Shown here piece after piece: positions 1 to 64,000 of a stretch of DNA of 64,000 bases (positions within the stretch are counted from its first letter, which is position 1; each line of letters begins with the position of its first letter). The notes under the pieces were generated by a model. That model did not search any database and was not told the DNA's origin. It was given only the letters and a program-made list of their open reading frames with translations. The DNA is taken from positions 124,001 through 188,000 of the forward strand of contig JALOTL010000006.1 of assembly GCA_025457915.1 (NCBI GenBank). Reading direction: 5' to 3'. This DNA is from Spirochaetota bacterium (GTDB lineage Bacteria > Spirochaetota > UBA4802 > UBA5550). The translations under genes were made by a program, and so were the position numbers.

Positions 1-482
1 TTTGCGGTGATTTCGGCCTGTCTGACATTATCGGCGCAGATGCCAGCCTGCAGGCACTCATGTTATGCAGAAGACATATGCCGGAAACACCCCTCGTGCA
101 GATGGACATCAATAAAATCCCGCTCAAAGACGCAACTAAAGATATAGTCATAGCCTGGGGATCTCTTCATTACGACACAAAGGAAGCCCTTCCCGTCATG
201 CTCGGCGAGATTTACCGGATACTCCGACCCGGAGGATGTCTTCTGGCCACAGTCAGATCAGACAGGGACACGTATCTGAAATCCGGGAAGAACCTCGGAA
301 ACAACGTCTGGCAGACGGATCTGGACGACATAAACGGATCCATCGCCGCTTTTTACGGTGAAGATGAACTCGTTAAGTTTTTTTCAAGCTACAAATCCCT
401 TGAGTTCGGACTCATGGAAAGAACATTGCTCGGCGACAGATCCAAAATCATATCCCACTGGTTCCTATGCGCGAAAAAATAA
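1..482 (+). CDS. SAM-dependent methyltransferase, C-terminal part (5' end outside window)
   Basis: An open frame runs in from the left edge (frame starting at base 3) to a stop at 482, so the N-terminus is missing; the first internal ATG at 60 is unlikely to be the start. The visible part has the second half of a class I methyltransferase: an acidic D-I-N-K-I-P-L strand like motif II, then 'EIYRILRPGGCLLATVRS', the typical post-III motif of the Methyltransf_11 family. The substrate cannot be told. It overlaps the next methyltransferase gene by 16 bases, so the two are probably co-translated and act in the same pathway. Confidence 0.8.
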   Translation, partial: CGDFGLSDIIGADASLQALMLCRRHMPETPLVQMDINKIPLKDATKDIVIAWGSLHYDTKEALPVMLGEIYRILRPGGCLLATVRSDRDTYLKSGKNLGNNVWQTDLDDINGSIAAFYGEDELVKFFSSYKSLEFGLMERTLLGDRSKIISHWFLCAKK

Positions 483-1399
483 AAATTATCCCTGCAGGCA
501 TTTCCCCGGCCGGAAAAATTTTCGAGGCCAGATCGGCAACCTGCCCTTTATGCGATTCTTCAAAAATAATGCCGCTTTATGAGATAATTAAATATGAGCC
601 CGGGTTCAGCGTTGACCGTTGTACGGGCTGTGGTTTCATCTTCATGAACCCCCGGTTTAAAAAAAGCGTGCTGGCCAAGTTTTACGGGGATAATTATTAC
701 ACGGGAAATGAGGGATACACTTACTTCGACGAAAGGGACGCTGAAAAATTTGCCATGCACGTATGGCGGAAAAGAATAGAAAAGATCCATGACAAAGTAA
801 AGGCCGGATCTTTTCTCGATGTAGGCTGCGCTTTCGGGGGATTTCTCAAGGCCGCGCAAAAATATTACACACCATACGGAATAGAGCTTTCGGAATACTC
901 CTGGGTAGTGGCAAAATCGATTTATGGGAACAACATACATTTGGGAACTCTTGAAGACCATCCCTTCCATGAAGAAAGCTTTTCTGTAATAACAATGATT
1001 GAGCTTATAGAACACCTTCCCGATCCGCTTTCCGCGGTAAAAGAATGCTATCGCCTGCTGAAACCCGGTGGTCTGCTCCTGATCCAGACTGCGAACATGG
1101 ACGGACTCCAGGCCAGACTGCAGGGCGGTACCTATTCATACTACATGCCTGGCCACCTGTCATATCTGTCAAAAAAAAACATAAGGATGATCCTAGGAAA
1201 ATGTGGATTTAAAAAAATATTGTTCTATCACCCGGTGGATTTCGGACTTTTCCCCAAGCTCATGAAATCAAGGTATGGATTTAAGACTCTTTTCGATTAT
1301 TCAGCCTGGATAAGGATAACGCTGTACCATTTGGCCGGAAAAATCAGGCTCGGGAATTTCTCGGCAACAAGCTCACTCGTCACTTACGGAATTAAATAA
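467..1399 (+). CDS. Zinc-ribbon SAM-dependent methyltransferase
   Basis: 310 residues. The N-terminus carries two CxxC pairs (C26/C29 and C52/C55) that look like a zinc ribbon, as in many methyltransferases of sugar and cell-surface pathways. The SAM motif I 'FLDVGCAFGGF' follows at about residue 118, and 'ECYRLLKPGGLLLIQT' is the post-III motif. The start overlaps the end of the preceding methyltransferase. The downstream neighbour is a membrane sulfatase-family enzyme, so a role in envelope glycan or lipid modification is possible, but that is inference. The substrate is unknown. Confidence 0.85.
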   Translation: MREKIKIIPAGISPAGKIFEARSATCPLCDSSKIMPLYEIIKYEPGFSVDRCTGCGFIFMNPRFKKSVLAKFYGDNYYTGNEGYTYFDERDAEKFAMHVWRKRIEKIHDKVKAGSFLDVGCAFGGFLKAAQKYYTPYGIELSEYSWVVAKSIYGNNIHLGTLEDHPFHEESFSVITMIELIEHLPDPLSAVKECYRLLKPGGLLLIQTANMDGLQARLQGGTYSYYMPGHLSYLSKKNIRMILGKCGFKKILFYHPVDFGLFPKLMKSRYGFKTLFDYSAWIRITLYHLAGKIRLGNFSATSSLVTYGIK

Positions 1400-1456
1400 C
1401 TTTGATACAAATTTCTTGACCTTGGAAAACACCTTTCTATCCTGTGTCTCCATACA

Positions 1457-3448
1457 GTGCTTGAAATGCATATAATAGAAAAAATAAAAAACCGTTACCT
1501 GTCATCCATCAGGGTGTTTTTCGCTTTCAGCATCATGATCGTGCTGCTTCATTTTCTATACCGGATCAGGACGTTTGAACTGATGTCTGACGCCTACGCC
1601 GGCATGGCCGGTTCCGGGTTATGGAATTATATCAGAAATTCGATCAGCCACGACTGCTCCGCCACAGCCTTTTCGCTTGTTGTTTTACTTCTTCTTATTA
1701 TATCGTCAGGGAAAAACACCGTTTTAAAATATGCCGGCGCATTTTTTTTCACCGAGCTGAACATATTTTACATGCTTCTTTCTATTGAATTTTTCCGGAT
1801 ATATGAAACGCCTTTCAGCAGGGACTTCATCCGCAGCGAGAATTTTACCGGCATACCGGAAATGATCGGGTCCGTTATGAGCGAAATGTCCGCATGGTTT
1901 TTTCTCTCCCTCCTGTCCCTTACCATGATTACCGCCGCAATTTCATTACTGCTCCGGAACAGGGAAACCGGATACCATTTAAAAAACACCATGCCCTATT
2001 ATCCGCCGGCTCTTCTGGCCATGCTTGTGCTTGTATCAGCCGTTGTTCCCGCGCATGAATTATCTGCAAAAAACGCCGTCTATCCCGGCAGGAAAAATGA
2101 CATGCAGGAACTTGCAACAAATCCCCTGCTGAACCTTTTTGTGAAAAGCGGAAAAAATGATGAAAGAAATGTTCATGCAGAAGGGGAATTCTCCTTCGGA
2201 TATAATTCAAAATCCATTGAAAATCCCGGCATTAAAAGCGGCTGCAGCCTCATCCCCAGGGGCAAAAAATACAATGTGATATTGTACATGTTTGAATCAT
2301 TTCCATCAAAATACTTCAATCAACAGGCCGGCGGCAGATACGTGACACCCACATGGCACCGACTATCCGGCAATTCCCTGTTCATGGAAAATCACTATGC
2401 AAACTACCCCCTGTCCGCTAACGCCATGTTCTCAATACTTGCTTCATCGTACGAGATGAACGGAAAGGACCCGGTGATACAGGCCCATCCGGAAATCGTT
2501 ATACAAACCCTGCCGGTGACATTGAAGCAGAACGGCTACAGGACGTGCCTGATCCATACCGGAGGACTGGGATATGCCGGGCAGAACAGGTTCCTCCGCA
2601 ACAGGGGCTTCGACGAAATCCTCGAGTACCGGCACTTGAAAGATTCGCCACCGTACAATATCCAGGTCGGCTGGGGCCTTGATGAAAGGTCCATGACGCG
2701 TCCTGGAATAAACTTCATGAAAAGGGATAAAAATAACCCTTTTTTTATCATCTTCCAACCGGTAAATCCGCATCATCCCTACGCCATTCCGGATAAAAGC
2801 TTCAAAATCACTGGCGATGTCCCTGAAGGCGCGGATTTTAAAACAAGAAGCTGGATGAATTATCTCAACTCCCTTCACTATGCCGACCACTGCCTTGCGG
2901 ATCTTGTAGACAGCCTGGAACGGGAGGGACTCATGGAGAACACCCTGCTTTTTCTTGTGGCCGACCACGGGGAAGCCTTTTATCAGCACAGAAGGAATTA
3001 TAATCATCCCCTTTATCTCTACGAGGAGAATGTCCATGTGCCGTTCTTGATTTACAACAGGAACCTGTTCGACCGCAGGGTCGATTTCAAGGGGATCACG
3101 CGGCATATAGATTTAATGCCGACGATACTGGATGCGATAGGGATAAAAAGACCGGCAACAGCCGAAGGAGTTTCGATTTTATCCACAGGCAGGGAGCAGA
3201 TGGCAATTCTTCATACTTCATGGAGGGAAGAAATCCTGGGCGTAAGGGACGGGCGCTGGAAATATATCTACAACATGACCGCGGGCGTCCAGGAGCTTTA
3301 TGATCTCGATTCTGATCCTGATGAAAAAACGGATCTTTCCGGTAAAAAAGCTGAAATCGCTGGAAGATACTCCGATGTCGTGAAAAAATCCATATCATAC
3401 AGGGACGGATTCTTCAGGATCATGCTGAAAAAAAATCACGAGAGATAG
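1457..3448 (+). CDS. LTA-synthase-like membrane sulfatase/phosphoglycerol transferase
   Basis: 663 residues with a multi-helix N-terminal membrane part (roughly residues 15-200) and a C-terminal alkaline-phosphatase/sulfatase fold. The metal site is visible at 'NVILYMFESFPS' and 'VADHGEAFYQH', with 'YEENVHVPFLIYN' behind it. The residue expected to be the nucleophile lies in 'YPLSANAMFS' as Ser, where LtaS has Thr; that assignment is uncertain. The family moves phosphoglycerol or phosphoethanolamine onto envelope polymers on the outer face of the membrane. The start is GTG at 1457; ATG at 1466 is an alternative. A weak TTGACC-16-TATCCT promoter lies at about 1416-1443. Its 3' end overlaps the convergent MFS gene by 13 bases. 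Confidence 0.85.
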   Translation: MLEMHIIEKIKNRYLSSIRVFFAFSIMIVLLHFLYRIRTFELMSDAYAGMAGSGLWNYIRNSISHDCSATAFSLVVLLLLIISSGKNTVLKYAGAFFFTELNIFYMLLSIEFFRIYETPFSRDFIRSENFTGIPEMIGSVMSEMSAWFFLSLLSLTMITAAISLLLRNRETGYHLKNTMPYYPPALLAMLVLVSAVVPAHELSAKNAVYPGRKNDMQELATNPLLNLFVKSGKNDERNVHAEGEFSFGYNSKSIENPGIKSGCSLIPRGKKYNVILYMFESFPSKYFNQQAGGRYVTPTWHRLSGNSLFMENHYANYPLSANAMFSILASSYEMNGKDPVIQAHPEIVIQTLPVTLKQNGYRTCLIHTGGLGYAGQNRFLRNRGFDEILEYRHLKDSPPYNIQVGWGLDERSMTRPGINFMKRDKNNPFFIIFQPVNPHHPYAIPDKSFKITGDVPEGADFKTRSWMNYLNSLHYADHCLADLVDSLEREGLMENTLLFLVADHGEAFYQHRRNYNHPLYLYEENVHVPFLIYNRNLFDRRVDFKGITRHIDLMPTILDAIGIKRPATAEGVSILSTGREQMAILHTSWREEILGVRDGRWKYIYNMTAGVQELYDLDSDPDEKTDLSGKKAEIAGRYSDVVKKSISYRDGFFRIMLKKNHER

Positions 3449-4710
3449 TCCCTTGCTATCCTCTCCCCCTCATCGAAATCTATTTTATAAAGAAAAAAAC
3501 CGCCCAGCAGGAACAGCATCAGTATGGATAGGATCCCGTACCTTGCATTTCCTGAAATATAAGTGATTACCCCCATTATCGCCGGCCCCAGCACAACTGA
3601 AAATTTACCGAACATATTGTAAAAACCGAAAAATTGCGCTGATTTGCTTTCCGGTATGATCCTTGAATAAAGGCTTCTTGAAAGCGCCTGGAGGCCCCCC
3701 TGGAAAAGTCCCACAATGACGGCGATAATGTAGAAATGAAATTCCGAGGTCATGAAATACCCGAGAACAGTCACGACGCAATAACCGGATATTGCAAGCA
3801 GAACGGCCCTCTTTACCCCTATCTTTTTCGCAACCCAGCTGTATATTATTGCCGAAGGAAAAGCAATGAACTGCACCATCAGCAGGGCCCTGATCAGGGA
3901 ATGCGGGGAAAAACCCAGAGACATGCCGTAATCTATTGCCATCCTGATTATCGTGTCCACCCCGTCTATGTAAAGCCAGTACGCCAGGATGAATAATCCG
4001 ACCACTTTCAGATTCCTCATTTCACTCAGGGTGTTTGAAAGCTGCCTGTATCCGTCCCTGAACGTCTTCAGGAAAGATTCCGATTTGTGATATACTGGTT
4101 CATTTACAAATAAAAACACGGGAATGGAAAAAACGGCCCACCAGATGCCCACTGAAATAAAAGAAATCTTAATAGCCGCTGATCCGTCCTTCAGGCCGAA
4201 AAAATCCGGATAAAGATACATCATAACATTCAGAAGAAAAAGCAGGCCGCCGCCGATATATCCGAATGCATATCCGAGAATCGAGACGAAATCGATTTGT
4301 TTCTTCGATGCGACTGCGGTGATGAGGGAATCATAAAAAATATTGCCGCCGGCATAGCCTATCGATGCGCCGCTGTAAAAAATTATGGCCATCTCCCAGT
4401 TCCCCTGGTGTACCAGGAAAAGGGAGGAACTCATTGCTATCCCCAGATATGTAAAAAACATAAGAAATTTTTTCTTTGTTGAACCCCTGTCCGCGACCGC
4501 TCCGAAAAAAGGGGCGAGCAGCGCGATAATGAATGAAGACGATGAATTGGTAATTCCGAGATAAAGGGTGCTGGTTCCCGGATCGCCCGGATCAGCCCAG
4601 TATGCCTTGAAAAAAAGAGGAAAAAAACCGGCCATGATTGTGGTTGAAAAAGACGATGCCGCCCAGTCATACAGGGCCCATGATATCATGCTTTTTTTGC
4701 TGTCCAGCAT
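3436..4710 (-). CDS. UMF1-family MFS transporter
   Basis: 424 residues, about 12 hydrophobic segments. The N-terminal signature 'SWALYDWAASSFSTTIMAGF' is characteristic of the UMF1 family (related to yeast Atg22), whose substrates in bacteria are unknown. ATG at 4710 is chosen over the upstream TTG because a GAGGAG Shine-Dalgarno lies six bases ahead of it. It converges on the sulfatase-like gene and is transcribed away from the glycerophosphodiesterase gene. A role in export of small metabolites is only inferred. Confidence 0.85.
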   Translation of the reverse strand: MLDSKKSMISWALYDWAASSFSTTIMAGFFPLFFKAYWADPGDPGTSTLYLGITNSSSSFIIALLAPFFGAVADRGSTKKKFLMFFTYLGIAMSSSLFLVHQGNWEMAIIFYSGASIGYAGGNIFYDSLITAVASKKQIDFVSILGYAFGYIGGGLLFLLNVMMYLYPDFFGLKDGSAAIKISFISVGIWWAVFSIPVFLFVNEPVYHKSESFLKTFRDGYRQLSNTLSEMRNLKVVGLFILAYWLYIDGVDTIIRMAIDYGMSLGFSPHSLIRALLMVQFIAFPSAIIYSWVAKKIGVKRAVLLAISGYCVVTVLGYFMTSEFHFYIIAVIVGLFQGGLQALSRSLYSRIIPESKSAQFFGFYNMFGKFSVVLGPAIMGVITYISGNARYGILSILMLFLLGGFFLYKIDFDEGERIARDYLS

Positions 4711-4832
4711 TAACAACTCCTCTGGTTTGAATCGCTTTACGGCATTTAAAAATAACTTGAATTCAAAGTCAAATTATTCTTGAATATGTAAAATCTCACA
4801 TGGTAATAAATACGGCAACAGGGTATTAGAAA

Positions 4833-5516
4833 ATGGTAAAAATAGGACACAGGGGCGCATGCGGCTACGAGCCTGAAAACACCTTGAGATCCTTCAGCAT
4901 GGCGCTGGATCTCGGGGTTGACATGATTGAATTCGACGTGCATAAATGCAGAAGCGGCGAGCTGGTCGTGATTCACGATGACAGGGTGGACCGGACCACC
5001 AATGGAAAGGGATATGTCTCCGGCATGGACCTGCGCGAACTTAAAAATCTTGACGCGGGCAAGGGTGAAAAAATCCCCCTCCTGTCCGAGGTGATCGGTC
5101 TTGTTGACGGGAGGACCAGGCTGAATATCGAGCTCAAGGGTCCGGGAACGGCCGTCGACACCTGCAGGGTCATTTCAGACTGCGTTAAAACAAAAAAATG
5201 GGCATGGAAAGACTTCCTGGTATCTTCATTCAATCACTATGAGCTCAGGATAATCCGCAGGGAGGAGCCAAGAATTTTTATCGGCGCGCTCATTACGGGA
5301 ATCCCGATCGGATATTCAAAATTCGCGGAGAGGGTCGGCGCGTACGCCGTGATCCCCAGCATCGAATTCATAAATAAAAAATTCATAGACGATTCCCACA
5401 AAAGGGGAATGAAGGTATTCGTATACACCGTCAACGAACCGGAGGATATCATCAGGATGAAGGACATGGGGGTTGACGGCATGTTCTCTAATTTCCCGGA
5501 CAGGTTAAGGGATTGA
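4833..5516 (+). CDS. Glycerophosphodiester phosphodiesterase
   Basis: 227 residues, the usual length of cytoplasmic GDPD (UgpQ-type) enzymes; no signal peptide. The catalytic core is clear: 'IGHRGACGYEPENTL' with the first His/Arg pair and Glu, 'IEFDVHKCRSGELVVIHDD' with the metal-binding Glu/Asp and the second His. It hydrolyses glycerophosphodiesters to glycerol 3-phosphate and an alcohol. The gene ends one base before the start of the next ORF, so they are probably one operon. An LTA-synthase-like gene lies 1.4 kb upstream, which may place both in phosphoglycerol metabolism. Confidence 0.93.
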   Translation: MVKIGHRGACGYEPENTLRSFSMALDLGVDMIEFDVHKCRSGELVVIHDDRVDRTTNGKGYVSGMDLRELKNLDAGKGEKIPLLSEVIGLVDGRTRLNIELKGPGTAVDTCRVISDCVKTKKWAWKDFLVSSFNHYELRIIRREEPRIFIGALITGIPIGYSKFAERVGAYAVIPSIEFINKKFIDDSHKRGMKVFVYTVNEPEDIIRMKDMGVDGMFSNFPDRLRD

Positions 5517-5517
5517 A

Positions 5518-6411
5518 ATGGATAAAATTTACAGGGGATTTCTGAGGCTGAAAAACGGAGCGGTTTGCCTTGCGGACGCCAAAGGGAAGAAAATTTTAGA
5601 AGACTGCGCAATCTGGAGCGGTTACCAGGAACACTGGATGGATAAAGCGCTTCTCGCGAAAATTCTTCCTCAAAGAGATTATGAATCAGGAAAAAACATA
5701 ATAATCATGTGGCCGGACGAGGCATTTTCCGACAGTCCCTACACGGACATATATTACAATGAGAGGCTCGTAAAATATCCCGCGTCACTGCTCGGGCATC
5801 TTGCCATAAACATCAACGGAAGCATATTCAACTTTTCGCACCTGATAAATGAAAACGAGATAATCTCTCCGGCGGAATATTTTTACAGGCCCGCTCTGGG
5901 CGAATTCGCCCCGCACCCGGTCCTGAACAAGTTCAACGTGGAAGACAGTGAAAAACCCTATTACGATAAATTCGGCAGAAGATTCATGCGTTCAATTCAT
6001 GTCCTGCGGGTATACGGCCTCGATATAGACCGTCTTCATCGTTTTTTTATTTCCTGTCTTGAAATGATAAAATCAACACCGACCGATCCATCCAGACCGC
6101 ATAAATACCGTGATTTCAGCGTCTTCACGAAAAGCTGTTCAACAATAATAAGGGACGGGTTGAATGAATACGGGTTCAAGGTGAAAGGAATTTTCCCAAG
6201 AGACGTTTTCGTTTCCGCGGCTCTCAGATTAACAAGGCTTGAAGAGACAGGAAAGGTAAAGATGCTGATATTCAAGATGAACCAGCTTAAGGTCAGGGAA
6301 GCCCCATACAGCAAGCCTTCCCCCCTGATAAACCCGGCTAACCGGTTGAGGCTGAGCACGTTAAAAAAAATCAAACCGGAGATCAACTCCTTACTCCGGG
6401 AAAATCGATAA
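5518..6411 (+). CDS. Hypothetical protein, possibly permuted papain-like (DUF4105/NlpC-P60-like)
   Basis: 297 residues, no signal peptide seen. Not recognised with certainty. Around residue 96 there is 'LLGHLAININGSIFNF' and around residue 204 'TKSCSTIIRDGL'. This order (Gly-His plus aromatic turn, then a Cys at the start of a helix followed by RD) resembles DUF4105 and other circularly permuted NlpC/P60-type folds, where the motifs read GH...F/YNF...NCxTxxRD. By that analogy His and Cys would be catalytic. The gene follows the glycerophosphodiesterase directly and overlaps the convergent phosphatase gene by 29 bases. Function is inferred only. Confidence 0.6.
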   Translation: MDKIYRGFLRLKNGAVCLADAKGKKILEDCAIWSGYQEHWMDKALLAKILPQRDYESGKNIIIMWPDEAFSDSPYTDIYYNERLVKYPASLLGHLAININGSIFNFSHLINENEIISPAEYFYRPALGEFAPHPVLNKFNVEDSEKPYYDKFGRRFMRSIHVLRVYGLDIDRLHRFFISCLEMIKSTPTDPSRPHKYRDFSVFTKSCSTIIRDGLNEYGFKVKGIFPRDVFVSAALRLTRLEETGKVKMLIFKMNQLKVREAPYSKPSPLINPANRLRLSTLKKIKPEINSLLRENR

Positions 6412-7306
6412 GGACCGCGGTCATATCGTCCTTCTGCTGTTCAGGGCACCCGATGAATTCATAGACCAGATTGAAGAGCTCATGAATGATAACCTGCGGG
6501 GCAAGGTTGTAGTTTTCCATTAAAAACTGCTCGAGCCTCTTTTCGCTGAAATCATTGAGCGGATCGCTTTTATTGTAAGCCTCCGTGATTCCGTCGCTGA
6601 AAAAAAGTATTGAATCTCCTTCGTAAAGGGTGAAATCGCAATGAGGGGTTTCGAGATATTTGTCCTTTAAAAGCTTCCTCACATCGCTGCCGAGCAAATG
6701 ACCCTTCAACGGCTCCCAGCCCTTTTCTTCATCATTCAAATTATAGATGTCTTTAAGCTCGCCTTTGAACTTTCTCATGATGATCGGGAAAAGCATACCT
6801 CTGTTGTAGAACCTGAGATGAAACATATCCCCGTCATTCTTGATGAAAGTGAAATTTACGCTTGCAAAGTCATGGGAATTGGAATCATCCATTATATCCG
6901 TAAACTTGGTGCTTAAATCCTTCACGAGGAAATGAGTGTCAAGGGTGGATGTTTTATCGTAGATCCTTTTTATCTCCTTGATGGATATCGTTACGGCCGA
7001 CCTGAGGCGTATCAGCGTGGTATAGGCGGGAAGTCCGTGTCCGCTGATATCGGCGAAAATAAATAGATAGTTCCCGTCCGGGAGCTTGATCAGGTCGAAA
7101 TAGTCTCCCGGTAAAATAGCTCCGTAAGCCCGCTGGAAACCTATTCCTACATTCAGTTTTTTATTGTAAAAATTCCTGAATAGACCTTTTACAAGGATCT
7201 TGTCTTTTTCCCGTACGGAATTGGCCTCGGCGGCAAGTATCCTGAATTGCTTCAGCTTATCTTCGTTGCTGCCCTTGGCGTGGATATCGGTTTCTTCGTC
7301 AAACAT
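6383..7306 (-). CDS. SpoIIE-family PP2C-type serine phosphatase
   Basis: 307 residues; the catalytic SpoIIE domain fills residues about 60-305. Metal-binding motifs are visible: 'PGDYFDL', 'FADISGHGLPA' (Asp and Gly of the PP2C core), 'DSILFFSDGITEA' and the C-terminal 'QKDDMTAVLIDF'. Such phosphatases usually dephosphorylate an anti-anti-sigma factor, but there is no STAS or anti-sigma gene here and no sensory domain beyond the short N-terminal helix. It starts ten bases after the pgi stop on the same strand and is probably co-transcribed with it. Confidence 0.9.
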   Translation of the reverse strand: MFDEETDIHAKGSNEDKLKQFRILAAEANSVREKDKILVKGLFRNFYNKKLNVGIGFQRAYGAILPGDYFDLIKLPDGNYLFIFADISGHGLPAYTTLIRLRSAVTISIKEIKRIYDKTSTLDTHFLVKDLSTKFTDIMDDSNSHDFASVNFTFIKNDGDMFHLRFYNRGMLFPIIMRKFKGELKDIYNLNDEEKGWEPLKGHLLGSDVRKLLKDKYLETPHCDFTLYEGDSILFFSDGITEAYNKSDPLNDFSEKRLEQFLMENYNLAPQVIIHELFNLVYEFIGCPEQQKDDMTAVLIDFPGVRS

Positions 7307-7315
7307 TGCCGGTGT

Positions 7316-8941
7316 TCAGTTTTTGCTTTTAAAATAGTTTATCAGCGCGTTCGTGGAGCTGTCGTGTGAAAGCCGGGTTTCACTGGTGCCTGAAAGCTCG
7401 GGCAGTATTTTCTGCGCGAGCTCCTTGCCGAGTTCCACGCCCCACTGGTCAAAGGAATTAATATTCCAGATAATACCCTGCGTAAAAATTTTATGTTCAT
7501 ACATTGCTATAAGTTTTCCCAGGATGAACGGAGTCAGTTTTTCAGCCATTATGGTATTTGACGGCCTGTTCCCCTGAAATGTCCTGTGGGGAATTAATTC
7601 TTCGCCGACCCCAAGTCTTTTCAATTCTTCCGCTGATCTTCCAAACGCGAGGGCCTCTGTCTGGGCGAATAAATTCGCCATCAGCTTCTTGTGATGGTCG
7701 CTTTTTTCATTCAGTGATTTGGCGAACCCGATGAAGTCAGCCGGTATGAGCCTGGTGCCCTGGTGGATCAACTGGTAAAAGGCGTGCTGCCCGTTGGTCC
7801 CTGGTTCGCCCCAGATTACCGGTCCGGTATCGTAATCTACCGCATTCCCGGCCCTGTCGGTGCTCTTTCCATTAGATTCCATGTCGCACTGCTGCAGGTA
7901 TGCCGGGAACCTGTGAAGGTACTGGTCATACGGAAGAACTGCGTGTGTGGGAGCGCTGAAAAAATTTCCGTACCAGATCCCCAGAAGACCCATTATCGCC
8001 GGGATGTTCCTTTCAAGGGGCTCATTCCTGAAATGCCGGTCCATCGCGTGAAACCCTTCCAGCATTGACCGGAAATTTTCATATCCAATGGAAATCATCA
8101 ATGAAAGTCCTATCGATGAAGTCAATGAATACCTTCCCCCCACCCAGTCCCAGAAAATAAACATGTTTTCCCTGTCTATCCCGAAGGATGTGACCGCATC
8201 GGTATTGGTCGATACCGCCGCGAAATGACTGGACACGGCCTCGGGCGCAACAAGCGCATCGAGAATCCATCCCTTCGCAGTGGAGGCATTGGTCATGGTT
8301 TCCTGCGTAGTAAAGGTTTTCGATGATATTATGAAAAGAGTCTCTTCCGGGTTCAGATCCGAGAGTGTCTCAGTGATGTGCGTGGCGTCAATATTGGAAA
8401 CGAACAGCGACCTGATATCCCTCTGTGAATAATGCTTCAGCGCTTCGGCGGCCATTAATGGGCCGAGGTCCGATCCCCCTATCCCGATGTTAACCACGTT
8501 CCGGAACCTTTTCCCGGTGTGCCCCTTTCTTCTGCCGCTTCTGATATCCCCGGAAAAAACATTCATTTTTTCAAGGGCGGCGGCGATGTCAGGCATTACA
8601 TTTCTACCGTCGACGAAAACCGGATCACCGGAAAGATTTCTGAGTGCCGTATGAAGGACGGCCCTTTTTTCGGTAGAATTGATTTTTTCACCGGTGAACA
8701 TTTTACCTGTTTCGGAGTTTACCCCGCAGGATTCGGCAAGTTTAAAAAGAAGATCCAATGTTTTTTCAGTAATGATATTCTTGGAATAATCTAAATATAT
8801 GTCCCCGTCGGTAATTGTAAATTTTGACGCTCGGTCAGGATCCATGGAAAAAAGATCCCTTAAATGTATATTTTTTATTTCATTTTTGTGTTCGGTAAGG
8901 TTTCTCCATTCAGTTTTTTCTGTAAGGCGGGATTTGGGCAT
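7316..8941 (-). CDS. pgi: Glucose-6-phosphate isomerase
   Basis: 541 residues, close to the long bacterial/eukaryotic form. It interconverts glucose 6-phosphate and fructose 6-phosphate in the cytoplasm. Family signatures are present: '[14 protein letters not shown]', '[17 protein letters not shown]' (PGI signature 1 region), '[11 protein letters not shown]' with the catalytic Glu, '[16 protein letters not shown]' with the catalytic His, and '[12 protein letters not shown]' near the end. A GGAGGAGAA ribosome site precedes the ATG. The SpoIIE phosphatase gene follows it. Confidence 0.97.
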
Positions 8942-9100
8942 TTCTCCTCCCGGGAATGATGTTAAACTATAATTAGAAAATATTATGATTCAAAGGTTAC
9001 AAAAAGGTTAATGATTCTTTAATTTTAATCATAAAAATTTGATGAAGTCAAGAACTTTATATGGTCCTTTTATGCAACAAAGCATTATTTTAAAAAGGAT

Positions 9101-9135
9101 TTGACTATTTTATTGAAATGTACTAAATGGTCAGT
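9101..9135 (+). promoter_or_regulatory. Possible TetR promoter/operator region
   Basis: TTGACT at 9101-9106 could be a -35 box, but no good -10 is seen at normal spacing. The stretch 9122-9135 is an imperfect dyad (ACTnAnnnnTnAGT, 14 bases), the size of a typical TetR half-site pair, just upstream of the regulator's probable start at 9146. Autoregulation is therefore plausible. Weak evidence. Confidence 0.3.
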
Positions 9136-9145
9136 ATATAAATAT

Positions 9146-9754
9146 ATGGATTATTCAAAAGGAACCATAACAAAAAACAGGGTTTTAAATTCCGCCCTGA
9201 AAATAGTAAATACCAGCGGTTATCACAATACCAGTATCAACGACATAATCGCGGCTACTGGAGTAAAAAAAGGCAACCTGTATTTTCATTTTCAAAGCAA
9301 GGATGACCTGATCGCCTCGATCATCGGTAAAGCAAGAGAGGAGTACTTTAAATACCTCGCGGAAAATATCCGCGGGGAAAAACCGTCAGAAAAAATTGTC
9401 AGTATTCTCCGCGCTGTTTTTAATTATCATAAAAAAACGGGTTTCATCGGGGGATGCATATTCGGGAATCTGTCCCTTGAAATTGCTGATGATAATGCAA
9501 GGCTCTCGGCCGTTCTTTATGATATATTCAGCGAATGGATCGGATTCATGGCACGTCTTCTTGATGATGCGAAGGAAAGCGGTGAAATAAAACCTGATAT
9601 AGATACCGCCGCGACCGCAAAGCAGATTGTTGCATGCCTGGAGGGCGGCATAATGATGTCGAAACTCACCAAGGATGAGAGGGACCTGAAAGAATGCATA
9701 AATTCCCAGCTGGTCCTGCTGGGAATAAAACACGGGGAAGAACATGATTTCTAA
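9146..9754 (+). CDS. TetR/AcrR-family transcriptional regulator
   Basis: 202 residues from the ATG at 9146; an in-frame TTG at 9101 would add 15 residues that do not belong to the family. The HTH is standard: 'TSINDIIAATGVKKGNLYFH' then 'FQSKDDLIASII'. The C-terminal part is a TetR_C ligand domain ('IFGNLSLEIADDNARLS', 'GEIKPDIDTAATAKQIVACL'), close to the NemR/YxaF type. Its last 11 bases overlap the QueG-like gene, so it probably controls that gene. The ligand is unknown. Confidence 0.92.
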   Translation: MDYSKGTITKNRVLNSALKIVNTSGYHNTSINDIIAATGVKKGNLYFHFQSKDDLIASIIGKAREEYFKYLAENIRGEKPSEKIVSILRAVFNYHKKTGFIGGCIFGNLSLEIADDNARLSAVLYDIFSEWIGFMARLLDDAKESGEIKPDIDTAATAKQIVACLEGGIMMSKLTKDERDLKECINSQLVLLGIKHGEEHDF

Positions 9755-10868
9755 AAACGACATCATTAACAAAGCCCTTGAGATAGGCTTTGATGACATA
9801 GGATTCACCGGCGCTGAACCCTTCGAATGGCACCTCGAAATACTCGACTCAAGGTCAGATGATTACGACTGGGCAGAAAAAGCCGGCCTTAAACTGAGGG
9901 ACGGGACGGATCCGAAAAAAATAATGCCTTCGGCAAAATCCATCATCGTCCTCATTGATTCATACTTTAAAAAATCATTTCCCAGATCGCTTGAAGCAAA
10001 TTTCGGGAGATGCTATCTTGACGATGACAGGGTTACAAAGGACGGACTCGCCGTAAAAATCAAACAGCTGAGAAATTTTCTCAGGGAAAACGGCGTTGAT
10101 ACCAGGGTCCAGTTCAACCTGCCGCACAGGGCAGCGGCCGCCAGGGCCGGGCTCGGCAACTTCGGAAAAAACTGTCTTTTCTATTCAGCAAGGGCGGCAA
10201 AAAAAAGTTCATGGATCATACCGGTTACTATTATTGCGGACAGAGAATTTGAATCCGATGAACCGACCGCGGGCTTAGGATGCCCGGATTGGTGCCGAAA
10301 CGCATGCATTTCGGCATGCCCCACAAGAGCGCTAAGGGGTTCCTGCATCATGGACCCCCGGAAATGCATATCCTACATGTCCTATTTCGGCAGCGGCCTT
10401 ACCCCCATCGAATACAGGGAGGCAATGGGGCTCTATATTTACGGCTGCGACAGGTGCCAGAACGTATGTCCCAGAAACTCCGCATGGCTGGCCCTCGATC
10501 TTCCCGAGAACGAGAAGGTATCGGCCATGGCGGATGATTTCGGGTTGAGGAACCTCCTGCACATGGATGCTGATTTTTTCACCGCGAGAATATGGCCACG
10601 CATGTTTTATATCCCGCCCTCAGATATCTGGCGCTGGAAGATGAACGCCGCACGCGTCATGGGCAACAGCCTGGAACCGGCATTCATTGATGATCTTTAC
10701 AAAGCCGTTGAAGGCGATTACGACATCAGGGTAAAATGCATGTCGGCGTGGTCCCTTGGAAGAATAGGCGGTCAGAGGGCAAAAAAAATCCTGGAAATAC
10801 TTTCGAATGGAGGCGATGACATGCTCAAAAAGGAAGCCGCGCTCGCCCTGGAAAAAACCGGTTTATGA
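9744..10868 (+). CDS. QueG-like cobalamin/iron-sulfur reductase (variant epoxyqueuosine reductase family)
   Basis: 374 residues. Homology to QueG, which reduces epoxyqueuosine in tRNA with B12 and two [4Fe-4S] clusters, is clear from 'ARAGLGNFGKNCLF', 'CISACPTRAL', 'DPRKCISYMSYF' and 'YGCDRCQNVCPRN'. A HEAT-like segment closes the protein ('IRVKCMSAWSLGRIGG'). Two features differ from canonical QueG: the first cluster reads CX3CX3CX3CP instead of CX2CX2CX3CP, and the PVLER-type active-site segment is replaced by 'VQFNLPHRAAAARAGLG'. A paralogous reductase with another substrate is possible. It overlaps and probably depends on the TetR gene. Confidence 0.8.
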   Translation: MISKNDIINKALEIGFDDIGFTGAEPFEWHLEILDSRSDDYDWAEKAGLKLRDGTDPKKIMPSAKSIIVLIDSYFKKSFPRSLEANFGRCYLDDDRVTKDGLAVKIKQLRNFLRENGVDTRVQFNLPHRAAAARAGLGNFGKNCLFYSARAAKKSSWIIPVTIIADREFESDEPTAGLGCPDWCRNACISACPTRALRGSCIMDPRKCISYMSYFGSGLTPIEYREAMGLYIYGCDRCQNVCPRNSAWLALDLPENEKVSAMADDFGLRNLLHMDADFFTARIWPRMFYIPPSDIWRWKMNAARVMGNSLEPAFIDDLYKAVEGDYDIRVKCMSAWSLGRIGGQRAKKILEILSNGGDDMLKKEAALALEKTGL

Positions 10869-10893
10869 AATATTTTTGAAATTGAAAAATTCG

Positions 10894-11601
10894 TCAGGCG
10901 GTATTTATCTTTTTAAGGCAGTACTGACGGATGCAGCAGTTCCCGCAAAGGGGCTTGTTCTTGCAGACATCTTTTCCATGAACCACGATCAATGCATGAA
11001 ATTCATTGTAATCTGAAACATCCCCCCTGAACCTTCGATGAAAAACCTTCTGCACCTGGTGATAGTCCTCGCTAGCTTCGAAAAATCCGAGCCGTGAAAA
11101 AATTCTTTTCGTATAAGCGTCGACCACGAATATTTTCCTTTTGAGAGCATACAGGAGAATTGAGTCAGCTGTTTCAGGACCTATCCCTCTGACGGCAAGA
11201 AGCTCGTCCCTGAAATCTTCCTCCGGTCTTTCAGATATCCTTTTATATGAAAAGGAATAAGAAGAAAACCATTCGATAAAAGCTTTTATCTTGATGGCCT
11301 TCTGGTTGTAATAGCCCGATGACCTGATGAGCGAAGCAATTTTAGACCGGCGGGCCTTATGAATCTTCCTGGGGGTCAGCAGGCGGTTCCTTTTCAGATT
11401 TCCTATCGCAGTTTCAACGTTTTTCCATGCAACGTTCTGTGTGAGTATAGCGCCGATGCTTATTTCGAAAAAAGCCTTACCCGGGTCGGTATTCAAGGCA
11501 TGGTAGTCGCAGACGAAGGTTTTACCGTTGACAATGGGCCACCATCCCTGGCGGCCGTACTCTCCAAGAAAAATCCTGTAGATTTTCCCGAAGGATATCA
11601 T
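10894..11601 (-). CDS. Endonuclease-III-family DNA glycosylase (MagIII-like)
   Basis: 235 residues of the HhH-GPD superfamily. The hairpin 'VRGIGPETADSILLYAL' has Glu-Thr where bifunctional Nth has the catalytic Lys (GVGRKTA), while the catalytic Asp is kept in 'FVVDAYTKR'. That pattern suits a monofunctional glycosylase such as 3-methyladenine glycosylase MagIII. Four Cys near the end ('CKNKPLCGNCCIRQYC') form the expected [4Fe-4S] loop. The ATG overlaps the stop of the Lrp-like gene by four bases, so the two are translationally coupled. Confidence 0.85.
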   Translation of the reverse strand: MISFGKIYRIFLGEYGRQGWWPIVNGKTFVCDYHALNTDPGKAFFEISIGAILTQNVAWKNVETAIGNLKRNRLLTPRKIHKARRSKIASLIRSSGYYNQKAIKIKAFIEWFSSYSFSYKRISERPEEDFRDELLAVRGIGPETADSILLYALKRKIFVVDAYTKRIFSRLGFFEASEDYHQVQKVFHRRFRGDVSDYNEFHALIVVHGKDVCKNKPLCGNCCIRQYCLKKINTA

Positions 11602-12104
11602 AGCGTGATTGGGAGGCGCTTGGAATCGTAAAGGTCGACGAGAATTACCCCGTCCTCCTTGTATTTTTTGAGCATGAAATGTGATACGGTAGACTGTACG
11701 CCCTTGATGGTTGCGAGCTTTTCTGATACGAACAGGGCTACCTCCCTCAATGTTTCACCCTCGACAAGAACCAGCAGGTCGTATCCGCCTGAAAGGAGCG
11801 TCACGGATGTGACTTCCGGGAATTTATATATGGATTCTGCAACGGCATCGAACCCCACCTTCCTTTCAGGAATAACTTTTACCTCTATCAGGGCCTTCAC
11901 GTCGTGCATCCTTATCCTCTGCCAGTTCACGTTCGTCCTGTATCCGAGTATAATCCTGTCATTCTCGAATTTTTGAATCATTTTCTTCACGGTGCTTTCC
12001 GGAACATTCAGCTGCCGGGATATTTCATCCGGCGTAACCTTTCCATTGCCGGCAAGAATTTCAAGTATCCTTTCCCCGGTTTTATCGACTTTGTATGGCT
12101 TCAT
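11598..12104 (-). CDS. Lrp/AsnC-family transcriptional regulator
   Basis: 168 residues from the ATG at 12104, selected because GGAGGG sits seven bases upstream and the ATG overlaps the preceding stop (ATGA). The N-terminal winged HTH ('DEISRQLNVPESTVKKMIQKF') is followed by a RAM/AsnC effector domain ('ALIEVKVIPERKVGFDAVAE', 'VTLLSGGYDLLVLVEG'). The spacing and the C-terminal domain resemble the Lrp-like regulators found beside aminotransferases. It lies between an RmlD-like reductase gene and a glycosylase gene, with overlaps on both sides. Target unknown. Confidence 0.9.
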   Translation of the reverse strand: MKPYKVDKTGERILEILAGNGKVTPDEISRQLNVPESTVKKMIQKFENDRIILGYRTNVNWQRIRMHDVKALIEVKVIPERKVGFDAVAESIYKFPEVTSVTLLSGGYDLLVLVEGETLREVALFVSEKLATIKGVQSTVSHFMLKKYKEDGVILVDLYDSKRLPITL

Positions 12105-12979
12105 TGGCATCCCTCCGACACACATTCTATCGTGATTTTATCAAGATTATTCTCTATGAATTTTTCCAGCGCCTGTCTCCATCCGGTAATTCTTGAGCCG
12201 GCAGTGTTTTCAAATTTCGCCGGATCGATTGAAGCATTCATCGGCCTGTCGGCCGGCGATAGAAATTCCTTTTGATCAAGCTCCCTGACCGCAGAGGTCA
12301 GTGCCTTTCCCGAAAGCCTCGAGTATATATCAACTACAGAATCGACAAAATTCACGGGTGATGTCAAGCCAGTATTGGAAAAAAAGAACAGTCCCCTGCT
12401 TCTATTTTCCGCAAGCCTTATTACGGCGTCAGCCACGTCATCCGGACTGGCTGGGCTGATGACTGCGCCGGATATGACTTCCAGGGAATCGTTTGTCCTG
12501 TTAATAAACCCGAGGCCATGGAAAAAATTTTCATCATAACAATCCCCTATTCTGAGGATTGCATGATCGCACCCTGATTCAGCGATCAAATTTTCCCCGA
12601 GCAGTTTCGAGTCCCCGTACGCGGATATCGGGACCATTTCATCCTCCTCTCGATAAGGCCCGGATTTGCGCCCGCCGCATGAATACGCACTCCCCAGGCT
12701 GATAAGAAACGCTCCTGAGTTTTTGCAGCAGGAGGCAAGTGCGCCAGGGAATAAAGCGTTTACGCGATAAGCCTCGGACCTGAATCTTTCCGCATCGTCG
12801 ATAAGGCCGAAATCCATGCAATTTATGACTGTATCCGGATTATTTTCGCTGAAAATATGCTTTAAATAATCCGGATCGGACAATTTTATCGAATCCTCGA
12901 TCCGGAAATGGAGACATCCAGAAACGTTTCTCGCGGCGACTAGTTCCGCGATCTTGTTATTACCGATTAAAAGTTTCAT
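12101..12979 (-). CDS. RmlD-like NAD(P)-dependent sugar reductase/epimerase
   Basis: 292 residues, about the size of dTDP-4-dehydrorhamnose reductase. The fold is an extended SDR: the start 'KLLIGNNKIAELVAAR' is a degenerate nucleotide-binding strand without the usual GxxGxxG. 'NPDTVINCMDFGLIDDAERF' and 'AYRVNALFPGALASCCKNSG' match the RmlD pattern (P-D-x-V-I-N-x-A; N-x-x-A/F-P-x-x-L-A). The catalytic YxxxK is 'YGDSKLLGENLI'. A role in a surface sugar pathway is likely but the substrate is not known. It is the first gene of a three-gene overlapping operon. Confidence 0.8.
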   Translation of the reverse strand: MKLLIGNNKIAELVAARNVSGCLHFRIEDSIKLSDPDYLKHIFSENNPDTVINCMDFGLIDDAERFRSEAYRVNALFPGALASCCKNSGAFLISLGSAYSCGGRKSGPYREEDEMVPISAYGDSKLLGENLIAESGCDHAILRIGDCYDENFFHGLGFINRTNDSLEVISGAVISPASPDDVADAVIRLAENRSRGLFFFSNTGLTSPVNFVDSVVDIYSRLSGKALTSAVRELDQKEFLSPADRPMNASIDPAKFENTAGSRITGWRQALEKFIENNLDKITIECVSEGCQ

Positions 12980-13289
12980 TTTATCCGGTCCTTCGCCATG
13001 GATTATTCAGGAAAATAACTATCGCCGGGACTGTTAAATATCCATATCTTACCCGAGCTACAACTGTAATCATTTAAACCCTTACTGGTTTTAAATATAT
13101 GACAGGTACCCGTGATTATTATTCTGATGGTATGTTTTTTGACGGAAAGATCAAACGAAAAAAAATTATCTGTAGATGGAATATGAATAAATTATACTCC
13201 AATGAATTAAGAATTCAAAGCATTTGCCGGTAACTGGAAATATGGACCTGCTGTTCCCGGGATGGGTTATCCGGAACCGTTAAACCCTG
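12980..13289. other. Gene-free stretch between the RmlD-like and tatA genes
   Basis: About 310 bases, AT-rich, with no convincing reading frame on either strand. It should contain the promoter of the RmlD-like operon, which reads leftwards, and the end of the tatA transcript. I see no strong promoter or terminator; a small TTTAAA...TTTAAA dyad near 13074-13097 is the only local symmetry. Confidence 0.5.
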
Positions 13290-13463
13290 TCAGCTCTTGT
13301 TTTTTTTGTCCTCTTCGGAATCCTCTCCTGAAATGGACTTTTTGAATTCCCTTATTCCCCCGCCAATATCCTTTGCTATCTTGGGTATTTTCCCGGCCCC
13401 AAAAAGCACGAGAATAATAAGAAAAATGATAACAAGTTCTCCTAAACCCAATCCACCAAGCAT
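13290..13463 (-). CDS. tatA: Twin-arginine translocase subunit TatA/TatE
   Basis: 57 residues, read on the minus strand from the ATG at 13461-13463 to TGA at 13290-13292. The sequence opens 'MLGGLGLGELVIIFLIILVL', then 'FGAGKIPKIAKDIGGGIREF', ending in a charged tail. This is the TatA/B pattern: one transmembrane helix, the conserved FG hinge, the P in KxPxxA and an amphipathic helix. A GGAGG site lies upstream. It forms the pore-like component of folded-protein export; no tatC is in the window, so TatC must be elsewhere. Confidence 0.9.
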   Translation of the reverse strand: MLGGLGLGELVIIFLIILVLFGAGKIPKIAKDIGGGIREFKKSISGEDSEEDKKNKS

Positions 13464-13559
13464 ATCCAGCCTCCTATCCTATGAGGGTTCTATGATTTTT
13501 TAAACCGGGCTTTTGTCAAATTAAATTTAAGGAATGAAAAAAATAAAAATCCTGCCGTT

Positions 13560-15284
13560 TTATACCGCCGGGGTGAACCTTATGATCTTTTCGTTGGAAT
13601 CCTCGTAATACTTTACGTTGTCGATGACGGAATCTATCTTCTTAATGCTTTTTTTGATGTTGATTAACGTCCCGGGATACGCCTTGTTTTTGATGATGAT
13701 TACGGGTTCCCTCTCCAATCTCAGTTTATTCTGCACTTCCTTGCTATTTTCTACCAGCTGTTTGAGTTCCTTGTTGCTGTTTGAGAGTTCTTTTAACAGC
13801 AGAAGACAGCTCTTTTTTTTCATCGACGGGAGCCTGGAAATGTATTCCTTGGGATTTTCGAAAACAGCCTCGCCGAAATTCACCTTGAGCTTTCTCATTA
13901 TTTCCGCAATCACCGCTCTCCAGTTGGATATGTCCTTCTGGAGAATCTCCAGTTCCTTTTCGATAAACAGGTTCCTGCCGACATTCAGGGATGTTTCCGT
14001 TTCATTTATGGCGCCGGACACGTTGACGATTATCTCGTACAGGGCCGTGGCTTTCCCGCCAATGATCTTTCCATGTTTCGCGACAACGGTTATTTTGTTG
14101 TTCGAAAAAACATTGCTGTTTATTATGGAGTCTTCAATGGTGATCTCATCATTGGCTTCGACATTGGCGTTGAGAAGATATCTTGCCGTGACCCTGCCTC
14201 CTGAAATCACTTTTGAAGATCCCTTGCCCGCAATGCCCATTTTAACCGTGACGTCGCCGTCTGCGTGGATATAGGAGTCATCCACGTTTTTTTCGATTAT
14301 TATAGCTCCCTTGGCCCTGACCGAAAAGCCCGGCAGTACGGATCCGTTTATCTGCACCGATCCGTTGAAATCAATATTCCCCGTATCGTAATTTACATCG
14401 CCGTTTATTACGACTACCGGAAGAACGGATACTATCCTTTTTTCTATGCTTAAACATCCGTCGATCGCGGAAATATATATGGATGGATTATGGCCGGACT
14501 GCACTATGTTCTGTCCGAGCCTGAATCCGTCATGCTCCACAAGCTGCGCCGGCATCTTGTTGCCGTAAATATCATAGCCGTCAACCAGCTTGACTTCGGT
14601 AACTTTTTCCAGAATCTCCTGGTTCTTGATAACCTGGATTATGGAACCTGTCTCCTTGAAATCTATGCTGCCGTCAGAAAGTATTTCACCGGCTTTTTTT
14701 GTAATATCGAGAAGCGGTAGAAAATATTCCTCGTGTCCGTTGACCGGCTCCCTTCCCTGCGCGACCAGTATCCTTGCAACCCCGGGCTTTTCCTGACTGT
14801 ATTTTACCAGCTGTTCCTCAATCTTTGCCTGGCCAAGTCCGGAAAGGATCTTGAATTCGTGCATGGCTTCCTGTATGTCGCCATATGAAGGAAGCCTCCC
14901 GCTTTTGGTAGGGTGAATTGTGTAATACGCCTTGAATTTATCCCTTGTAGCACTCAGGGGCGAAAGCCATCTTAGCCTGTCTCCCTCGAGTACTATGAAA
15001 CCGAAATCAGCGGCCTTGTAAGCGTTTATTGTTTCATCGTAGTATATTCCGCTGTCCGCCTTGATTGGCCTGTAATCCAGCACGTTGTAATATTCATAGC
15101 CCTGATCGATCTTTGATGGTATCTCGTCTGCGTTCTCGATATCTATGACCCTGGCAACAATCTCGGATGTATAAGCAAAGTTGTACTGTGAAGATAAAAC
15201 CATTTTTTTTTCACCGTTATCAAGAACCTTCTCAACGAAAATCCTTTTAACGTTTGGGTCGAAATATGTGATGATTTTTTTCAT
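13560..15284 (-). CDS. FapA-family (DUF342) protein
   Basis: 574 residues. The central part (about 225-450) is the DUF342/FapA right-handed beta-helix, seen as many short repeats such as 'VVVINGDVNYDTGNIDFNGS', 'VQINGSVLPGFSVRAKGAI', 'ISGGRVTARYLLNANVEAND' and 'IINSNVFSNNKI', ending in 'GKIIGGKATALYEIIVNVSG'. A coiled coil of roughly 100 residues follows. The N-terminal 200 residues have no function I can name. Proteins of this family are common in spirochaetes, Vibrio and Firmicutes; their role (polymer interaction or regulation) is poorly known. A 228-base AT-rich gap precedes it and must hold its promoter. Confidence 0.85.
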   Translation of the reverse strand: MKKIITYFDPNVKRIFVEKVLDNGEKKMVLSSQYNFAYTSEIVARVIDIENADEIPSKIDQGYEYYNVLDYRPIKADSGIYYDETINAYKAADFGFIVLEGDRLRWLSPLSATRDKFKAYYTIHPTKSGRLPSYGDIQEAMHEFKILSGLGQAKIEEQLVKYSQEKPGVARILVAQGREPVNGHEEYFLPLLDITKKAGEILSDGSIDFKETGSIIQVIKNQEILEKVTEVKLVDGYDIYGNKMPAQLVEHDGFRLGQNIVQSGHNPSIYISAIDGCLSIEKRIVSVLPVVVINGDVNYDTGNIDFNGSVQINGSVLPGFSVRAKGAIIIEKNVDDSYIHADGDVTVKMGIAGKGSSKVISGGRVTARYLLNANVEANDEITIEDSIINSNVFSNNKITVVAKHGKIIGGKATALYEIIVNVSGAINETETSLNVGRNLFIEKELEILQKDISNWRAVIAEIMRKLKVNFGEAVFENPKEYISRLPSMKKKSCLLLLKELSNSNKELKQLVENSKEVQNKLRLEREPVIIIKNKAYPGTLINIKKSIKKIDSVIDNVKYYEDSNEKIIRFTPAV

Positions 15285-15512
15285 CTTGCCGAATCAGGTC
15301 TTTTTTTAATTTGTAGACTTAAATCAAAAATATTACATAAAACAAAAAAATGAACAATTTTCAATATTCGATAATATATAAATATATATTCCTGTTATTG
15401 AATATTAAAAATAATCAATTTTAAAGATTTATTATTATTAATTGTCGTAAAAAAGCAAATAAAAATTAATATAAAGAAATAATTAAAAATTATTTAATAA
15501 AATTAACTTTTG

Positions 15513-15755
15513 TTAAAAAAAAACAGTTCTTTCCAGATCATAAATCTGAAATTCAAGACCGCTTTGTATAAGCAGGGCCTGAATAGATGCTTTTAAATCT
15601 GGAGAAAATCTTATGCATACGCCGCAATCGGAACTGATATCCCTGGGGATCGGAATCAATTTTATGGGCAAATGGTGTTTCTTTAAAATTCCTTCAGCCA
15701 TCATAACATGATTTACGGATTTGAAAACCGCTATACGGAATGATTCTGTGGTCAT
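15513..15755 (-). CDS. DUF3343 protein
   Basis: 80 residues. 'IAVFKSVNHVMMAEGILKKH' and 'LIPIPRDISSDCGVCIRFSP' are the DUF3343 hallmarks, including the conserved Cys in the SSxCG motif. These small proteins often occur beside YedF and cysteine-desulfurase genes in bacteria that use selenium, and are thought to carry sulfur or selenium; that role is established by context rather than biochemistry. The ATG overlaps the stop of yedF by four bases. Confidence 0.88.
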   Translation of the reverse strand: MTTESFRIAVFKSVNHVMMAEGILKKHHLPIKLIPIPRDISSDCGVCIRFSPDLKASIQALLIQSGLEFQIYDLERTVFF

Positions 15756-16339
15756 GTGGTGATGATTTTACCGGCAGCCAGGAGTGTTTCAGTAATATCG
15801 TATGTATTTGAAACTGTACCGGACTCTATTTCATTCTTAACATTAAAATAATTAAGACAGGTTGCGCAAACCAGGATTCTAACTCCTGATTTCTCAAGTG
15901 CGGCAAGATCTTCAATTAATTCTGATCTTCCGACGGTAAGCTTTCCTCCCGTATTGAAAAAAATCATTGCATCCGGCCTGTTTGCAGATTCGGACAGGGT
16001 ATTCAAAAAGCTCCTGATCAGGATGCATATCGGTTCATCATCGCCCCTGCCCATTTTAATTTCAGACAGGATTAAAACGCTGTCTCCTTCCGGTTTAATG
16101 ATGCCGATATCAGCACCGGATCTGGACATGGCTTCACCGGATGTTTTTATTTTGAAATAAATACCGTCTTTTTTTTTGACTTCTTTGACCGCGCATTGCT
16201 GTGAATGAACAAACCGTCCGACGTTTTCATATGGGGCTCCATCATCCACAACAAGTAATAATTCATCATTACTTTTCAGTGCTTTTTTTGTTTTAATGTC
16301 CGGGTCAGGGCATGGCCCTCGAGTGTCAACGGTGATCAT
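15752..16339 (-). CDS. yedF: YedF-type sulfurtransferase-like selenium-metabolism protein
   Basis: 195 residues from ATG 16339; an in-frame GTG at 16348 is the alternative. An N-terminal TusA/SirA-like domain (about 1-70) starts 'ITVDTRGPCPDPDIKTKKAL', with the persulfide Cys in a CPxP motif that is slightly shorter than usual. The C-terminal DsrE-like domain ('AMIFFNTGGKLTVGRSELIE', 'ILVCATCLNYFNVKNEIESG') fits the YedF architecture. It lies between a ferredoxin gene and a DUF3343 gene on the same strand. No selA, selB or selD is visible here. Confidence 0.9.
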   Translation of the reverse strand: MITVDTRGPCPDPDIKTKKALKSNDELLLVVDDGAPYENVGRFVHSQQCAVKEVKKKDGIYFKIKTSGEAMSRSGADIGIIKPEGDSVLILSEIKMGRGDDEPICILIRSFLNTLSESANRPDAMIFFNTGGKLTVGRSELIEDLAALEKSGVRILVCATCLNYFNVKNEIESGTVSNTYDITETLLAAGKIITT

Positions 16340-16443
16340 GGATATCACTCACTCCGGGGTTTTTATAAAAAAAGATATTCCGTTCGGATAAATTCATAAT
16401 TAATTATTCTTATAATTTTTTTTGTTAATAAATTAAAAACATG

Positions 16444-16647
16444 TCAAGATATAATTACAGGATACCTGTCATTTATGCTCACCATTGCGCCTCTCGGACA
16501 ACTTATGACGCAAAGACCGCAATCGATGCATTTTTCTCGGTCAATTTCAGGTTTTACAGTGCCATTTTGAATAATAGCACCGACAGGGCATTCTGAAACA
16601 AGCGGGCACCTGTGATTTGCAGGACAACTTTCAGTGATATTTATCAT
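16444..16647 (-). CDS. Two-cluster 4Fe-4S ferredoxin
   Basis: 67 residues; ATG at 16647 has GGAGG five bases upstream, so the longer frame from 16659 is rejected. One canonical cluster motif is 'CIDCGLCVISCPRGAM' (CX2CX2CX3CP). The other side has 'CPANHRCPLVSECPVGAI', with wider spacing and a His, as in ferredoxin-like proteins of anaerobes. It is probably a small electron carrier for the downstream yedF/DUF3343 pair or an unseen partner. Confidence 0.9.
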   Translation of the reverse strand: MINITESCPANHRCPLVSECPVGAIIQNGTVKPEIDREKCIDCGLCVISCPRGAMVSINDRYPVIIS

Positions 16648-17021
16648 AAGAACCTCCAAATATTTAAATATTTTATATAATACTTAAATATTATAAATCT
16701 GTCAATCTTTTCATACTAGTAAACCTCAATAAGTAATTTTTTTTGCCGATTCTTATTAATCATCCATTTTTAAATCAGCATTCGCAACATCCTCTTCGTC
16801 GATGCCCACCTTTAGTCTCGGAATCAGTGCATTCATGCACGTCAGGCAGAACATCTGAAAATATCATGAGTTGTGATTATAATACCCGGAGAACTCCCGT
16901 TTTTTTAATGTTATTCATAATGAATTCAGATTATAAATGGAGCACCCTCCGGAAAAATTCTTGATATCCGGCCATATCGTCAGTATTGATTATTGATATC
17001 ATCCGCAGCATGAAAGGTAAA
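16648..17021. other. Intergenic stretch with one doubtful Cys-rich micro-ORF
   Basis: About 370 bases separate the divergent ferredoxin and GH18 genes, so promoters for both should lie here. On the minus strand, 16775-16867 could encode 30 residues ending 'GGHRRRGCCEC'. The same frame continues upstream through a TAA to another ATG at 16918. No ribosome site precedes the 16867 ATG. I do not call a gene. Confidence 0.4.
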
Positions 17022-17954
17022 ATGAAAAAAATTATATTATTGATGCTCATACCGGTTTTATGTTTTCCTGATGATGGTCGTTTAAAAAAATGGGGATATC
17101 TCCTGCATTCCGCCGCTATCGACAGCCGCATGATTGAAAATAAATTAACCAGTTATTCTGTAATATCATCTACCGGATTCAAAATCAATACAAACGGCTC
17201 GATCGTCATTCATGGAAATATATTTTCCCGGAAATTAATGAGAGATGTAAAAATAAACCGCGTATTTTATCCTCTGATAACTTTTACAGACGTCCGCGCC
17301 GGGAAACAGGTTCTGGAACGTGAAGATTTGAGGCAAAATGCTGCAAATGGCATAAGGGAACTGCTTGATAAAAATAATTTTACCGGGGTGCACCTTGATT
17401 TTGAATATATTCCGCCTTCATATTCACAGAAGCTGGCAGAATTTCTCAAACACTTGAGAAAGGTAATCGGGAATAAAAAAATTACGATGGCGGTTTTTCC
17501 ATCGGTTGATTTTCCGGAAAAATTGTCCGGTTTTCACGATTTGAAAGCCATTTCACCTCATCTCGATGAGATCGTCATCATGTGTTATGATCTACACAGG
17601 TCAGATACAGGTCCCGGGCCCATTACCGATCCTGAATGGACGAGAAAAAATATAAAAGCGGCCTTGAAATTCATTAAACCGGAAAAAATCTGGCTTGGGG
17701 TGCCTTCATATGGATATATCTGGACGGACGGAAAAAAAGGAGTTCCCATATCCGCAAAAAAGGGGATTGAAATGGCCAGGACAAGAGGCTATATAAGGCA
17801 CGCCTCAGGCAATGTTATGGTCCAATATTCCGAAGAAGGAAAGGAATATACCATATTTTTTTCCGACAGGCACATGAGATCGATTCTCGAAAAAATTGCG
17901 GGGGAATTCAATCTGGCCGGTACGGCGCTATGGAGGATAGGCCTGGAGGAATGA
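17022..17954 (+). CDS. Secreted glycoside hydrolase family 18 protein (YaaH-like)
   Basis: 310 residues from ATG 17022, with AAGG just upstream and a clean signal peptide ('MKKIILLMLIPVLCF' then 'PDDG'). The active-site strand is 'GVHLDFEYIPPS', the DxxDxDxE region with the catalytic Glu retained. Other GH18 strands are 'ITMAVFPSVDF', 'IVIMCYDLH' and 'IWLGVPSYGYIW'. The C-terminus 'MRSILEKIAGEFNLAGTALW' is typical of the spore-germination/YaaH branch. Expected substrate is an envelope or environmental GlcNAc polymer, including peptidoglycan; it should act in the periplasm. Confidence 0.88.
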   Translation: MKKIILLMLIPVLCFPDDGRLKKWGYLLHSAAIDSRMIENKLTSYSVISSTGFKINTNGSIVIHGNIFSRKLMRDVKINRVFYPLITFTDVRAGKQVLEREDLRQNAANGIRELLDKNNFTGVHLDFEYIPPSYSQKLAEFLKHLRKVIGNKKITMAVFPSVDFPEKLSGFHDLKAISPHLDEIVIMCYDLHRSDTGPGPITDPEWTRKNIKAALKFIKPEKIWLGVPSYGYIWTDGKKGVPISAKKGIEMARTRGYIRHASGNVMVQYSEEGKEYTIFFSDRHMRSILEKIAGEFNLAGTALWRIGLEE

Positions 17955-18049
17955 CAGGAAAAGTATTAAGGTAATATGACATAAATCCGATAAATAAAAT
18001 GAGACATAAAGGTAAATGTCGGGCGCGAAGAAAACCAGCTGGAGGATCT

Positions 18050-18274
18050 ATGGCCAAGACTAAAAATAAAAAAAGCAATTTCAGGGATCTCCTCAGAAAA
18101 TATTTGGACATCAAAGGACTCGATATCATCATAGTGACAGAAGATGGACGGGAAATAGAGCTCAACAAGAACAGGCTTTTAGTTGACGATGAAATAGTGA
18201 CATTCGACAAAAAAAACGAGGAAAAAAGAATTCCATTATCCCAGATAAGATCCGTAGACATGTACGCCGCATAA
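18050..18274 (+). CDS. Small conserved-looking hypothetical protein
   Basis: 74 residues from ATG 18050, with GGAGG at 18041-18045; the in-frame start at 17999 is too long. A Lys-rich N-terminus ('MAKTKNKKS') leads into a compact, probably all-beta segment ('LDIIIVTEDGREIELN', 'DDEIVTFDKKNEEKRIPLSQI'). This could be an SH3-like or Sm-like barrel, but I cannot name the family. It follows the GH18 gene by 95 bases. An inverted repeat that may end its transcript starts about 40 bases after the stop. Confidence 0.7.
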   Translation: MAKTKNKKSNFRDLLRKYLDIKGLDIIIVTEDGREIELNKNRLLVDDEIVTFDKKNEEKRIPLSQIRSVDMYAA

Positions 18275-18315
18275 CCCGGGAGGCTGTTCCACTCACCCGG
18301 TCATTCCTCACCTTG

Positions 18316-18360
18316 CCAATTAAAATAGGGCCCTTCTCAAAGGGCTTTCCTATTAATTGG
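18316..18360. repeat. Imperfect 45-base inverted repeat
   Basis: The ends CCAATTAA and TTAATTGG are complementary, followed inwards by ATAGG/CCTAT and GCCCTT/AAGGGC around a TCTC loop. A folded hairpin of about 19 pairs with small bulges is expected on either strand. There is no U-run, so it is not a textbook terminator. It may be a bidirectional terminator or a REP-like element. Confidence 0.6.
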
Positions 18361-18781
18361 TAAAAAATTTATTAAGCTGGTAAACAACCGGAAAATAAAC
18401 CGCCCACTCCACGATCATTATTGCCATTTTAAAATTGAAAATATAAATAAAGCTGACGGTCTGGACAGCTGAGAGTCTATTTTAATATTTAAAATTGATA
18501 CTGGATCACGTTTATGAAAAAAAGAAAGCATATTGATCAAGCAACAAGTGAACGTTTTTTTATCCGGCATGAGGAAAGAAATTGAATTTAATATGCCTGT
18601 TTCCAGAAAAATTTCAACATGAAGTAAAACTTATTGCCGTACAATTAAGCGCTCATAGCCATGCCAGCCGCAAATTAAATTTTATTCAACTTATGAATAA
18701 ATTATAAGAAAAAATGAAAGCGTATCCGTTTTTTGATTTTACAGATGATCCTGATTTTTAGGCCTCCCGGCAATATAAATA

Positions 18782-18811
18782 TTGACAAAAAAAACGATTA
18801 TAAATTATATG
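18782..18811 (+). promoter_or_regulatory. Sigma-70-like promoter
   Basis: A perfect TTGACA -35 at 18782-18787 is followed after 17 bases by TTATAT, or after 18 by TATATG. It points at the PtsN-like gene starting at 18891, about 80 bases downstream. Confidence 0.5.
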
Positions 18812-18890
18812 AATTTAATTACAAGGATCCTCCGGTTTTCTTCGAAGGGTTAATTCAAATTACCACTTCCGCGATGAAAAAGGTTCAAAA

Positions 18891-19709
18891 ATGAATCTGG
18901 ACAATTTCCTTTCAAAAAATCAGGTTATCAAGTTAAAGGCTGCAGAAAAACAACTGGTTTTTAAGGAAATGATTGAAAGACTTCATGAATTGGGTCATAT
19001 AGAAAATAAGGAAAGATATTACGCCCAGATAGTTCACAGGGAATCACTTGAAAATACAGGGATCGGCAACGGTCTGGCCATACCGCACGCAAGAACTGAA
19101 TCAGTGACGGATTTCATATCCATTTTCGGGGTTCTCGAAAACCCGATAGACTACCAATCCATAGACGGAAAACCAGTCAGGTACATTCTTCTCTCCCTTT
19201 TCCCGACTATCATGAGCACTAAATACCTTTACCTGATCGGGATGATGGCAAGAATCTTTTCAAACAAGGCCAAGAAAAAACTCTTTGAAGAGGAAACCGC
19301 ACCGGGAAAAATCTATACCCTGCTCAAAAAGGAATCGCTTTCTTATTTCGAAGCAATTTCAAGCAAGGAAAAAACTACCGTCGGCCAATCCGAAAATCTT
19401 TCCGGTGTTCCATCATCGGACCTGGATCTTCTCATTAGGCTCGACCGGCTCTACCAGATGTGCGAATCTGAAAAGAACTCCGAATCACTGCTGGTAAAAA
19501 TTGACGCAATTAAAAAATTAATAGATAACAGGTCTTTGACCTATTATGAAAGAATGCGCAAGAAAAGCAGCAATCCATTCGCCATTGTGGAAAAGAACAG
19601 CTGCGCGGGCTGCCACATGGAAATTCCCCCGATCTATCTGAAACAGATAAAGGACCGCCAGGGAATACAGCTGTGTACACATTGCGGCAGATTTCTTATT
19701 ATAATTTGA
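18891..19709 (+). CDS. PTS EIIA (PtsN-like) domain fused to a C4 zinc ribbon
   Basis: 272 residues. Residues 1-150 are a type-2 EIIA (fructose/nitrogen) domain: 'VHRESLENTGIGNGLAIPHA' includes the phosphorylatable His, then 'DYQSIDGKPVRYILLSLFP'. After a linker, residues about 185-272 have a helical part and two CxxC pairs, 'CAGCHMEIPP' and 'CTHCGRFL', matching the zf-RING_7 zinc ribbon that follows a coiled coil in HP0958/CT398-type proteins. PtsN usually relays PTS phosphorylation to regulate other proteins; the ribbon suggests a nucleic-acid or protein contact. No rpoN or hpr gene is nearby. The fusion is unusual. Confidence 0.88.
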   Translation: MNLDNFLSKNQVIKLKAAEKQLVFKEMIERLHELGHIENKERYYAQIVHRESLENTGIGNGLAIPHARTESVTDFISIFGVLENPIDYQSIDGKPVRYILLSLFPTIMSTKYLYLIGMMARIFSNKAKKKLFEEETAPGKIYTLLKKESLSYFEAISSKEKTTVGQSENLSGVPSSDLDLLIRLDRLYQMCESEKNSESLLVKIDAIKKLIDNRSLTYYERMRKKSSNPFAIVEKNSCAGCHMEIPPIYLKQIKDRQGIQLCTHCGRFLIII

Positions 19710-19727
19710 TAATTGCCGCTGATTATA

Positions 19728-20123
19728 TCAGACGCTTATAAAAATACTTCCGTCCAATATCGTTTTAATGCCCAGAATCGCATCGGACAGTTTTTCTTTT
19801 AAAATATAGCCGGTTGCTCCGGCATTGATGGTCTTCTTTAAAATTGACGGCGCGAATTCACTGTTTATTGCGAGTATGCTGATCGCCGGATGAGTATTTT
19901 TTATGCTTTTTATCAAATGCTCGCCATGATTGTCGGATGTTGAAATGTCCGCAAGAACAAGATGTGGCTTTACCTGCACGAGAGTAGAAAAAAAATCATC
20001 CCTCTCAGGGTTGTTACTGTAAATGATGAAATCGCTCATTCCGCTGATCAGGTTCTTCATGTTATCCGTCCTGTGGCAATCGGCGCCGGTAAATAAAATT
20101 TTTATTGGCTTTTCAAAGTTCAT
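19728..20123 (-). CDS. Stand-alone response-regulator receiver domain (atypical)
   Basis: 131 residues, one receiver domain with no output domain. The likely phospho-acceptor is the Asp in 'PHLVLADISTSDNHG' and the conserved Lys is in 'GATGYILKEKLSDAILGIK', which resembles the NarL branch. The acidic pair normally at the end of strand 1 is reduced to one Asp ('ILFTGADCH'). There is no histidine-kinase gene next to it. It may be a signalling relay or a truncated NarL-type regulator. Confidence 0.8.
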   Translation of the reverse strand: MNFEKPIKILFTGADCHRTDNMKNLISGMSDFIIYSNNPERDDFFSTLVQVKPHLVLADISTSDNHGEHLIKSIKNTHPAISILAINSEFAPSILKKTINAGATGYILKEKLSDAILGIKTILDGSIFISV

Positions 20124-20412
20124 TATAGTGTGATCCTCCGGTTTTTTTCATCTTACATCCAGAAACATAAAAAAAGTGTAACTTCTCTCCATTTTCAATT
20201 CCAGGATGGTGTTATCATATAAGCGCCGATTCTGGGAAAAAGTGACAAAAAAAATTTTAATAAATGATAAATTGATTAAAAAAACATCAAAAACTGCATA
20301 TTATAATGGAACTGTTATGTTCAATAATAAAGGGCGGGAATTGTCGGGAAAAAAAGAACGAGTTGTATTTTTATTAATTTGAGAGAAGCAGGCAAACCGG
20401 ATCCGGTTCATT

Positions 20413-21258
20413 CTAAATCATTCCGGTTTTCTCGAGAAGTTTTCCGCACATTTCAGAAAGTATGGGTTTCCCTTCGATATAACAGCCGATCTTTTCATCC
20501 TTGTCGCCGTGGTAATCGCTTCCGCCGGACACCAGAAGATGATACTTATCCGCGAAATCATTAAAGATTTCAATATTTTCTTCGGTATGCATGGCCGCGT
20601 AAACCTCCATGCCCTGCACTCCCCCTCCGACGAGATTAGCGAGCATCGAATCAAACTGTTTGTAATCCGAAAAGTTCAGCGAGGTGGGATGCGCAACAAC
20701 TGAAATCCCCCCTGATTCCCTTATGAGGGATATCGCGTCAATGAAGGAAATCTTATCCTTTTTTACGTAACCGGGCTTTCCATCCACAAGATAATTTTCA
20801 AATATCTCCCTTATATTCTTACCATAACCGTGTTTTACAAGCACCCTGGCCACATGAGGCCGGCCAATGGAACCGCCGTCAGCGGTTTTCAGTACCTCTT
20901 CATATGTAATTCTGATACCGTGGCCGTTAAGGTCATCTACTATTCTGGAAGCCCTTGTGTCCCTGAGGTCGGCAAGCCTCCTGATTGAATTTAAAAGTCT
21001 CTGGTTCCCGTAATCGATGTTCAGTCCCACAAGATGAAACGATGACCCAGGCATGTCGATGCTGAATTCTATTCCGGGTATCAGCTTAAAGCCGATCTTT
21101 TTCGAGTATTCCATTGCATCAGGGAGCCCATCGACCGTGTCATGATCGGTAATGGCAAGAACCGATACCCCGCTTTCAATGGCAAAATCTATAAGGTCCC
21201 TGGGGCTCTTTATGCCGTCGGATGCGGTCGTATGGGTATGGAGATCGATTTTTTTCAT
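20413..21258 (-). CDS. PHP-domain phosphoesterase (RNase AM/YciV-like)
   Basis: 281 residues. Metal-binding motifs of the PHP family are in order: 'IDLHTHTTASDG' (HxH), 'LAITDHDTVDGL', 'FKLIPGIEFSID', 'VVAHPTSLNF' and 'VSGGSDYHGD'. Length and order match the YciV/RNase AM group, which hydrolyses 3',5'-nucleoside bisphosphates and short RNA 5' ends. It is divergent from the ROK kinase gene. Substrate is not proven by sequence. Confidence 0.9.
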   Translation of the reverse strand: MKKIDLHTHTTASDGIKSPRDLIDFAIESGVSVLAITDHDTVDGLPDAMEYSKKIGFKLIPGIEFSIDMPGSSFHLVGLNIDYGNQRLLNSIRRLADLRDTRASRIVDDLNGHGIRITYEEVLKTADGGSIGRPHVARVLVKHGYGKNIREIFENYLVDGKPGYVKKDKISFIDAISLIRESGGISVVAHPTSLNFSDYKQFDSMLANLVGGGVQGMEVYAAMHTEENIEIFNDFADKYHLLVSGGSDYHGDKDEKIGCYIEGKPILSEMCGKLLEKTGMI

Positions 21259-21424
21259 GAACGGAACCGAATTTTGGCTGTTAAAATATACATATTCATT
21301 ATGATTGACAAGAAGTATTTTAACCTTGAAATAATTAATGCATAAGATTACATGTTTTTTCCATGAAGAAATGCTTTTTATTTAACCGAAACACCGGAAT
21401 ATTTGATACGGCGGGATATAAATC

Positions 21425-22375
21425 ATGTATATAGGATTGGACATAGGCGGCTCGGCCGTCAAGGGAGTTCTGGCGGATGGAAACGGCAGGTTGCTGGGTT
21501 TTGCTGAAATCAATACGCCGGGCAAGATAAAGGAATTTGAACAGGATATCATCAAGCTTGTCGATTCACTTACGGTAATGGCTTCGATAGGCAAGGATGG
21601 AATAAAGTGTATCGGGATAGGAGCCGCAGGTTCAATTGACAGGAAAAGGGGTGTAATAATTAAAAGCGCCAATATCAGGTTTCTTGACGGGTATAGAATC
21701 GTAAAAAAAATCGAAAAAAGCACCGGAATAAAAACGGTCCTTGAAAATGACGCTACAGCGGCTGCCATGGGAGTCTGGTGGGTTGAAGGCGGATCCAGGT
21801 ACAGCGAGTGGATTTTAATGACTCTCGGGACCGGGATAGGAGGCGGCCTGTTCATAGGAAACAGTATCTACACCGGGTCTTCAGGAAATTCGATGGAGAT
21901 AGGTCACATGACCATCGATTACAACGGAAAAAAATGCAACTGCGGATCCAGCGGTTGTCTTGAAAGATACGCCTCGGCAACGGCAATCGTTGAATCCGCT
22001 GAATCCCTGATCGGGGAATACCCCTCGTCGTCGATCATCAAACGGACCATGAACGAAAAGCTCTCCTCGCGGATAATATACGAAGAAGCCATGAACAAGG
22101 ACCGCCTTGCACTCAGGGTGTTCAACGAGGCGTCCACCTGCCTCGGTTACGGGGTGGCCAACCTGATAAACATTTTCAATCCGGAAGCGATTTTTTTCGG
22201 CGGCGGGCTGTCCGGTGCCCGCGAAATCATGATGCCTGTTGTAAAAAAAACCGTTAAAAAAAGAATCATGCCGGGCATGGGAACATCCACAAAATACATC
22301 GTCATCAGGAACTTTAAAACAACTCCGGCACTCGGTGCTGCAAAAATCGCAATGGATTCAGTATCGAACCCCTGA
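21425..22375 (+). CDS. ROK-family sugar kinase (glucokinase-like)
   Basis: 316 residues. 'YIGLDIGGSAVKGVLAD' is the ATP-binding phosphate-1 loop, 'LENDATAAAMG' holds the catalytic Asp, 'LMTLGTGIGGGLFI' is phosphate-2, and 'MEIGHMTID' with 'CNCGSSGCLERYAS' gives the His and CxCGxxGCxE zinc site typical of ROK kinases. No HTH is present, so it is an enzyme rather than a repressor. It likely phosphorylates glucose or a similar hexose, feeding the pgi step encoded elsewhere in the window. pheS follows at short distance. Confidence 0.93.
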   Translation: MYIGLDIGGSAVKGVLADGNGRLLGFAEINTPGKIKEFEQDIIKLVDSLTVMASIGKDGIKCIGIGAAGSIDRKRGVIIKSANIRFLDGYRIVKKIEKSTGIKTVLENDATAAAMGVWWVEGGSRYSEWILMTLGTGIGGGLFIGNSIYTGSSGNSMEIGHMTIDYNGKKCNCGSSGCLERYASATAIVESAESLIGEYPSSSIIKRTMNEKLSSRIIYEEAMNKDRLALRVFNEASTCLGYGVANLINIFNPEAIFFGGGLSGAREIMMPVVKKTVKKRIMPGMGTSTKYIVIRNFKTTPALGAAKIAMDSVSNP

Positions 22376-22450
22376 TTATTTTTCCTTGACTTTTTGCCAT
22401 CGTTCCTGATGTATTGTTCTTCCGGGAGAACGTCCAGGCGGATGATATTT

Positions 22451-23482
22451 ATGGAAAACAAGCTAGAGGAAATAAAAAAACAAACGGTCGATGCAGTCAG
22501 ATCAGCGAAGACGGCCGACGAGCTGGAAGACCTCAGGGTAAGGGTTCTCGGAAGAAAGGGCTCACTTACCATCATACTCAGGTCCCTCGGGGACCTGCCT
22601 CCCGAAACACGGGGTACGATAGGAAAAAAATCCAACGAGATAAAAAAAATCATCGAGGAAACGCTTGAGTCAAGGCTCAACGAATTGAATGAAACGTCTC
22701 TTGACGGGCTTGTTACCAGTGAATGGATAGACGTGACCCTTTCCTCGCCGGGCGCAACCGGAACCGCGAAAACCGGAAGACTCCACCCGATTTCCCAGAT
22801 ACAGTATGAAATAGAAGACATCTTCACCTCGATGGGCTTTGAGATCCTGGACGGACCCGAGGCCGAAACAGAATACTACAACTTCGAGGCACTCAACATT
22901 CCGAAGCACCACCCGGCAAGGGACATGCAGGACACATTCTGGACCGAAGACGGGAATCTCCTGAGGACGCATACCTCCCCGATACAGGTCAGGGGCATGG
23001 AAAAAATGAAACCGCCCCTGAGGATAGTCGGCCCGGGAAGGGTTTTCAGATACGAAAGCACTGACGCGTCCCATGAGAATACCTTCTACCAGGTGGAGGG
23101 CATGATGATCGATAGGGACATCAGCGTTTCCCACCTCATTTATGTAATGAAGGAATTATTGAGAAGGATTTTTAAAAGAGACGTTAAAATACGCCTGAGG
23201 CCGGGTTATTTCCCTTTCGTCGAACCTGGTTTCGAACTGGACATGAACTGCCTTATCTGCGGCGGAACTGGATGCAGCGTGTGCAAACAATCCGGCTGGG
23301 TCGAGGTTCTCCCCTGCGGCCTCGTGCATCCGGCGGTCCTGAGATACGGAAACATCGATCCCTCGCAATGGTCCGGCTTCGCGTTCGGACTCGGCCTGAA
23401 CCGGCTAATAATGATGAAATACGGGATAAACGACATCAGGCACTTTTTAAGCGGCGACGAAAGATTCCTCGTGCAATTCTGA
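22451..23482 (+). CDS. pheS: Phenylalanyl-tRNA synthetase alpha subunit
   Basis: 343 residues from the ATG at 22451, ten bases after AGGCGG; ATGs at 22394 and 22442 are in frame but poorly placed. The N-terminal coiled coil ('LRVRVLGRKGSLTIILRSLG') is followed by the class II catalytic core. 'RLHPISQI' and 'LEILDGPE'-like elements are present ('MGFEILDGPEAETEYYNF'), then 'LLRTHTSPIQVRGM', 'GRVFRYESTDASHENTFYQV' and 'GFAFGLGLNRLIMMKYGI'. It forms the alpha2beta2 enzyme with pheT, which starts 17 bases downstream. Confidence 0.97.
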   Translation: MENKLEEIKKQTVDAVRSAKTADELEDLRVRVLGRKGSLTIILRSLGDLPPETRGTIGKKSNEIKKIIEETLESRLNELNETSLDGLVTSEWIDVTLSSPGATGTAKTGRLHPISQIQYEIEDIFTSMGFEILDGPEAETEYYNFEALNIPKHHPARDMQDTFWTEDGNLLRTHTSPIQVRGMEKMKPPLRIVGPGRVFRYESTDASHENTFYQVEGMMIDRDISVSHLIYVMKELLRRIFKRDVKIRLRPGYFPFVEPGFELDMNCLICGGTGCSVCKQSGWVEVLPCGLVHPAVLRYGNIDPSQWSGFAFGLGLNRLIMMKYGINDIRHFLSGDERFLVQF

Positions 23483-23498
23483 TTCCGGGGTTTATAAA

Positions 23499-25895
23499 AT
23501 GTGGATTTCTCTAAACATAATATCGAAAATGGTGAGCCTCGACGGCATATCACCGGAAGATATTGCCCAGCGGTTAACGATGTCCTCCGCGGAAATCGAA
23601 TGCCTTGAATACGCCAACCGCCACTTCACAACCATCATTACGGCAAAAATACTTGACGTGAAGCCGCATCCGAACGCGGACAAACTCACCCTCGTGGATC
23701 TTTCCACCGGATCCGAGAACCACAGGGTCGTCTGCGGAGCGCCCAACCATAAAAAGGGGGATATCGTGCCCCTTGCCATGCCCGGTACTGAATTCAGCAA
23801 GGATTTTATCATAAAAAAATCAAAAATACGGGGGGAGGAATCATCCGGGATGCTGTGTTCGGAAAAGGAACTCGGCCTTTCGGATGACCATAGCGGGATA
23901 TTGATTTTCCCGGAAGGAACGCCTGCAGGCAAATCGCTGGCAGAAATATTCCCCGACAGTGTCGATGTCCGTCTTGAAATAGACAATAAATCCATAACCC
24001 ATCGGCCCGACCTCTGGAGTCATATGGGCTTCGCACGCGAAATAGCCGCGCTGTACGGAAGGCCCTTCACGGACGTGATTGACCGTTCGCTTGAATCCGG
24101 GTTTAAAAACGCCGAATCCCTCAAGGTGGAAATCATGAACCCGGAAGCCGCACCCCGTTACAGCGGCCTCGTGGTCAAAAACATAAAAATCGGGGACTCT
24201 CCGGACTGGCTCAAGGCCGCAGTCACCTCCATCGGCATGAGGCCCATCAATAACATCGTCGATATAACCAACTATGTCATGGCCGAGGTCGGCGAACCCA
24301 TGCACGCCTTCGACAGGAAAAAGCTCACCGGCGACAGGATCATCGTCAGGCTCGCAAGACAGGGGGAACCCATCATGACCCTGGACGGCCAGACGTTCAC
24401 CCTTACATCCGAAGACATAGTCATCGCGGACAACGACAAACCGATTGCGCTCGCGGGCGTAATGGGGGGAGGCAACAGCGAGATCGACGATTCCACGACC
24501 GAGATAGTCCTGGAAGCCGCGACATTCAATCCCGTGAATATAAGAAAAACGGCGCAGAGGTTCAACCAGAGGACCGAGGCCGCAATGAGGTTTGAAAAAT
24601 CCCTTTCCCCGGAGCTCACTGCCGCGGCGCTCATCAGGTGCTATGATCTCATTAAAAAATGCATACCCGGAGCGGTTGCTGTTTCGAAGATCCTGGACGC
24701 CTATCCTGTAAAACAGAAAACGGTTAAAATCAAAACCGACACTGAGTTCATAAAAAAACGAATAGGGCAAAAAATAAGCGACGAAAGGATAACTGGCATC
24801 CTGAAGGCGCTTGATTTCAGGATTGAGATAAAGGGAACTGATCTCGAACTAGAGGTCCCCCATTACAGGGCGACCAAGGACATTTCAATACCTGAAGACA
24901 TAGTGGAAGAAGTCGGAAGGATTTACGGTTTCGACAACATAGCCGAATCGGCCCCGATGGTCCCCTGCACTCCGCCGAGGAGAAACGAGTTCAGGCTTTT
25001 TGAAAGAAAAGTCAAGGGCATACTTTCAATGCATTTCAACATGATCGAAACGAGCGGATATTCGTTTGTCGGCGAAGATTTCCTGAACAGGCTCGGCATT
25101 AACGAAGACAGGGAACTGAGGCTCGCCAACCCGCTTTCCATGGAACAGGACAGGCTCAGAAGAAGCCTGGTGCCTAACGCGGTCAAATCCATAATGGTCA
25201 ACATGAGAAATTCAGATTATTTCAAGACATACGAGATGGGCCGAATATACATCAAGGATGACAGAAAGTCGAAGGAATTGACCGGGGAAAACACGCGGGT
25301 TTGCGGATTGGTTTATTCCAGGCAGCCAGATGCGCCTCTTTTCTATGAAGCAAAGGAAATCGTCTGCGGGTTGATTGAAATGATCTCGATGGACGATATA
25401 GTTATGGTGCCTGAATCGAAAGAACTTCCGCCTTATGCCCATCCGGGAAGGAGCATGCTGATAAAAACCGGCGGTAAGGACGCAGGGATAATTTCAGAAT
25501 TCCATCCGAAAACATTGAAATCCTTTGATATACAAGGCAGATCGGCCTTTTTCGATATTGATCTCAACATGCTTTTCGACGCTGAAAAAACTGATAAAAA
25601 GTTCTGCGAGCTGCAGAAGTATCCGGATGTGCCGTTCGAGTTGAGCATCCTGGCCGACAGGTACGTGCATACCGCCGACATCATATCACACGTGATAAAA
25701 ACGAGCCCGGAATACATCAAGTCCGCGGAAGTAATATCAATTTACGAAGGCGCACAGATACCCGAAGGGAAAAAGTCCGTATCGATAAAAACGGTTTACC
25801 GCGCAAGCGACAGGACGCTTTCACCGGAAGAGATCGCGGGACTTCAGAAAAAACTGATAGAATCAATGAACAGGAAAGGATTTACGCTCAGGTAG
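23499..25895 (+). CDS. pheT: Phenylalanyl-tRNA synthetase beta subunit
   Basis: 798 residues, full bacterial length. Domains run in the normal order: a tRNA-binding OB fold ('VKPHPNADKLTLVDLSTG'), B3/B4 editing module ('RPDLWSHMGFAREIAALYGR', 'VDITNYVMAEVGEPMHAFD'), B5 ('IPEDIVEEVGRIYGFDNIAE'), the pseudo-catalytic core ('LANPLSMEQDRLRRSLVPN') and a C-terminal ferredoxin-like anticodon-binding fold ('YPDVPFELSILADRYVH'). It is in an operon with pheS. Its end overlaps the convergent CYTH-domain gene by eight bases. Confidence 0.97.
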   Translation: MWISLNIISKMVSLDGISPEDIAQRLTMSSAEIECLEYANRHFTTIITAKILDVKPHPNADKLTLVDLSTGSENHRVVCGAPNHKKGDIVPLAMPGTEFSKDFIIKKSKIRGEESSGMLCSEKELGLSDDHSGILIFPEGTPAGKSLAEIFPDSVDVRLEIDNKSITHRPDLWSHMGFAREIAALYGRPFTDVIDRSLESGFKNAESLKVEIMNPEAAPRYSGLVVKNIKIGDSPDWLKAAVTSIGMRPINNIVDITNYVMAEVGEPMHAFDRKKLTGDRIIVRLARQGEPIMTLDGQTFTLTSEDIVIADNDKPIALAGVMGGGNSEIDDSTTEIVLEAATFNPVNIRKTAQRFNQRTEAAMRFEKSLSPELTAAALIRCYDLIKKCIPGAVAVSKILDAYPVKQKTVKIKTDTEFIKKRIGQKISDERITGILKALDFRIEIKGTDLELEVPHYRATKDISIPEDIVEEVGRIYGFDNIAESAPMVPCTPPRRNEFRLFERKVKGILSMHFNMIETSGYSFVGEDFLNRLGINEDRELRLANPLSMEQDRLRRSLVPNAVKSIMVNMRNSDYFKTYEMGRIYIKDDRKSKELTGENTRVCGLVYSRQPDAPLFYEAKEIVCGLIEMISMDDIVMVPESKELPPYAHPGRSMLIKTGGKDAGIISEFHPKTLKSFDIQGRSAFFDIDLNMLFDAEKTDKKFCELQKYPDVPFELSILADRYVHTADIISHVIKTSPEYIKSAEVISIYEGAQIPEGKKSVSIKTVYRASDRTLSPEEIAGLQKKLIESMNRKGFTLR

Positions 25896-26412
25896 GCTTC
25901 ATCAGAAGCATTTCAAGATATGACCTGGTCTCGAACCTCGAGAGTCCCATTATCTCCGCGGCTTCAAAAAGCTCTTTTTCCACAAGCTCCCTGTCCTCGC
26001 CGGTTTTCTCAAGCTCGACGAAATCCCCCAGCCCGGAAACCCTGTCCAGGCATACCTCGATTCCCCTGTAATCAAATATGTCTCTCTTTTTTTCAACAAG
26101 GCCGGCTTCCGAAAATCCAAGGTTGTGAAGTATGCCGCGCATGACTTCAAAATCGCCTATCCCGGTTTCTAGCTCCATCCTGGTCTTGGATCTTCCGCTC
26201 ATCCTCGCGCCCTTGTAGGTTATGAGGGTCTGGTCCCCGATGCGCCTCAGCCGCAAAGCCTCGTCCGTCGAGGCGAAATTTCTCGACGGATGACCGAAGT
26301 AAAGGTCGGCCATTTCTTCATTCCTGAGGAATAAGCCTCCAATCCTCCTGATCCCTCTTTCAAATTCAGCCAGGTCGTCCGCGTAAGCCTTTATCTCAAT
26401 CTCGAGCGGCAA
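25888..26412 (-). CDS. CYTH-domain protein (class IV adenylate cyclase/thiamine triphosphatase-like)
   Basis: 174 residues. The signature 'LEIEIKAY' (ExExK) opens the protein, and alternating charged residues follow ('DEALRLRRIGDQTLITYKG', 'SKTRMELETGIGD', 'GIEVCLDRVSGLGDFVELEK'), as expected of the triphosphate tunnel fold. This length and the F-V-E-L-E motif match the CyaB branch. Activity could be adenylate cyclase or inorganic/thiamine triphosphatase. It abuts the GerMN gene with no gap and is probably co-transcribed. Confidence 0.9.
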   Translation of the reverse strand: MPLEIEIKAYADDLAEFERGIRRIGGLFLRNEEMADLYFGHPSRNFASTDEALRLRRIGDQTLITYKGARMSGRSKTRMELETGIGDFEVMRGILHNLGFSEAGLVEKKRDIFDYRGIEVCLDRVSGLGDFVELEKTGEDRELVEKELFEAAEIMGLSRFETRSYLEMLLMKPT

Positions 26413-27165
26413 TCACTTTCTCCTTTTGAGAGGGCCGTTTACGGACAGGCCGTCGCTTCCGATGCTGTTTCTTCTTTTCCCGTTAATTTTAATTACTACC
26501 CCTTCAATTCCGTCAAACTGGGTCGCCGTATAAACGATCTGGTCGAGCCTGTTCATCAGGATGCTGCCCTCGCCGTCCTTCTCTATCGCGCCGTTGAAAT
26601 CTATTTCCGCAATCCTGTTGGATATTTTTATACCCCTTACCCTCAGGTCCTGCGGCATGGCGCTTAAAATTCCAGAGCCTTTTTCTTTTTTGGACGGGCC
26701 CCTTATAAGCTCTTTCATCGCGCCGTCGACAGGCGATGTGCCCTCGACCCTCCTGTTCACGGGGAGCAGGTTTACCTTTTCTGTTTTTTCATTCAGCTTG
26801 AAAAAATAGACCTTGATATCCCGGACTGCGATACGGTCTTTATTTTCAGTTTTTTTATCCGTTCCATTATCGTCCGGTGTTCTCTTCTCCGTCAAATCGG
26901 CTGTTTTATCTGCCTCCTTATAGGCAGGCGAATTTTTACGTGTTTCTACCGGTCTGACATTACCCGGCCTGTCGAATTTATTCAGAAGGAGCACTATAGC
27001 GGTAATGAGGCAAAGTATTACCAGGAGATATATCGCGGTACGGTTTTTTTCACCGGGTTGTACGGGTGCAGGACTCTGCTGAGTTTTTTTTGAAGCCCTT
27101 TTTTTTGCCGGTCCCCTTTTCGGGGAAGCTGTTTTTTTCGCGCCTTTCCCGCCCTTTACAGGCAT
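26413..27165 (-). CDS. Membrane-anchored GerMN-domain protein
   Basis: 250 residues. A very basic N-terminus (Lys/Arg/Ala-rich, residues 1-45) precedes one transmembrane helix ('AIYLLVILCLITAIVLLL'), then a charged linker. The C-terminal GerMN domain covers about 115-245: 'IKVYFFKLNEKTEKVNLLPV', 'PVDGAMKELIRGPSKKE', 'RIAEIDFNGAIEKDGEGS' and 'QIVYTATQFDGIEGVVI'. GerMN domains occur in envelope proteins; function outside sporulation is unknown. The downstream gene starts at the next base. Confidence 0.88.
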   Translation of the reverse strand: MPVKGGKGAKKTASPKRGPAKKRASKKTQQSPAPVQPGEKNRTAIYLLVILCLITAIVLLLNKFDRPGNVRPVETRKNSPAYKEADKTADLTEKRTPDDNGTDKKTENKDRIAVRDIKVYFFKLNEKTEKVNLLPVNRRVEGTSPVDGAMKELIRGPSKKEKGSGILSAMPQDLRVRGIKISNRIAEIDFNGAIEKDGEGSILMNRLDQIVYTATQFDGIEGVVIKINGKRRNSIGSDGLSVNGPLKRRK

Positions 27166-27350
27166 ATTCTGTATCCCGGTAAATTTGTTATATCAATTAC
27201 ATCGATTTATTGGATTTATTCAGCAAAGGCAAGCATTTTACCTTTCCATTTGTCACTTTTTTAACGGCCGTCCGCGGCTGAATTAAAATTTCTTGAAATT
27301 TGTCCATTCAGCATTTAATTTTATATATAACAAAACTGTTGCCGCAAGAT

Positions 27351-27375
27351 ACTGGAAGGCTTTTCGCCCTCCAGT
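27351..27375 (+). other. Hairpin in the leader of the pcm-like gene
   Basis: ACTGGAAGGC and GCCCTCCAGT pair with one mismatch/bulge around TTTTC, ending 18 bases before the ATG and just ahead of the AAGGAA ribosome site. It might control translation or be a processed 5' end. No family is recognised. Confidence 0.4.
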
Positions 27376-27393
27376 AATTTTAAGGAAATTAGC

Positions 27394-28059
27394 ATGAAAA
27401 AAATTATTTCCGCCATTATATTTTTCCTGACCATAACCGCATCATGCGGAAACAAAGGGGTGACGCAAATGGAACAACTCCGTGAATTGATGGTGAAGAG
27501 GCAGATAGAGGACAGGGGCGTCAGGAACTTCAGGGTGCTTGAAGCCATGAGGAAGGTCGAAAGGCACAAGTTCGTCCCTGGAGCACGAATAACTGAAGCT
27601 TACGAGGATCATCCCCTTCCCATAGGTCACGGCCAGACCATATCCCAGCCATATATCGTCGCCCTGATGACGGAGCTTTGCGGGCTGGACGGACACGAGA
27701 GAGTGCTTGAAATCGGCACCGGTTCCGGGTACCAGGCGGCTGTGCTTTCTCTTCTCGCAAAGGAGGTTTATACGATAGAAATTGTTGAAGCCCACGCAAA
27801 AACGGCACGGGCAAGACTTAAAGAGCTTGGATACGGCAACGTCACGGTCAGGCACGGGGACGGATACAGGGGATGGCCTGAAAAGGCCCCCTTCGACGTC
27901 ATCATGCTCACCGCCTCACCCAGTGAAATACCGCAAACGCTCATAGATCAGCTGTCAGACGGCGGAATAATGAGTCACGTATGTGAGATTCGTACCGATG
28001 GTTCACGGAAAATGAAAAATCGTCCTCCGGATCCGTCCAAAAGGTATATCTTATATTAA
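27394..28059 (+). CDS. pcm: Protein-L-isoaspartate O-methyltransferase, with export signal and odd C-terminus
   Basis: 221 residues. The Pcm core is clear: 'MVKRQIEDRGVRNFRVLEAM', 'IGHGQTISQPYIVALMTE' and 'VLEIGTGSGYQAAVLSLL' (SAM motif I). It methylates isoaspartyl residues for repair. Two oddities: the first 25 residues look like a lipoprotein signal ('IIFFLTITASCGNKG'), and the last 30 residues after 'QLSDGGIM' do not match the expected 'VIPVG...RFVPL' strand. A start at ATG 27469 would give a normal cytoplasmic N-terminus. The C-terminus may be frameshifted or replaced. Downstream lies a 24-base tandem duplication. Confidence 0.82.
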   Translation: MKKIISAIIFFLTITASCGNKGVTQMEQLRELMVKRQIEDRGVRNFRVLEAMRKVERHKFVPGARITEAYEDHPLPIGHGQTISQPYIVALMTELCGLDGHERVLEIGTGSGYQAAVLSLLAKEVYTIEIVEAHAKTARARLKELGYGNVTVRHGDGYRGWPEKAPFDVIMLTASPSEIPQTLIDQLSDGGIMSHVCEIRTDGSRKMKNRPPDPSKRYILY

Positions 28060-28100
28060 AGTTATTGACAAAAATATAATTACTATTATTTTTCATATAA

Positions 28101-28148
28101 ATCCCGGTTAATTTCTACCATGACATCCCGGTTAATTTCTACCATGAC
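28101..28148 (+). repeat. Perfect 24-base tandem duplication at a gene start
   Basis: Two identical 24-base units (28101-28124 and 28125-28148) each contain the ATG of the next gene, so there are two in-frame start codons at 28120 and 28144. The unit length is a multiple of three, so the frame is kept and only eight residues are added. Confidence 0.9.
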
Positions 28149-30015
28149 ATCAGAAAAAAAGAATCCACAGGAAAGATTCAGGTTTCTACACACACACATA
28201 GCCAAGGAACCATTCATATACGACGTGCTGGATGAAATTGCATCCATGCAGGTCAATGGGATGAAGAACGGCCAGGACCTGGCAACACTCGACTCCCTGA
28301 AAAATTCCAAAAATATTAAAATACCCCTGACGCCCGCCAGGGACAAGAACATCCACTACCTTATCGACCTCCTTTCTAAAACCTATCCCGACATCATCAG
28401 AACGCTGATTTCATTCGGATTCGATATCGATCCCTCGTCAAAAAAACTCAACATAGATGAGAAGATCGAATACACCGTCCTCATCAGGAACGAAGACTTC
28501 AACAGGCTCCAGGCCGAAAGGGACCGGAAATCAGTGGAAAGTTTACTGGCTCTACTGAGAAGATTCAGGCTCTTCAACCTCACCAAACTCGTAAGAAAGG
28601 CAAAAACCAGGAACCTCCTCTCGAAGCTGATTAAATCCGAGCTCGGTATAAACATCTTCACGTTCAAGCACCACGAACTCGACAAAAACAACCTGGAGGA
28701 GGTCGATGATTACTGCTTCCATAGCCTGAATTATGAATCGGTAAAGGAAAGCATGAATACCGATGCCATAAAAAAAATCGTCCAGGGAAACACGGCGCAG
28801 ATCATGCGAAGGCTGAAAAAATTCGGGATACTCAATACTGAATTCAGCGACTACAGGGATTCGAAGCTCGATTACGTACTTCATATATTAAACAACGACA
28901 TCCCGACATATCTCGCGCCTAAAGACCTGATCGAGGTAAAAAACTTCACTTCCCTGAGATCGTGCCTGATAAAGGTCGAAAAGATAATAGACCCGCTGGT
29001 TTCCATGGGCGGAGACATAGCAAATTATATAAGGGAATGCGGGGTTTGCGACCAGTCTTCCCTGATGGCCGTTTTCGACAACGTCAGCGAGGAGATGATT
29101 TCAAGATGGTCGGCCGAGGGCATGGACAAATACAGGATTATCTCCTTCAAAAACCAGATCGGAGGCCTCAGCTTCATAGACGTTAAATACTTCGTCAACA
29201 GAATGAGGGACATCCGCGCGCTGATCATGAAGGGCGACGAATTCGACGCCATGTCCCAGGGTGAAAAGCAGAAAAAAATATCCGACATCGATTTCTACTG
29301 CTCCATAGGCGGCGGCGTGCTCATCTCCGACGAAAGGGCGAAAAACCTGCTCGGCGACAAGGTCAGCGCAGACGAGATCAAAAAGACCATGCAGGAGTGC
29401 GCGGAGTTCAAGAAGCGGCTCGAGCAGGAGTCCCAGATAAAGGAAAGGCTTTCCCTGAAAGAAAAAAAATCCCTGTTTAAAATGATATCGGACTTTTTCA
29501 GCGGGCTGTTCGGAGGCATCAGGCCGCAGGAATCAGGCCAGCGGATTGTCAGCTACCAGGCGCAGTCGCCGAAAATTGAACTTTCAAAAAGAACAAAAAC
29601 CATATACGAGAAGATGAAGGCGGGGGATGACAGGATCATACCCCTGTCCAATTACATAGACCTGACCCCTGAAAACGCGCACCAGATAGATACGGTGATT
29701 TCCGACCTGAGGGCCCACGGCCTGAAAATAGTCGTGCCGGTTTACAACGCAAGGAGAAACCTTTACCCAAACAGGAGCCAGAAGTACCTTATGCCGGACA
29801 TCGAGTATCTCCTGATATCTCCCGAAGCGGGACAGACGGCCGAGGCGATAAGGGAATACACGGATTCACTGTCAGGATTTAAAATAAAGGACGAGAACAT
29901 GCCAGGCCAGGCGATACTGGCAGTTGAAAAATATCTTCTTACCCTGTACAGGCAGAGAAAGGCGCAGATGATAAGAGACAGACAGAAGGAGAGTAAAAAA
30001 CCTTCAGTCAGCTGA
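28120..30015 (+). CDS. Large hypothetical protein, mostly helical
   Basis: 631 residues; the second start at 28144 (623 residues) is equally possible. Not recognised. Composition is charged and helical with no signal peptide and no clear membrane segment; a short hydrophobic patch is 'MISDFFSGLFGG' near residue 460. Notable pieces are 'EKIIDPLVSMGGDIANYI', 'DIDFYCSIGGGVLISDE' and a C-terminal globular part with 'RSQKYLMPDIEYLLISPEAG'. There is no Walker, HTH or nuclease motif. No ribosome site is evident. It ends 12 bases into the convergent FmdB gene. Confidence 0.75.
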   Translation: MTSRLISTMTSEKKNPQERFRFLHTHIAKEPFIYDVLDEIASMQVNGMKNGQDLATLDSLKNSKNIKIPLTPARDKNIHYLIDLLSKTYPDIIRTLISFGFDIDPSSKKLNIDEKIEYTVLIRNEDFNRLQAERDRKSVESLLALLRRFRLFNLTKLVRKAKTRNLLSKLIKSELGINIFTFKHHELDKNNLEEVDDYCFHSLNYESVKESMNTDAIKKIVQGNTAQIMRRLKKFGILNTEFSDYRDSKLDYVLHILNNDIPTYLAPKDLIEVKNFTSLRSCLIKVEKIIDPLVSMGGDIANYIRECGVCDQSSLMAVFDNVSEEMISRWSAEGMDKYRIISFKNQIGGLSFIDVKYFVNRMRDIRALIMKGDEFDAMSQGEKQKKISDIDFYCSIGGGVLISDERAKNLLGDKVSADEIKKTMQECAEFKKRLEQESQIKERLSLKEKKSLFKMISDFFSGLFGGIRPQESGQRIVSYQAQSPKIELSKRTKTIYEKMKAGDDRIIPLSNYIDLTPENAHQIDTVISDLRAHGLKIVVPVYNARRNLYPNRSQKYLMPDIEYLLISPEAGQTAEAIREYTDSLSGFKIKDENMPGQAILAVEKYLLTLYRQRKAQMIRDRQKESKKPSVS

Positions 30016-30270
30016 ACCGGACGGACAACCGCCCGCCGCGGGACATGATGCGCAGGCCGGTGTGGTTTCTTTTGCAGTTTCGGACCCTGATTTCCTGTAA
30101 TCGTTGACGTAAAACCCGGCGCCTTTGAATATTACGCCCGCCGTTGACGAGATCAGCCTTTTAACAGTGCCGCCGCAATTCTCGCAAACCTTCACTGGAT
30201 CATCCTTTATCGAATGGAAGACCTCAAATTTATGATTGCAATCGCTGCATTTGTACTCATAAGTTGGCAT
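30004..30270 (-). CDS. FmdB-family zinc-ribbon regulatory protein
   Basis: 88 residues. 'MPTYEYKCSDCNHKFEVF' and 'CENCGGTVKRLIS' form the CxxC...CxxC zinc ribbon that defines the FmdB/CxxC_CxxC_SSSS family. The C-terminus adds a Cys-rich tail ('PACASCPAAGGCPSGS') with three more Cys. These small proteins are linked to formamidase regulation by name only; the true role is unknown. GAGGTG precedes the ATG. It is divergent from the radical SAM gene. Confidence 0.9.
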   Translation of the reverse strand: MPTYEYKCSDCNHKFEVFHSIKDDPVKVCENCGGTVKRLISSTAGVIFKGAGFYVNDYRKSGSETAKETTPACASCPAAGGCPSGSAD

Positions 30271-30347
30271 ACGGCACCTCGATTGTAAAGCCGGGTTTTT
30301 TAGTTAAAAAGTCCCGGGACCCTTTATTGTCAAGAAAAATATTCAAA

Positions 30348-31370
30348 ATGCCAAAACAACAGATAACTGTACCCATTTTCATCCCGCATCTCGGCTGCAG
30401 GCACAGGTGCGTTTTCTGCAACCAGTGGCAGCAGAGCGGCGCTAAAATACTGCCCGACAGAAATTCCATTGAAAGGACCATCAACGAGCATCTCGGTTCA
30501 AGAAACCCGGGCGTCGGCAGGGTCGAGGTGGCCTTTTTCGGCGGCAGCTTTACCGGCATCGATCCGGAAAAACAGAGGGAATTCCTGGAGATTGTTTCTC
30601 CATACGTTTCAGGCGGAATCATCAACGGGATAAGGATTTCAACCAGACCGGATTATATCTCCGTCGAAGCGGTCGCCCTTCTCCGGGATTACGGCGTGGA
30701 CATGGTGGAAATCGGCGCGCAGTCGTTCGATGACCGCGTTCTTGAATCATCCGCAAGGGGGCATTCTTCGGCCGACATCTTCAGGGCGGTTGAAATTTTG
30801 AAAAAAATTCAGATGAAGTTCTGCATCCAGCTCCTGCCGGGACTGCCCTCGGACACCCGGGAAAAATCTCTTAAATCAGCAAAGACCGCCTGCAACATGA
30901 AACCGGAGGCCGTAAGATTATATCCGGCAGTGGTCATGAAAAACACCGGCCTCGAGGTTTTATACAAAAGCGGCGGATACGAACCCCTTTGCCTCGAAGA
31001 CGCCGTGGAGCTCTGCAAGGACATGCACCTGATTTTCATGGCCGATGGGATCAGCGTTATAAGGACCGGCATCCATCCCCTTTCAAAGGACGATGAAAAA
31101 AACATCATCGCCGGACCATATCATCCCTCATTCGGTTTCCTCGTCAAATCTAGGATTAAAAGGGACCTCCTGGTAAAAGCGATACGTGAAACGACAGAGG
31201 AAGGAAAAATTAATTCTGTAAAATTATATCTTCCCTTCATCGAAAAGGAGGAATACATAGGGCAAAAAAAATTGAATATCTCATATTTAAGAAATTTTTT
31301 TAATCTTAAAGAGATCACCTGCGAGGTGGTCCGCGGGGATGGACTGAGGGTCGAAGGTTATTCTATTTAA
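30348..31370 (+). CDS. Elp3-like radical SAM protein
   Basis: 340 residues from ATG 30348; the in-frame TTG at 30264 would give an untypical leader. The cluster motif 'HLGCRHRCVFCNQWQQSG' (CX3CX2C) binds the 4Fe-4S centre that cleaves SAM. 'VEVAFFGGSFTGID', 'ISTRPDYIS' and 'MVEIGAQSFDDRVL' are the Elp3/YhcC-type TIM-barrel motifs. There is no acetyltransferase domain, so it is not a full Elp3. Related proteins in anaerobes are annotated as oxygen-independent radical SAM proteins, and the substrate is unknown. Confidence 0.85.
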   Translation: MPKQQITVPIFIPHLGCRHRCVFCNQWQQSGAKILPDRNSIERTINEHLGSRNPGVGRVEVAFFGGSFTGIDPEKQREFLEIVSPYVSGGIINGIRISTRPDYISVEAVALLRDYGVDMVEIGAQSFDDRVLESSARGHSSADIFRAVEILKKIQMKFCIQLLPGLPSDTREKSLKSAKTACNMKPEAVRLYPAVVMKNTGLEVLYKSGGYEPLCLEDAVELCKDMHLIFMADGISVIRTGIHPLSKDDEKNIIAGPYHPSFGFLVKSRIKRDLLVKAIRETTEEGKINSVKLYLPFIEKEEYIGQKKLNISYLRNFFNLKEITCEVVRGDGLRVEGYSI

Positions 31371-31589
31371 GGCCCCCTCCCTCCTCGTCTATCACGCTAT
31401 TCATTGCCGTTTCAGGGTGTATTGTCCTCAAGCGTCATTTCATAGCCACAGCATTGCGGCACGTTTCCGCCCTCCACGGCCGCCGCTGTTTTTCCGAATC
31501 CCCCTCCAGAAAAATTATCAGCCGAAAACAATTTAAATAATAAACATATTTCCCGGATCGGGATCCATTTTGAATTGAGGTAACGACCA

Positions 31590-31900
31590 TTATGGATGAG
31601 TGCTCCAGTTTACCTTCGCAAGCTCGAGGAGATTTTTGAGCAGAACGCCCTCATAGAAAAATGCGCCAGTATAATTTCCGTCGGTCCCGACTTCGTTGAG
31701 CCGGACCCCGGCATGCCTGAATTTATTGAGATCATCGACGGTAAGCACAAGGTTTTTGTCCACCGATCCGGATATACTTAGGACCCTTGTGCGTTTTTCC
31801 TGGGGATAAAGCTCTTCAAACAACAAAACGCGGTAAATATTGCACCAAGAAGTATTCCAGCCGTCTTTTTATTAATAACCACCCCTGCAATAACATTCAT
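31590..31900 (-). pseudogene. Broken molybdopterin-domain-like secreted protein
   Basis: Reading left from ATG 31898-31900, a start and hydrophobic signal ('AGILLGAIFTAFCC') are followed by a frame change near 31820. The second frame ('RTRVLSISGSVDKNLVLTVD', 'GNYTGAFFYEGVLLKNLLEL') matches residues about 45-115 of the lipoprotein encoded at 35101 (there 'LTLRVDGMVKKEYVFKSDSL', 'GKFLGTYIYNGIPAYNILEG'). It then ends at a stop after about one third of that protein's length. So it is a frameshifted and truncated paralogue, divergent from the TonB receptor gene. Confidence 0.7.
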
Positions 31901-32323
31901 TTATCTTACATTATATTCCATCTTTTTTTCTTCAATATTAAATTATAACTATAAATAACTTTATATAACAACAAAATATCTATAATTCAAAATTAATTAT
32001 TATATAGTTTAAACTAAGATCACAAGGTCAAATATCAAGTAGCAATACCGATAAATTTTATAAATGATTATAATAAATCCCGGCATTAATTAAATATTGT
32101 TAATTTTAATGTTATTTTATCATTAAAATATAAACAAAATAATCTAATATGACTTAAATAATTAAATAAATAACTTAAATTAACTTTATAAAATTAGTAA
32201 CAATTAATAACTTATAATTACTTAAATTCTTTTAATAATTGACACGAATACCTGCTTTTATCAGAATTTATACGTAATAAAATTTAATTTGCCCCTCATC
32301 CTTTTATCCCAATTGGAGGTCAT
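31901..32323. other. Extremely AT-rich upstream region of the TonB receptor gene
   Basis: About 420 bases of almost pure A/T with no gene. A TTGACA at 32239-32244 with CAGAAT 17 bases on is the best plus-strand promoter candidate for the receptor gene; the ribosome site GGAGG at about 32315 is strong. Such a long AT tract could bind nucleoid proteins or hold extra regulator sites. Confidence 0.5.
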
Positions 32324-34981
32324 ATGAAAAAGTTTTGCCTGTTATTAATCCCAATACTGGCATTATACCTGCTCCCGGTTTCCCTGATGGGACAGGAAAA
32401 TGAAGAGCCGGAAAAAAAAGACCAGCCGGCAATTGAGGAAAAAACTGACGAAAAAGCGGCAGAAGAAAAAAAGCCGGAAGAAATAAAAAAAGAGGAACCG
32501 GTAAAGAAAGAAACGATAAAAAAGGAAGCCGGTAAGACAGTACCCAAAGAAAAAGGAAAGTTTAAAAGCTTCGTCGGCGGCGAAATAATCGTCAGGGACA
32601 AGGCGATAGCGAACGTCGAGGACGCTTCGACCAGTACCTTGATAACAGATAAAGATATAAAAAACCGCTCTGAAAAAACACTGGCTGACTCGCTGGAAAG
32701 CGTTCCTGGCATATATGTTAAAGATTCATCAAAGGGACAGAAAGTCTTCCAGATGAGGGGCCTTGACCACAACACCATGGCCATAATGGTAGACGGAATG
32801 CCATTCGAAGAAGTCTATGACGGCGGCGGCGGAGACATTTCTAGGATACCAGTCATGAACTCCTCCAAGATCATCATAAACAGGGGTGTATCTTCAGCTC
32901 TTTATGGAACGCGCGGAAGCTTTGGTTCGATCAATATAATTACAAAGAAACCTGAAACACAGTCTGCCGAAGCATCCCTCGAAGTAAACCAATATGGGGG
33001 TTTCACAATAAATTCAGCCATAGGATCGCCAGCGGGCAATGCATATTATATTATAAATGGATCGGTAATAAAAGAAAACAGTTATTATGTTTCAAAGCAC
33101 CTCGATAGAAATACCAGGCTGGACTGGTATAACAAACTGGTGCCATGGTATAACTATGCCGCAGGTCAATATGCAAACAATGGCGTTTATCCACCAAGTA
33201 ATGCAAAACTACAGACTTATTTAGGCGGCGTTTTTTCCACATCCTCTGTGACTTCACCCAACCTGACGTTTGACTATCTAAACAACTTCGACAAATGGAG
33301 ACATTCAAATTCGGTCAAATATTACGCGTCAGGCAAAATCGGATATAACTTAACGGATAAAATGGAGGCCGGTGTCAGCGCAAATTATTATCTCGGCAGA
33401 ATGGAATTCAACGGCTTCAGCACCAGTCCGACATCTTCTATAAATACGAATTTATCCTGGTCGAATCCCAGCACTTCAAGCATTTTCCAGGATAGAGCCT
33501 GGTCATGGCCTGAAGACTACAGGTACAACATAATGCTCTATTTCAACGGCGAGTTCGGTGACTTTTCAGTAAGATCGTCCTTCTTCGTGACCATGCAGTC
33601 CAATACCCTCCTTCCATGGTCAAACTTCGCCGAGACGTCATTGCCTGGGAAACCCGGATCAGCGACCGCGGCAACGGAATCCAGGCACGATGAAAATACA
33701 TACGGGTTTTATATTTATCCATCATATTTGATAGCTGACTGGAACAAGCTTAACGGTTTCATACATTACAGGTTCGAAAGTTTCACAAAAAACTTGAAGC
33801 CGATTTACGCATATGGAGGTATCGATCCACTGGGTTATTACGTTGCAAGACATATGACGGCCAAATACATGACACTGGCGCTTGAAGATGAAATGAATTT
33901 CAAGACGGATGCCGGGGACATAAAACTGACAGGCGGCCTATCATATGACGCAATGCTCCTGACTAAAAATGACAGCAGATATTCAAGCGATCTTTATATC
34001 GCTCAATTACAAGTACCGACGGTTTATCAAAATAGAGTTAAATTCGAAAGAGCCTATCCGCTTTGCAACAATATAATGCCGAAGAAAAAAGGATCAATCT
34101 GGGGCGACAACGATTCCTTCAACCCTGTTGTAACACTGATATATGATCCAATCAAGGACAGGCTCAGGTTAAGGACCTCTTTTGCAAAAAAAACAAAGTT
34201 TCCATGGATGCATGCATATTCTGATGTGTCAGACGCAATAACAGCAGCTGCAATATCAATAACAAAGGGAACCGCATCAATGGTTCCCCCAAAACCCCTG
34301 AAACCTGAAATATCGCATAACGCAAACACTGGTTTTGAGTTATGGTTCTTTGATAAAAAAGTATCATTCAGGAATGATTATTTTTATTCAAAATATAAGG
34401 ACAAACTCGAAAAAGTTTACGACCCGACAAGCCTGTTGAGCGGAACATCAAACTGGGCAAATATAAACGGAAGAACTATTAACGGTATAGAAAGTACAAC
34501 AACATATACTGTTGAAAAAATCGCAGATGTTGTAGACCTTAGCACAACTGCATCCTATGTATATATGTCCGCTATTGATGATGCCAAAAACACGACAGTA
34601 ACTCTAGGAAAAAGGGTAAAGGAAACACCGGCGCACCAGGTCATAATGGGACTAACACTTGATTTCATCACGAAGACAAGCTTGAACTTCTGGGGAAACT
34701 CGGAAATTAATCAGATTGTTTATGTCCAGAAAGTAGATCCATTACTTTTCATTTATGCTCCAGGATCCACACAAAATGGAAAAATCTGGTACTCAACTTC
34801 CATGTTCAAACAGAGAAGGCTGCATGATCCTGTCATGCTGAACATCAAGATATCACAGAAACTGATGAACTCTTTCGAGGTTTACGTGATGTGCAAGAAC
34901 CTGCTCGACGACTATAAGGCCGACCCGTTCAACCCAGGCCCCGGCAGGATGTTTTATTTCGGAGGATCAGCTACCTTTTAA
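32324..34981 (+). CDS. TonB-dependent outer-membrane receptor
   Basis: 885 residues. A signal peptide ends near residue 24 ('LLPVSLMGQ'). Residues 25-85 are an unusual Glu/Lys-rich linker. The plug domain follows at about 90-210: 'STLITDKDIKNRSEKTLADS', 'VPGIYVKDSSKGQKVFQMRG', 'MVDGMPFEEVYDGGGG' and 'SALYGTRGSFGSINIITKKP'. The rest is an aromatic beta-barrel ending 'GRMFYFGGSATF' with the terminal Phe needed for outer-membrane assembly. Substrate is unknown; neighbours suggest a cofactor or metal complex rather than sugar. A Rho-independent terminator lies behind it. No TonB, ExbB or ExbD gene is nearby. Confidence 0.93.
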   Translation: MKKFCLLLIPILALYLLPVSLMGQENEEPEKKDQPAIEEKTDEKAAEEKKPEEIKKEEPVKKETIKKEAGKTVPKEKGKFKSFVGGEIIVRDKAIANVEDASTSTLITDKDIKNRSEKTLADSLESVPGIYVKDSSKGQKVFQMRGLDHNTMAIMVDGMPFEEVYDGGGGDISRIPVMNSSKIIINRGVSSALYGTRGSFGSINIITKKPETQSAEASLEVNQYGGFTINSAIGSPAGNAYYIINGSVIKENSYYVSKHLDRNTRLDWYNKLVPWYNYAAGQYANNGVYPPSNAKLQTYLGGVFSTSSVTSPNLTFDYLNNFDKWRHSNSVKYYASGKIGYNLTDKMEAGVSANYYLGRMEFNGFSTSPTSSINTNLSWSNPSTSSIFQDRAWSWPEDYRYNIMLYFNGEFGDFSVRSSFFVTMQSNTLLPWSNFAETSLPGKPGSATAATESRHDENTYGFYIYPSYLIADWNKLNGFIHYRFESFTKNLKPIYAYGGIDPLGYYVARHMTAKYMTLALEDEMNFKTDAGDIKLTGGLSYDAMLLTKNDSRYSSDLYIAQLQVPTVYQNRVKFERAYPLCNNIMPKKKGSIWGDNDSFNPVVTLIYDPIKDRLRLRTSFAKKTKFPWMHAYSDVSDAITAAAISITKGTASMVPPKPLKPEISHNANTGFELWFFDKKVSFRNDYFYSKYKDKLEKVYDPTSLLSGTSNWANINGRTINGIESTTTYTVEKIADVVDLSTTASYVYMSAIDDAKNTTVTLGKRVKETPAHQVIMGLTLDFITKTSLNFWGNSEINQIVYVQKVDPLLFIYAPGSTQNGKIWYSTSMFKQRRLHDPVMLNIKISQKLMNSFEVYVMCKNLLDDYKADPFNPGPGRMFYFGGSATF

Positions 34982-35015
34982 GCATAGGTCATGCGGTAGT
35001 ATGATATAACTTTAC

Positions 35016-35064
35016 AAAACCGGGTCCGCGGCTGTCGGTTACAGTCCGGTTCCCGGTTTTTTTT
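35016..35064 (+). terminator. Rho-independent terminator after the TonB receptor gene
   Basis: AAACCGGG at 35017-35024 pairs with CCCGGTTT at 35052-35059, an inner CTGT/ACAG stem folds the loop, and eight T follow from 35057. It lies between the receptor gene and the lipoprotein gene, so the latter may need its own promoter or read-through. Confidence 0.75.
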
Positions 35065-35100
35065 CATCAAACAAACTCAAGGATTAAACAGGACAAAAAC

Positions 35101-36168
35101 ATGAATAAAAACTTGATATCACGAACCGCATTGATAGTTTTTCTATCAGCGATCACCCTCTTTTCCGGGTGCAGCAAGGATTACCTGGAGATAATGGCAG
35201 TTACAGGGGCCACACCGCTCGCGATCAGGGAAAAGGTCCCCCAATCACTCACCCTGAGGGTGGACGGTATGGTAAAGAAGGAGTACGTATTCAAATCGGA
35301 TTCGCTCAACGCCTTCTCTTCCACGCGCATAAGGACCAGAGAGGTGGCGAAGGACGGCAAGTTCCTCGGCACTTACATATACAACGGCATACCCGCGTAC
35401 AACATACTTGAGGGCATCGCGCCCGAAAAGCCGAAGACCGCTGCATTCGACAAGCCCCTGGACATGCTCGTGGTTTTCACTTCATCCACCGGTAAAAAAT
35501 CCGTATTCAGCTATGGCGAGCTCATAATGACGGACGACAGCCTTCCCGTAACGCTCGCCTTCCACAGAAAGCAGCTGCTGCCGACAACTGACAGGGAAAA
35601 GTACGATAAAAATGTTTACAGGGAAAATATCAAAGGACTCAGGCTCATCTGTCCGCGAGAATCGGACGATGCGAGGTACCTTGACGACGTGGTAAAGATA
35701 ACGCTGGTCGTCCCGAAAATCGATGATTCAATACTTCCCTCGATGAAAAAAGGCGCAAAGTGCGAATCAAAAACGATTACATGTCTCTACGATGGAACAG
35801 AGAAAAAAGGGTCCTTTGAAGGGGTCCCTGTAAGGAAGTTGAACAGGATAGTGCGCGTGGGACACGGCAGGGGATTCAAAACCATTTCCGACGTCCAAGG
35901 CTACGGCCTGAAGGCTTTTCTGGATAAGAACTTCCCGGAATTCGGCGAATCCGATTACTTCCTGTTCGTAGCCTGCGACGGGTACAGGTCGATCCTGTCC
36001 GCCCGCGAAATATACGGGACAAGGGACGGCGAATCCATGATAATAACGAATAAAATCGACGGGAAAGCCCCGCAGGGAAAATACATGCTGATGCCGTCCG
36101 CGGACTATTTCGTCGACAGGAACGTGTGGGGCCTGTCGCATATACTACTGATAAAACAGGGAGAATAA
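35101..36168 (+). CDS. Lipoprotein with two sulfite-oxidase-type (molybdopterin-domain-like) modules
   Basis: 355 residues. A lipobox ('ITLFSGCSK') puts it in the envelope. Two similar modules follow. Module 1 (about 45-205) has 'LTLRVDGMVKKEYVFKSDSL', 'YNGIPAYNILEGI', 'KSVFSYGELIM' and 'LRLICPRESDDARYLDDVV'. Module 2 (about 210-350) has 'SFEGVPVRKLNRIV' and 'VACDGYRSILSAREIY'. This matches the PF00174 oxidoreductase molybdopterin-binding fold, but the sulfite-oxidase Cys ligand is not evident, so it may bind another ligand. A truncated paralogue lies at 31590-31900. The CcsA-like gene follows seven bases after the stop. Confidence 0.8.
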   Translation: MNKNLISRTALIVFLSAITLFSGCSKDYLEIMAVTGATPLAIREKVPQSLTLRVDGMVKKEYVFKSDSLNAFSSTRIRTREVAKDGKFLGTYIYNGIPAYNILEGIAPEKPKTAAFDKPLDMLVVFTSSTGKKSVFSYGELIMTDDSLPVTLAFHRKQLLPTTDREKYDKNVYRENIKGLRLICPRESDDARYLDDVVKITLVVPKIDDSILPSMKKGAKCESKTITCLYDGTEKKGSFEGVPVRKLNRIVRVGHGRGFKTISDVQGYGLKAFLDKNFPEFGESDYFLFVACDGYRSILSAREIYGTRDGESMIITNKIDGKAPQGKYMLMPSADYFVDRNVWGLSHILLIKQGE

Positions 36169-36175
36169 GACTGCC

Positions 36176-36919
36176 TTGTTCACGACCGGGAACCACATAT
36201 ACCTTTACGCGGCCTGCGCCGTTTACGTAATTTCGACAATCGCCTTTTTTGCCGGCCGGAGAAATATCTCCCTTGCCGTCCTGGTTGCCGGTACGGCAGT
36301 ATACTCCCTCTATCTTCTCGGGAGGGGATGGATAGCGGGATTTTTTCTGACGAATCCCCTTGTCGAGGGTCCTTTTTTCCTTCCCTGGATCACTTCCATT
36401 CTGGCAATTTACCTGGCCAAGAAAAAGGACGAATCATGGGGCCTGATTTTATTGATGCTGATCGCCTTTGCGGGTTTCGCGCTGTATTACAGCAAGGGAA
36501 TCATGCCGCCTTCCCCGAATAAAATCGGGACATGGGTGACGGTATTTTTCATGACTGAGATTTCCGCCCATTGCCTCTTCATGGCATCCGGCGTTTACGC
36601 AGCGGCCTTCCTGATACGGGGGACCGACGCGGAAAGGTTCCACGTTCTCGCCATATGGGGATTTGTCCTGTACAGTATAGCCCAGGTAAGCGGCGCGCTC
36701 TGGTGCTACCAGGGATGGGGCGGCACATTCAGGTGGGGCAACAGGCACATGCTTTCAGCGGCGGTATGGATGATTTACGCCGCCTACATACATACAAAGT
36801 ATATCAACTGGGACCGCAGACAAAGATCATGGTACGTCATCGCCGCGGCAGCGGCTGTAGCATACACAAGCTTCTGGTCGTATCTCCATGAAATGACATT
36901 CCCGAGGATCGGCGGATGA
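36176..36919 (+). CDS. CcsA-like cytochrome c assembly membrane protein with degenerate WWD motif
   Basis: 247 residues, about seven hydrophobic helices; the start is TTG. It matches the CcsA/CcmC/HemX fold: 'AHCLFMASGVYAAAFLI' with the conserved His, and 'GALWCYQGWGGTFRWGNRHM' followed by 'VWMIYAAYIHTKY'. In true CcsA the heme-handling stretch reads WGxxWxWDPKE; here it is WGGTFRWGNRH, so W, D, P and E are changed. A heme or heme-like cofactor role remains plausible. It overlaps the ResB-like gene by four bases (ATGA), so the two likely form a complex. Confidence 0.8.
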   Translation: MFTTGNHIYLYAACAVYVISTIAFFAGRRNISLAVLVAGTAVYSLYLLGRGWIAGFFLTNPLVEGPFFLPWITSILAIYLAKKKDESWGLILLMLIAFAGFALYYSKGIMPPSPNKIGTWVTVFFMTEISAHCLFMASGVYAAAFLIRGTDAERFHVLAIWGFVLYSIAQVSGALWCYQGWGGTFRWGNRHMLSAAVWMIYAAYIHTKYINWDRRQRSWYVIAAAAAVAYTSFWSYLHEMTFPRIGG

Positions 36920-37815
36920 AAATCATAAAACAAATATGGAACATCGCTGGCGATCTCAGGCTGGGATTTATCCTCGCCCTTTCATCAGCCTTCTTTTTCC
37001 TCGTGGGTTCATATAATTCATACGTAAATTACAATCTTTTCAATTCGATGAATGAAAAAAGACTGCAGGATTGGATTACGGAAAACCTTGCTTCGCACAT
37101 GTCCGATTCCTGGTGGCTGCCTCCCCTGCTCCTCTCCCTTGCTCTCCTGGCCTCCAACACCCTGGCATGCTCGACGAACAGGATCCTGTCGCTTTTCCGA
37201 ATGAGGGGAAAAACCCCGGCAAAGAACCTCCTTTTCAACTCGATCCCTTCAATCATACACATTTTATTTCTCATAGTGATGGCGGGCCACCTTGTAACCT
37301 TCACGACCGGGTCGATATACAGGGTCAATATAGATGAAAAGTCCTCGATAAAAATCCCGGGTAACGGCGCAGTGCTCACGGTCAAATCAATCGTGAATGA
37401 ATTTTTCCCAATGGACTCAAAGCTTGCCGGCAGAATATCGCAAACGACTGTCGTCCTCGTTGACGGGTCCGGCACAGAAATCCCTGTTTCATACATGAGG
37501 CACGCATCATACGGCGGATACATCCTGCACCTTGACATGGTCAGGGAAAAAAAACCGGAATCCTTCGGCAATGAAAATGACGGCTCCGGCAAAAAGCCTG
37601 TAAAAAACAGAAGGGGCGACCTGTTGTTCCAGTCTGAATACACGGGCATTAAGCCCAAAAATCAAATTGTATTTATTGAAGATCCCGGGATTGAACTGAT
37701 ATTCCCGGCATTTACCGCCATCCTGTTGTTGATGCTTGCTTTTTATATCAACACACTGGCTGAAAAAAATAATGGGATTCTTAATCCAGGGCCGCGACAG
37801 AACAGCCGCAGCTGA
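36916..37815 (+). CDS. ResB-like membrane protein
   Basis: 299 residues. Helices at about 14-34, 63-80, 108-128 and near the C-terminus (258-280) bracket an extracytoplasmic beta-rich part ('SIKIPGNGAVLTVKSIVNEF', 'GGYILHLDMVREKKPE'). This layout is that of ResB/CcsB, the partner of CcsA in system II heme delivery, though it is shorter than typical ResB (about 450-550). No CxxCH cytochrome or thiol-redox gene occurs nearby, so a standard cytochrome maturation role is not shown. It is coupled to the CcsA-like gene. Confidence 0.75.
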   Translation: MKIIKQIWNIAGDLRLGFILALSSAFFFLVGSYNSYVNYNLFNSMNEKRLQDWITENLASHMSDSWWLPPLLLSLALLASNTLACSTNRILSLFRMRGKTPAKNLLFNSIPSIIHILFLIVMAGHLVTFTTGSIYRVNIDEKSSIKIPGNGAVLTVKSIVNEFFPMDSKLAGRISQTTVVLVDGSGTEIPVSYMRHASYGGYILHLDMVREKKPESFGNENDGSGKKPVKNRRGDLLFQSEYTGIKPKNQIVFIEDPGIELIFPAFTAILLLMLAFYINTLAEKNNGILNPGPRQNSRS

Positions 37816-37896
37816 AGCTACAAGAATTTATTTTCTTGACTTTTACTCTCGATTTCAGTTAAGTTTTGCTTTCATAATTCATTATCCGATAAAAAT

Positions 37897-38808
37897 ATGT
37901 CTGAACAACTAATGAACACGAAAGAGGTAGCCGAATACCTCGACATAAACGAAAAACAGGTTTATGCCCTGATCAAATCGAAAAAAATCCCGTGCACCAA
38001 GGCCACGGGCAAATGGCTTTTCCCCAGGGAACTTATCGACCGCTGGATACTCGGCGATTCGGCTAAAGAACTGTCGGCTGGCAGAATAACAGAAATTGAA
38101 AAAAATAGTTCCTTCCTCGCTTCAGGCAGCAACGACCCCGTGCTTGAGGTCCTGCTGAATTACATGAAAAAAAGCCATCCGGGCCTTAATATATTTTCGA
38201 GCAGCACCGGAAGCACCGAAGGACTCCGCCTCCTTAAAGAGGGACTTATCGACATAGCCTGGTGCCATCTCTTCGATCCCCAGAGCGGACGCTACAACAT
38301 TCCCTTCATCTCCTCTTCTTTCAGCGAAATGGACGTAACCGTGGTTCATCTCTTCTACAGGGAGCTCGGATTCGTCTATACCTGGGACAGGGAAATCAGC
38401 ACCTTCGATGATCTTTCAAAAAAAGGCGTTGTGATTGTAAACAGGCAGAAGGGGTCCGGGACAAGGATGCTGCTTGATTACAACCTGGACAGGACCGGGA
38501 TACCGGGCGATTCAATTACGGGATATCAAAACGAGGTATACACACATTTCGAAGTAGGCCTGTCACTTGCCTCCGGAGAGGCCACAGCCGGGATCGCAAC
38601 AAAGGCCATAGCAAGCGTCTTCAGCCTCGGGTTCCATCCAATATTGGTCGAAAGCTTCGACATGGTCCTGCAGCAGCCGACATTCTTTAAAAAATGCGTG
38701 CAGGCGTTCATCGAGACCCTGAATTCCCAGGAATTCCGGACAAGGGTCAAATCCCTGGGCAATTACGATTTCATGGAATCAGGAAAAATAATTTTTCCTG
38801 AATCCTGA
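37897..38808 (+). CDS. HTH (excisionase-type) regulator with PBP-like ligand domain
   Basis: 303 residues. Residues 8-55 form an HTH_17 domain ('TKEVAEYLDINEKQVYALI', 'KWLFPRELIDRWI'). Residues about 80-290 are the PF12727 PBP_like domain, recognised by 'GLIDIAWCHLFDPQSG' and 'VNRQKGSGTRMLLDYNLD'. Proteins with this domain are usually linked to molybdate/tungstate or molybdopterin metabolism, sensing an oxyanion or cofactor. Its position directly behind the TonB/lipoprotein/CcsA/ResB-like genes makes it the likely regulator of that locus (inference). Confidence 0.87.
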   Translation: MSEQLMNTKEVAEYLDINEKQVYALIKSKKIPCTKATGKWLFPRELIDRWILGDSAKELSAGRITEIEKNSSFLASGSNDPVLEVLLNYMKKSHPGLNIFSSSTGSTEGLRLLKEGLIDIAWCHLFDPQSGRYNIPFISSSFSEMDVTVVHLFYRELGFVYTWDREISTFDDLSKKGVVIVNRQKGSGTRMLLDYNLDRTGIPGDSITGYQNEVYTHFEVGLSLASGEATAGIATKAIASVFSLGFHPILVESFDMVLQQPTFFKKCVQAFIETLNSQEFRTRVKSLGNYDFMESGKIIFPES

Positions 38809-38913
38809 CCGTACCGTCTTAAAGCCAACCGCTGATTATGCCCCGTAATTTATTAAATTTTATGCTTGAAAACAATCAGTCCATGATCGAACCGTAGACC
38901 CGGAGGTTTTTTC

Positions 38914-39831
38914 ATGCGGCAGAATTTATCATGTTCCAGATGCCCGAGGGAATGCGGAACTGACCGCGGGTCCGGTTCCGGTTACTGCAAAAGCGGAACC
39001 GGCTTCGAAATCGCCTCGATCTGCAGGCACGCCGGCGAAGAGCCGGTACTTGGCGGAGAGACAGGCGTCTGCAACATCTTCTTCTCACACTGCAACCTCC
39101 AGTGCGTTTACTGCCAGAATTTCCAGATCAGCAGGAATGGCACTTCAGCGGCAATCCGGGACATTGATGATCTTACGGAAATAATAACGGGTTTTTTAGA
39201 TGAAGGGGTCGGGTCGGTAGGGTTCGTATCGCCGTCCCACATGATCCCCCAGATGATTGAAATCATCAATGCGGTTAAAGAAGCCGGCTACAATCCCGCT
39301 TTCATCATGAATACAAACGCATACGATAAATGCGAAACGATCCAAATGCTGTCCGGTCTTATTGATGTTTATCTGCCTGACTTCAAATACATGGATCCGG
39401 AGCTTTCAAGGGATTTATCCGGCGCTTATGATTATCCAGATGTGGCGCTGAAGGCCATCAGGGAAATGTACAGGCAGAAAGGCTCGGGTATTTCCATTTC
39501 ACAAAACGGAACGATTGAATCAGGGCTTATTATAAGACACCTTGTCCTTCCGGGAAACATTGAAAACAGCCGCAGGTGCCTGAGGACGATAGCCGAGGAG
39601 CTTTCCACTTCCGTTCATATTTCACTGATGTCCCAGTACCGCCCGCTGGCAGAAAATCTCGGGCATCCATTCCTTGGAAAAAAAGTCACCAGGGATGAAT
39701 ACGAAGAACTTATCGAAGAAATGTTCAGGCTGGGATTCCACAGGGGCTGGGTACAGGAACTTGAAAGCCCTGACTGTTATATGCCGGATTTTTCCCTTGA
39801 CGATCCATTCGAAAACCGGCGGCCCTTTTAA
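38914..39831 (+). CDS. PflX-type radical SAM enzyme (PFL-activase-like)
   Basis: 305 residues. Cys-rich N-terminus ('CSRCPRECGTDRGSGSGYC') then 'FFSHCNLQCVYCQNFQIS', with the CX3CX2C cluster motif. This is COG1313 (PflX), related to pyruvate formate-lyase activating enzyme but of unknown target. 'LIDVYLPDFKYMD' and 'LVLPGNIENSRRCLRTIAEE' are typical of the family. GGAGG lies seven bases ahead of the ATG. It converges on a small membrane-protein gene with a four-base overlap. Confidence 0.9.
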   Translation: MRQNLSCSRCPRECGTDRGSGSGYCKSGTGFEIASICRHAGEEPVLGGETGVCNIFFSHCNLQCVYCQNFQISRNGTSAAIRDIDDLTEIITGFLDEGVGSVGFVSPSHMIPQMIEIINAVKEAGYNPAFIMNTNAYDKCETIQMLSGLIDVYLPDFKYMDPELSRDLSGAYDYPDVALKAIREMYRQKGSGISISQNGTIESGLIIRHLVLPGNIENSRRCLRTIAEELSTSVHISLMSQYRPLAENLGHPFLGKKVTRDEYEELIEEMFRLGFHRGWVQELESPDCYMPDFSLDDPFENRRPF

Positions 39832-40154
39832 TACTTTTTCCTTTCCTTGTCGTGGTTCAGCTTGTTCATGATATAAAGCGCGATATATGCGCCGATGAAT
39901 CCGGCTATGACGTTGACACCCGCGCCGCGGGTTAGGAATTCCAGTATCTTCAGGGAAATATCATAAAAAAGATAATCAAGGATGAATCCGCCTATCAGTG
40001 CGCCGATAACGCCGATGACGAAACCGCCGATATAACCGCCGAAGAGGTCCCTTTTCTTTATTGTATAAAAAATGAAAGATAAGGTCGCGCCCAGGGCAAG
40101 GTATATGGCGATTGCCTTGACCACATTTAAAAAGCTCCTCAGATCGAACGACAT
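39828..40154 (-). CDS. Small glycine-rich membrane protein
   Basis: 108 residues from ATG 40154, where GAGAGG lies six bases upstream; the GTG/ATG at 40169 is less likely. Four hydrophobic helices carry Gly-rich faces ('GGYIGGFVIGVIGALIGGFI', 'GAGVNVIAGFIGAYIALYIM'), as in transglycosylase-associated/GlsB-like small membrane proteins. The C-terminus is basic. No function can be given. It converges on the PflX-type gene. Confidence 0.7.
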   Translation of the reverse strand: MSFDLRSFLNVVKAIAIYLALGATLSFIFYTIKKRDLFGGYIGGFVIGVIGALIGGFILDYLFYDISLKILEFLTRGAGVNVIAGFIGAYIALYIMNKLNHDKERKKY

Positions 40155-40260
40155 ATGAAACCTCTCCATGCAGACTAGATTTTACAATAATTCCCCGTGG
40201 TTCCGCATTGTCAAGATACAATAATGATTTTATTGCAATATCATCCCCGTGTTATAAAAA

Positions 40261-40866
40261 TCAAAAAAAAATATCTCCCTTCCCCTCGCGTATGATTACA
40301 GGATTGCCTTCTGTAAAGTCCACCACGGTGGAGGGTTCGGACATCTTCATCCCGGCATCAATTATCAGGTCAACCTCGTTGATGAATGCCTTTTCCAGCG
40401 ACGCCGGCTCAATTACGTATTCCCCCGTGGCCGTGTTTACGCTTGCCGAAAGAATGGGTCTGCCGAGGCTCCGTACGAGATCAAGGGCGATATTATTGTC
40501 GGGTATCCTGACGCCGATCGTTTTCTGGTGGGTTATCGCAATTTTCGGAACCAGCTTTGATGCCTTGAATATGAAGGTATAAGGTCCGGGTATGGCTTTT
40601 TTCATTATCTTGAAAGCAACGTCTGAAACGCTCCTGACGTATTCGTTCATACTGGATATATCGCTGAAAATAAAGCTGAGGGGCTTCTTCCTGTCGATTT
40701 TTTTTATCCGGTAAATCCTTTCTATTGCCTTCTTATCCGATATATCGCATCCATACGCGTAAACCGTATCCGTCGGATAGATGATAACCCCTCCGTTTTC
40801 GATAATTTCCCTGGCCTTTTCAATCAGCCTTTTCTGGGGATTCTGTTCGTTTATGCAGAAAATCAT
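40261..40866 (-). CDS. Sua5/YciO/YrdC-family protein
   Basis: 201 residues, the compact form of the family. 'GGVIIYPTDTVYAYGCD', 'RIKKIDRKKPLSFIFSDIS', 'PGPYTFIFKASKLVP' and 'TIGVRIPDN' are diagnostic. The family forms threonylcarbamoyl-AMP for the t6A modification of tRNA. The KKxDRxKP pattern is close to YciO, whose role is less clear, so YrdC/TsaC versus YciO is not settled. It reads away from the DUF1573 gene. Confidence 0.88.
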   Translation of the reverse strand: MIFCINEQNPQKRLIEKAREIIENGGVIIYPTDTVYAYGCDISDKKAIERIYRIKKIDRKKPLSFIFSDISSMNEYVRSVSDVAFKIMKKAIPGPYTFIFKASKLVPKIAITHQKTIGVRIPDNNIALDLVRSLGRPILSASVNTATGEYVIEPASLEKAFINEVDLIIDAGMKMSEPSTVVDFTEGNPVIIREGKGDIFF

Positions 40867-41389
40867 ATTTCATCCCCGAATTTATCCATGCCCGGCATCA
40901 AAACGTTATTCCTTTCACATGATGAAATAAATAATTCCTTCCATAACATCATTATCGATATTTTACAGATATTTATAAACCGCTTTTAAAAATGAAGTTC
41001 ATTGTTCAGGAATGAAAAAATTCAGTATTGCCTCATCCCGTAATCGGTATTTGCCTTTTCCATTATATTTTAAAACAATTAGAAAAGCACCTGGAAAAAT
41101 TTTGCTGAAAATAGCCGGTTTTCAAATACCGGTAAAGCCGGTTATTTATCATTACAATAAAAAAAGCTTATGCAGGAGTGCAGCCTGCATAAGCCTTTAA
41201 CCTGGAAAATATTTATAGGAGTGTAATATTTAGTAAATTAATCGGCTTATCTTTCAAAATAATTAATTTTTTTTAGTAAATCCCCTGATTTAAATTGATT
41301 TTAAACTTGATAAAATTGACAAAATCGCATGATGATATGAAACTGATTCAGATTTATACTGCATATTACAATACCAGGAGGTCGATCCG
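40867..41389. other. Intergenic region with an orphan minus-strand terminator
   Basis: About 520 bases between the divergent Sua5-family and DUF1573 genes. The notable element is the strong hairpin at 41159-41194, which reads as a terminator leftwards although no gene ends there. The short plus-strand frame at 41012-41200 has no ribosome site and contains this hairpin, so I do not call it a gene. A TTGACA at 41316-41321 has no good -10. Confidence 0.5.
41159..41194 (-). terminator. Orphan Rho-independent terminator (minus strand)
   Basis: GCTTATGCAGG at 41166-41176 pairs perfectly with CCTGCATAAGC at 41184-41194 around a seven-base loop. On the minus strand a run of seven U follows the stem (A-run 41159-41165). 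No annotated minus-strand gene lies to the right before 41390, so it may end a small RNA. Confidence 0.7.
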
Positions 41390-41770
41390 GTGCCGATTAA
41401 AAAAACAATAATACCGGTTTTATTATTTACCGTCATGGTTTCGTGTCTTGGCACCCCGAAGATAAAATTCGATTCAGTTACTCACGATTTCGGGAAACAG
41501 CGGCCGAATGTTGAAAAAAAATACGTTTTTACATTTCTGAACAACGGCGACGGTACTCTGAGGATCAAGGACATTAAGGCCGGGTGAGGCTGTACGGGAG
41601 TGCTCCTTACAAACAAGGAGGTCCCTGCCGGAGGCAGGGGTGAAATTGAAATCACGCTTAAAACCAGCTCTTATCCGGGCCCGTTGAACAAATCGATATA
41701 TATTTATTCCAACGACGGTGAAAACAAGGTCATACGCCTGACCGTTTCCGCTGACGTGATAAAGAAATAA
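41390..41770 (+). CDS. DUF1573 lipoprotein with in-frame UGA at the conserved Cys (candidate selenoprotein)
   Basis: The frame starts at GTG 41390, eight bases after AGGAGG, and reaches TGA at 41585-41587 after 65 codons, then continues in frame to TAA at 41768-41770 (126 residues if UGA is read). A lipobox 'TVMVSCLG' is present. The first part has 'IKFDSVTHDFGKQRPN' and 'YVFTFLNNGDGTLRIKDIKA'; after the UGA comes 'GCTGVLLTNKEVPAGGRGEI' and 'LNKSIYIYSNDGENKVIRLT'. DUF1573 proteins normally read ...SCGCT... here, so the UGA replaces exactly the first Cys. Selenocysteine is the attractive reading; a nonsense mutation is the alternative. glgX starts ten bases after the stop. Confidence 0.72.
41596..41639 (+). 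promoter_or_regulatory. Possible SECIS-like hairpins downstream of the UGA
   Basis: GGGA 41596-41599 pairs with TCCC 41622-41625, and CTCCTT 41603-41608 with AAGGAG 41615-41620, around ACAAAC; the loop starts 22 bases after the UGA, in the range of bacterial SECIS elements. The loop lacks the usual leading G. A competing hairpin, CCCTGCC-GGA-GGCAGGG (41623-41639), has a G-loop but lies farther away. Suggestive only. Confidence 0.4.
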
Positions 41771-41779
41771 CCGGCGATC

Positions 41780-43912
41780 ATGACTGACGAACTGAAAACC
41801 TATCCCGGCTCGCCCCTGCCGCTTGGAGCAAACACCAGGAAAAACGGCACACAGTTTTCCATTTTCAGCAGGAACGCCAGATCAGTAAGCCTTGTGCTGT
41901 TCGAATCAGCCGGCCCTGGCGCAAAATCGGTTGCAATCGAACTCCATCCCGAAAAAAATAAAACGGGAGACATCTGGCATATCCTCGTGGAGGGGATCAA
42001 GGACGGACAGCTTTACGGATACAGGGTTGACGGTCAATATAATCCCGCCGAGGGTTTCAGGTTCAACGGTAACAAGCTCCTGGTGGATCCCTATTCCAGG
42101 TCCGTCTCCGGCAGGCCAGAATGGAACCTTGACGAGGCGAGGGGCTACGACCACGAATCCCCGCTCGAGGATCTATCCTTTTCGGAGACTGACAGTTCCC
42201 AGCATGTCCCCAAGAGCATCGTAACAGGCTACAGGCCCAGCAACGAGGATAAGCCTTTAAATCTTCCCCTGAACGAGTCAGTCATATATGAACTCCATCT
42301 GAAGGGCTACACCGTGCATGGATCATCCGGAGTCAAAAACGGCGGCACCTATGCCGGACTTACCGAAAAAATTCCATACCTCAGGGACATGGGCATTACG
42401 GCCGTGGAGCTCATGCCAATACAGGAATTCGATGAAACGGAAAACATCAACATCAACCCTCTTACCGGTGAACGGCTAAAAAACTACTGGGGATACAGCA
42501 CCCTTTCATTCTTTTCGCCAAAGGGAGGCTATTCCGCGTCCGGATGCATGGGCGAGCAGGTGAATGAATTCAGGGAAATGGTAAAATCTTTCCATAAGGC
42601 CGGCATAGAAGTGATACTGGATGTTGTTTTCAACCACACCTCCGAGGGGGACCAGAAGGGGCCGACGGTTTCATTCAGGGGGATTGACAATTCGGTATAT
42701 TACATCCTCGAGGACGATAAGAGATACTACAAGAATTATTCCGGGTGCGGCAACACATTCAACTGCAACCATCCGTTCATAAGGGACTTCATTCTCGACT
42801 GCCTGAGGTACTGGGTCGTTGAAATGAACGTGGACGGCTTCAGGTTCGACCTTGCATCGATCCTCGGAAGGGACCAGAACGGCAATATCACGAGCAACCC
42901 GCCCCTGATCGAAAGGATAGAGGAGGACCCGATACTCAGAAACACCAAGATCATCGCGGAGGCATGGGACGCCGCTGGCGCATACCAGCTCGGGACATTC
43001 CCCGGAAGATGGGCCGAATGGAACGGCAAATACAGGGATGACGTCAGGAAATTCTGGAACGGCGGCATCGACAGCGCGGGCGCCTTTGCGACAAGACTTA
43101 CCGGCAGTTCCGACCTTTACCAGTTTTCTGAAAAGGGCCCCAACCAGAGCATAAATTTCATAACGTGCCATGACGGTTTTACTCTGAACGACCTGGTCAG
43201 CTACGCCGAAAAGCACAACCTTGAAAACGGCGAGAACAACCTTGACGGCGAAAACTGCAACTACAGCTGCAATTTCGGCATCGAGGGCAGCGACGCCACG
43301 CCCTATATTGAAAATCTCAGGCTGAGGCAGATGAAGAACTTCCTGGCGACCCTTTTCCTGTCGCAGGGCATACCGATGATCCTTGCGGGAGATGAATTCA
43401 TGAGGACCCAGAAAGGCAACAATAACGCTTATTGCCAGGATAACGAGATTTCATGGATCAACTGGTCGCTCCTCGACAAAAACAGGGAGCTTTTCAGCTT
43501 TATGAAATACATGATCAATTTCAGGAAGGAACATCCGATTTTGCGGCGCAATAAATTTTTTACTGGAACGCCAAATAACGGATGCACATCCACCGACGTC
43601 ACATGGCACGGGATAAAAGCCGGCAATCCGGACTGGAGCCCGGAAAGCAGGGTCGTAGCCATGCTTCTCAGCGGCGAATACGCAGGAATAGATGCCGGTA
43701 AAGAAGACAATGACTTATTCGCGGTTTTTAATTCATCCCTGATAAACAGGCATTTCGAGCTTCCTGATGCACCCTCCGGAAGGAGATGGCGGCTTGCCTT
43801 TGATACATCCAGGAAATCCATAACTGATACGGGAAATACAAAGGATGATACGGGCATTGAATCCGGAAGATATTACATCAGCAGGTTTTCAACCGCGGTT
43901 TTTATCGCATGA
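41780..43912 (+). CDS. glgX: Glycogen debranching enzyme GlgX
   Basis: 710 residues, full length. An N-terminal CBM48 domain ('PLPLGANTRKNGTQFSIFSR') precedes the GH13 barrel. The four conserved GH13 regions are present: 'VILDVVFNHTSEGD', 'VDGFRFDLASILGRD' with the nucleophile Asp, 'KIIAEAWDAAGAYQ' with the acid/base Glu, and 'NFITCHDGFTLNDLVSY' with the transition-state stabiliser. It removes alpha-1,6 branches from glycogen limit dextrins. It seems to share an operon with the DUF1573 gene and is closed by a strong terminator. Confidence 0.96.
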   Translation: MTDELKTYPGSPLPLGANTRKNGTQFSIFSRNARSVSLVLFESAGPGAKSVAIELHPEKNKTGDIWHILVEGIKDGQLYGYRVDGQYNPAEGFRFNGNKLLVDPYSRSVSGRPEWNLDEARGYDHESPLEDLSFSETDSSQHVPKSIVTGYRPSNEDKPLNLPLNESVIYELHLKGYTVHGSSGVKNGGTYAGLTEKIPYLRDMGITAVELMPIQEFDETENININPLTGERLKNYWGYSTLSFFSPKGGYSASGCMGEQVNEFREMVKSFHKAGIEVILDVVFNHTSEGDQKGPTVSFRGIDNSVYYILEDDKRYYKNYSGCGNTFNCNHPFIRDFILDCLRYWVVEMNVDGFRFDLASILGRDQNGNITSNPPLIERIEEDPILRNTKIIAEAWDAAGAYQLGTFPGRWAEWNGKYRDDVRKFWNGGIDSAGAFATRLTGSSDLYQFSEKGPNQSINFITCHDGFTLNDLVSYAEKHNLENGENNLDGENCNYSCNFGIEGSDATPYIENLRLRQMKNFLATLFLSQGIPMILAGDEFMRTQKGNNNAYCQDNEISWINWSLLDKNRELFSFMKYMINFRKEHPILRRNKFFTGTPNNGCTSTDVTWHGIKAGNPDWSPESRVVAMLLSGEYAGIDAGKEDNDLFAVFNSSLINRHFELPDAPSGRRWRLAFDTSRKSITDTGNTKDDTGIESGRYYISRFSTAVFIA

Positions 43913-43921
43913 AAGGGAATA

Positions 43922-43950
43922 AAAAAAGGCCTGCTTTCCAGGCCTTTTTT
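43922..43950. terminator. Bidirectional Rho-independent terminator
   Basis: AAAAAAGGCCTG and CAGGCCTTTTTT form a perfect 12-base stem around CTTTC, with A and T runs on both sides. It serves glgX on the plus strand, and can serve the DUF1858 gene on the minus strand. Confidence 0.9.
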
Positions 43951-44013
43951 ATATCATGCATTGAAAGACAGATTGCTTAAGATTTTAGCAGGTGTACCCA
44001 GTTTAACGCCCGC

Positions 44014-44217
44014 TCATGAAGCTTTTTCGTTGAGCTCTCTGATTATATCATCCATAACCTTATCATCCATCCCATGAGCCTTGATTCCCTGCTCGAGTGT
44101 CTCGCTGATACCTATATGGCAACCGATGCAATGAAGGCCGTACTGTGCGAGTGTTCCTGCAACATCGGGATATTTCTGCAAAAGCTCACCAAAAGTCATA
44201 TCCTTATTTATTTTCAT
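44014..44217 (-). CDS. DUF1858 protein
   Basis: 67 residues. 'MKINKDMTFGELLQKYPDVA' and 'LAQYGLHCIGCHIG' are the DUF1858 signature, with a redox-active-looking CxxC followed by His. The domain is common in anaerobes, sometimes fused to hybrid-cluster or disulfide proteins; function is unknown but a thiol or metal site is likely. GGAG precedes the ATG. Confidence 0.92.
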   Translation of the reverse strand: MKINKDMTFGELLQKYPDVAGTLAQYGLHCIGCHIGISETLEQGIKAHGMDDKVMDDIIRELNEKAS

Positions 44218-44414
44218 TGCCCTTCTCCTTTCTGGAATTTTTCAATTTTATCTTAATGCTTTTTCTGTCCATTCTTTTTTTAAGAAGATAGTCATTTTGA
44301 CCAATCATTTCAATAAATTATGTCGAAAATAATAAAAACGGCATAAATGCATATTTTTTAGTTTACTTCACGCAAGTATAGTATATTTGATCCAGATTAT
44401 TTCCGGAAATAATT

Positions 44415-45452
44415 ATGAACATCATTCTTATCATAGTACTCATAGCCATAGTTTCCCTCCTATTCTGGACGCTGTTCAGCGACAGGGGCGAAAAGTCATC
44501 TTTGGATGCATCCGCGGACAGACTGCCTGATAAAACCTTCAGGAGAAGATCAACCGACCAGGAAATAGAAGAAAAATTTCCGGATGCGAACATGCCTGGC
44601 GGAATAGACAGGAGACAGACGCAGCCCCACCCGGACAAGGAAGACTTGATTGATCTTCCTTACGATGCTGACGATATCATACCGGAATCTTCAAGGTTCA
44701 GAATCTACAGGCGAACACTCGTAAACTCCGAAATCTATGCAAAAAAAGGCGATCTCAGTACGGCAATATCCCTTTACGACGGTGTCCGTTCAAGGATACA
44801 TGATGCCGAGACCAAGTTTAAAATCGACGCGAATATTGAATACCTCAAATATTATAAGAAGAAAAAAGAAGAAATTGAAAAAAAGAAAAAGGACGATGTG
44901 CGCCGCAGGCTCGATGATGAAGCCGCAACTCCCGGAATAACAAGCCAGCTCAAGCTGACAGTAGACGGGGCCATGCCGGGGAAGATAAACATCGGCGTCA
45001 TTGATCTCGAAAAGGGTTTCAACGCAGATAAGATAGCCGCCCAGATAACCGCGAGATTTAAAGAGGAAATCGACGGACTTAAAAACGAAATCGAGGAATT
45101 GAAAAAGACTCCGGCGGGAAGGCAGGCCGGACCCGGTCTCGAGGGGGAACTGTCCGCGATCAAAAACAGGATCGACGAGCTTGACGGGGCGGCAAGGCCC
45201 CTGTCCGGCGCCAGGGAAGAGGCAGTTCACAGTAAAAACCTCGTCGAGGGGCTTAACCGGCAGATCACGGATCTTTCAAAAAAACTGGCAGACCTGGCCC
45301 CGTCCCGCATGGATGAAAGGGGATCCGGGAAAATGCCGGTCGTTGTCGAGTCCGACCAGAAACCCGTAATAATTGAAGCCAAGTATGATTCACCGATACC
45401 GATAACGATGGACCCGAACGATGGACCCGAAACCGCTTCTCGAAATTCTTGA
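44415..45452 (+). CDS. Membrane-anchored TPR-like/coiled-coil protein (5' half of a probably split gene)
   Basis: 345 residues. One N-terminal helix ('IILIIVLIAIVSLLFWTLF') anchors a charged cytoplasmic part. A TPR-like pair lies around 95-145 ('NSEIYAKKGDLSTAISLYDG'), and a long coiled coil follows with 'ARFKEEIDGLKNEIEELKK'. The frame ends in 'TMDPNDGPETASRNS' right after a 13-base tandem duplication (45406-45431). Removing one copy would join it to the next frame as one protein of about 556 residues, so this may be the truncated first part of a broken gene. Function unknown; similar proteins occur in spirochaetes as I recall. Confidence 0.75.
   Translation: MNIILIIVLIAIVSLLFWTLFSDRGEKSSLDASADRLPDKTFRRRSTDQEIEEKFPDANMPGGIDRRQTQPHPDKEDLIDLPYDADDIIPESSRFRIYRRTLVNSEIYAKKGDLSTAISLYDGVRSRIHDAETKFKIDANIEYLKYYKKKKEEIEKKKKDDVRRRLDDEAATPGITSQLKLTVDGAMPGKINIGVIDLEKGFNADKIAAQITARFKEEIDGLKNEIEELKKTPAGRQAGPGLEGELSAIKNRIDELDGAARPLSGAREEAVHSKNLVEGLNRQITDLSKKLADLAPSRMDERGSGKMPVVVESDQKPVIIEAKYDSPIPITMDPNDGPETASRNS
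45406..45431 (+). repeat. Perfect 13-base tandem duplication causing a frameshift
   Basis: CGATGGACCCGAA occurs twice back to back (45406-45418 and 45419-45431). Thirteen is not a multiple of three, so it shifts the frame of the upstream ORF, while the second copy supplies an ATG at 45421 for the downstream ORF. Both frames read the same Met-Asp-Pro at the junction. Confidence 0.92.
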
Positions 45453-46095
45453 AAAGATACCGAGGCAGAACGTTCCTTCCCCTGTTGACCTGAAAAGACC
45501 CGACCATGCTTCCATGAAACCGACCTCCTCCGAAGAACGGGTAACCCGGAAGGAAACGGTTGAAGAAGGAGATGATAATGAATTCGAACTCCTCAGTGAA
45601 TACGGCAGGGACAGGGCCGGCGAAAACCTGAGCGATGAAGAAATTTTTGAAAAGATTTTGAAAGACACCCCGCAGCAAGACGCGTCATTTGAAATAAGGG
45701 GGGACAAGAGGGAGCTCTTCGATGAGCTCAGCATGACGGACGAAGAGATGAACAGAAAACGGACAGAGGAGGACAGCTTTTACAGGAAGCTTCTCCGCAC
45801 GGATAAAAGAAAAAGAAGGGAGCTCCCGATTCTCAAGGTCAGCTACGATTTTACAAGGCTGCCGGACGAGATCAGCCTTTCAAAGGAAAAAAACATCATA
45901 GAATACGCATTTTATAAATACAAGCCCATGCTTGAAAAGGCTGACGAATATATAAAAAAAAGAAAAGTCAGGGACGCCCTGAATTATTACCGCGTAGTCA
46001 TGAACCAGAACATTCCTCCGGAATTCAAGGCGATGATCCGGAGGAACATCAGCGACCTGACCGAGTACCTTGAAAAATACCTGACAGGGGAATGA
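45421..46095 (+). CDS. 3' half of the split TPR/coiled-coil gene, or a separate hypothetical
   Basis: 224 residues, acidic N-terminus then a helical C-terminus ('KYKPMLEKADEYIKKRKVRD', 'ALNYYRVVMNQNIPPEFKAM') that looks like one TPR repeat. It overlaps the upstream ORF by 32 bases in another frame. There is no real ribosome site before its ATG, which lies in the second copy of the 13-base duplication. It is best read as the displaced C-terminal half of the upstream gene. It could still be made by re-initiation. Confidence 0.65.
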   Translation: MDPKPLLEILEKIPRQNVPSPVDLKRPDHASMKPTSSEERVTRKETVEEGDDNEFELLSEYGRDRAGENLSDEEIFEKILKDTPQQDASFEIRGDKRELFDELSMTDEEMNRKRTEEDSFYRKLLRTDKRKRRELPILKVSYDFTRLPDEISLSKEKNIIEYAFYKYKPMLEKADEYIKKRKVRDALNYYRVVMNQNIPPEFKAMIRRNISDLTEYLEKYLTGE

Positions 46096-46098
46096 GGA

Positions 46099-46356
46099 CT
46101 ATTCACCCCGGTACTTGCCATTTGTCCACCTTCCCTTCTCCACCCTTCCGTCCGTATAAACCATGGTGCCGGTACCGTTACGTTTCCCGTTCTTCCACTC
46201 TCCCATGTATTTTTTGCCGTCAGGCCAGACCTTCGTTCCCGTACCATTCTTGCAGTCGCCCTGAACGCATTTTCCCCTGGGGCCTTTTTTATATGCGGAA
46301 AGATCCGTCGTAAAAAGCAATACGATGGAAATGAAAAACAATAAAAATTTCCTCAT
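46099..46356 (-). CDS. Small secreted MORN-repeat protein
   Basis: 85 residues with a signal peptide ('MRKFLLFFISIVLLFTTDLS'). Two to three MORN repeats follow, for example 'GTGTKVWPDGKKYMGEWKNG' and 'GTGTMVYTDGRVEKGRWTNG'. Its start after the signal, 'CVQGDCKNGTGT', repeats the cap of the larger MORN protein at 56260 ('CLKGDCKNGVGT'), so they are paralogues. It converges on the TPR/coiled-coil gene with three bases between stops. Binding partner unknown. Confidence 0.85.
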   Translation of the reverse strand: MRKFLLFFISIVLLFTTDLSAYKKGPRGKCVQGDCKNGTGTKVWPDGKKYMGEWKNGKRNGTGTMVYTDGRVEKGRWTNGKYRGE

Positions 46357-46466
46357 GTTTCCTCCATAAAATCACTGCCTGTATCGATCAAGAATACCGC
46401 ACATTCCTGATTTCAGTCAATGATTATTTAAGGACCGTACATGCCGGTTAAAAACCTGCTTGATTT

Positions 46467-46492
46467 AAAAAAAAGCCGCTTGGGTAGCGGCT
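46467..46492 (-). terminator. Orphan Rho-independent terminator (minus strand)
   Basis: AGCCGCT and AGCGGCT pair around TGGGT; on the minus strand eight U follow (A-run 46467-46474). No minus-strand gene reads into it, so it may end an antisense or small RNA that starts somewhere around 46530-46740. Confidence 0.65.
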
Positions 46493-46512
46493 GTCAAATT
46501 AGGTGGTAACTA

Positions 46513-46620
46513 ATGGATAAACCATTAGGGGGTTATATGAAAACAACTAGATTCTTTTCCGTATTTTACTCTTTTAAAGCATCAATCAGTGTGTATAAAA
46601 CAAGCACTTCCGATTGTTAA
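46513..46620 (+). CDS. Possible 35-residue peptide
   Basis: ATG 46513 has AGGTGG six bases upstream, and a second in-frame ATG at 46537 has AGGGGG five bases upstream. The peptide is basic and aromatic ('MKTTRFFSVFYSFKASISVY'), not a clear membrane helix. An antisense transcript ending at the orphan terminator would cover both ribosome sites. It may be a leader or toxin-like peptide, or not be a gene. Confidence 0.3.
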   Translation: MDKPLGGYMKTTRFFSVFYSFKASISVYKTSTSDC

Positions 46621-46747
46621 TATTATGAGTAATATTAAATGTAAATTGTTACAAAAAAACAACTTGTACAATATCATTCACGTCAATATATGACTGTTAT
46701 GCATTAATAATATTCAGAACAATCGTTTTTTAAAGGATAATAACGGG

Positions 46748-47395
46748 ATGACAATCAACAGTAATGAAGAGACCATGGGTGAAGAAATGGCAAACAGCAT
46801 CACCCATGCTTTGGGGATGGTATTCAGTATAGTCGCGCTTTTTGTACTTGTTACCTTTGCAGGCAGAATGGGCGACATCTGGAAAATTCTGAGTTTTGCG
46901 ATTTACGGCACCACCATGATACTGATGTATCTCGCATCAACCTTTTACCACGCAGTCAGGGACGCGAGGATAAAAAAAATATTTAAAATATTCGACCATT
47001 CAGCAATATATCTTCTCATCGCCGGTTCTTATACCCCCTTCTGCCTCGTCACATTGAGGGGACCGTGGGGATGGAGCATATTAGGAACAGTATGGGGCAT
47101 AGCTGTGCTGGGAATAGTGTTCAAGGCTTTTTTCACTGGCAGGTTCAGAATTGCGTCAACCCTTACCTATGTGATCATGGGCTGGATCGTCATAATCGCG
47201 GTAAAACCCGTAATGGAATCTCTCCCGCGGGAAGGACTGATCTGGCTGTTAATGGGCGGAATATCATATACCGCGGGCATCATCTTCTACTCATGGAAAA
47301 GGCTGCCTTTCAATCATTCGATCTGGCACCTTTTCGTGCTCGGGGGAAGCACGCTTCACTTTTTTACGATATTTCTTTACGTCCTGCCCGTATGA
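46748..47395 (+). CDS. Hemolysin III (HlyIII/YqfA) family membrane protein
   Basis: 215 residues with seven helices, the normal size. Metal-site motifs of the PAQR/HlyIII family are visible: 'EEMANSITHALGMVFS', 'YLASTFYHAVRD', 'FDHSAIYLLIAGSYTPF' and 'HSIWHLFVLGGSTLHF', with conserved Ser, Asp and His. The family is related to adiponectin receptors and likely has ceramidase-like hydrolase chemistry; haemolysis is shown for only a few members. It is convergent with the HAD phosphatase gene. Confidence 0.93.
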   Translation: MTINSNEETMGEEMANSITHALGMVFSIVALFVLVTFAGRMGDIWKILSFAIYGTTMILMYLASTFYHAVRDARIKKIFKIFDHSAIYLLIAGSYTPFCLVTLRGPWGWSILGTVWGIAVLGIVFKAFFTGRFRIASTLTYVIMGWIVIIAVKPVMESLPREGLIWLLMGGISYTAGIIFYSWKRLPFNHSIWHLFVLGGSTLHFFTIFLYVLPV

Positions 47396-47401
47396 CAGGA
47401 T

Positions 47402-48058
47402 TTACCGTCCGGATATAATTTTTAAAATATCAGACGGCTTGCCGATTATCCTGTCCGCGCCTGAATTTACAAGCTCGTTGCCGGTCCTGAAACCCCATTC
47501 GACTCCGATAGAGTCAATACCGGCATTTTTCGCCGTCAGGATGTCGGTTCCGGAGTCCCCAATGATTACAAGCGATTGAAGCGGAAGATTATATAATTCC
47601 GCGACATGCAGCACTGATCCGGGGGCGGGTTTTTTTGGAAAACCGCCACCTTCTCCCACCACAAGGTCGAATTCATCCGGGAAAAAAAAGCTTATGATTA
47701 TATCAGCGAATTTCTGCGGTTTATTTGTTATCACGAAAAGTTTATTGCCCATGGATTTCAATTCGGCGAGAACGGGCGCGATTCCTTCATACGGACGCGT
47801 TTTATTCCGGCAATTCACAAGGTAGTGCTCGCTGAAAATGACCAGGATCCGGTTGATCACCGCCTCGTTGCGTGATGATTCCGGAAGGGCCTTCTCGATG
47901 CATTTTTTCGCGCCCTCCCCTATGAACGATTTATAACTCCCGGTGTCATGGATTCCAAAACCCGATTCCTTCAGGGCATGGTTGAATGAACCTGACAGGT
48001 CGTCAAGCGTGTCAAGAAGGGTGCCGTCCAGATCGAATATAATGCCTTTATATTTCAT
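47402..48058 (-). CDS. HAD-family phosphatase (phosphoglycolate phosphatase-like)
   Basis: 218 residues. Motif I 'IIFDLDGTLLDTLDDL' has the nucleophile Asp and the Asp two residues on. Motif II is 'NKLFVITNKPQKFAD', motif III/IV 'KKPAPGSVLHVAE' and 'LVIIGDSGTDILTAKNAGID'. The helical cap 'SLIGEGAKKCIEKALPESS'-like region is present ('KSFIGEGAKKCIEKALPES'). This matches Gph-type phosphoglycolate phosphatases, but HAD specificity is not certain from sequence. Confidence 0.88.
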   Translation of the reverse strand: MKYKGIIFDLDGTLLDTLDDLSGSFNHALKESGFGIHDTGSYKSFIGEGAKKCIEKALPESSRNEAVINRILVIFSEHYLVNCRNKTRPYEGIAPVLAELKSMGNKLFVITNKPQKFADIIISFFFPDEFDLVVGEGGGFPKKPAPGSVLHVAELYNLPLQSLVIIGDSGTDILTAKNAGIDSIGVEWGFRTGNELVNSGADRIIGKPSDILKIISGR

Positions 48059-48164
48059 GCGGTTTTGTTTACCGGTAATTCCACCGTCTGCAATTCCTTC
48101 TTTAACAGAGCCATGTAAGTCAATAAATTAATTCCTGTTTTTTAAAAACAAATTAAATAAATAA

Positions 48165-48203
48165 TTGACAGAAAGTTGTTATATGCAACAGTTGCATTAT
48201 ACA
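48165..48203 (+). promoter_or_regulatory. MarR-gene promoter with palindromic operator
   Basis: A perfect dyad, ATGCAAC-A-GTTGCAT, lies at 48183-48197. It sits between a TTGTTA -35 (48176-48181) and a TATACA -10 (48198-48203, 16-base spacer); TTGACA at 48165-48170 is an upstream alternative. A repressor bound here would block the promoter, so negative autoregulation by the MarR protein is likely. Confidence 0.65.
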
Positions 48204-48220
48204 ATCAATTTGGCAGTATT

Positions 48221-48727
48221 TTGAAAAATAAAATCAGGTCTTTTAGAAAGACTTTAAGGAAATTCGAAAGGGAAATTGAAAAGCACCTGGAATCCACAAG
48301 GTCGTGCGGCATCGGCCTGGCTCAATGCCACGCACTGCTTGAACTGGAGGATCTTGGAATAACAACGATCGGCGGTCTCGCATCATCGTTAAACCTCGAT
48401 AAAAGTACTGCCAGCAGAACGGTTGACGGTCTTGTCGCCGCCGGCCTTGTTCAGCGAACGGCAGATACCGGCGACAGGAGATTTTCCAGGATATCCCTGA
48501 CGCGTGACGGGATCGAAAAATGCATTATTATAAACCGCATGAATGATGATTTTTTTGAAGGAATGCTTGAACTGGTTTCGGGAACAGAACGTGACGGATT
48601 AATTAAATACTTCATGATCCTGACGGATGCACTGGCTGAATGCAACTCGCCGGATTTTAGGGCAGCAAACATCCGCGCCGAATCCCGGTGCCGAATCAAA
48701 GGAGGGCAAAATGAGCATTGCCGATAA
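48221..48727 (+). CDS. MarR-family transcriptional regulator
   Basis: 168 residues from TTG 48221. An in-frame TTG at 48176 lies inside the promoter/operator and would be untranscribed, so the later start is preferred, though no strong ribosome site is seen. The winged HTH is standard: 'TTIGGLASSLNLDKSTASRT', 'VDGLVAAGLVQRTADTGDRR' and 'FSRISLTRDG'. Its last 17 bases overlap the C_GCAxxG_C_C gene, which it likely controls. A Cys in 'STRSCGIGLAQCH' could allow redox sensing (inference). Confidence 0.88.
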   Translation: MKNKIRSFRKTLRKFEREIEKHLESTRSCGIGLAQCHALLELEDLGITTIGGLASSLNLDKSTASRTVDGLVAAGLVQRTADTGDRRFSRISLTRDGIEKCIIINRMNDDFFEGMLELVSGTERDGLIKYFMILTDALAECNSPDFRAANIRAESRCRIKGGQNEHCR

Positions 48728-49157
48728 AGCCGAGGCTGTATATAATGAAGGCTTCAATTGCGCACAGGCGGTTTTTTCGGTTTTTGCCGAAAAAGAAAAT
48801 CTCGACCCGTCAACATCTTTTAAAATCGCGTCCGGATTCGGAGGCGGCATGGCGTCCATGGGTGAAACATGCGGCGCGGTTACGGGGGCCTTCATGGCAA
48901 TAGGTTTAAAATACGGAAGATTCAGGGCTGGTGATCACGAAGCAAAAAAAAGAACCAACGGAATAATAAGGGAATTCACAAGGCGATTCATTGAAAAAAA
49001 CAGCACCCTGTTATGCAGGGAGCTTTTAAAATTGAATCTCAATGATCCGGCTCAATATAAAGAAGCCTCTGAAAAAAACCTGTTCAGGGACCTCTGCCCG
49101 AAATTCGTCCGTGATTCCGCAGAGATACTTGACAGTCTTTTAAAAGAAAACGGATGA
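48711..49157 (+). CDS. C_GCAxxG_C_C family redox protein
   Basis: 148 residues from ATG 48711, with GGAGGG four bases upstream. The family motif is visible as 'NEGFNCAQAVFSVF', 'GFGGGMASMGETCGAVTGAF' and the later conserved Cys residues ('LLCRELLKLN', 'RDLCPKFVRDS'). Members have four conserved Cys and probably bind an iron-sulfur cluster or disulfide; function is unknown. It is in an operon with the MarR gene upstream and the aminotransferase downstream. Confidence 0.93.
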   Translation: MSIADKAEAVYNEGFNCAQAVFSVFAEKENLDPSTSFKIASGFGGGMASMGETCGAVTGAFMAIGLKYGRFRAGDHEAKKRTNGIIREFTRRFIEKNSTLLCRELLKLNLNDPAQYKEASEKNLFRDLCPKFVRDSAEILDSLLKENG

Positions 49158-49172
49158 AAAGGCAGGGTTGAC

Positions 49173-50390
49173 ATGCATCAGTCAGAAAGCATTTTCAACA
49201 TCGAGGATAAATACAGCGCCCCGTTCCTGAAAAAAACAAAAATATCCATCGAAAGGGGTGACGGAGTTTTTGTTTACGATACCGATGGCAGGGAATATAT
49301 CGACTTTACCTCGGGCTGGGGCGTTGCCTGCCTTGGACATTCCCACCCCGTGATCATGAAAGCGCTCCAGGAGCAATCAGGTAAAATCATGCAAAACCCT
49401 AATTCAGGGGCCACCTATTCCCCCGCAAGGGCCGCTCTCCTGGAACTGCTGTCCGGCATTCTTCCGGGAGAACTCAGCAGGTTATTCTTTTGCAACAGCG
49501 GAGCGGAGGCCAATGACGCGGCCATAAAGCTCGCAAGAAAAGCCTCCGGGAAAAAAGGAATAATATCCATGAATATGAGTTTTCACGGCAGAACGATCAG
49601 CACCGCATCCGCAACCGGCCAACCGTTCCACAGGGACAAGTTCAATCCGCTCATGCCGTTTTATGCCTTTGTGCCGTACGGGGACATCGCGGCCGTCGAA
49701 AAGGCAATGGACGGGGATACCGCAGCCATAATTTTAGAGCCTGTCCAGGGCGAGGGCGGCGTAATCATTCCTCCCAATGGCTACCTTGAGGACCTCTCGG
49801 ATTTATGCGAGTCGAAGGAGATATTCCTCATACTCGACGAAATTCAGACGGGTTTTTTCAGGACCGGACCGGCCTTCTGTTCATCCCTGCTGGATCTAAA
49901 ACCGTCATTCATGACTATGGCCAAGGGCATAGCAGGCGGGTTTCCATTTGCTGCCATTGCAATGACAGATAAGGTCGCGTTAAAACTGTCCGCGGGAGAT
50001 CATGGAGGTACTTACTGTGGGAATCCCCTGGGCTGCGCCGTATCATACGCCGTTATCAAACATCTTATAGAGAACAGGATAGAAGACAATGTAAAAAAAA
50101 CTGGGGATTTCGCCCTTGAAATCATGCTGGACATGAAAAAAAAGCTGCCCGGGATAATTTCCGATGCCAGGGGAAAAGGCCTCCTGCTTGCTCTGGCTCT
50201 TGCGAACGGGGACCTCGCTGAAAAGGTGTTCGCATGCTGCCTTGAAAACGGCCTCATCGTCAACCTGTTAAAAGACAAGGGAATAATCAGGATATTCCCG
50301 CCTCTTAATATTTCGATGGATGAAATGGAAAATGGAATGAAAATTATGGCAGCGGCCGTGGAAACAGCGGCCTGCCGGAAAGAGGTTTAG
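49173..50390 (+). CDS. Class III PLP aminotransferase (acetylornithine aminotransferase-like)
   Basis: 405 residues. 'YIDFTSGWGVACLGHSHP', 'LFFCNSGAEANDAAIKLAR', 'AAIILEPVQGEGGVI', 'ILDEIQTGFFRTG' and 'TMAKGIAGGFPFAA' (Schiff-base Lys) are the fold's core motifs. Closest in pattern to ArgD/acetylornithine or succinyl-ornithine aminotransferases, but 4-aminobutyrate or related substrates are not excluded. No arginine-biosynthesis gene lies nearby. It follows the redox-protein gene by 15 bases. Confidence 0.9.
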   Translation: MHQSESIFNIEDKYSAPFLKKTKISIERGDGVFVYDTDGREYIDFTSGWGVACLGHSHPVIMKALQEQSGKIMQNPNSGATYSPARAALLELLSGILPGELSRLFFCNSGAEANDAAIKLARKASGKKGIISMNMSFHGRTISTASATGQPFHRDKFNPLMPFYAFVPYGDIAAVEKAMDGDTAAIILEPVQGEGGVIIPPNGYLEDLSDLCESKEIFLILDEIQTGFFRTGPAFCSSLLDLKPSFMTMAKGIAGGFPFAAIAMTDKVALKLSAGDHGGTYCGNPLGCAVSYAVIKHLIENRIEDNVKKTGDFALEIMLDMKKKLPGIISDARGKGLLLALALANGDLAEKVFACCLENGLIVNLLKDKGIIRIFPPLNISMDEMENGMKIMAAAVETAACRKEV

Positions 50391-50402
50391 ACCGGGACAG
50401 AT

Positions 50403-50810
50403 TTATTCAACGCCCTTCGCCATGAAAAAATCCCTGTATTTCATGTCCGTCCCCTTGATATGATTCATAAGCCAGTCCCTTAAAAAGCTCATCAGCTCCA
50501 GGGTGAACGCCTTCTTCCCGTTTTTATAAAGGGCGGTAAAATCATTTACCTTTTCAATGAAAACCGAGTGTTCGGAAATGTGGCTTTCATAGTCCGGATA
50601 GGAAAACTTCTCCATGAGATCGGCTTCCCTTTTAAAATGAAACCGCGTATAATCGACCAGTGCATCCAGGATTTCACTCATCTCCGACATGCCATGTCCG
50701 GATATCATGCCCATATGAAGCGTATTGATGTATTCGATAAGCTTCTTATGGTCGCTGTCGAACTGGCCGACTCCAACGCTGAAACCATCTGTCCATACGA
50801 TAAAAGACAT
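50403..50810 (-). CDS. Bacteriohemerythrin
   Basis: 135 residues, single-domain form. Diiron ligands are in place: 'FDSDHKKLIEYINTLH' (first His), 'HFKREADLMEKF' (HxxxE), 'YESHISEHSVFIEKV' (HxxxH) and 'WLMNHIKGTDMKYRDFF' (HxxxxD). It binds O2 reversibly and is common in anaerobes and microaerobes for oxygen storage or sensing. It is convergent with the aminotransferase gene, 12 bases apart. Confidence 0.95.
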   Translation of the reverse strand: MSFIVWTDGFSVGVGQFDSDHKKLIEYINTLHMGMISGHGMSEMSEILDALVDYTRFHFKREADLMEKFSYPDYESHISEHSVFIEKVNDFTALYKNGKKAFTLELMSFLRDWLMNHIKGTDMKYRDFFMAKGVE

Positions 50811-51199
50811 TTCATATGCTCCGGTTTATGAATATAGAATAATCTTCATCAAGCAAAATATTCCGCATCTGGATATGCAGTAATCGCCTGCAACCTGGAA
50901 ATAACGGGCCGCCGGCAATAAAGAGACGGCTCGATCCAGGAAATCACCTACAAGATAGTTGAATTTACAATATCATCAATACTTTTTTTCGCAATGCATT
51001 AAAAAATCAAAAATATTTATACTGTTATTCTTGCTTTTTCATATAATCGGTTGTATAAAAGCCCCGATATATTTTCTCATGCACTTCAATAATGCCGTAT
51101 TTTTACATGTTATCGACCTGGAAGATTCTAATTCCTGAAGATTGCAAATTCAAGGATGAGCAATTAATTATTATTGCAGGATCCGCTCCAATAATTTAT

Positions 51200-51271
51200 G
51201 GGCATCTCTATAAATTAGATTTTCCATGATAAAACCATTGTAAAAATCTAATTTATACATTAAAAATGCCC
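51200..51271. repeat. 72-base interrupted inverted repeat
   Basis: GGGCAT at 51200-51205 pairs with ATGCCC at 51266-51271, and ATAAATTAGATTTT at 51210-51223 pairs perfectly with AAAATCTAATTTAT at 51243-51256, with an asymmetric internal loop. The 20 paired positions are far more than chance gives locally. It could be a leader RNA or a small palindromic element. Confidence 0.75.
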
Positions 51272-51273
51272 AC

Positions 51274-51310
51274 AAGGGAACATCCTGTTTTGATTATTAT
51301 AGGTTCCCTT
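51274..51310. repeat. Second hairpin upstream of the NagX-like gene
   Basis: AAGGGAAC (51274-51281) and GTTCCCTT (51303-51310) are perfect complements with a 21-base loop. The 3' arm ends 11 bases before the ATG at 51322, so folding could hide or expose the start. Confidence 0.6.
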
Positions 51311-51321
51311 ATATTCCAAAG

Positions 51322-52422
51322 ATGAATATTTTACAAAATCGTGTTGCATCCATCGATATCTTCCGCGGCCTGACCATCGCAGGAATGATAATCGTAAACA
51401 ACCAGGGCGACTGGTCGCATGTCTATACTGTCCTAAGGCATGCATCATGGCACGGCCTGCTCGGTGCGGACGTCATTTTTCCGTTCTTTCTCTTCATCAT
51501 GGGTGTTTCAATATTTCATTCCCTATCAGGAAAAAAAGATCGCAGATCAACTATCGTCTGGAAAATAATTTTAAGAAGCGTTGTCCTGTTCCTTCTCGGC
51601 ATAATCCTCAACCTTTTCCCGGATTTCAATTTCGGAACCCTCAGGATCCCGGGAATTCTTCAACGGATATCGATCTGCTATCTTGCCGCCGGCTTGATCT
51701 TTCTTTTTTCAGGGATCAGGACGCAGGCCATAATCTGCGCGGCGCTGCTTCTCCTTTACTGGATCATACTGGCTCCGCCAGGCGCAGGTACGGACTCGCT
51801 TGACCAGAATGGAAACATATGCCAGTTAGCTGACAGGGCTCTCCTTGCGGGTCATGTCTATGCCAAATCAACCTCAACTGGACTCGACCCGGAAGGCATA
51901 CTCAGCACCATCCCATCCGTCTCATCAACGATGATCGGGGCGGTCTTCGCTGGATTTATGAAAAAAAAAGTTGATCCGGCCAGGCGCCTGGTATTCACGA
52001 GTTTAATTTCAGCATCTCTTATCATCCTCGGCCTGTGCCTGGGCCATTTCATGCCCATCAATAAAAATCTCTGGACCCCGACATATGCCCTGATTACCGG
52101 CGGAGCGGCATCGGCAGTACTTATCATCCTTCATGCCGCATGCGATCTGAAAGGCCATTCGTCATGGGGACTGCCGTTTACAATTCTCGGAATGAATTCC
52201 ATAACGGTTTTTTTCCTCTCCTCGCTTTCCGGGAAGGCCATGACAACATTCAGGTTTCCGTGTGGAGTTCATGCGAATCTGAAATCCTTCCTGACTGATG
52301 CTTTATCCGGATGCGTTCCAGATCCTTATTCGGCGTCCCTCCTTTATTCTGTGCTGTATCTTCTATTCTGGACCTGTGCCATGTATTGTTTATACAAAAG
52401 GAATATTTTTATCAAAATCTGA
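51322..52422 (+). CDS. NagX/HGSNAT-like membrane acyltransferase
   Basis: 366 residues, about ten helices. 'VASIDIFRGLTIAGMIIVNN' and 'HASWHGLLGADVIFPFFLFI' are the hallmarks of the DUF5009/heparan-alpha-glucosaminide N-acetyltransferase family, including the His near the predicted active site. 'LRIPGILQRISICYLAAGLI' and 'FTILGMNSITVFFLSSL' also match. It probably moves an acyl group across the inner membrane to a sugar or peptide in the periplasm. No ribosome site is obvious; two hairpins precede the start. Confidence 0.88.
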   Translation: MNILQNRVASIDIFRGLTIAGMIIVNNQGDWSHVYTVLRHASWHGLLGADVIFPFFLFIMGVSIFHSLSGKKDRRSTIVWKIILRSVVLFLLGIILNLFPDFNFGTLRIPGILQRISICYLAAGLIFLFSGIRTQAIICAALLLLYWIILAPPGAGTDSLDQNGNICQLADRALLAGHVYAKSTSTGLDPEGILSTIPSVSSTMIGAVFAGFMKKKVDPARRLVFTSLISASLIILGLCLGHFMPINKNLWTPTYALITGGAASAVLIILHAACDLKGHSSWGLPFTILGMNSITVFFLSSLSGKAMTTFRFPCGVHANLKSFLTDALSGCVPDPYSASLLYSVLYLLFWTCAMYCLYKRNIFIKI

Positions 52423-52469
52423 CGCATTATATCTTTGACAGTCCGGCCCTGATCAGTCATAATGCTGAT

Positions 52470-53015
52470 ATGGCGCGACATGTTAAAGACGACTTGAATG
52501 TGAAAAGCATCAGCTGGATCGATGAAGCGGAAATATACGCCCTCATCCCGGGTTATGAAAACAAAAAACCCGCCAGAAAAATCAAGTGCCTCAACAGGGC
52601 CAAAACGAACTGCTTCTTTTCACGCGGAATAAAAAAAGAACTTATAGATTTCATTTACAGGGGCGTGGTAAAACTCGGATTGAAGGACAGAAAGCTGATA
52701 TTCACCCGGGGGTCAGTCAAGGTAAGGGGAAGAGAGGTCAACCACGCCATAGGGCTGCTTGAACTGGACTGGGACGTCGGAACATCCGTCAAGATACCGC
52801 GGCTGCTCAACTATGAAAAAAAAATTAAACTCCTGATAAACGGTGAAACCCGCGGCCTCAGGCTGATGGAAATCATAGTCCTCAGCTGCCTGTTAAAGAT
52901 GGCGCTCCCAGGCAAAAACGGCGGCTGGTATACAGCCATGTCTGCTACAATCATCGCCCTGGGATGGGGGAGCCTTGACGGTGAACCGGCCGAGGTGTTG
53001 CAGCAGAAAGACTAA
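52470..53015 (+). CDS. Hypothetical basic protein
   Basis: 181 residues from ATG 52470; upstream in-frame codons overlap the acyltransferase gene and are not convincing. Unrecognised. Seen: a Lys/Arg-rich first half ('KKPARKIKCLNRAKTNCFFS'), a middle with strands ('GLLELDWDVGTSVKIPRLLN'), and a hydrophobic C-terminal helix pair ('LMEIIVLSCLLKMALPG', 'WYTAMSATIIALGWGSLDGE'). No nucleotide or DNA-binding motif is evident. It may be co-transcribed with the acyltransferase gene. Confidence 0.6.
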   Translation: MARHVKDDLNVKSISWIDEAEIYALIPGYENKKPARKIKCLNRAKTNCFFSRGIKKELIDFIYRGVVKLGLKDRKLIFTRGSVKVRGREVNHAIGLLELDWDVGTSVKIPRLLNYEKKIKLLINGETRGLRLMEIIVLSCLLKMALPGKNGGWYTAMSATIIALGWGSLDGEPAEVLQQKD

Positions 53016-53054
53016 AACCGTGCAAAAAAACCGAAGGATTTTACCGGGAAACGG

Positions 53055-53585
53055 TCAACAGGGATTCGATTCAGCAAGCTCACGGATCCTTTCCAGTATT
53101 ACTCCCGGCAGCGAATCCCTGTTATCCAGCGTTACTTCAATAACATCCATGTCTCTCCGTGCCTTGACTTCCCGGATGAAATCAGGTCCTCCGAGTGCGA
53201 TCGTACCGACTACTATGCATTCCGAATCGAGCGCTGACAAAGCCGCCTGCCGGAAATTTTCCGAAAAGCATTCCATCCTGCCGATCTCGTAGAGAATGAT
53301 CACGAACCCCTTGTCAGGCGATATGGACGACACGGCGATTGAGTCGATATTTTCCATGATGACCCCGTATCTTCGTATCCTGAATGCGGATTCAGCGTCC
53401 CTGCGGGCAAGGTATCCGGAACGGCCGTCAATGCTCCTCATGATGAACCCGGTCCTTCCCCCCTCGGCCCTCTCCTCCTCGGTATAGAATCCCTTGCATG
53501 GAACCGCAAGCCCGGCGATCACCTTTTTTATGACAGTTGTTTTTCCGGTTGAAGGGGCTCCCGTAATAAAAATGTTTTTATTCAT
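53055..53585 (-). CDS. THEP1-family nucleoside-triphosphatase
   Basis: 176 residues. The P-loop 'IFITGAPSTGKTTVIKKVI' opens the protein; 'CKGFYTEEERAEGGRTGFIM' and 'VIILYEIGRMECFSENF' (Walker B-like, with E-I-G-x-M-E) are typical of the NTPase_1/THEP1 family. These enzymes hydrolyse NTPs slowly; biological role is unclear, though RNA or DNA metabolism has been proposed. It ends 40 bases beyond the convergent hypothetical gene, with a DUF2905 gene upstream on its own strand. Confidence 0.92.
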   Translation of the reverse strand: MNKNIFITGAPSTGKTTVIKKVIAGLAVPCKGFYTEEERAEGGRTGFIMRSIDGRSGYLARRDAESAFRIRRYGVIMENIDSIAVSSISPDKGFVIILYEIGRMECFSENFRQAALSALDSECIVVGTIALGGPDFIREVKARRDMDVIEVTLDNRDSLPGVILERIRELAESNPC

Positions 53586-53597
53586 GAAGACTGCCGA

Positions 53598-53828
53598 TCA
53601 CCTGAAACGGTTAAAAAAATACAGGGCAAGGCTGAGGATAATGCTGATTATTATGCCTGTCGTCACGGGGAAATAGAAGCTGAATCGCTCCTTTTCAATT
53701 GATATATCGCCCGGAAGCCGGCCGAAATTTCTTAAAAAAGGAATCTCATCCCTGAAGTATATCGCAGCGCCGAGCGCAGCGATTAATAATCCGGCAATTA
53801 TTAGCGTTTTTCCCGGTGATGATTCCAT
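53598..53828 (-). CDS. DUF2905 small membrane protein
   Basis: 76 residues with two helices ('TLIIAGLLIAALGAAIYF' and 'VTTGIIISIILSLALYFF') joined by 'NFGRLPGDISIEKERFSFYF', the DUF2905 signature. Function unknown. It is widespread and often near ruvB or queA; here its neighbour 12 bases downstream is the THEP1 gene, and both are probably co-transcribed. Confidence 0.92.
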   Translation of the reverse strand: MESSPGKTLIIAGLLIAALGAAIYFRDEIPFLRNFGRLPGDISIEKERFSFYFPVTTGIIISIILSLALYFFNRFR

Positions 53829-53852
53829 TTCTGCCGTTCCGCTCCGGTCAGT

Positions 53853-54356
53853 CTATTTTACAGGAAAAAACGTGACGACTTCGGGTGTGCCGTCCTTCAC
53901 GACGATCCTAACTGACTTCAGGGTCTGTCTTCCGCCGCCCTTCCCGGCCCTGCCCCCCATGTAACCGATTATTTTACCGGTTTTATAAGTATAAGCGGTC
54001 CTTCCGCCCCTGGAACTGCCGTTAATCCCGCCGGATTTTATTTCAGACCAGGTCCTGTCCATAAGATCTATTATTTCAGGTTTGCCAATGCTGAACACGC
54101 CGTGTTTTTTTCGCTTTTCGATATTGACACTATGTCTCATTATATGCTCCAGCCTTGTGATCCCTTTGGGATCCCTCCCTTTTATAACAAGGCCGCCCCT
54201 TGTCTTCCATGAATCTCCGCCGGTTTTAATCAGGCGGCCGCTCTTTTCAAGGGATGCAATCTCATCCCCGCTTATAAAAACCTGTCCGGTGAATCCTGCG
54301 GCTGCTGAAAAAAACAGCATCGTTATTGAAATCAAAGTCAATATTACATTTTTCAT
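53853..54356 (-). CDS. Secreted EndoU/BECR-like putative RNase
   Basis: 167 residues from ATG 54356 (GGAG six bases upstream) with a signal peptide ('VILTLISITMLFFSAAAG'). The mature part reads 'TRLEHIMRHSVNIEKRKKHG' and 'VFSIGKPEIIDLMDRTW', and ends 'VRIVVKDGTPEVVTFFPVK'. Two His, a W in the central helix and a C-terminal strand ending in T-x-F-P resemble bacterial EndoU-like (BECR fold) nucleases, whose last motif is T-A-Y-P. The match is by pattern only. No toxin-delivery module or obvious immunity gene adjoins it. Confidence 0.55.
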   Translation of the reverse strand: MKNVILTLISITMLFFSAAAGFTGQVFISGDEIASLEKSGRLIKTGGDSWKTRGGLVIKGRDPKGITRLEHIMRHSVNIEKRKKHGVFSIGKPEIIDLMDRTWSEIKSGGINGSSRGGRTAYTYKTGKIIGYMGGRAGKGGGRQTLKSVRIVVKDGTPEVVTFFPVK

Positions 54357-54433
54357 ATTCAGCTCCGTCAATCGTTGATGAAAATAAGAATATTATATAA
54401 TAAGCGCAACAAGCTTTCCGTTCAATCGATTTT

Positions 54434-55891
54434 TCAGACGCCTGAATCACTGGTCCCGGAAATTTTTTTCCAGATAAAGTAAACAGGAACTCCGGTAATA
54501 ACGATCAAAAGGCCGGGCCAGGTGTATTTCGGCTTGAAAATCAGCAGATTGACCGATATGAAAAGAGCAGCGATTATGTAAACCGCGGGCAGAACCGGAT
54601 ATCCGAACGCCCTGTAGGGTCTTTCCGCATTCGGCTTTTTTTTCCTGAGGATGAATATGCCGGCTACCGTAAGCATGTAAAAAATCAGCACTGAAAAAAT
54701 CACGTAGTCAAGCAGATCTCCGTAAGTGCCGGTAAGGCAGAGGATGCCGGACCATGCGGCCTGAATAAAAAGGGCGAACCCCGGAACGTTTTTACTGTTA
54801 AGATTCCCGGCCTTTTCAAAAAAATAACCGTCCCGCGCCATGGCGTAGTATACCCTCGCGCCGGAAATTATGAGCCCGTTGTTGCATCCGAAGGTGGAGA
54901 CCATAATTACAGCTGCCATGAAAAAAGATCCGGCGTTCCCAACCGCATGGGAAACTGCCGCGACAGCAACCCTGTCGTCCGCGGCGAACTGGATCCCCCT
55001 GCCGAATGCATCCGGCGCATCCGGTGATCCGGCCACGGGAAGCATGACGATATATGCAAAATTCACGGCTATATAAATAAGGGACACGAGACCGGTGCCC
55101 ACTGCCAGGCTCAAGGGGATATTCCTCTGCGGATTAACCACCTCGCCCGCTGTAAATGTAATGTTGTTCCACGCGTCGCTTGAAAAAAGGGAGCCCACCA
55201 TTGAAACGCAGATCGCCGCAAAAACAGACAGCCCGGCAAGCCATGCGGTATCTGAGGTAAAGAAGCCTGATGATACCGAAGGCGGCCTTTCCCAGAATCC
55301 CGATAGATTTGATTCTACAGCCGAAGGGTTCCATCCAAGGACGAATCCCACGGCAATCAGGATAACCAGGGCCGCGACTTTTATAATAGTAAATCCGTCC
55401 TGAAAAAGTTTGCCCGCATGTATGCCTTTTGAATTTATATAGGTCAGCAGTATTATGGTAAATATGGCTGTCAGATGCGAGCCCTTAAGGCCGAAGCCTG
55501 AAAAAACGGCGATGACATTTTTTTCTCCGAGGGCCGGCAGGAAAACCGAGGCGAATTTGGCGAACGCCACCGCCACAGCGGATATGGTACCGGTCTGGAT
55601 CACGAAAAAAAGCGTCCATCCGTACAGGAAACCGACCAGCGGGTTATAGGCCTCCCTGAGGTATATATACTGCCCGCCGGCTCCGGGCATCATTGCCGCC
55701 AGTTCCCCGTAGCTGAGGGCCCCTATGCAGGTTACAGCACCGGTGATCATCCAGACCAGCATCAGGTATCCGGCCGAGCCCATGTTCCTTGCGATGTCGG
55801 CGCTGACAATGAAAATGCCGGAACCGATCATGGACCCGACAATGAGCATGGTTGAATCAAGAAAACCGAGTTCCCTTTTAAATTCCTTCAT
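54434..55891 (-). CDS. Amino acid permease (APC superfamily, LAT-like)
   Basis: 485 residues from ATG 55891; the longer frame from 55951 is untypical. Twelve helices. 'LDSTMLIVGSMIGSGIFIVS' is the G-S-G-I-F substrate-binding bend in helix 1, and 'MMPGAGGQYIYLREAYNPLV' and 'FGCNNGLIISGARVYYAMAR' are typical of the LAT/YkbA branch that exchanges neutral amino acids. It reads away from the MORN gene. Substrate is not known. Confidence 0.92.
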   Translation of the reverse strand: MKEFKRELGFLDSTMLIVGSMIGSGIFIVSADIARNMGSAGYLMLVWMITGAVTCIGALSYGELAAMMPGAGGQYIYLREAYNPLVGFLYGWTLFFVIQTGTISAVAVAFAKFASVFLPALGEKNVIAVFSGFGLKGSHLTAIFTIILLTYINSKGIHAGKLFQDGFTIIKVAALVILIAVGFVLGWNPSAVESNLSGFWERPPSVSSGFFTSDTAWLAGLSVFAAICVSMVGSLFSSDAWNNITFTAGEVVNPQRNIPLSLAVGTGLVSLIYIAVNFAYIVMLPVAGSPDAPDAFGRGIQFAADDRVAVAAVSHAVGNAGSFFMAAVIMVSTFGCNNGLIISGARVYYAMARDGYFFEKAGNLNSKNVPGFALFIQAAWSGILCLTGTYGDLLDYVIFSVLIFYMLTVAGIFILRKKKPNAERPYRAFGYPVLPAVYIIAALFISVNLLIFKPKYTWPGLLIVITGVPVYFIWKKISGTSDSGV

Positions 55892-56129
55892 ATTGATATC
55901 CAAAATATAAATCGCCTGTCTATAGTGGTCACAGTGCGTCAACTTAATCAATTATTTTTAATACTGCATCAATACATATGATAGTGTTGAAAATAATGTC
56001 AAAAAACCTCTTTTCATAAGACGTTGTAATCAAAACCATGAGATGGCACCTGATTATTAATTTTTTTATAAATTTATCGAATAAATCTATAAAAAAGCTA
56101 CTTGATCCGAGTTTCCAAATATTGGACAA

Positions 56130-56157
56130 TTGACAGGAAAATATGCTCCATTATTAC
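56130..56157 (+). promoter_or_regulatory. Sigma-70-like promoter of the MORN gene
   Basis: TTGACA at 56130-56135 and TATTAC at 56152-56157 are separated by 16 bases. The start codon is about 100 bases downstream, leaving a leader that includes the tandem repeat at 56190-56235. Confidence 0.45.
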
Positions 56158-56189
56158 GAATAGCATTTGGCAAGCCACACGAAAAAAAT

Positions 56190-56235
56190 GGATTGAAAAA
56201 AATAACATCCGGATTGAAAAAATAACATCTGGATT
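56190..56235 (+). repeat. Imperfect 20/21-base tandem repeat in the MORN gene leader
   Basis: GGATTGAAAAAAATAACATCC (56190-56210, 21 bases) is followed by a 20-base copy (56211-56230) with one A fewer and one change, and by GGATT of a third start. It lies in the leader, 25 bases before the ATG. Confidence 0.8.
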
Positions 56236-56259
56236 ATTATAAAAAAATGAGAGGTATTT

Positions 56260-57180
56260 ATGAAAAAGATTCCTGCTTTAACGATTCTTTTGTCATTGAT
56301 TTTTGTTCAAAATGCATACTCTCAACAGTGCCTCAAGGGTGACTGCAAAAACGGCGTCGGGACCATGACATGGACTTCCGGCGACAAATATGAAGGACAG
56401 TTTAAAAACGGAAACATGGAAGGCAAGGGAGTTATGACCTATAAAAGCGGTATAATTTATAAAGGTCTGTGGCTGAAAGGCAACATGAAGGGTAACGGCA
56501 CGATGACCTGGCCAAACGGAGACAGGTACGAAGGAACTTTTCTTAATAATAAAATGAGCACTTACGGCACTATGACATACGCCAACGGCACAAAGTATAC
56601 CGGAATGTGGACCAACGGCTTGATTGATAAAATGGGCACCATGACATGGAAAAACGGAGACAAGTACGAAGGGATTTTCAAGAACGGTAAGCGCGATGGA
56701 AAAGGCACCATGACATGGAAGTCCGGCGATAAATACAACGGCCAGTGGAAAAATGATCAGATGGACGGCGAAGGCACGATGACATATGCCGGCAAAAAAG
56801 CCGTCAAGGGGAAATGGAAAAACGGAAAACTCATTGAGGAGGCCAAATCTGCGTCCGATGTTCCGGAACCAAATGGTTCATACGGATTGTTTTGCCTACT
56901 GAATCCCGGTGACTCCAGATATGCCGAAAACCCAAGATGGATTTTCGACTTTGCAACCGGCGGCAAAGGCACGTACAAAAATTTTGGCGGAGAAACCCAG
57001 CTCACAGGAAAAATATCCTGGAAGCTTGATGGAAAAGTACTTACCCTAACACTTATAGGAATGGAAGGCGGCCCGCAGAAATATACATATGACGCCAGCA
57101 AAAAGTGGTTTGCCGAAAATCCAAGGCCTTACGGTCCATCCAACAAGGTCATGACAGTCTGCATAATCAAGAAAAGATAG
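56260..57180 (+). CDS. Secreted MORN-repeat protein with C-terminal beta domain
   Basis: 306 residues. Signal peptide ('IPALTILLSLIFVQNAYSQ') then 'CLKGDCKNGVGTMTW'. About eight MORN repeats fill residues 25-195 in the form GxGTMTWxxGDKYEGxFKNG. Residues about 205-306 are a separate beta-rich module ('NPRWIFDFATGGKGTYKNFG', 'GKISWKLDGKVLTLTLIGME') that I do not recognise; it could be lipocalin-like. MORN repeats bind lipids or proteins. A smaller paralogue with the same Cys-pair cap is at 46099-46356. A perfect hairpin follows the stop. Confidence 0.9.
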   Translation: MKKIPALTILLSLIFVQNAYSQQCLKGDCKNGVGTMTWTSGDKYEGQFKNGNMEGKGVMTYKSGIIYKGLWLKGNMKGNGTMTWPNGDRYEGTFLNNKMSTYGTMTYANGTKYTGMWTNGLIDKMGTMTWKNGDKYEGIFKNGKRDGKGTMTWKSGDKYNGQWKNDQMDGEGTMTYAGKKAVKGKWKNGKLIEEAKSASDVPEPNGSYGLFCLLNPGDSRYAENPRWIFDFATGGKGTYKNFGGETQLTGKISWKLDGKVLTLTLIGMEGGPQKYTYDASKKWFAENPRPYGPSNKVMTVCIIKKR

Positions 57181-57200
57181 ACTAAATTAACGCAAGGCAT

Positions 57201-57226
57201 ACGGACGGGATAAACTTCCCGTCCGT
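57201..57226 (+). terminator. Perfect 10-bp hairpin between MORN and membrane-protein genes
   Basis: ACGGACGGGA and TCCCGTCCGT pair perfectly around TAAACT. No T-run follows, so it may only partly terminate, protect the MORN transcript's 3' end, or act on the leader of the next gene, whose ATG is 15 bases on. Confidence 0.55.
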
Positions 57227-57240
57227 AACAAATAAATTTA

Positions 57241-58320
57241 ATGAACTACAAAATCATCTCCCCGGAAAGCGAAGGCGTCATCCTGAAAAAAACCGCTTTT
57301 TCATCGATATTTTTCTGGCTGATCCTGTCGATAGGCCTGTTTTCTTTGCTCCCTTCCCTGCCTGTATTGTTTTCGGAAAATCCCGGCGCAGGCTTCGGCT
57401 TTCTCGGGTTCGGACTGGTCTTCATATCCGGGTCCCTCATCCTTAAAGGTGCGTCCCGGTTATTTCCAGAAAAAATCACTTTCGACAATAATTCAAACCG
57501 CATGATACTGTCAGGGAAAAAGAAAAGCGCTTATATCGGTTACGGCGATATCGAGGGCTTCCGTCTTTACCGCTTCCCGAGGGGCGGTTCCTTTATATAC
57601 CTGAAAAAAAAAGACGGGGCACCGTTCGATCTCATCCGGTGCGGGACCGGCGGAACAAAAAAACCCGATGAGACCATCAGGCTGCTGGAAAGTAAAACAA
57701 CCTTCGATTCCGGTAAAGCGCGTCCTGAATGCGCCATGCCCGAATGGGCGTCGATGGCAGACAATGCAGGGAGGACCGTTTTCAGCTGGAACGAGAGGAT
57801 TTCCATCATCCAGTTCATTTCGATATTCTTCATGTTCGCGGGTTTCGGATTATCCATTTACGGCCTGTCGGACAACCAGTTCATCAAATACGCCGTATCC
57901 GCCGCTTTCACCGTAGTCGGCTGTCTGTACGTACTTTATCACCTTGCTGAAAAAACCATTTTCCGCCTTAATGTCCTGGTGGTCGGTGTAAAAGATGTGC
58001 AGTACGGTTCGGCCCGCAATCTCGATTCATTTAACAAATACGGAATGAGAATAAAAAAGACCATTAATATATATGAAATCAAAACGACTTGGTACTCCAT
58101 GGACCAGGTCGCGGGTAATTTCCCGAATATACTGATAATGGATGATAAGGCAATTCATCTGCTGGATGACATAAGAACCAGGAATTATTCCGTACAGGAT
58201 ATAAAAAAAATGCTTAAAGAGTATTACGGCCTGTTTAAAATTCCGGTGGCGAACCGTGACTTGACAGACCTTGTCAATCTTGAACAGGCAATTCACGCGG
58301 CAATTGAAGAAAAAAGATGA
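57241..58320 (+). CDS. Membrane protein of unknown function
   Basis: 359 residues. Four likely helices: 20-40 ('SSIFFWLILSIGLFSLLPSL'), 50-67 ('GFGFLGFGLVFISGSLILK'), about 190-208 ('IIQFISIFFMFAGFGLSIYG') and 218-235. The soluble parts have PH-like strands ('NRMILSGKKKSAYIGYGDIE', 'GFRLYRFPRGGSFIYLKKKD'). No catalytic motif is seen and I do not recognise the family. The ATG lies 15 bases after the hairpin at 57201-57226, with no strong ribosome site. Confidence 0.7.
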   Translation: MNYKIISPESEGVILKKTAFSSIFFWLILSIGLFSLLPSLPVLFSENPGAGFGFLGFGLVFISGSLILKGASRLFPEKITFDNNSNRMILSGKKKSAYIGYGDIEGFRLYRFPRGGSFIYLKKKDGAPFDLIRCGTGGTKKPDETIRLLESKTTFDSGKARPECAMPEWASMADNAGRTVFSWNERISIIQFISIFFMFAGFGLSIYGLSDNQFIKYAVSAAFTVVGCLYVLYHLAEKTIFRLNVLVVGVKDVQYGSARNLDSFNKYGMRIKKTINIYEIKTTWYSMDQVAGNFPNILIMDDKAIHLLDDIRTRNYSVQDIKKMLKEYYGLFKIPVANRDLTDLVNLEQAIHAAIEEKR

Positions 58321-58350
58321 ACCTGACCCTGAATCAAAGCATTAGAAATT

Positions 58351-59310
58351 TCATGAGCCGAAGCTGAATGTATATATGGCCGAAACGGTAAGCCCGTAAA
58401 AGTGGTCGAACCTCCCGCCGATCTTCTCGTATGACTGGTCATTTACTTTCTGATAATACCTGAGAAGCTGGTACCTGAAACCCGAGGCAATAGTTACGCC
58501 GATGTCGGAAAAACTATAAGCAAGCCCGGTCGAAAAAGTACCGCCGCATGTTAAATATTTACCATGAATAACTTTGAAAAAATCAAGTGCAACTATCGGG
58601 GTTTTGTTTTCCATAAATGCGACCTCCCATGAATGAGGGAATCTATCCCTGCCCCACATTATAATGCCTGATACCGACAACTGAAGATATAATGATTCCC
58701 ACAGGTTAATATTGAATGATACCCCGAGACCCGGACCTGAGTTTTTATTCAATTTCTTTCTTTTGTCGACGGCAAATTTAGCCTTGCCGGGATCACCGGA
58801 AAGCCAGGTATGTTCCGTTTCTTTATAGGAATATCCCTGGTATTTGAATCCCCCGAAAATTGCAAAAAAACTTGTTATCTGAATTCCAAGTGAAGTATCC
58901 AGGTCCCATTTGGTTATTTCTCGTTTAAAAGTCCTGGGCATTATATATAATTCCAAATTTGGTAAATAAACAAACTTCCTCATAAAACCTTCAGACTTCA
59001 TGAATGTTTTACCATACATGAAGACCGCGGAGAGTTTTATCTTATCGAAGAATTTAAACCCCAGGGCGGGGCCGAACAGGGACATGTCATGCTTCGGCTT
59101 GAACTCTTTAATTATAAAATCATCAAATCGGATATTGCCGTTGTTGGTATTATAAGTTATCCGCCTGGTATACCCGTCTTTCCACGCGGGATCCCAGTGA
59201 TTGTACCAGTAATTGCCGCCTATCGAAACGTCCAGTACGGATGTTTGTGCGGGGCTTTTCAACCCGGCAACCATGCAGATCAAAAAAACAACAAGAATCA
59301 CTCTTTGCAT
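58351..59310 (-). CDS. Probable outer-membrane beta-barrel protein
   Basis: 319 residues with a signal peptide ('MQRVILVVFLICMVAGLKS' then 'PAQ'). The mature protein has alternating amphipathic strands rich in aromatic residues ('GGNYWYNHWDPAWKDGY', 'FFAIFGGFKYQGYSYKETEH', 'LYLQLSVSGIIMWGRDRF') and ends '...LTVSAIYTFSFGS' with Phe near the terminus. This is the composition of a small outer-membrane barrel. Family unknown. It lies 95 bases downstream of the sterol-reductase-like gene on the same strand. Confidence 0.7.
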   Translation of the reverse strand: MQRVILVVFLICMVAGLKSPAQTSVLDVSIGGNYWYNHWDPAWKDGYTRRITYNTNNGNIRFDDFIIKEFKPKHDMSLFGPALGFKFFDKIKLSAVFMYGKTFMKSEGFMRKFVYLPNLELYIMPRTFKREITKWDLDTSLGIQITSFFAIFGGFKYQGYSYKETEHTWLSGDPGKAKFAVDKRKKLNKNSGPGLGVSFNINLWESLYLQLSVSGIIMWGRDRFPHSWEVAFMENKTPIVALDFFKVIHGKYLTCGGTFSTGLAYSFSDIGVTIASGFRYQLLRYYQKVNDQSYEKIGGRFDHFYGLTVSAIYTFSFGS

Positions 59311-59405
59311 GGGGCCTCCTTTTTTTAATTACTGTTAAAGAGCCGGCCTTAAACTTTTCTTTATTAAAACATTGAATAGTCATTTTTCAAACACTTTTTA
59401 ACTTT

Positions 59406-60728
59406 TTACCATATTTTCGGTATGATTTTATACGGCACCAGCTTGCGGTATTCGTCCCAGTAAGCGCCGTATTTAACAGCGCACCTGCGGTCGTCCCTGA
59501 TTGATCTGTGCGTGAGCAATATTGTCAGAAAGGTAACATAGAAATACGGCATGAAGTTCAAAAAAAGCGCTGGAACGCTCCAGAAAAATGCAGCGAGTAT
59601 CTCGGGTATGTAATGGAAATGACGTGACAATCCCCACCAGCCTGAAGCGAGAAGAAGACTTTGCTTTTCCTCGCCGCTCTCGGTCTTATATAAAGCCTTT
59701 ATTAAAACAGGCTTCTTCCCCCATACAGTGCAATTACCGCCCGTCGCCCTCACCTTCTGCCTCTGCCTGTCGGCGAGGTAATTTACCGCGATGCTTGCCG
59801 CGCCGAGAATAAAAATAACGGACGCGAGCGGAAGGCCCAGCCTGTTTGGATGGTCGACCAGGTACAGGGTATGGGAGGTGTAGACCGAAGGAACCCATAC
59901 GAGACAGCCCCAGCAGATATAGAAGCCGGCCCTGTCATGCATGATGTCCATGGAGCTCATGTATCCCGGCTCCCATATGAAAAACTTCGTAACGTAGATG
60001 ATCTGCAGAGCCACAGCGACGATCATTGAATCCGAGATGCCGTACAGCTCGTTCTGCTTGGCCGCGAATGAAATGATCAGCAGGGGCCAGCCCATCAGCC
60101 CGAAGCGGCAGTTCGTGAACATCTTGACGTCCCAGCCGAATATTCCCGGGTAAAGCTCCGTGCCCCAGTAATAGTCGAAAATGAAATTCCCGGAAAGTCC
60201 ACTGTCCGTGGATGACGGGGCATACCTTCCCTTCAGGTAAAGCACAAGGCAGAATGCCAGGCTTGCGAAGTTCAGCGCGCCGAGCAATTCGTCGAAGCGG
60301 TCATAAATGATTGTCGCAGGAAACAGTTTCAAAACGAATGACGCTGTAACAAAGACCAGGATAGTCACTAAATAAGCCGGCACGCCGTTGGCCCTGTATT
60401 CCGGAACGTTTCCCATGGGAGTGACCGGCCCCCTGAAAGGTCTACCGGGAAGGAACCTCATGAGCAGAAGCTCCAGGATCACGAACACCGCTATCATGGC
60501 CCATGCCCTGGCCGTGCCGAAAAAAACCGGGAGCCACACCGAAGCAAGGATTTTGAAAAGCCCGTCATTCAGTATTTCACTTCCAAGAAGAAAAAACGAC
60601 CCGTGCAGATTCACGTTCGTGTGCCATATAAGCATTACTGAAGGAGGGCATGTTATCAATAAAATCAGCGCGAGGGTCCTGCGCCAGGCGGCATCGAATT
60701 TTCGGTTAACAACATTTCCGGTTTCCAA
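59406..60728 (-). CDS. 7-dehydrocholesterol reductase homologue (ERG4/ERG24 sterol reductase family)
   Basis: 440 residues, about nine helices. Along the whole C-terminal half it follows animal DHCR7: 'SGNFIFDYYWGTELYPGIFG', 'LLIISFAAKQNELYGISDSM', 'QIIYVTKFFIWEPGY', 'MDIMHDRAGFYICWGCLVWV', 'LLLASGWWGLSRHFHYIPEI', 'LPYFYVTFLTILLTHRSIRD'-type ending and 'CAVKYGAYWDEYRKLVPYKI'. This family reduces the C7-C8 double bond (delta7) or C14-C15 of sterols with NADPH in a membrane. Bacterial members are few (known examples are from intracellular bacteria such as Coxiella). No squalene or sterol-synthesis gene is in the window, so substrate may be acquired. Confidence 0.9.
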   Translation of the reverse strand: METGNVVNRKFDAAWRRTLALILLITCPPSVMLIWHTNVNLHGSFFLLGSEILNDGLFKILASVWLPVFFGTARAWAMIAVFVILELLLMRFLPGRPFRGPVTPMGNVPEYRANGVPAYLVTILVFVTASFVLKLFPATIIYDRFDELLGALNFASLAFCLVLYLKGRYAPSSTDSGLSGNFIFDYYWGTELYPGIFGWDVKMFTNCRFGLMGWPLLIISFAAKQNELYGISDSMIVAVALQIIYVTKFFIWEPGYMSSMDIMHDRAGFYICWGCLVWVPSVYTSHTLYLVDHPNRLGLPLASVIFILGAASIAVNYLADRQRQKVRATGGNCTVWGKKPVLIKALYKTESGEEKQSLLLASGWWGLSRHFHYIPEILAAFFWSVPALFLNFMPYFYVTFLTILLTHRSIRDDRRCAVKYGAYWDEYRKLVPYKIIPKIW

Positions 60729-60872
60729 GAAGTCTCCTTGTACAATAATATTTAGTCAGTGTTTAAATTCCCGGTCGGGTCATTTATTGAATATGGCCGG
60801 AGAATGATCATCCGGCTGGGGGATTTTCAGGGTACGGAAATACGCGATCATGGCATTTAATAAAACAGCGTG

Positions 60873-61253
60873 TTATTCGGGATTTCCAAGAAGCTTTTCA
60901 ATAGCTCCGAATATCTCCTCGTCCACTGGAGGTTTTGAAATTATCGTATAATTTCTAATCGATCTCATCAGCGAAGCATCGATAAGATGGCTGTCCCCGG
61001 TCAGAAAAACTACCGGTATCATTCTTTTCATCTGAATCTTTTCTGCCGCGTAAAGACCGTCATCTTTGCCATCAAGAATCACATCCGTCAATATCAGGTC
61101 CGGATTCAGCGTGGAGGCCTTTTCTATGGCATCTGCTGCGGTGGACGCCACGGAAACCACTTCGTAGCCGCGCCTGTTCAATCTCATGGTCATATCATAG
61201 GCGATTATGGCCTCGTCCTCGACGATTAATATTTTCTTCGTCCCCATCCTCAC
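60873..61253 (-). CDS. Single-domain response regulator
   Basis: 126 residues. 'KILIVEDEAIIAYDMTMRLN' has the acidic pair, 'PDLILTDVILDGKDDGLYAA' the phospho-acceptor Asp, 'VVFLTGDSH' the Thr and 'YTIISKPPVDEEIFG' the Lys. No output domain is present. The start is GTG 61253, overlapping the stop of the histidine-kinase remnant (GTGA), or ATG 61247. The usual CheY-like/HWE-kinase-linked receivers look like this; its kinase partner appears lost. Confidence 0.9.
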   Translation of the reverse strand: MRMGTKKILIVEDEAIIAYDMTMRLNRRGYEVVSVASTAADAIEKASTLNPDLILTDVILDGKDDGLYAAEKIQMKRMIPVVFLTGDSHLIDASLMRSIRNYTIISKPPVDEEIFGAIEKLLGNPE

Positions 61254-61357
61254 GCCGGAAACCTGATTTTAAAAACGGTTCCCGATCCCCTGTCCATGCT
61301 CAAGGTCTCGTTAATCTGATCGGGCTGGATCCCGACCTGCTTCAGATATATAACAAA
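61250..61357 (-). pseudogene. Histidine-kinase C-terminal remnant
   Basis: The minus-strand frame ending at TGA 61250-61252 reads about 35 residues and finishes 'NETLSMDRGSGTVFKIRFPA'. That is the usual tail of a histidine-kinase ATPase domain (...GTxFxIxFP). An in-frame TGA at 61358-61360 closes it upstream, and no kinase is found further on. It overlaps the response-regulator start, so it is probably the end of a deleted kinase gene. Confidence 0.6.
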
Positions 61358-61377
61358 TCAAAAAAAGCATGAACCCT

Positions 61378-61914
61378 TCATGGCTTCCATTTCTGCGGTA
61401 CCCTTTGCAGCTTTTCCGTATCGTAGCCAATTCCCTTGAGATAAGCGGTTATTCCATTCATCTCGGCTTCCGGAAGCGATGGTTTTCTCGCCATGATCCA
61501 TACATAATCGAGCTTGCTCCTGCCTATGACTGTTATCGAATAATCATCCTTGAGGTATATTATCAGGTATTCTGATTTGATCGGCCATATGAACTGCATG
61601 TCCCAGACGGAGTTGCTTTCCTTATCGCGTACGAATCCCAGCGGGTGGTATATTTTTTCCGGGCCGTCGAAAGAGCCCTTCCTGAAAGTGAATGTCGTGG
61701 CAATCGTTCCGTCATCGTTAAGCCTGTATGACTCCACGGCATTGTACGCTTCCTTTTCAAGAAAGGTGGGTATGTTGGCGATAACATACCAGTCTCCCAT
61801 GAAACGCTTGAGGTCAACTTTCTGCACGGTCTCCAGTGTTGGCATTGTAGTACACTCTGTTATTAATAGAAATGAAGCAATTACTGCGGTCTGGATTATT
61901 TTTTTTAATTTCAT
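61378..61914 (-). CDS. Bacterial lipocalin (Blc-like) lipoprotein
   Basis: 178 residues from ATG 61914; the longer frame from 61995 includes a non-signal stretch. The lipobox is 'SFLLITECTTM'. The lipocalin core follows: 'VDLKRFMGDWYVIANIPTFL' (G-x-W motif), 'NDDGTIATTFTFRKGSFDGP', 'WPIKSEYLIIYLKDDYSITV' (K-x-x-Y-x-I-x-Y-L) and 'LDYVWIMARKPSLP' (the [LV]W-x-x-x-R motif). It is expected in the outer membrane, binding lipids or fatty acids. A DHCR7-like gene lies about 650 bases downstream on the same strand. Confidence 0.94.
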   Translation of the reverse strand: MKLKKIIQTAVIASFLLITECTTMPTLETVQKVDLKRFMGDWYVIANIPTFLEKEAYNAVESYRLNDDGTIATTFTFRKGSFDGPEKIYHPLGFVRDKESNSVWDMQFIWPIKSEYLIIYLKDDYSITVIGRSKLDYVWIMARKPSLPEAEMNGITAYLKGIGYDTEKLQRVPQKWKP

Positions 61915-62152
61915 ATCTCTTATACTTGATCCCATAAAACTTAATATTCCTGGTTTTTGAATCATATGATAAAATAATCCATATTTCAGGAACATTCCAT
62001 TTAAATTACAAAATTTTTTAATCGCTTGTTTTTTTTTACATTAATCCCAAAAACTTGTTATATTACAATATCTGTTATCATTAACTTATAATGATAAATA
62101 AAAGTAATTAAATATATAAAATATTAATATGTGAGGAAGGTTTTTATACTAT

Positions 62153-62869
62153 ATGAAAACTACCCATGTCATAATCCTATCCGCTGTATTTTTGGCGATA
62201 TCGATAACGGTTAATTCCGAAGAAGCCTTCACGGGAAACATATATCTCGCAGGAAGCAACAGGACGGTATTATTGTTCCAGCAGAAAAACAGCGCGTTAA
62301 AAAAAGACGGGAAATCAATCCTGAGGCATATATATACTGATACAAACGGGAGGACGGCTGTAATCGAGGACGTGATTTTTGAAAAAGGTTCATTTATCGA
62401 ATACCATGTCGAGTTCGCTGATACGGAATGCGGTTGCAAATTGGAAAGGAACGGAAACAAATTGAAATTCGGATTCACAAGGGGAGACACTTCCAAATCC
62501 GGGGAGGATGATTATTATCAAAACCTCGTCATGGGGCCCACCCTGAGGAGCTTCATCAAAGCCAACTGGAATCCCATGGAATCAGGGGAGACGGTATATT
62601 TTTACCTTCCGGCCATGACACTGATGAGGGTAGCAAGATTCAGAATGTTCAGGCACGATGATTCACCATATAACAGGCCTGGCGTGATCGTCTTTAAAAT
62701 GGACCTGTCGAACTTTTTCCTGCGCCCATTCGTAGATCCCGTAGACCTTGTTTATGACGTTAAAACAAAAAGGCTGACGGAGATACACGGTAAAAGTCTT
62801 TTACGAAGAAAGGTAAACGGCAAAATGGAAAACCCGGTAGTGGACATATATTACACTTATAAAACGTAA
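62153..62869 (+). CDS. Secreted hypothetical protein (LolA-like outer-membrane sorting family possible)
   Basis: 238 residues with a signal peptide ('VIILSAVFLAISITVNSEE'). The middle contains 'FIEYHVEFADTECGCKLER' with two near-adjacent Cys, and the C-terminal half 'VIVFKMDLSNFFLRPFVDPV' and 'YDVKTKRLTEIHGKSLLRR', the DxxTxxLxxI pattern of beta-sandwich lipoprotein-sorting-like folds. That resemblance is weak. It precedes a membrane-protein gene by 25 bases and is probably co-transcribed with it. Confidence 0.65.
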   Translation: MKTTHVIILSAVFLAISITVNSEEAFTGNIYLAGSNRTVLLFQQKNSALKKDGKSILRHIYTDTNGRTAVIEDVIFEKGSFIEYHVEFADTECGCKLERNGNKLKFGFTRGDTSKSGEDDYYQNLVMGPTLRSFIKANWNPMESGETVYFYLPAMTLMRVARFRMFRHDDSPYNRPGVIVFKMDLSNFFLRPFVDPVDLVYDVKTKRLTEIHGKSLLRRKVNGKMENPVVDIYYTYKT

Positions 62870-62894
62870 AACATAACAGATGCGGAGAAGAATG

Positions 62895-63440
62895 ATGTTA
62901 AATGCAAAAAAACTGACTCTAATAATAATAAACATAACCGGAGGGGCGGCCGTGCTGGGCAGCTATGCACATGGGATCCTGGCCCATCCAGAAACAGCGG
63001 GGCTCCTGTGGGGTAATGTTCCGACGGAGATCATTCCGTTATACACAGCATCAATGTTTTCGGCTGCAGCGGGTTACCTTGCCTTTACCTTTTTCATTCT
63101 GTTCAGGCTGGATCCAGGGACCGTGAAAATTGCGGGGCGTTTCAATTATAAAATATTTTATGCAATTTATGCCGCGATTCTCGCGCCTTCAGCATTATGG
63201 ATGCCTCTGACCTTTTATATGCTGGCGAATCCATCTCCCTGCATCTGGACGGCAATCAGGACAGTGCTGGCAATCGTCGGCATTTCGTCTGTCGGAATGC
63301 TTGCAGCGCTTGCTCTCATCCGCCCCGTAAATAAAGGGCCGGCCTACATTCTGGCCTTAATCGGAGCCGCCGCTTTTATCATCCAGACGGGGATACTTGA
63401 CGCAATTGTCTGGACCGCTTATTTCCCGGCAGGATATTAA
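62895..63440 (+). CDS. Five-helix membrane protein of unknown function
   Basis: 181 residues from ATG 62895 (GGAG seven bases upstream); ATG 62892 is an equal alternative. Helices are at about 8-28, 48-68, 85-106, 118-140 and 148-170. No conserved motif is recognised ('YAHGILAHPETAGLLWGNVP' in a loop). It probably forms a small operon with the secreted protein before it. Confidence 0.6.
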   Translation: MLNAKKLTLIIINITGGAAVLGSYAHGILAHPETAGLLWGNVPTEIIPLYTASMFSAAAGYLAFTFFILFRLDPGTVKIAGRFNYKIFYAIYAAILAPSALWMPLTFYMLANPSPCIWTAIRTVLAIVGISSVGMLAALALIRPVNKGPAYILALIGAAAFIIQTGILDAIVWTAYFPAGY

Positions 63441-63472
63441 GCCAGAAGATAATCGCATGAATGCAGGCAGCT

Positions 63473-64000
63473 TTACTTGAACACGGGCATGCCGGGTGTG
63501 ATTTTCCCCTGGAAAGCCGCCCCCGCGCCCGAAAGCACGCACTTGGCGATCGTCTGCATGGGAAATTTCACTTCAAGTACCGCTTTTTTCCCGTCGATAA
63601 TTATGAAAATTTTGTCCCCCATCATCATGGTCTCAGCAGCCCTTCCGGATGACACGATTATCTCCGATCCTTTAACTTCGCGTACCCTGCCTGCCAGCTG
63701 TCCGGCAAGGTCTATCCTTGACGCTTCAGTCGCCCTGTCTTTACGCAGCCCAAACAGCTGTGCGAGAAGATTTTTGTTCCTGAAGCTCCTGTCGAACTTG
63801 TTGACCGGAACAGACTCGTTCTCAAGGTTCCAGTAAAACGAATCGAACATGTCCTCCGTCCCGTCGTATTCGCCTGACGATGAAACGGCGAACCATTTGT
63901 CCCTCCCGCACAGCATGATGCTTCCAAGGTGCTTCCCCGTCCTGAATTCATAAAACGCCACAAGGCGGCCGTTGTGTTTCACCAGAATATCGTTCGCTGA
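63473..64000 (-). CDS. C-terminal part of a WD40/beta-propeller-type protein (5' end outside window)
   Basis: The frame is open to the right edge, so the N-terminus is missing. The visible 175 residues include 'WFAVSSSGEYDGTEDMFDSF' and 'NKFDRSFRNKNLLAQLFG'. That G-x-Y/YDG pattern followed by a Phe/Arg/Leu stretch is common after WD40 repeats or in caspase-like proteins. The tail has beta strands ('SEIIVSSGRAAETMMMGDKI'). It cannot be identified without the missing part. Confidence 0.55.
   Translation of the reverse strand, partial: SANDILVKHNGRLVAFYEFRTGKHLGSIMLCGRDKWFAVSSSGEYDGTEDMFDSFYWNLENESVPVNKFDRSFRNKNLLAQLFGLRKDRATEASRIDLAGQLAGRVREVKGSEIIVSSGRAAETMMMGDKIFIIIDGKKAVLEVKFPMQTIAKCVLSGAGAAFQGKITPGMPVFK

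Follow-up and report, generated by a model that had tools for sequence, protein, structure and literature searches.

Results

Gene content of the locus

The window, by which we mean the whole 64,000-nucleotide stretch of contig JALOTL010000006.1 that was analysed, comes from a draft genome of 50 contigs that total 3.66 Mb, and five open reading frames lie close together on its forward strand. The first (32324-34981) codes for an 885-aa TonB-dependent outer-membrane receptor, TBDT, of which both the beta-barrel (PF00593, 4.7e-23) and the Plug domain (PF07715, 1.7e-17) score above the Pfam cut-off. It is followed after 119 bp by the gene for LP (35101-36168), a lipobox-anchored periplasmic protein with an N-terminal VTGAT arm and, as modelled, two PruR-like SUOX-fold domains. 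The next gene starts 7 bp further on and codes for a CcsA-like membrane protein with a degenerate WWD region (36176-36919); it overlaps by 4 bp the gene for a ResB(CcsB)-like membrane protein with three transmembrane segments, a beta domain and one further transmembrane segment (36916-37815). The last gene, 81 bp downstream, encodes a regulator, REG (37897-38808), made up of HTH_17 and PBP_like domains (PBP_like, 5.6e-55). The TonB receptor and the PBP-like regulator named in a preliminary description of this DNA are therefore both confirmed, while the coupling overlaps that it reported throughout the lipoprotein, CcsA and ResB genes hold only for CcsA and ResB, since there is a gap between LP and CcsA.

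On the reverse strand at 31608-31802 lies the relic of a gene for a protein that we call LONG, of which profile positions 25-89 of 587 are left. The five genes and a broken paralogue had been taken to share one orientation; this is correct for the five genes, but the relic is on the opposite strand and comes from LONG, a different partner, rather than from a copy of LP. A signal-peptide-like stretch is also seen near the relic in another frame (~31823-31900). Radical-SAM proteins identified with Pfam flank the five-gene set, and a 631-aa open reading frame on the plus strand (28120-30015) has no significant Pfam family.

Conservation of the gene set

LP-like matches were found in 25 of 296 genomes of the phylum, 24 of them within the window's order (46 genomes). 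A single LP sequence used as query against genome contigs found no relative, but an alignment used as query succeeded, and a wider genome scan with this alignment-based search gave 26 loci. Within the order, CcsA and ResB together adjoin LP or LONG in 19 of the 22 genomes in which this could be tested (they are absent from G050, G139 and G198, and contig ends intervene in G087 and G210). TBDT adjoins LP or LONG in 19/21 (absent from G139 and G198; untestable in G162, G082 and G216), and several operons extend into genes for ExbB, ExbD, ExbD and TonB. An LP-CcsA-ResB arrangement is also present in the Desulfobacterota, namely at L111 of Desulfosarcina alkanivorans and at L114 of a Desulfobacterales MAG, and a TBDT-LP arrangement in three loci from Acidobacteriota (L102, L115 and L117). 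The preliminary description had suggested a search for co-occurrence of the genes in other genomes, and the set does recur: 24 of the order's 46 genomes have it, and it is also seen in Desulfobacterota. We conclude that the five genes form a conserved unit, more than is expected by chance.

The unit is not invariant. LP is present and CcsA/ResB are missing in G050 and G139, so that the pair is not indispensable, and at L104-L107, L118 and L122, all outside Spirochaetota, LP occurs with neither CcsA/ResB nor a labelled adjacent TBDT. In G198 the system is scattered, with a TBDT-REG pair away from LP and a LONG-type TP_methylase fragment beside that pair (L165, 3616-4062, minus strand). Locus L108 is recorded as 'Bacteroidetes bacterium ADurb.Bin145'; its gene order and proteins are almost the same as at loci of Spirochaetia UBA5763/UBA5550 (L110, L112), this is probably a binning or naming error, and because of the resemblance it was not tallied as an additional phylum. 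A group II intron match lies directly 3' of ResB in D. alkanivorans (L111, 12678-12750, minus strand). A weak LP match in G046 was discarded, as none of the system's genes was present at its locus (L083).

LP is predicted to be a tandem of PruR-like domains

LP had been described as a PF00174-like lipoprotein. Its match to that family falls below the cut-off (E 0.034, 14.2 bits against 24), and the PF00174 profile run on LP's own genome gave no match at E<=1e-3, so that LP would be missed if the family name were used alone. The likeness is upheld at the level of structure, since an AlphaFold model of LP (pLDDT 90.3, built from 26 sequences) matched SoxCD, sulfite oxidases, YedY and PruR in a structure search. 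When aligned with VIA-align, PruR 7rkb fitted LP residues 48-203 (Z 13.2, 121 aligned, rmsd 2.3) and PruR 7kom fitted residues 224-351 (Z 13.4, 117 aligned, rmsd 2.4). Over both domains the PruR structures gave Z 13.0-13.4 across 117-121 residues at rmsd 2.3-2.4, and SoxCD gave Z 14.4. Unrelated folds at low Z in the structural lists for LP and the ResB-like protein were disregarded. On this model LP consists of two SUOX/PruR-fold domains in tandem.

The sub-threshold PF00174 score together with the fate of the Mo-ligating cysteine speaks against LP being a Moco-containing SUOX enzyme: the cysteine of YedY is unmatched in the alignment of the profile of LONG, which is homologous to LP. PruR is likewise described as a periplasmic pterin-binding protein and sensor that has no Mo-ligating cysteine (PMC13259868). 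We put the likelihood that LP binds a pterin or a pterin-metal compound at a little under even. The PruR-like folds of LP, and the role of PruR as a periplasmic pterin sensor given in the same source, could also be read to mean that the locus is a pterin-sensing signalling module of the PruR-DcpA kind, unconnected with uptake, and that its neighbours are incidental. This is highly improbable, as the five window proteins contain no c-di-GMP or other signalling domain, and the adjacent TBDT, along with the ExbB, ExbD and TonB genes of several operons, implies energised import.

Between the anchor and the first domain, 25 of the 26 LPs carry the sequence (S/T)GAT (TGAT in 22, SGAT in 3, with IGGT in the remaining one), and [ST]GA[ST] occurs 26 times in the LP set against 0.99 expected from shuffling. 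In the window's LP the motif begins 11 residues past the lipobox cysteine. AlphaFold gave residues 21-40 a pLDDT of 55-58, which points to a flexible arm. ApbE is reported to attach FMN to the motif D-x-x-[S/T]-G-A-[S/T], with minor effects on loss of the aspartate and best tagging at protein ends (PMC12052999); the aspartate is seen only at L115 and L122 among the 26 LPs. The motif suggests that the LP arm may bear FMN. An ApbE gene is present in the window's genome (G000) and in 41/46 genomes of the order, a frequency that makes its co-occurrence uninformative, and it was set aside as evidence. Many LP homologues have an N-terminal helix and no clear lipobox, which suggests that LP is held at the inner membrane on its periplasmic side.

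A CcsA/ResB-like pair whose CcsA-like member lacks the synthase signature

The assignment of a CcsA/ResB-like pair finds little backing in family profiles, as the CcsA-like protein matches PF01578 (3.9e-6) and TIGR03144 (4.8e-11) below their cut-offs and the ResB-like protein has no significant Pfam family, but it is supported by structure. The AlphaFold model of the ResB-like protein (pLDDT 83) has CcsBA and CcmF as its top structural matches, and it aligns with CcsBA 7s9y at a Foldseek value of 5.3e-4 and a Z of 10.5 across 218 residues. Across 21 CcsA-like sequences W176, W181, W187, W198, H191 and H206 are invariant; H206 is P-His2-like, and H132, which is P-His1-like, is present in 17/21. 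In the ResB-like proteins H115 and H125 are invariant. The canonical WWXD is replaced by FxW(G/S/V) in all 21 CcsA-like sequences, and CcmF has WAWD at the aligned site. Mutations of the WWD region in CcsBA are reported to abolish heme attachment (PMC6299221, which also defines WWXD). From these sequences, the CcsA-like protein appears to have kept the tryptophan-rich region and the histidines and to have lost the synthase signature.

The genome of the window has separate CcmF-like and CcmC-like genes on contig C26, and PF01578 matches occur in 42/46 genomes of the order, mostly at CcmF or CcmC sizes, the two names being given here on the basis of ORF length. General cytochrome c maturation is the task of this separate Ccm system, in line with the earlier view that ordinary cytochrome maturation is not the role of the pair. 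A further family of CcsA-like proteins of about 270-310 aa is found in many genomes of the order, including ones that lack LP.

LONG carries a heme c motif and a tetrapyrrole-methylase domain

Where it is intact, LONG consists of a signal peptide, a SUOX-like domain with a CxxCH motif, a second SUOX-like domain and a C-terminal TP_methylase domain whose nearest PDB relatives are precorrin-4 methyltransferases. The CxxCH is invariant in five aligned LONG proteins. Intact LONG occurs in G135, G166, G071, G195, G213 and G216, in every case beside CcsA/ResB, whereas G107 and the window retain only remnants. At L034 and L046 LONG is divergent from TBDT, in the same place as the relic of the window. 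The motifs suggest that LP, with its FMN-type arm, and LONG, with its heme c motif, may provide two alternative places for a redox group on a common scaffold. It had been stated that no c-type cytochrome gene is nearby; none was found among the window genes scanned, but the lost partner LONG has CxxCH in relatives. An accidental link would be indicated by loci in which CcsA/ResB sit with cytochromes and the TonB gene is absent. No such locus was seen, as TBDT is present in five of the six LONG genomes (G135, G166, G071, G195 and G213) and the contig of the sixth, G216, ends too early to tell.

If CcsA/ResB were a dedicated cytochrome c synthase that supplies heme to LONG as a periplasmic electron carrier, the pair in the window would be a leftover whose substrate has been lost. 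The invariant CxxCH, the position of LONG beside the pair in six genomes and the retention of the P-His2-like and P-His1-like histidines all favour such a role. We nevertheless regard it as improbable, because most genomes keep CcsA/ResB intact beside LP without an intact LONG, because the pair is still kept at L114, where the LONG-like protein has no CxxCH, and because the tryptophan and aspartate of WWXD that CcsBA needs for heme attachment according to PMC6299221 are replaced in 21/21 sequences.

A TP_methylase domain adjoins eight operons, either within LONG or, in G042 and G162, as a separate secreted gene after ResB. The Mo/W reading developed below does not explain this domain, which points towards a tetrapyrrole; a tetrapyrrole ligand is possible. 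TBDT with LP or LONG might then carry heme or a corrinoid, and CcsA/ResB might move or hold the tetrapyrrole at the inner membrane, an arrangement with which the signal-peptide-bearing TP_methylase, the CcsBA fold of the ResB-like protein and the FecCD/FecE importers close to three loci are all consistent. It is decidedly unlikely to be the main function, however, given that the riboswitch, TupA, WtpA, Mo-storage and REG links are all to Mo/W and that most genomes, that of the window among them, lack the TP_methylase partner or retain it only as a relic. The separate secreted TP_methylases at L031 (10698-11609) and L084 (2236-3135) have their GxGxGD loop altered to GMGTAPD and are in a compartment where SAM is unexpected.

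A Moco/Tuco riboswitch precedes TBDT at several loci

A GC-rich hairpin common to several loci was first spotted by eye during a search for a REG operator, and it turned out to be a riboswitch. Scanning of 49 loci, some of them from one genome, and the window with Rfam at gathering level identified the Moco/Tuco riboswitch RF01055 at 8/49 loci, and at seven of these, from two phyla, it lies directly 5' of the system's TBDT on the same strand. Five are in Spirochaetota (L034, at 69.4 bits, L036, L046, L050 and L172) and all belong to one family, f3; two are in Acidobacteriota (L102, 65.8 bits, and L117, 62.5 bits), where the element runs into the start of TBDT. At L118 it lies near the start of LP on the opposite strand (3263-3380, minus strand) and has no obvious controlled gene. 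The same scan found RF01055 at none of the remaining 41 loci and not in the window itself, where REG adjoins instead. RNA matches below threshold that the window gave, BTnc005 among them, were treated as chance, and an RNA scan of 20 stretches upstream of tupA gave nothing credible.

REG is found in 30/46 genomes of the order, comprising 23/24 of those with LP or LONG and 7/22 of those without (Fisher 4e-6; the genomes are related and the value denotes association only). Three of the seven REG genomes that lack LP have TupA-type genes next to REG: G020 has a REG-tupA-tupB-tupC operon, and G122 and G102 have a TupA-like gene beside REG. In G186 a Mo-storage homologue lies about 1.5 kb from REG. 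No REG operator was found with inverted repeats or palindromic EM, where base composition swamped any signal. An identification of REG with TunR was dropped; the architecture of TunR is reportedly unlike that of REG, and the literature searched held no supporting paper.

Tungsten and molybdenum genes lie next to the system in several genomes

TupA is encoded in 29/46 genomes of the order. The TupA neighbours described here were identified by their matches to PDB entries 3lr1 and 5my5 (E 1e-59 to 1e-68 for 3lr1), and they score below the cut-off of the NCBIfam TupA model. In G042 tupABC is divergent from TBDT-LP-CcsA-ResB, in G166 TupA is downstream of LONG and in G082 it follows LP-CcsA-ResB-ExbB-ExbD-ExbD-TonB. 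In G050 TupA comes straight after LP where CcsA/ResB are missing, from which we conclude that the pair is auxiliary and is not the importer. A simple placement model predicts 0.10 TupA copies within about 6 kb where four were seen, a figure that serves as a guide only, as the genomes are related. The window's genome does have tupABC, unlinked to the operon.

A Mo-storage homologue adjoins LP in G139 (2ogx, 5.5e-66); the protein is present in 5/46 genomes, four of them with LP, and is adjacent in G139 only, so that its co-occurrence is weak by itself. At L106 WtpA adjoins LP (2onk, 2e-70), and at L110 and L111 DUF364 and FecCD/FecE are near the operon. According to PMC2954201, DUF364 is found in the context of transport of Fe, W, V and Mo, where the ligands are pterin- or flavin-like. 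AFOR, a tungsten-enzyme family, is found in 24/24 genomes with LP or LONG against 16/22 without, again an association among related genomes, and the window's genome has five copies. The preliminary description had suggested that this locus takes up or handles a metal or a cofactor, of the molybdate or pterin type, and the riboswitch, tupABC, WtpA and Mo-storage neighbours agree with that suggestion. Taken together they provide a strong link of the system to Mo/W.

Discussion

Uptake of cobalamin through BtuB under a cobalamin riboswitch is a well-known example of TonB-dependent cofactor uptake. The present system resembles systems of the BtuB type in having TBDT as the first gene, a cofactor riboswitch upstream at some loci and an ABC importer nearby; it differs in the class of riboswitch, in its candidate ligand and in the addition of LP and the CcsA/ResB-like pair. 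With PruR, LP shares the predicted fold of both its domains, a periplasmic location and the lack of a Mo-ligating cysteine at the site aligned in the LONG profile, but LP is a tandem with a membrane anchor and an (S/T)GAT arm, is encoded in an operon with TBDT and CcsA/ResB and has no DcpA partner that we could see. The pair, in turn, is like the CcsBA/ResBC proteins of System II in that the ResB-like model matches the CcsB half of 7s9y and the CcsA-like protein is tryptophan-rich with flanking histidines, and unlike them in its CcsA-ResB gene order, its FxW(G/S/V), its invariant His191 and the distinct Ccm system encoded in the same genome. Clusters of TBDT with PepSY flavinylated reductases, described for ferric siderophores in PMC8238504, also combine a TBDT with what is proposed to be a system for reduction in the periplasm, although here the SUOX-like LP and CcsA/ResB stand in place of PepSY/FMN_bind, and Mo/W in place of iron. 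ModABC, WtpABC and TupABC, given in PMC6147048 as the bacterial Mo/W importers, are inner-membrane ABC systems; they too take up Mo/W and are neighbours at some loci, but the system described here would act at the outer membrane.

Acquisition of Mo/W is very probably the function of the system, transport itself being what the genes and their neighbours imply. The fuller reading, in which TonB-dependent acquisition of Mo/W is combined with CcsA/ResB as the redox partner of LP, is the one that we favour on balance, with reasonable though limited confidence; the assignment of CcsA/ResB as that redox partner, taken singly, is tentative. In this scheme TBDT, powered by a TonB that is sometimes encoded in the operon, would bring a Mo/W compound across the outer membrane, and the compound would probably be a complex and not a bare oxyanion. 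LP, anchored in the periplasm through its lipid or through an N-terminal helix, would bind it in the tandem PruR-like domains. CcsA/ResB, derived from CcsBA, would serve no general cytochrome maturation and would carry heme b in the inner membrane, as the modelled fold suggests. Electrons would pass from there, in the direction that we envisage, to FMN carried by LP on its (S/T)GAT arm, or to heme c on LONG. Reduction of the compound would then free the metal for an ABC importer of the TupABC, WtpABC or FecBCD type. Expression would follow the Mo/W state of the cell, with REG as the mediator in the window and the Moco/Tuco riboswitch in this role in several relatives.

A more speculative form of the Mo/W reading is that an intact Mo/W pyranopterin cofactor, or a pterin-based metallophore, is scavenged from outside by analogy with BtuB. 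This idea comes from the position of TBDT under a riboswitch that senses Moco/Tuco, from the pterin-type pair of domains in LP and from a CcsBA-derived pair that would have switched from heme export to the handling of a cofactor or of electrons, and we regard it as unlikely.

TonB-dependent metal uptake is known. In the literature searched, mostly outside subscription journals, we found no published outer-membrane Mo/W receptor of this kind, and the combination of a Mo/W substrate class, a PruR-like tandem protein and a re-used CcsBA pair is undescribed there. If the reading set out above is true, there would be an energised outer-membrane route for Mo/W, controlled by Moco/Tuco, by which some anaerobes rich in tungsten enzymes would gather complexed metals or even the finished cofactor. 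It would also mean that the heme-handling CcsBA fold has been put to a second use, which would bear on how heme and electrons pass across the membrane.

Follow-up and report, generated by a model that had tools for sequence, protein, structure and literature searches.

A frame on the forward strand of the window (the whole stretch of 64,000 nucleotides analysed here) starts with GTG, is interrupted by a single in-frame TGA at 41585-41587 and runs on to a normal TAA end at 41768-41770, as the preliminary description had stated (Table 1). When the TGA is read as Cys, the read-through product matches the full PF07610 (DUF1573) profile over residues 25-123 with 75 bits, the gathering cut-off being 26.1 bits. 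The assignment to DUF1573 with a UGA at the first Cys of the CGCT motif thus holds, homologues having Cys at this position. The genome (3.66 Mb, 96% complete) has no other DUF1573 gene. A strong ribosome site and a lipobox had also been proposed. The former was found 8 nt upstream of the start, whereas the lipobox is only a loose one (VMVSC), with a non-canonical Met at -3. Judging from its N-terminal sequence, the protein is probably exported and lipid-anchored.

Among the TGA-interrupted frames of the window lying outside clear genes, only this one displays, by eye, family-like sequence on both sides of the TGA. Other TGA-interrupted frames, among them the DUF1858 gene and a ferredoxin-like ORF near 16444, were rejected by eye, their TGA being an ordinary stop. 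The DUF1858 protein (TIGR03980, 44014-44217) and a C_GCAxxG_C_C protein (48627-49157) belong to families that have selenoprotein members elsewhere; both carry Cys here.

Table 1. Features of the DUF1573 locus and selenium-linked genes of the window
Feature	Position	Strand	Basis or remark
Probable DUF3343 ORF, 80 aa, adjoining YedF	15513-15755	-	By eye only
YedF selenium-metabolism protein	15752-16348	-	TIGR03527, 156.8 bits (cut-off 110)
Shine-Dalgarno sequence AGGAGG	41376-41381	+	Sequence; 8 nt 5' of GTG start
Predicted DUF1573 selenoprotein gene, 126 aa, Sec as residue 66, TAA stop	41390-41770	+	Sequence, PF07610 match
Signal-like hydrophobic N-terminus, then Cys19 after VMVS (loose lipobox)	41390-41446	+	Sequence; Cys at equivalent place in many relatives
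Predicted Sec codon UGA, opening the U-G-C-T motif where Cys homologues have CGCT	41585-41587	+	TGA kept in relatives
Hairpin 1, likely SECIS: stem CUCCUU/AAGGAG (41603-41608/41615-41620), loop ACAAAC starting 21 nt after UGA	41603-41620	+	Folding, helix search
Hairpin 2, CCCUGCC-GGA-GGCAGGG, probably accompanying the SECIS or belonging to it	41623-41639	+	Conserved in part; disrupted in L044
glgX-like isoamylase/glycogen debranching enzyme gene	41780-43912	+	Directly 3' of DUF1573 gene; same in most relatives

A search of the genome for the selenocysteine machinery returned selA, selB, tRNA-Sec and selD, and the reading therefore does not fail for want of sel genes. The tRNA-Sec (anticodon UCA), selA (TIGR00474, 457 bits in a profile search) and selB (TIGR00475, 300 bits) are grouped in one locus. 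Furthermore, selD (363 bits) has its own in-frame TGA at the catalytic GAGUAAK position. The encoded SelD is unrelated to the DUF1573 protein. It nevertheless constitutes a second gene of the genome with TGA at a known Sec site, hence an internal positive control indicating that the machinery is in use. This selD (L051, G000:C37:10112-11038) lies directly 3' of a gene for a class V aminotransferase, possibly a cysteine desulfurase or a selenocysteine lyase.

YedF and DUF3343, both linked with selenium metabolism, had been noticed in the window. YedF is confirmed by a profile score above the cut-off; the match to DUF3343 was made by eye. Lying side by side on the minus strand (15513-16348), the two form a selenium-linked pair, and a ferredoxin-like ORF (16444-16659) is located just upstream of this pair.

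Relatives were searched for in 198 genomes using the protein with TGA read as Cys as a query. At the homologous position, 36 genes, distributed over 32 genomes, carry TGA, besides which a few Cys forms were found. All 32 of these genomes harbor a tRNA-Sec, and selB exceeds the cut-off in 31 of them, the exception (G045) being 80% complete. Four members of the order that lack tRNA-Sec (G021, G026, G029 and G030) gave no DUF1573 match. Another genome, G007, only 72% complete, carries the Cys form alone and has neither tRNA-Sec nor selB. Cys is also present despite SelB and tRNA-Sec in G001, as the sole copy, and in G008, G017 and G031, as a second copy. Downstream of the TGA, pN is lower than pS in all 351 pairs compared (351/351); by this measure, purifying selection is acting on the protein sequence that follows the TGA.

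These data bear on the possibility that the gene is a pseudogene, i.e. an ordinary Cys protein disrupted by a nonsense mutation or a sequencing error. Such an event would account for one TGA breaking an otherwise normal gene, and one copy in a relative (L063) looks decayed. However, a TGA shared at the same codon by so many genes of separate genomes, the selection acting beyond it and the tRNA-Sec found in every TGA genome in effect refute this explanation. The preliminary description had considered a random nonsense mutation at exactly this codon unlikely, which the shared TGA bears out. It had also proposed aligning the homologues there, degraded sequence after the TGA being what would speak for a broken gene; most relatives have TGA, followed by intact sequence. 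As for L063 (G045:C234:4090-4419), it is a second DUF1573 copy that reads U-G-R, the next Cys being lost, and that contains an extra in-frame TGA; it probably represents a paralogue in decay or an error of assembly.

Alternatively, the UGA could be decoded otherwise, either being reassigned to a standard residue or acting as a programmed stop that yields a short functional product. Any gene recoded at UGA yields a truncated product to some degree, and one of 65 aa would be expected here. However, TGA is the commonest stop of the window, ending 32 of its 51 genes, and UGA is therefore not reassigned in this genome. Moreover, homologues have Cys at this codon, and the second half of the gene is selected as a protein. 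Such alternative decoding is thus very improbable.

The hairpin downstream of the UGA had been put forward as a possible SECIS, and comparative data strongly support this proposal. For each gene, the best helix was searched for and compared with a null of synonymously resampled codons (300 resamplings). In each of the first 27 Sec genes (27/27), the top-scoring helix downstream of the UGA comprises 5-10 bp and places its loop 18-22 nt beyond that codon. Their mean best-helix score reaches 9.5 vs 5.9 (sd 0.25) for the synonymous null, none of the 300 resamplings scoring as high. Eight held-out genes gave 9.2 vs 5.4 (again 0/300); six of them have the hairpin, L058 and L064 showing weak hairpins only. 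Furthermore, over the 17 codons that follow the UGA, identical residues are encoded by the same codon at a frequency of 0.61, vs 0.41 upstream and 0.36 further downstream. Folding energies agree with a hairpin after the UGA. In the three Cys forms tested, stems are shorter (4-6 bp) and, in two of them, misplaced; these forms also lack the IPAGG peptide, which encodes hairpin 2.

As the register of the stem varies among the genes, a fixed-register alignment shows only modest covariation: 75.5% of cells are paired vs 42-62% in slid versions. Likewise, hairpin 1 was missed when the alignment was folded with RNAalifold, its stem register changing from one sequence to the next. The usual bacterial SECIS model (bSECISearch consensus) expects a G early in the loop; this G is absent from the loop of hairpin 1.

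Taken with the sel genes, the TGA kept in relatives and a hairpin exceeding the synonymous null, the selenoprotein reading of the preliminary description is supported. We consider, with a probability of about 0.95, that 41390-41770 encodes a genuine selenoprotein belonging to the known DUF1573/OS_HP2 kind, its recoding being strongly supported by comparative evidence. SelB would deliver Sec-tRNA(UCA) to this UGA (41585), and the hairpin, with its loop 21 nt downstream, would guide this SelB-dependent decoding. The product would be a 126-aa exported, probably lipid-anchored protein with an ASH/PapD-like Ig domain, two strands of which would flank the loop carrying the Sec-Gly-Cys dyad.

Two reviews (PMC9312934, PMC13188914) already count DUF1573 with a UGC motif among the selenoproteins, the first listing being from the deltaproteobacterial symbiont of Olavius algarvensis. 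Therefore, the gene described here is an added member of a known family. It shares with OS_HP2 (pfam07610, UxC motif) the same domain and Sec at the same U-G-C position, with Cys homologues elsewhere. However, this protein scores only 66.3 bits against NF041425 (NCBIfam, OS_HP2 family (seleno)protein), below the curated cut-off of 100, and would thus belong to a separate branch. All of the aligned relatives (30/30) also match NF041425. In addition, the Sec form is the more frequent one throughout an order here, whereas the ocean survey reported 2 Sec vs 354 Cys sequences for OS_HP2 (PMC2398784). An incomplete search of the literature found no published description of this clade, its order-wide spread or its RNA element. 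What is new here is thus an order-wide clade, mostly linked to glgX and below the NF041425 cut-off, together with its RNA element.

An AlphaFold2 model (pLDDT 89, pTM 0.77) predicts an all-beta domain that matches, by structure comparison, the PapD-like domain of HYDIN (2e6j) and a P. gingivalis protein of unknown function (2qsv). The predicted fold would be an ASH/PapD-like Ig domain, common to these two proteins; 2qsv differs in having no Cys among the residues that align with the U-G-C dyad. In the model, strands 54-61 and 66-70 flank the loop that holds U-G-C, a region predicted with lower confidence. The dyad would most likely serve in periplasmic redox reactions, as a selenenylsulfide, or in soft-metal binding.

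In the latter case, the selenoprotein would be an exported binding protein in which the dyad acts as a ligand of soft metals or metalloids (Hg, Cu, As) instead of a redox catalyst. The short U-x-C spacing and a fold that is Ig/PapD-like, not thioredoxin-like, speak for such a role. Furthermore, no redox partner gene adjoins the DUF1573 gene, whose neighbors are glgX and Sua5/YciO, the latter being divergent and upstream in many relatives. However, no metal-resistance genes were seen beside the gene, and most selenoproteins of known function are oxidoreductases (PMC2398784). We therefore regard metal binding as a real possibility, though well short of even odds.

Two Cys forms, L035 and L045, are nested among Sec forms in the tree with moderate branch support, a placement that suggests Sec-to-Cys reversion. 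A broader and more tentative proposal, which we consider rather unlikely as a whole, is that Sec is the ancestral and dominant form in the order, in an exported Ig-domain protein with a conserved glgX neighborhood, and that some Cys copies are reversions that erased the hairpin and the IPAGG peptide imposed by it. If so, these proteins, whose fold is not that of thioredoxin, would make up a functional class of their own among selenoproteins.

Hence, DUF1573 selenoproteins, known from few Sec sequences, appear to occur widely within one bacterial order, in which reading the UGA as a standard stop would truncate them. Moreover, the set of 36 Sec genes, in which a strong hairpin occurs with varying stem register, together with the nested Cys forms, offers natural material for studying the constraints that a SECIS places on protein sequence, and it points to a putative role for selenium in an exported, non-thioredoxin fold. 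Within the order, a second group of Sec paralogues (L047, L057 and L059-L062), characterized by STAFFF..KPSI and devoid of the lipobox Cys, clusters as a clade with good support.

Follow-up and report, generated by a model that had tools for sequence, protein, structure and literature searches.

A predicted delta-7-type sterol reductase gene in a Spirochaetota genome, with candidate companion genes for late sterol steps

The window, i.e., the whole stretch of 64,000 nucleotides that was analysed, lies on a Spirochaetota contig of 271,916 bases and carries a single intact open frame with a TTG start and a product of 440 aa (Table 1). A sterol reductase homologue with the C-terminal motifs of this enzyme group had been claimed at exactly these bounds by an earlier, sequence-only reading, and both points are borne out. 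The window protein matches the Pfam family ERG4_ERG24 (PF01222) with an E-value of 4.1e-75 (253.6 bits, cut-off 27), residues 61-440 aligning to positions 53-432 of the 432-position profile and reaching its end, and the C-terminal motifs are present; no NCBIfam model was matched. In a search of solved structures, only delta-14 sterol reductases matched, namely 4quv (MaSR1 of Methylomicrobium alcaliphilum; 2.6e-64, 221 bits) and 9l5r (2e-43). An AlphaFold2 model built from 47 sequences has a mean pLDDT of 90.6 and fits onto 4quv_A over 392 residues (Z 45.0, rmsd 2.1, 36% identity; Foldseek 1.4e-23), the structural runner-up reaching Z 12.0. The window gene is a member of the ERG4/ERG24 family with the MaSR1 fold. 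Its codon use correlates at 0.83 with that of 28 window genes, the leave-one-out range of those genes being 0.58-0.93.

Table 1. Location of the window gene and of the candidate companion genes; plain coordinates refer to the window, those with an L prefix to other loci.
Feature	Location	Strand	Basis
Predicted delta-7 (DHCR7/DWF5-type) sterol reductase gene, 440 aa	59406..60728	-	Pfam, 4quv match, model, residues, trees
AAGGAG, ribosome-binding-like, 5 bases 5' of the TTG start	60734..60739	-	direct sequence reading
ERG2_Sigma1R (ERG2/sigma-1-receptor-family) gene	L138:10188-10958, contig C24	-	Pfam 1.8e-58, 197.8 bits, cut-off 21
EXPERA/EBP-family genes beside a C14-like gene	L005:3031-3603; L004:843-1448	+; -	profile match, family mates G011/G012
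Short-chain dehydrogenase and EXPERA genes	L158:4296-5666, contig C48	+	18 bases apart, same strand

Active-site residues were mapped from MaSR1 onto the window protein through the 4quv sequence alignment. In MaSR1, Y241 and D363 are given as predicted catalytic residues in the available text of PMC12489058, and N359 and R395 as residues of the NADPH pocket in that of PMC4951196. The corresponding positions of the window protein are Y245, E376, H372 and R408, respectively, and K319 of MaSR1 corresponds to R323. Across 48 delta-7-type rows, Y245, R323, R327 and R408 are invariant (48/48), and H372 and E376 are found in 47 and 46 rows; in the C14-like rows, R323, H372 and E376 are replaced by K, N and D, respectively. 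MaSR1 thus displays the C14 signature K319, N359 and D363, whereas the window protein has R, H and E in its place. Since these departures are shared by 46-48 of the 48 delta-7-type rows, they represent a signature of the delta-7 branch and not decay, and the catalytic residues, whose loss had been named in advance as evidence against a sterol reductase, are kept in the alignment. The loop preceding the LLxSGWWG motif is longer in the window protein, and the three C14-like rows show an eight-column gap there.

Sequence comparison assigns the window protein to the delta-7 (DHCR7/DWF5) branch, outside the C14 branch. It shares 51-65% identity with 46 delta-7-type rows (alignment A4) and 30-32% with the three C14-like proteins of its phylum; a separate comparison gives 33% for P0002, a second family member of its own genome. 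A phylogeny, which the sequence-only reading had proposed as a check, likewise places the protein with the delta-7-type rows and away from the C14 branch. In the first tree (82 rows, 79 delta-7-type and three C14-like of the phylum), the two sets are separated with support of 100/100, the window protein is sister to eight Bacteroidota sequences (99/89), and the bacterial group stands apart from an approximate plant DWF5 fragment (95/84). A second tree of 63 rows, from which this fragment and the long branches were removed, repeats the delta-7/C14 split and the Bacteroidota sister position, the latter with 99/91. The nearest relatives in both trees are Bacteroidota and Myxococcota sequences; rooting is by the C14-like rows only, and the deeper forks are less certain. 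By these alignments and trees, the window protein is closest to delta-7 reductases of the plant/protist type (DWF5), bacterial ones included, which refines the likeness to animal DHCR7 put forward by the sequence-only reading; this class reading depends on rows among which there is no experimentally characterised full-length delta-7 sequence. The plant DWF5 sequence itself is 60% identical to the window protein and has the same motifs, the reference being a rough one, a single C-terminal fragment of 259 aa.

To collect relatives, a genome collection was scanned with the window protein and the approximate DWF5 fragment, which yielded 154 candidate stretches and from these 84 bacterial relatives, of which 80 were kept. 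The kept loci belong to Pseudomonadota (48, including 35 from Legionellaceae and one from Coxiellaceae), Chlamydiota (13), Bacteroidota (8), Myxococcota (5) and Verrucomicrobiota (2), with four unassigned; because both query peptides favour the delta-7 branch, the list is no census of bacterial sterol reductases. The earlier statement that such enzymes are known mainly from intracellular lineages holds in part: 49 of the 80 loci are from Legionellaceae, Coxiellaceae or Chlamydiota, but eight are from Bacteroidota and five from Myxococcota. Three scans of viral contigs, considered as a possible origin, returned no delta-7 relative and a single 28% match (L038).

Delta-7 reductases were reported in Legionella drancourtii, Protochlamydia amoebophila and Coxiella burnetii and, according to the accessible text of that report, were then unknown in other prokaryotes (PMC2667531). 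These enzymes, CBU1158 in the case of C. burnetii, belong to the same ERG4/ERG24 branch as the window protein, and the Legionella and Chlamydiota homologues collected here are mostly 55-63% identical to it. The L. drancourtii primer published in the same text, as read here, encodes D-R-A-G-F-Y, a motif of the window protein. Gene transfer among amoeba-resisting bacteria has been reviewed (PMC3423634, available in part), and further bacterial sterol reductases appear in the accessible portions of PMC13277303 and PMC12004948. Whereas the three reported hosts are amoeba-resisting or intracellular, the present host is a spirochaete whose sequence groups with Bacteroidota. No report of a spirochaete sterol reductase was found in a literature search that covers few subscription journals. 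The window gene carries the known bacterial delta-7 branch into a new phylum; what is new here is the Spirochaetota host together with the accompanying gene set, the latter being the less expected part.

The host assembly comprises 3.66 Mb in 50 contigs and is 96.38% complete and 1.57% contaminated. The flagellar sheath protein FlaA (PF04620), to our knowledge confined to spirochaetes, was detected in 59 of 60 phylum genomes, including the host genome, and in none of 14 controls. A search of 392 phylum genomes found no delta-7-type match in any other genome of the phylum. The other full-length PF01222 matches were the C14-like proteins of three genomes, i.e., the host (G000) and its family mates G011 and G012, together with a protein of 368 aa from G350 that is divergent. 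This last protein, of another subtype, is encoded next to a short-chain dehydrogenase gene (L009:593-2571, + strand), and second copies of 360-380 aa similar to it occur in several genomes with a delta-7 relative.

The sequence-only reading had also suggested a search for further sterol genes, and this returned a C14-reductase-like gene, an ERG2-type isomerase gene and an EXPERA gene, all outside the window. The C14-like protein is P0002 on contig C24 (428 bits), which matches 4quv with 438.5 bits (E 2.6e-130), compared with 221 bits for the window protein; it carries the C14 signature K, N and D, is closer to MaSR1 than the window protein is and has clear homologues in family mates. The ERG2_Sigma1R gene adjoins it on the same strand across a 127-base gap. 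The ERG2-type protein matches the sigma-1 receptor (8w4b) at 1.4e-35 and in this alignment keeps an aspartate (in EVYDFLL) and a glutamate (in WMLEYARG) at both ligand-site acidic positions, which we take to be D126 and E172 of the receptor. Fungal ERG2 is a C8 sterol isomerase, and animal EBP carries out the same isomerisation with an unrelated protein. The ERG2 family was detected in three of the 392 phylum genomes and in none of the 14 controls. The gene that follows the C14-like gene on the same strand in G011 and G012 is instead an EXPERA gene (E 3.7e-17 and 3.5e-15). The host genome also has an EXPERA gene, located on contig C48, where it follows a short-chain dehydrogenase gene at a distance of 18 bases; EXPERA genes occur in eight of the 392 genomes, and the family also includes non-isomerase members. 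The delta-7, C14/ERG2 and EXPERA loci lie on three contigs and share no operon. That two unrelated isomerase-type families take each other's place next to the C14 reductase is the best indication that a sterol nucleus is what these genes act on.

Other genes near the C14 locus were considered as sterol importers and set aside: a sodium/bile-acid-symporter-family gene is fitted nearly as well by a pantothenate-transporter model, and nothing ties a FadL-like gene to sterols. A tocopherol-cyclase-like protein (1.4e-23; L138:11590-12579, + strand) is encoded next to the FadL-like outer-membrane protein gene near the C14/ERG2 pair.

Genes for sterol synthesis from scratch were sought by profile searches in these draft genomes. 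Squalene epoxidase was found in none of six genomes, the host included, and P450 in none of 20 family genomes, again including the host; FA_hydroxylase, the family of the sterol C4 and C5 oxidases, was not detected in the host and is present in seven of the 20. No squalene-cyclase-family match of cyclase length was found in the host. A 373-aa host protein scores 31.7 bits as a whole against the squalene-cyclase domain, above the cut-off of 26.1; its domain match (25.5 bits) covers residues 105-196 only, and it was judged not to be a cyclase and set aside. Full-length matches to the squalene-hopene-cyclase family, of 188.5 and 185.5 bits, are present in the family mates G012 and G007, respectively. 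Oxygen is not needed by the gene families detected but is needed by the undetected ones, the cyclase excepted. As the host genome is 96.4% complete, the missing genes are no proof of absence. Among 29 genomes that bear a relative from the 80 loci, taken irrespective of completeness, 18 have no squalene-cyclase-family match, nine have matches of at least 182 bits (potential hopene or sterol cyclases) and two have weaker ones. The delta-7 reductase is thus often an orphan among these 29 relative-bearing genomes.

Considering these data, we regard it as probable that the window gene encodes a predicted delta-7 reductase, acquired horizontally, that remodels imported sterols as the last step of an oxygen-independent module. 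Its product would be a functional, NADPH-dependent, multi-helix membrane enzyme of the plant/protist (DWF5) type, and the gene would have been gained by horizontal transfer within a pool of genes of this kind among bacteria. The fold and residues suggest that NADPH is bound from the cytosol, that the sterol enters via the membrane and that the C7 double bond is reduced. The host would build no sterols and take them up from eukaryotes; given that no from-scratch sterol genes were found, the spirochaete probably remodels sterols of other organisms, presumably to the benefit of the cell. This agrees with the earlier suggestion that host or environmental sterols are used, which fits the failure to detect epoxidase, P450, FA_hydroxylase or a full-length cyclase. 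The likely order of steps is C14 reduction (ERG24-like), C8-to-C7 isomerisation (ERG2-like and/or EXPERA) and C7 reduction (window gene), the C14/ERG2 pair converting delta-8,14 sterols to delta-7 sterols. The substrate of the window enzyme would be delta-5,7 (or delta-7) sterols, e.g., ergosterol-like ones. Because the host has no detected C5-desaturase-family gene, the module alone would yield no delta-5,7 substrate. The enzyme would then either act on delta-7 sterols or depend on a delta-5,7 sterol from outside; the latter, e.g., imported ergosterol, is most likely.

Three other explanations were weighed against this remodelling of imported sterols. The delta-7 likeness could reflect ancestry only, with a non-sterol lipid such as another polyprenoid or a quinone-like ring as the substrate. 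The tocopherol-cyclase-like and FadL-like genes near the C14/ERG2 pair make other lipids possible, but the delta-7 residue signature is kept, two more sterol-nucleus families stand side by side in the genome and a second isomerase-type family occupies the same place in relatives, so we consider this explanation unlikely. Synthesis of sterols by the spirochaete itself appears still less probable. It would require the cyclase and the oxygen-dependent enzymes to lie in the missing part of an assembly that is 96.4% complete in 50 contigs, or to be replaced by unrecognised proteins, and the full-length cyclase-family matches of G012 and G007 indicate that triterpenoid synthesis exists in the family; however, epoxidase, a cyclase-length protein, P450 and FA_hydroxylase are jointly not found in the host, and P450 is found in none of the 20 family genomes.

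The explanation to which we give the least credence is misbinning of the window contig, the gene then coming from another bacterium, e.g., of the Bacteroidota or Myxococcota. Such an origin would match the nearest relatives and the restriction of the delta-7 type to this one genome among the 392 of the phylum. It is difficult to reconcile with the length of the contig (271,916 bases), contamination of 1.57%, a codon use that matches that of the neighbouring genes and the position of the C14/ERG2 pair on another contig, where the C14 gene has clear family-mate homologues.

The orphan sterol enzymes of bacteria have been linked to host cholesterol and to an intracellular lifestyle within amoebae. 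In C. burnetii, CBU1158 (delta-7) and CBU1206/Stmp1 (delta-24) are described as orphan enzymes, CBU1206 being active in yeast, and the organism is said, in the part of the source available, to be without the rest of the pathway (PMC8787468). The spirochaete likewise has two predicted sterol reductases; in contrast to the C. burnetii pair, the partner is of the C14 and not the delta-24 type and has an adjoining ERG2-type isomerase gene. If the proposed remodelling is true, three or four late-step genes without a full-length cyclase would make the modification of borrowed sterols a wider bacterial habit, and the spirochaete offers a compact, testable gene set that bears on the movement of sterol genes between bacteria and eukaryotes. 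A more tentative idea, possible though short of being our expectation, is that some spirochaetes run an oxygen-independent pathway on imported sterols, in which two unrelated isomerase families have been swapped at one locus and the oxygen-needing steps dropped.

Within the window, the proposed link of the reductase with a nearby lipocalin and outer-membrane barrel found no support, as neither recurs in any of the 80 related loci. When 11 other window genes were searched against these loci, the lipocalin, a response regulator and the barrel, tried as partners, gave no matches; the only gene with matches was an amino-acid permease, which found distant ones (20-33% identity) at two loci. The identity of the barrel is an inference of the sequence-only reading, as the protein has no Pfam match. 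No RNA element reached the gathering score in positions 50000-64000, promoter and terminator scans gave no excess over shuffles, and no tRNA was found in the window. Among ten neighbours of delta-7 reductases at five loci of other bacteria, no sterol pathway family was detected; a sugar-epimerase-type protein of L085 gave a weak secondary 3Beta_HSD match only. A secreted-looking protein with five MORN repeats is encoded at 56260-57180 (+) of the window. In the Bacteroidota loci L085, L092 and L061, a gene of 294-295 aa followed by one of 333-338 aa recurs downstream of the delta-7 reductase; in L085, where their families were tested, these are of the RmlD/epimerase and the endonuclease/phosphatase type, respectively.
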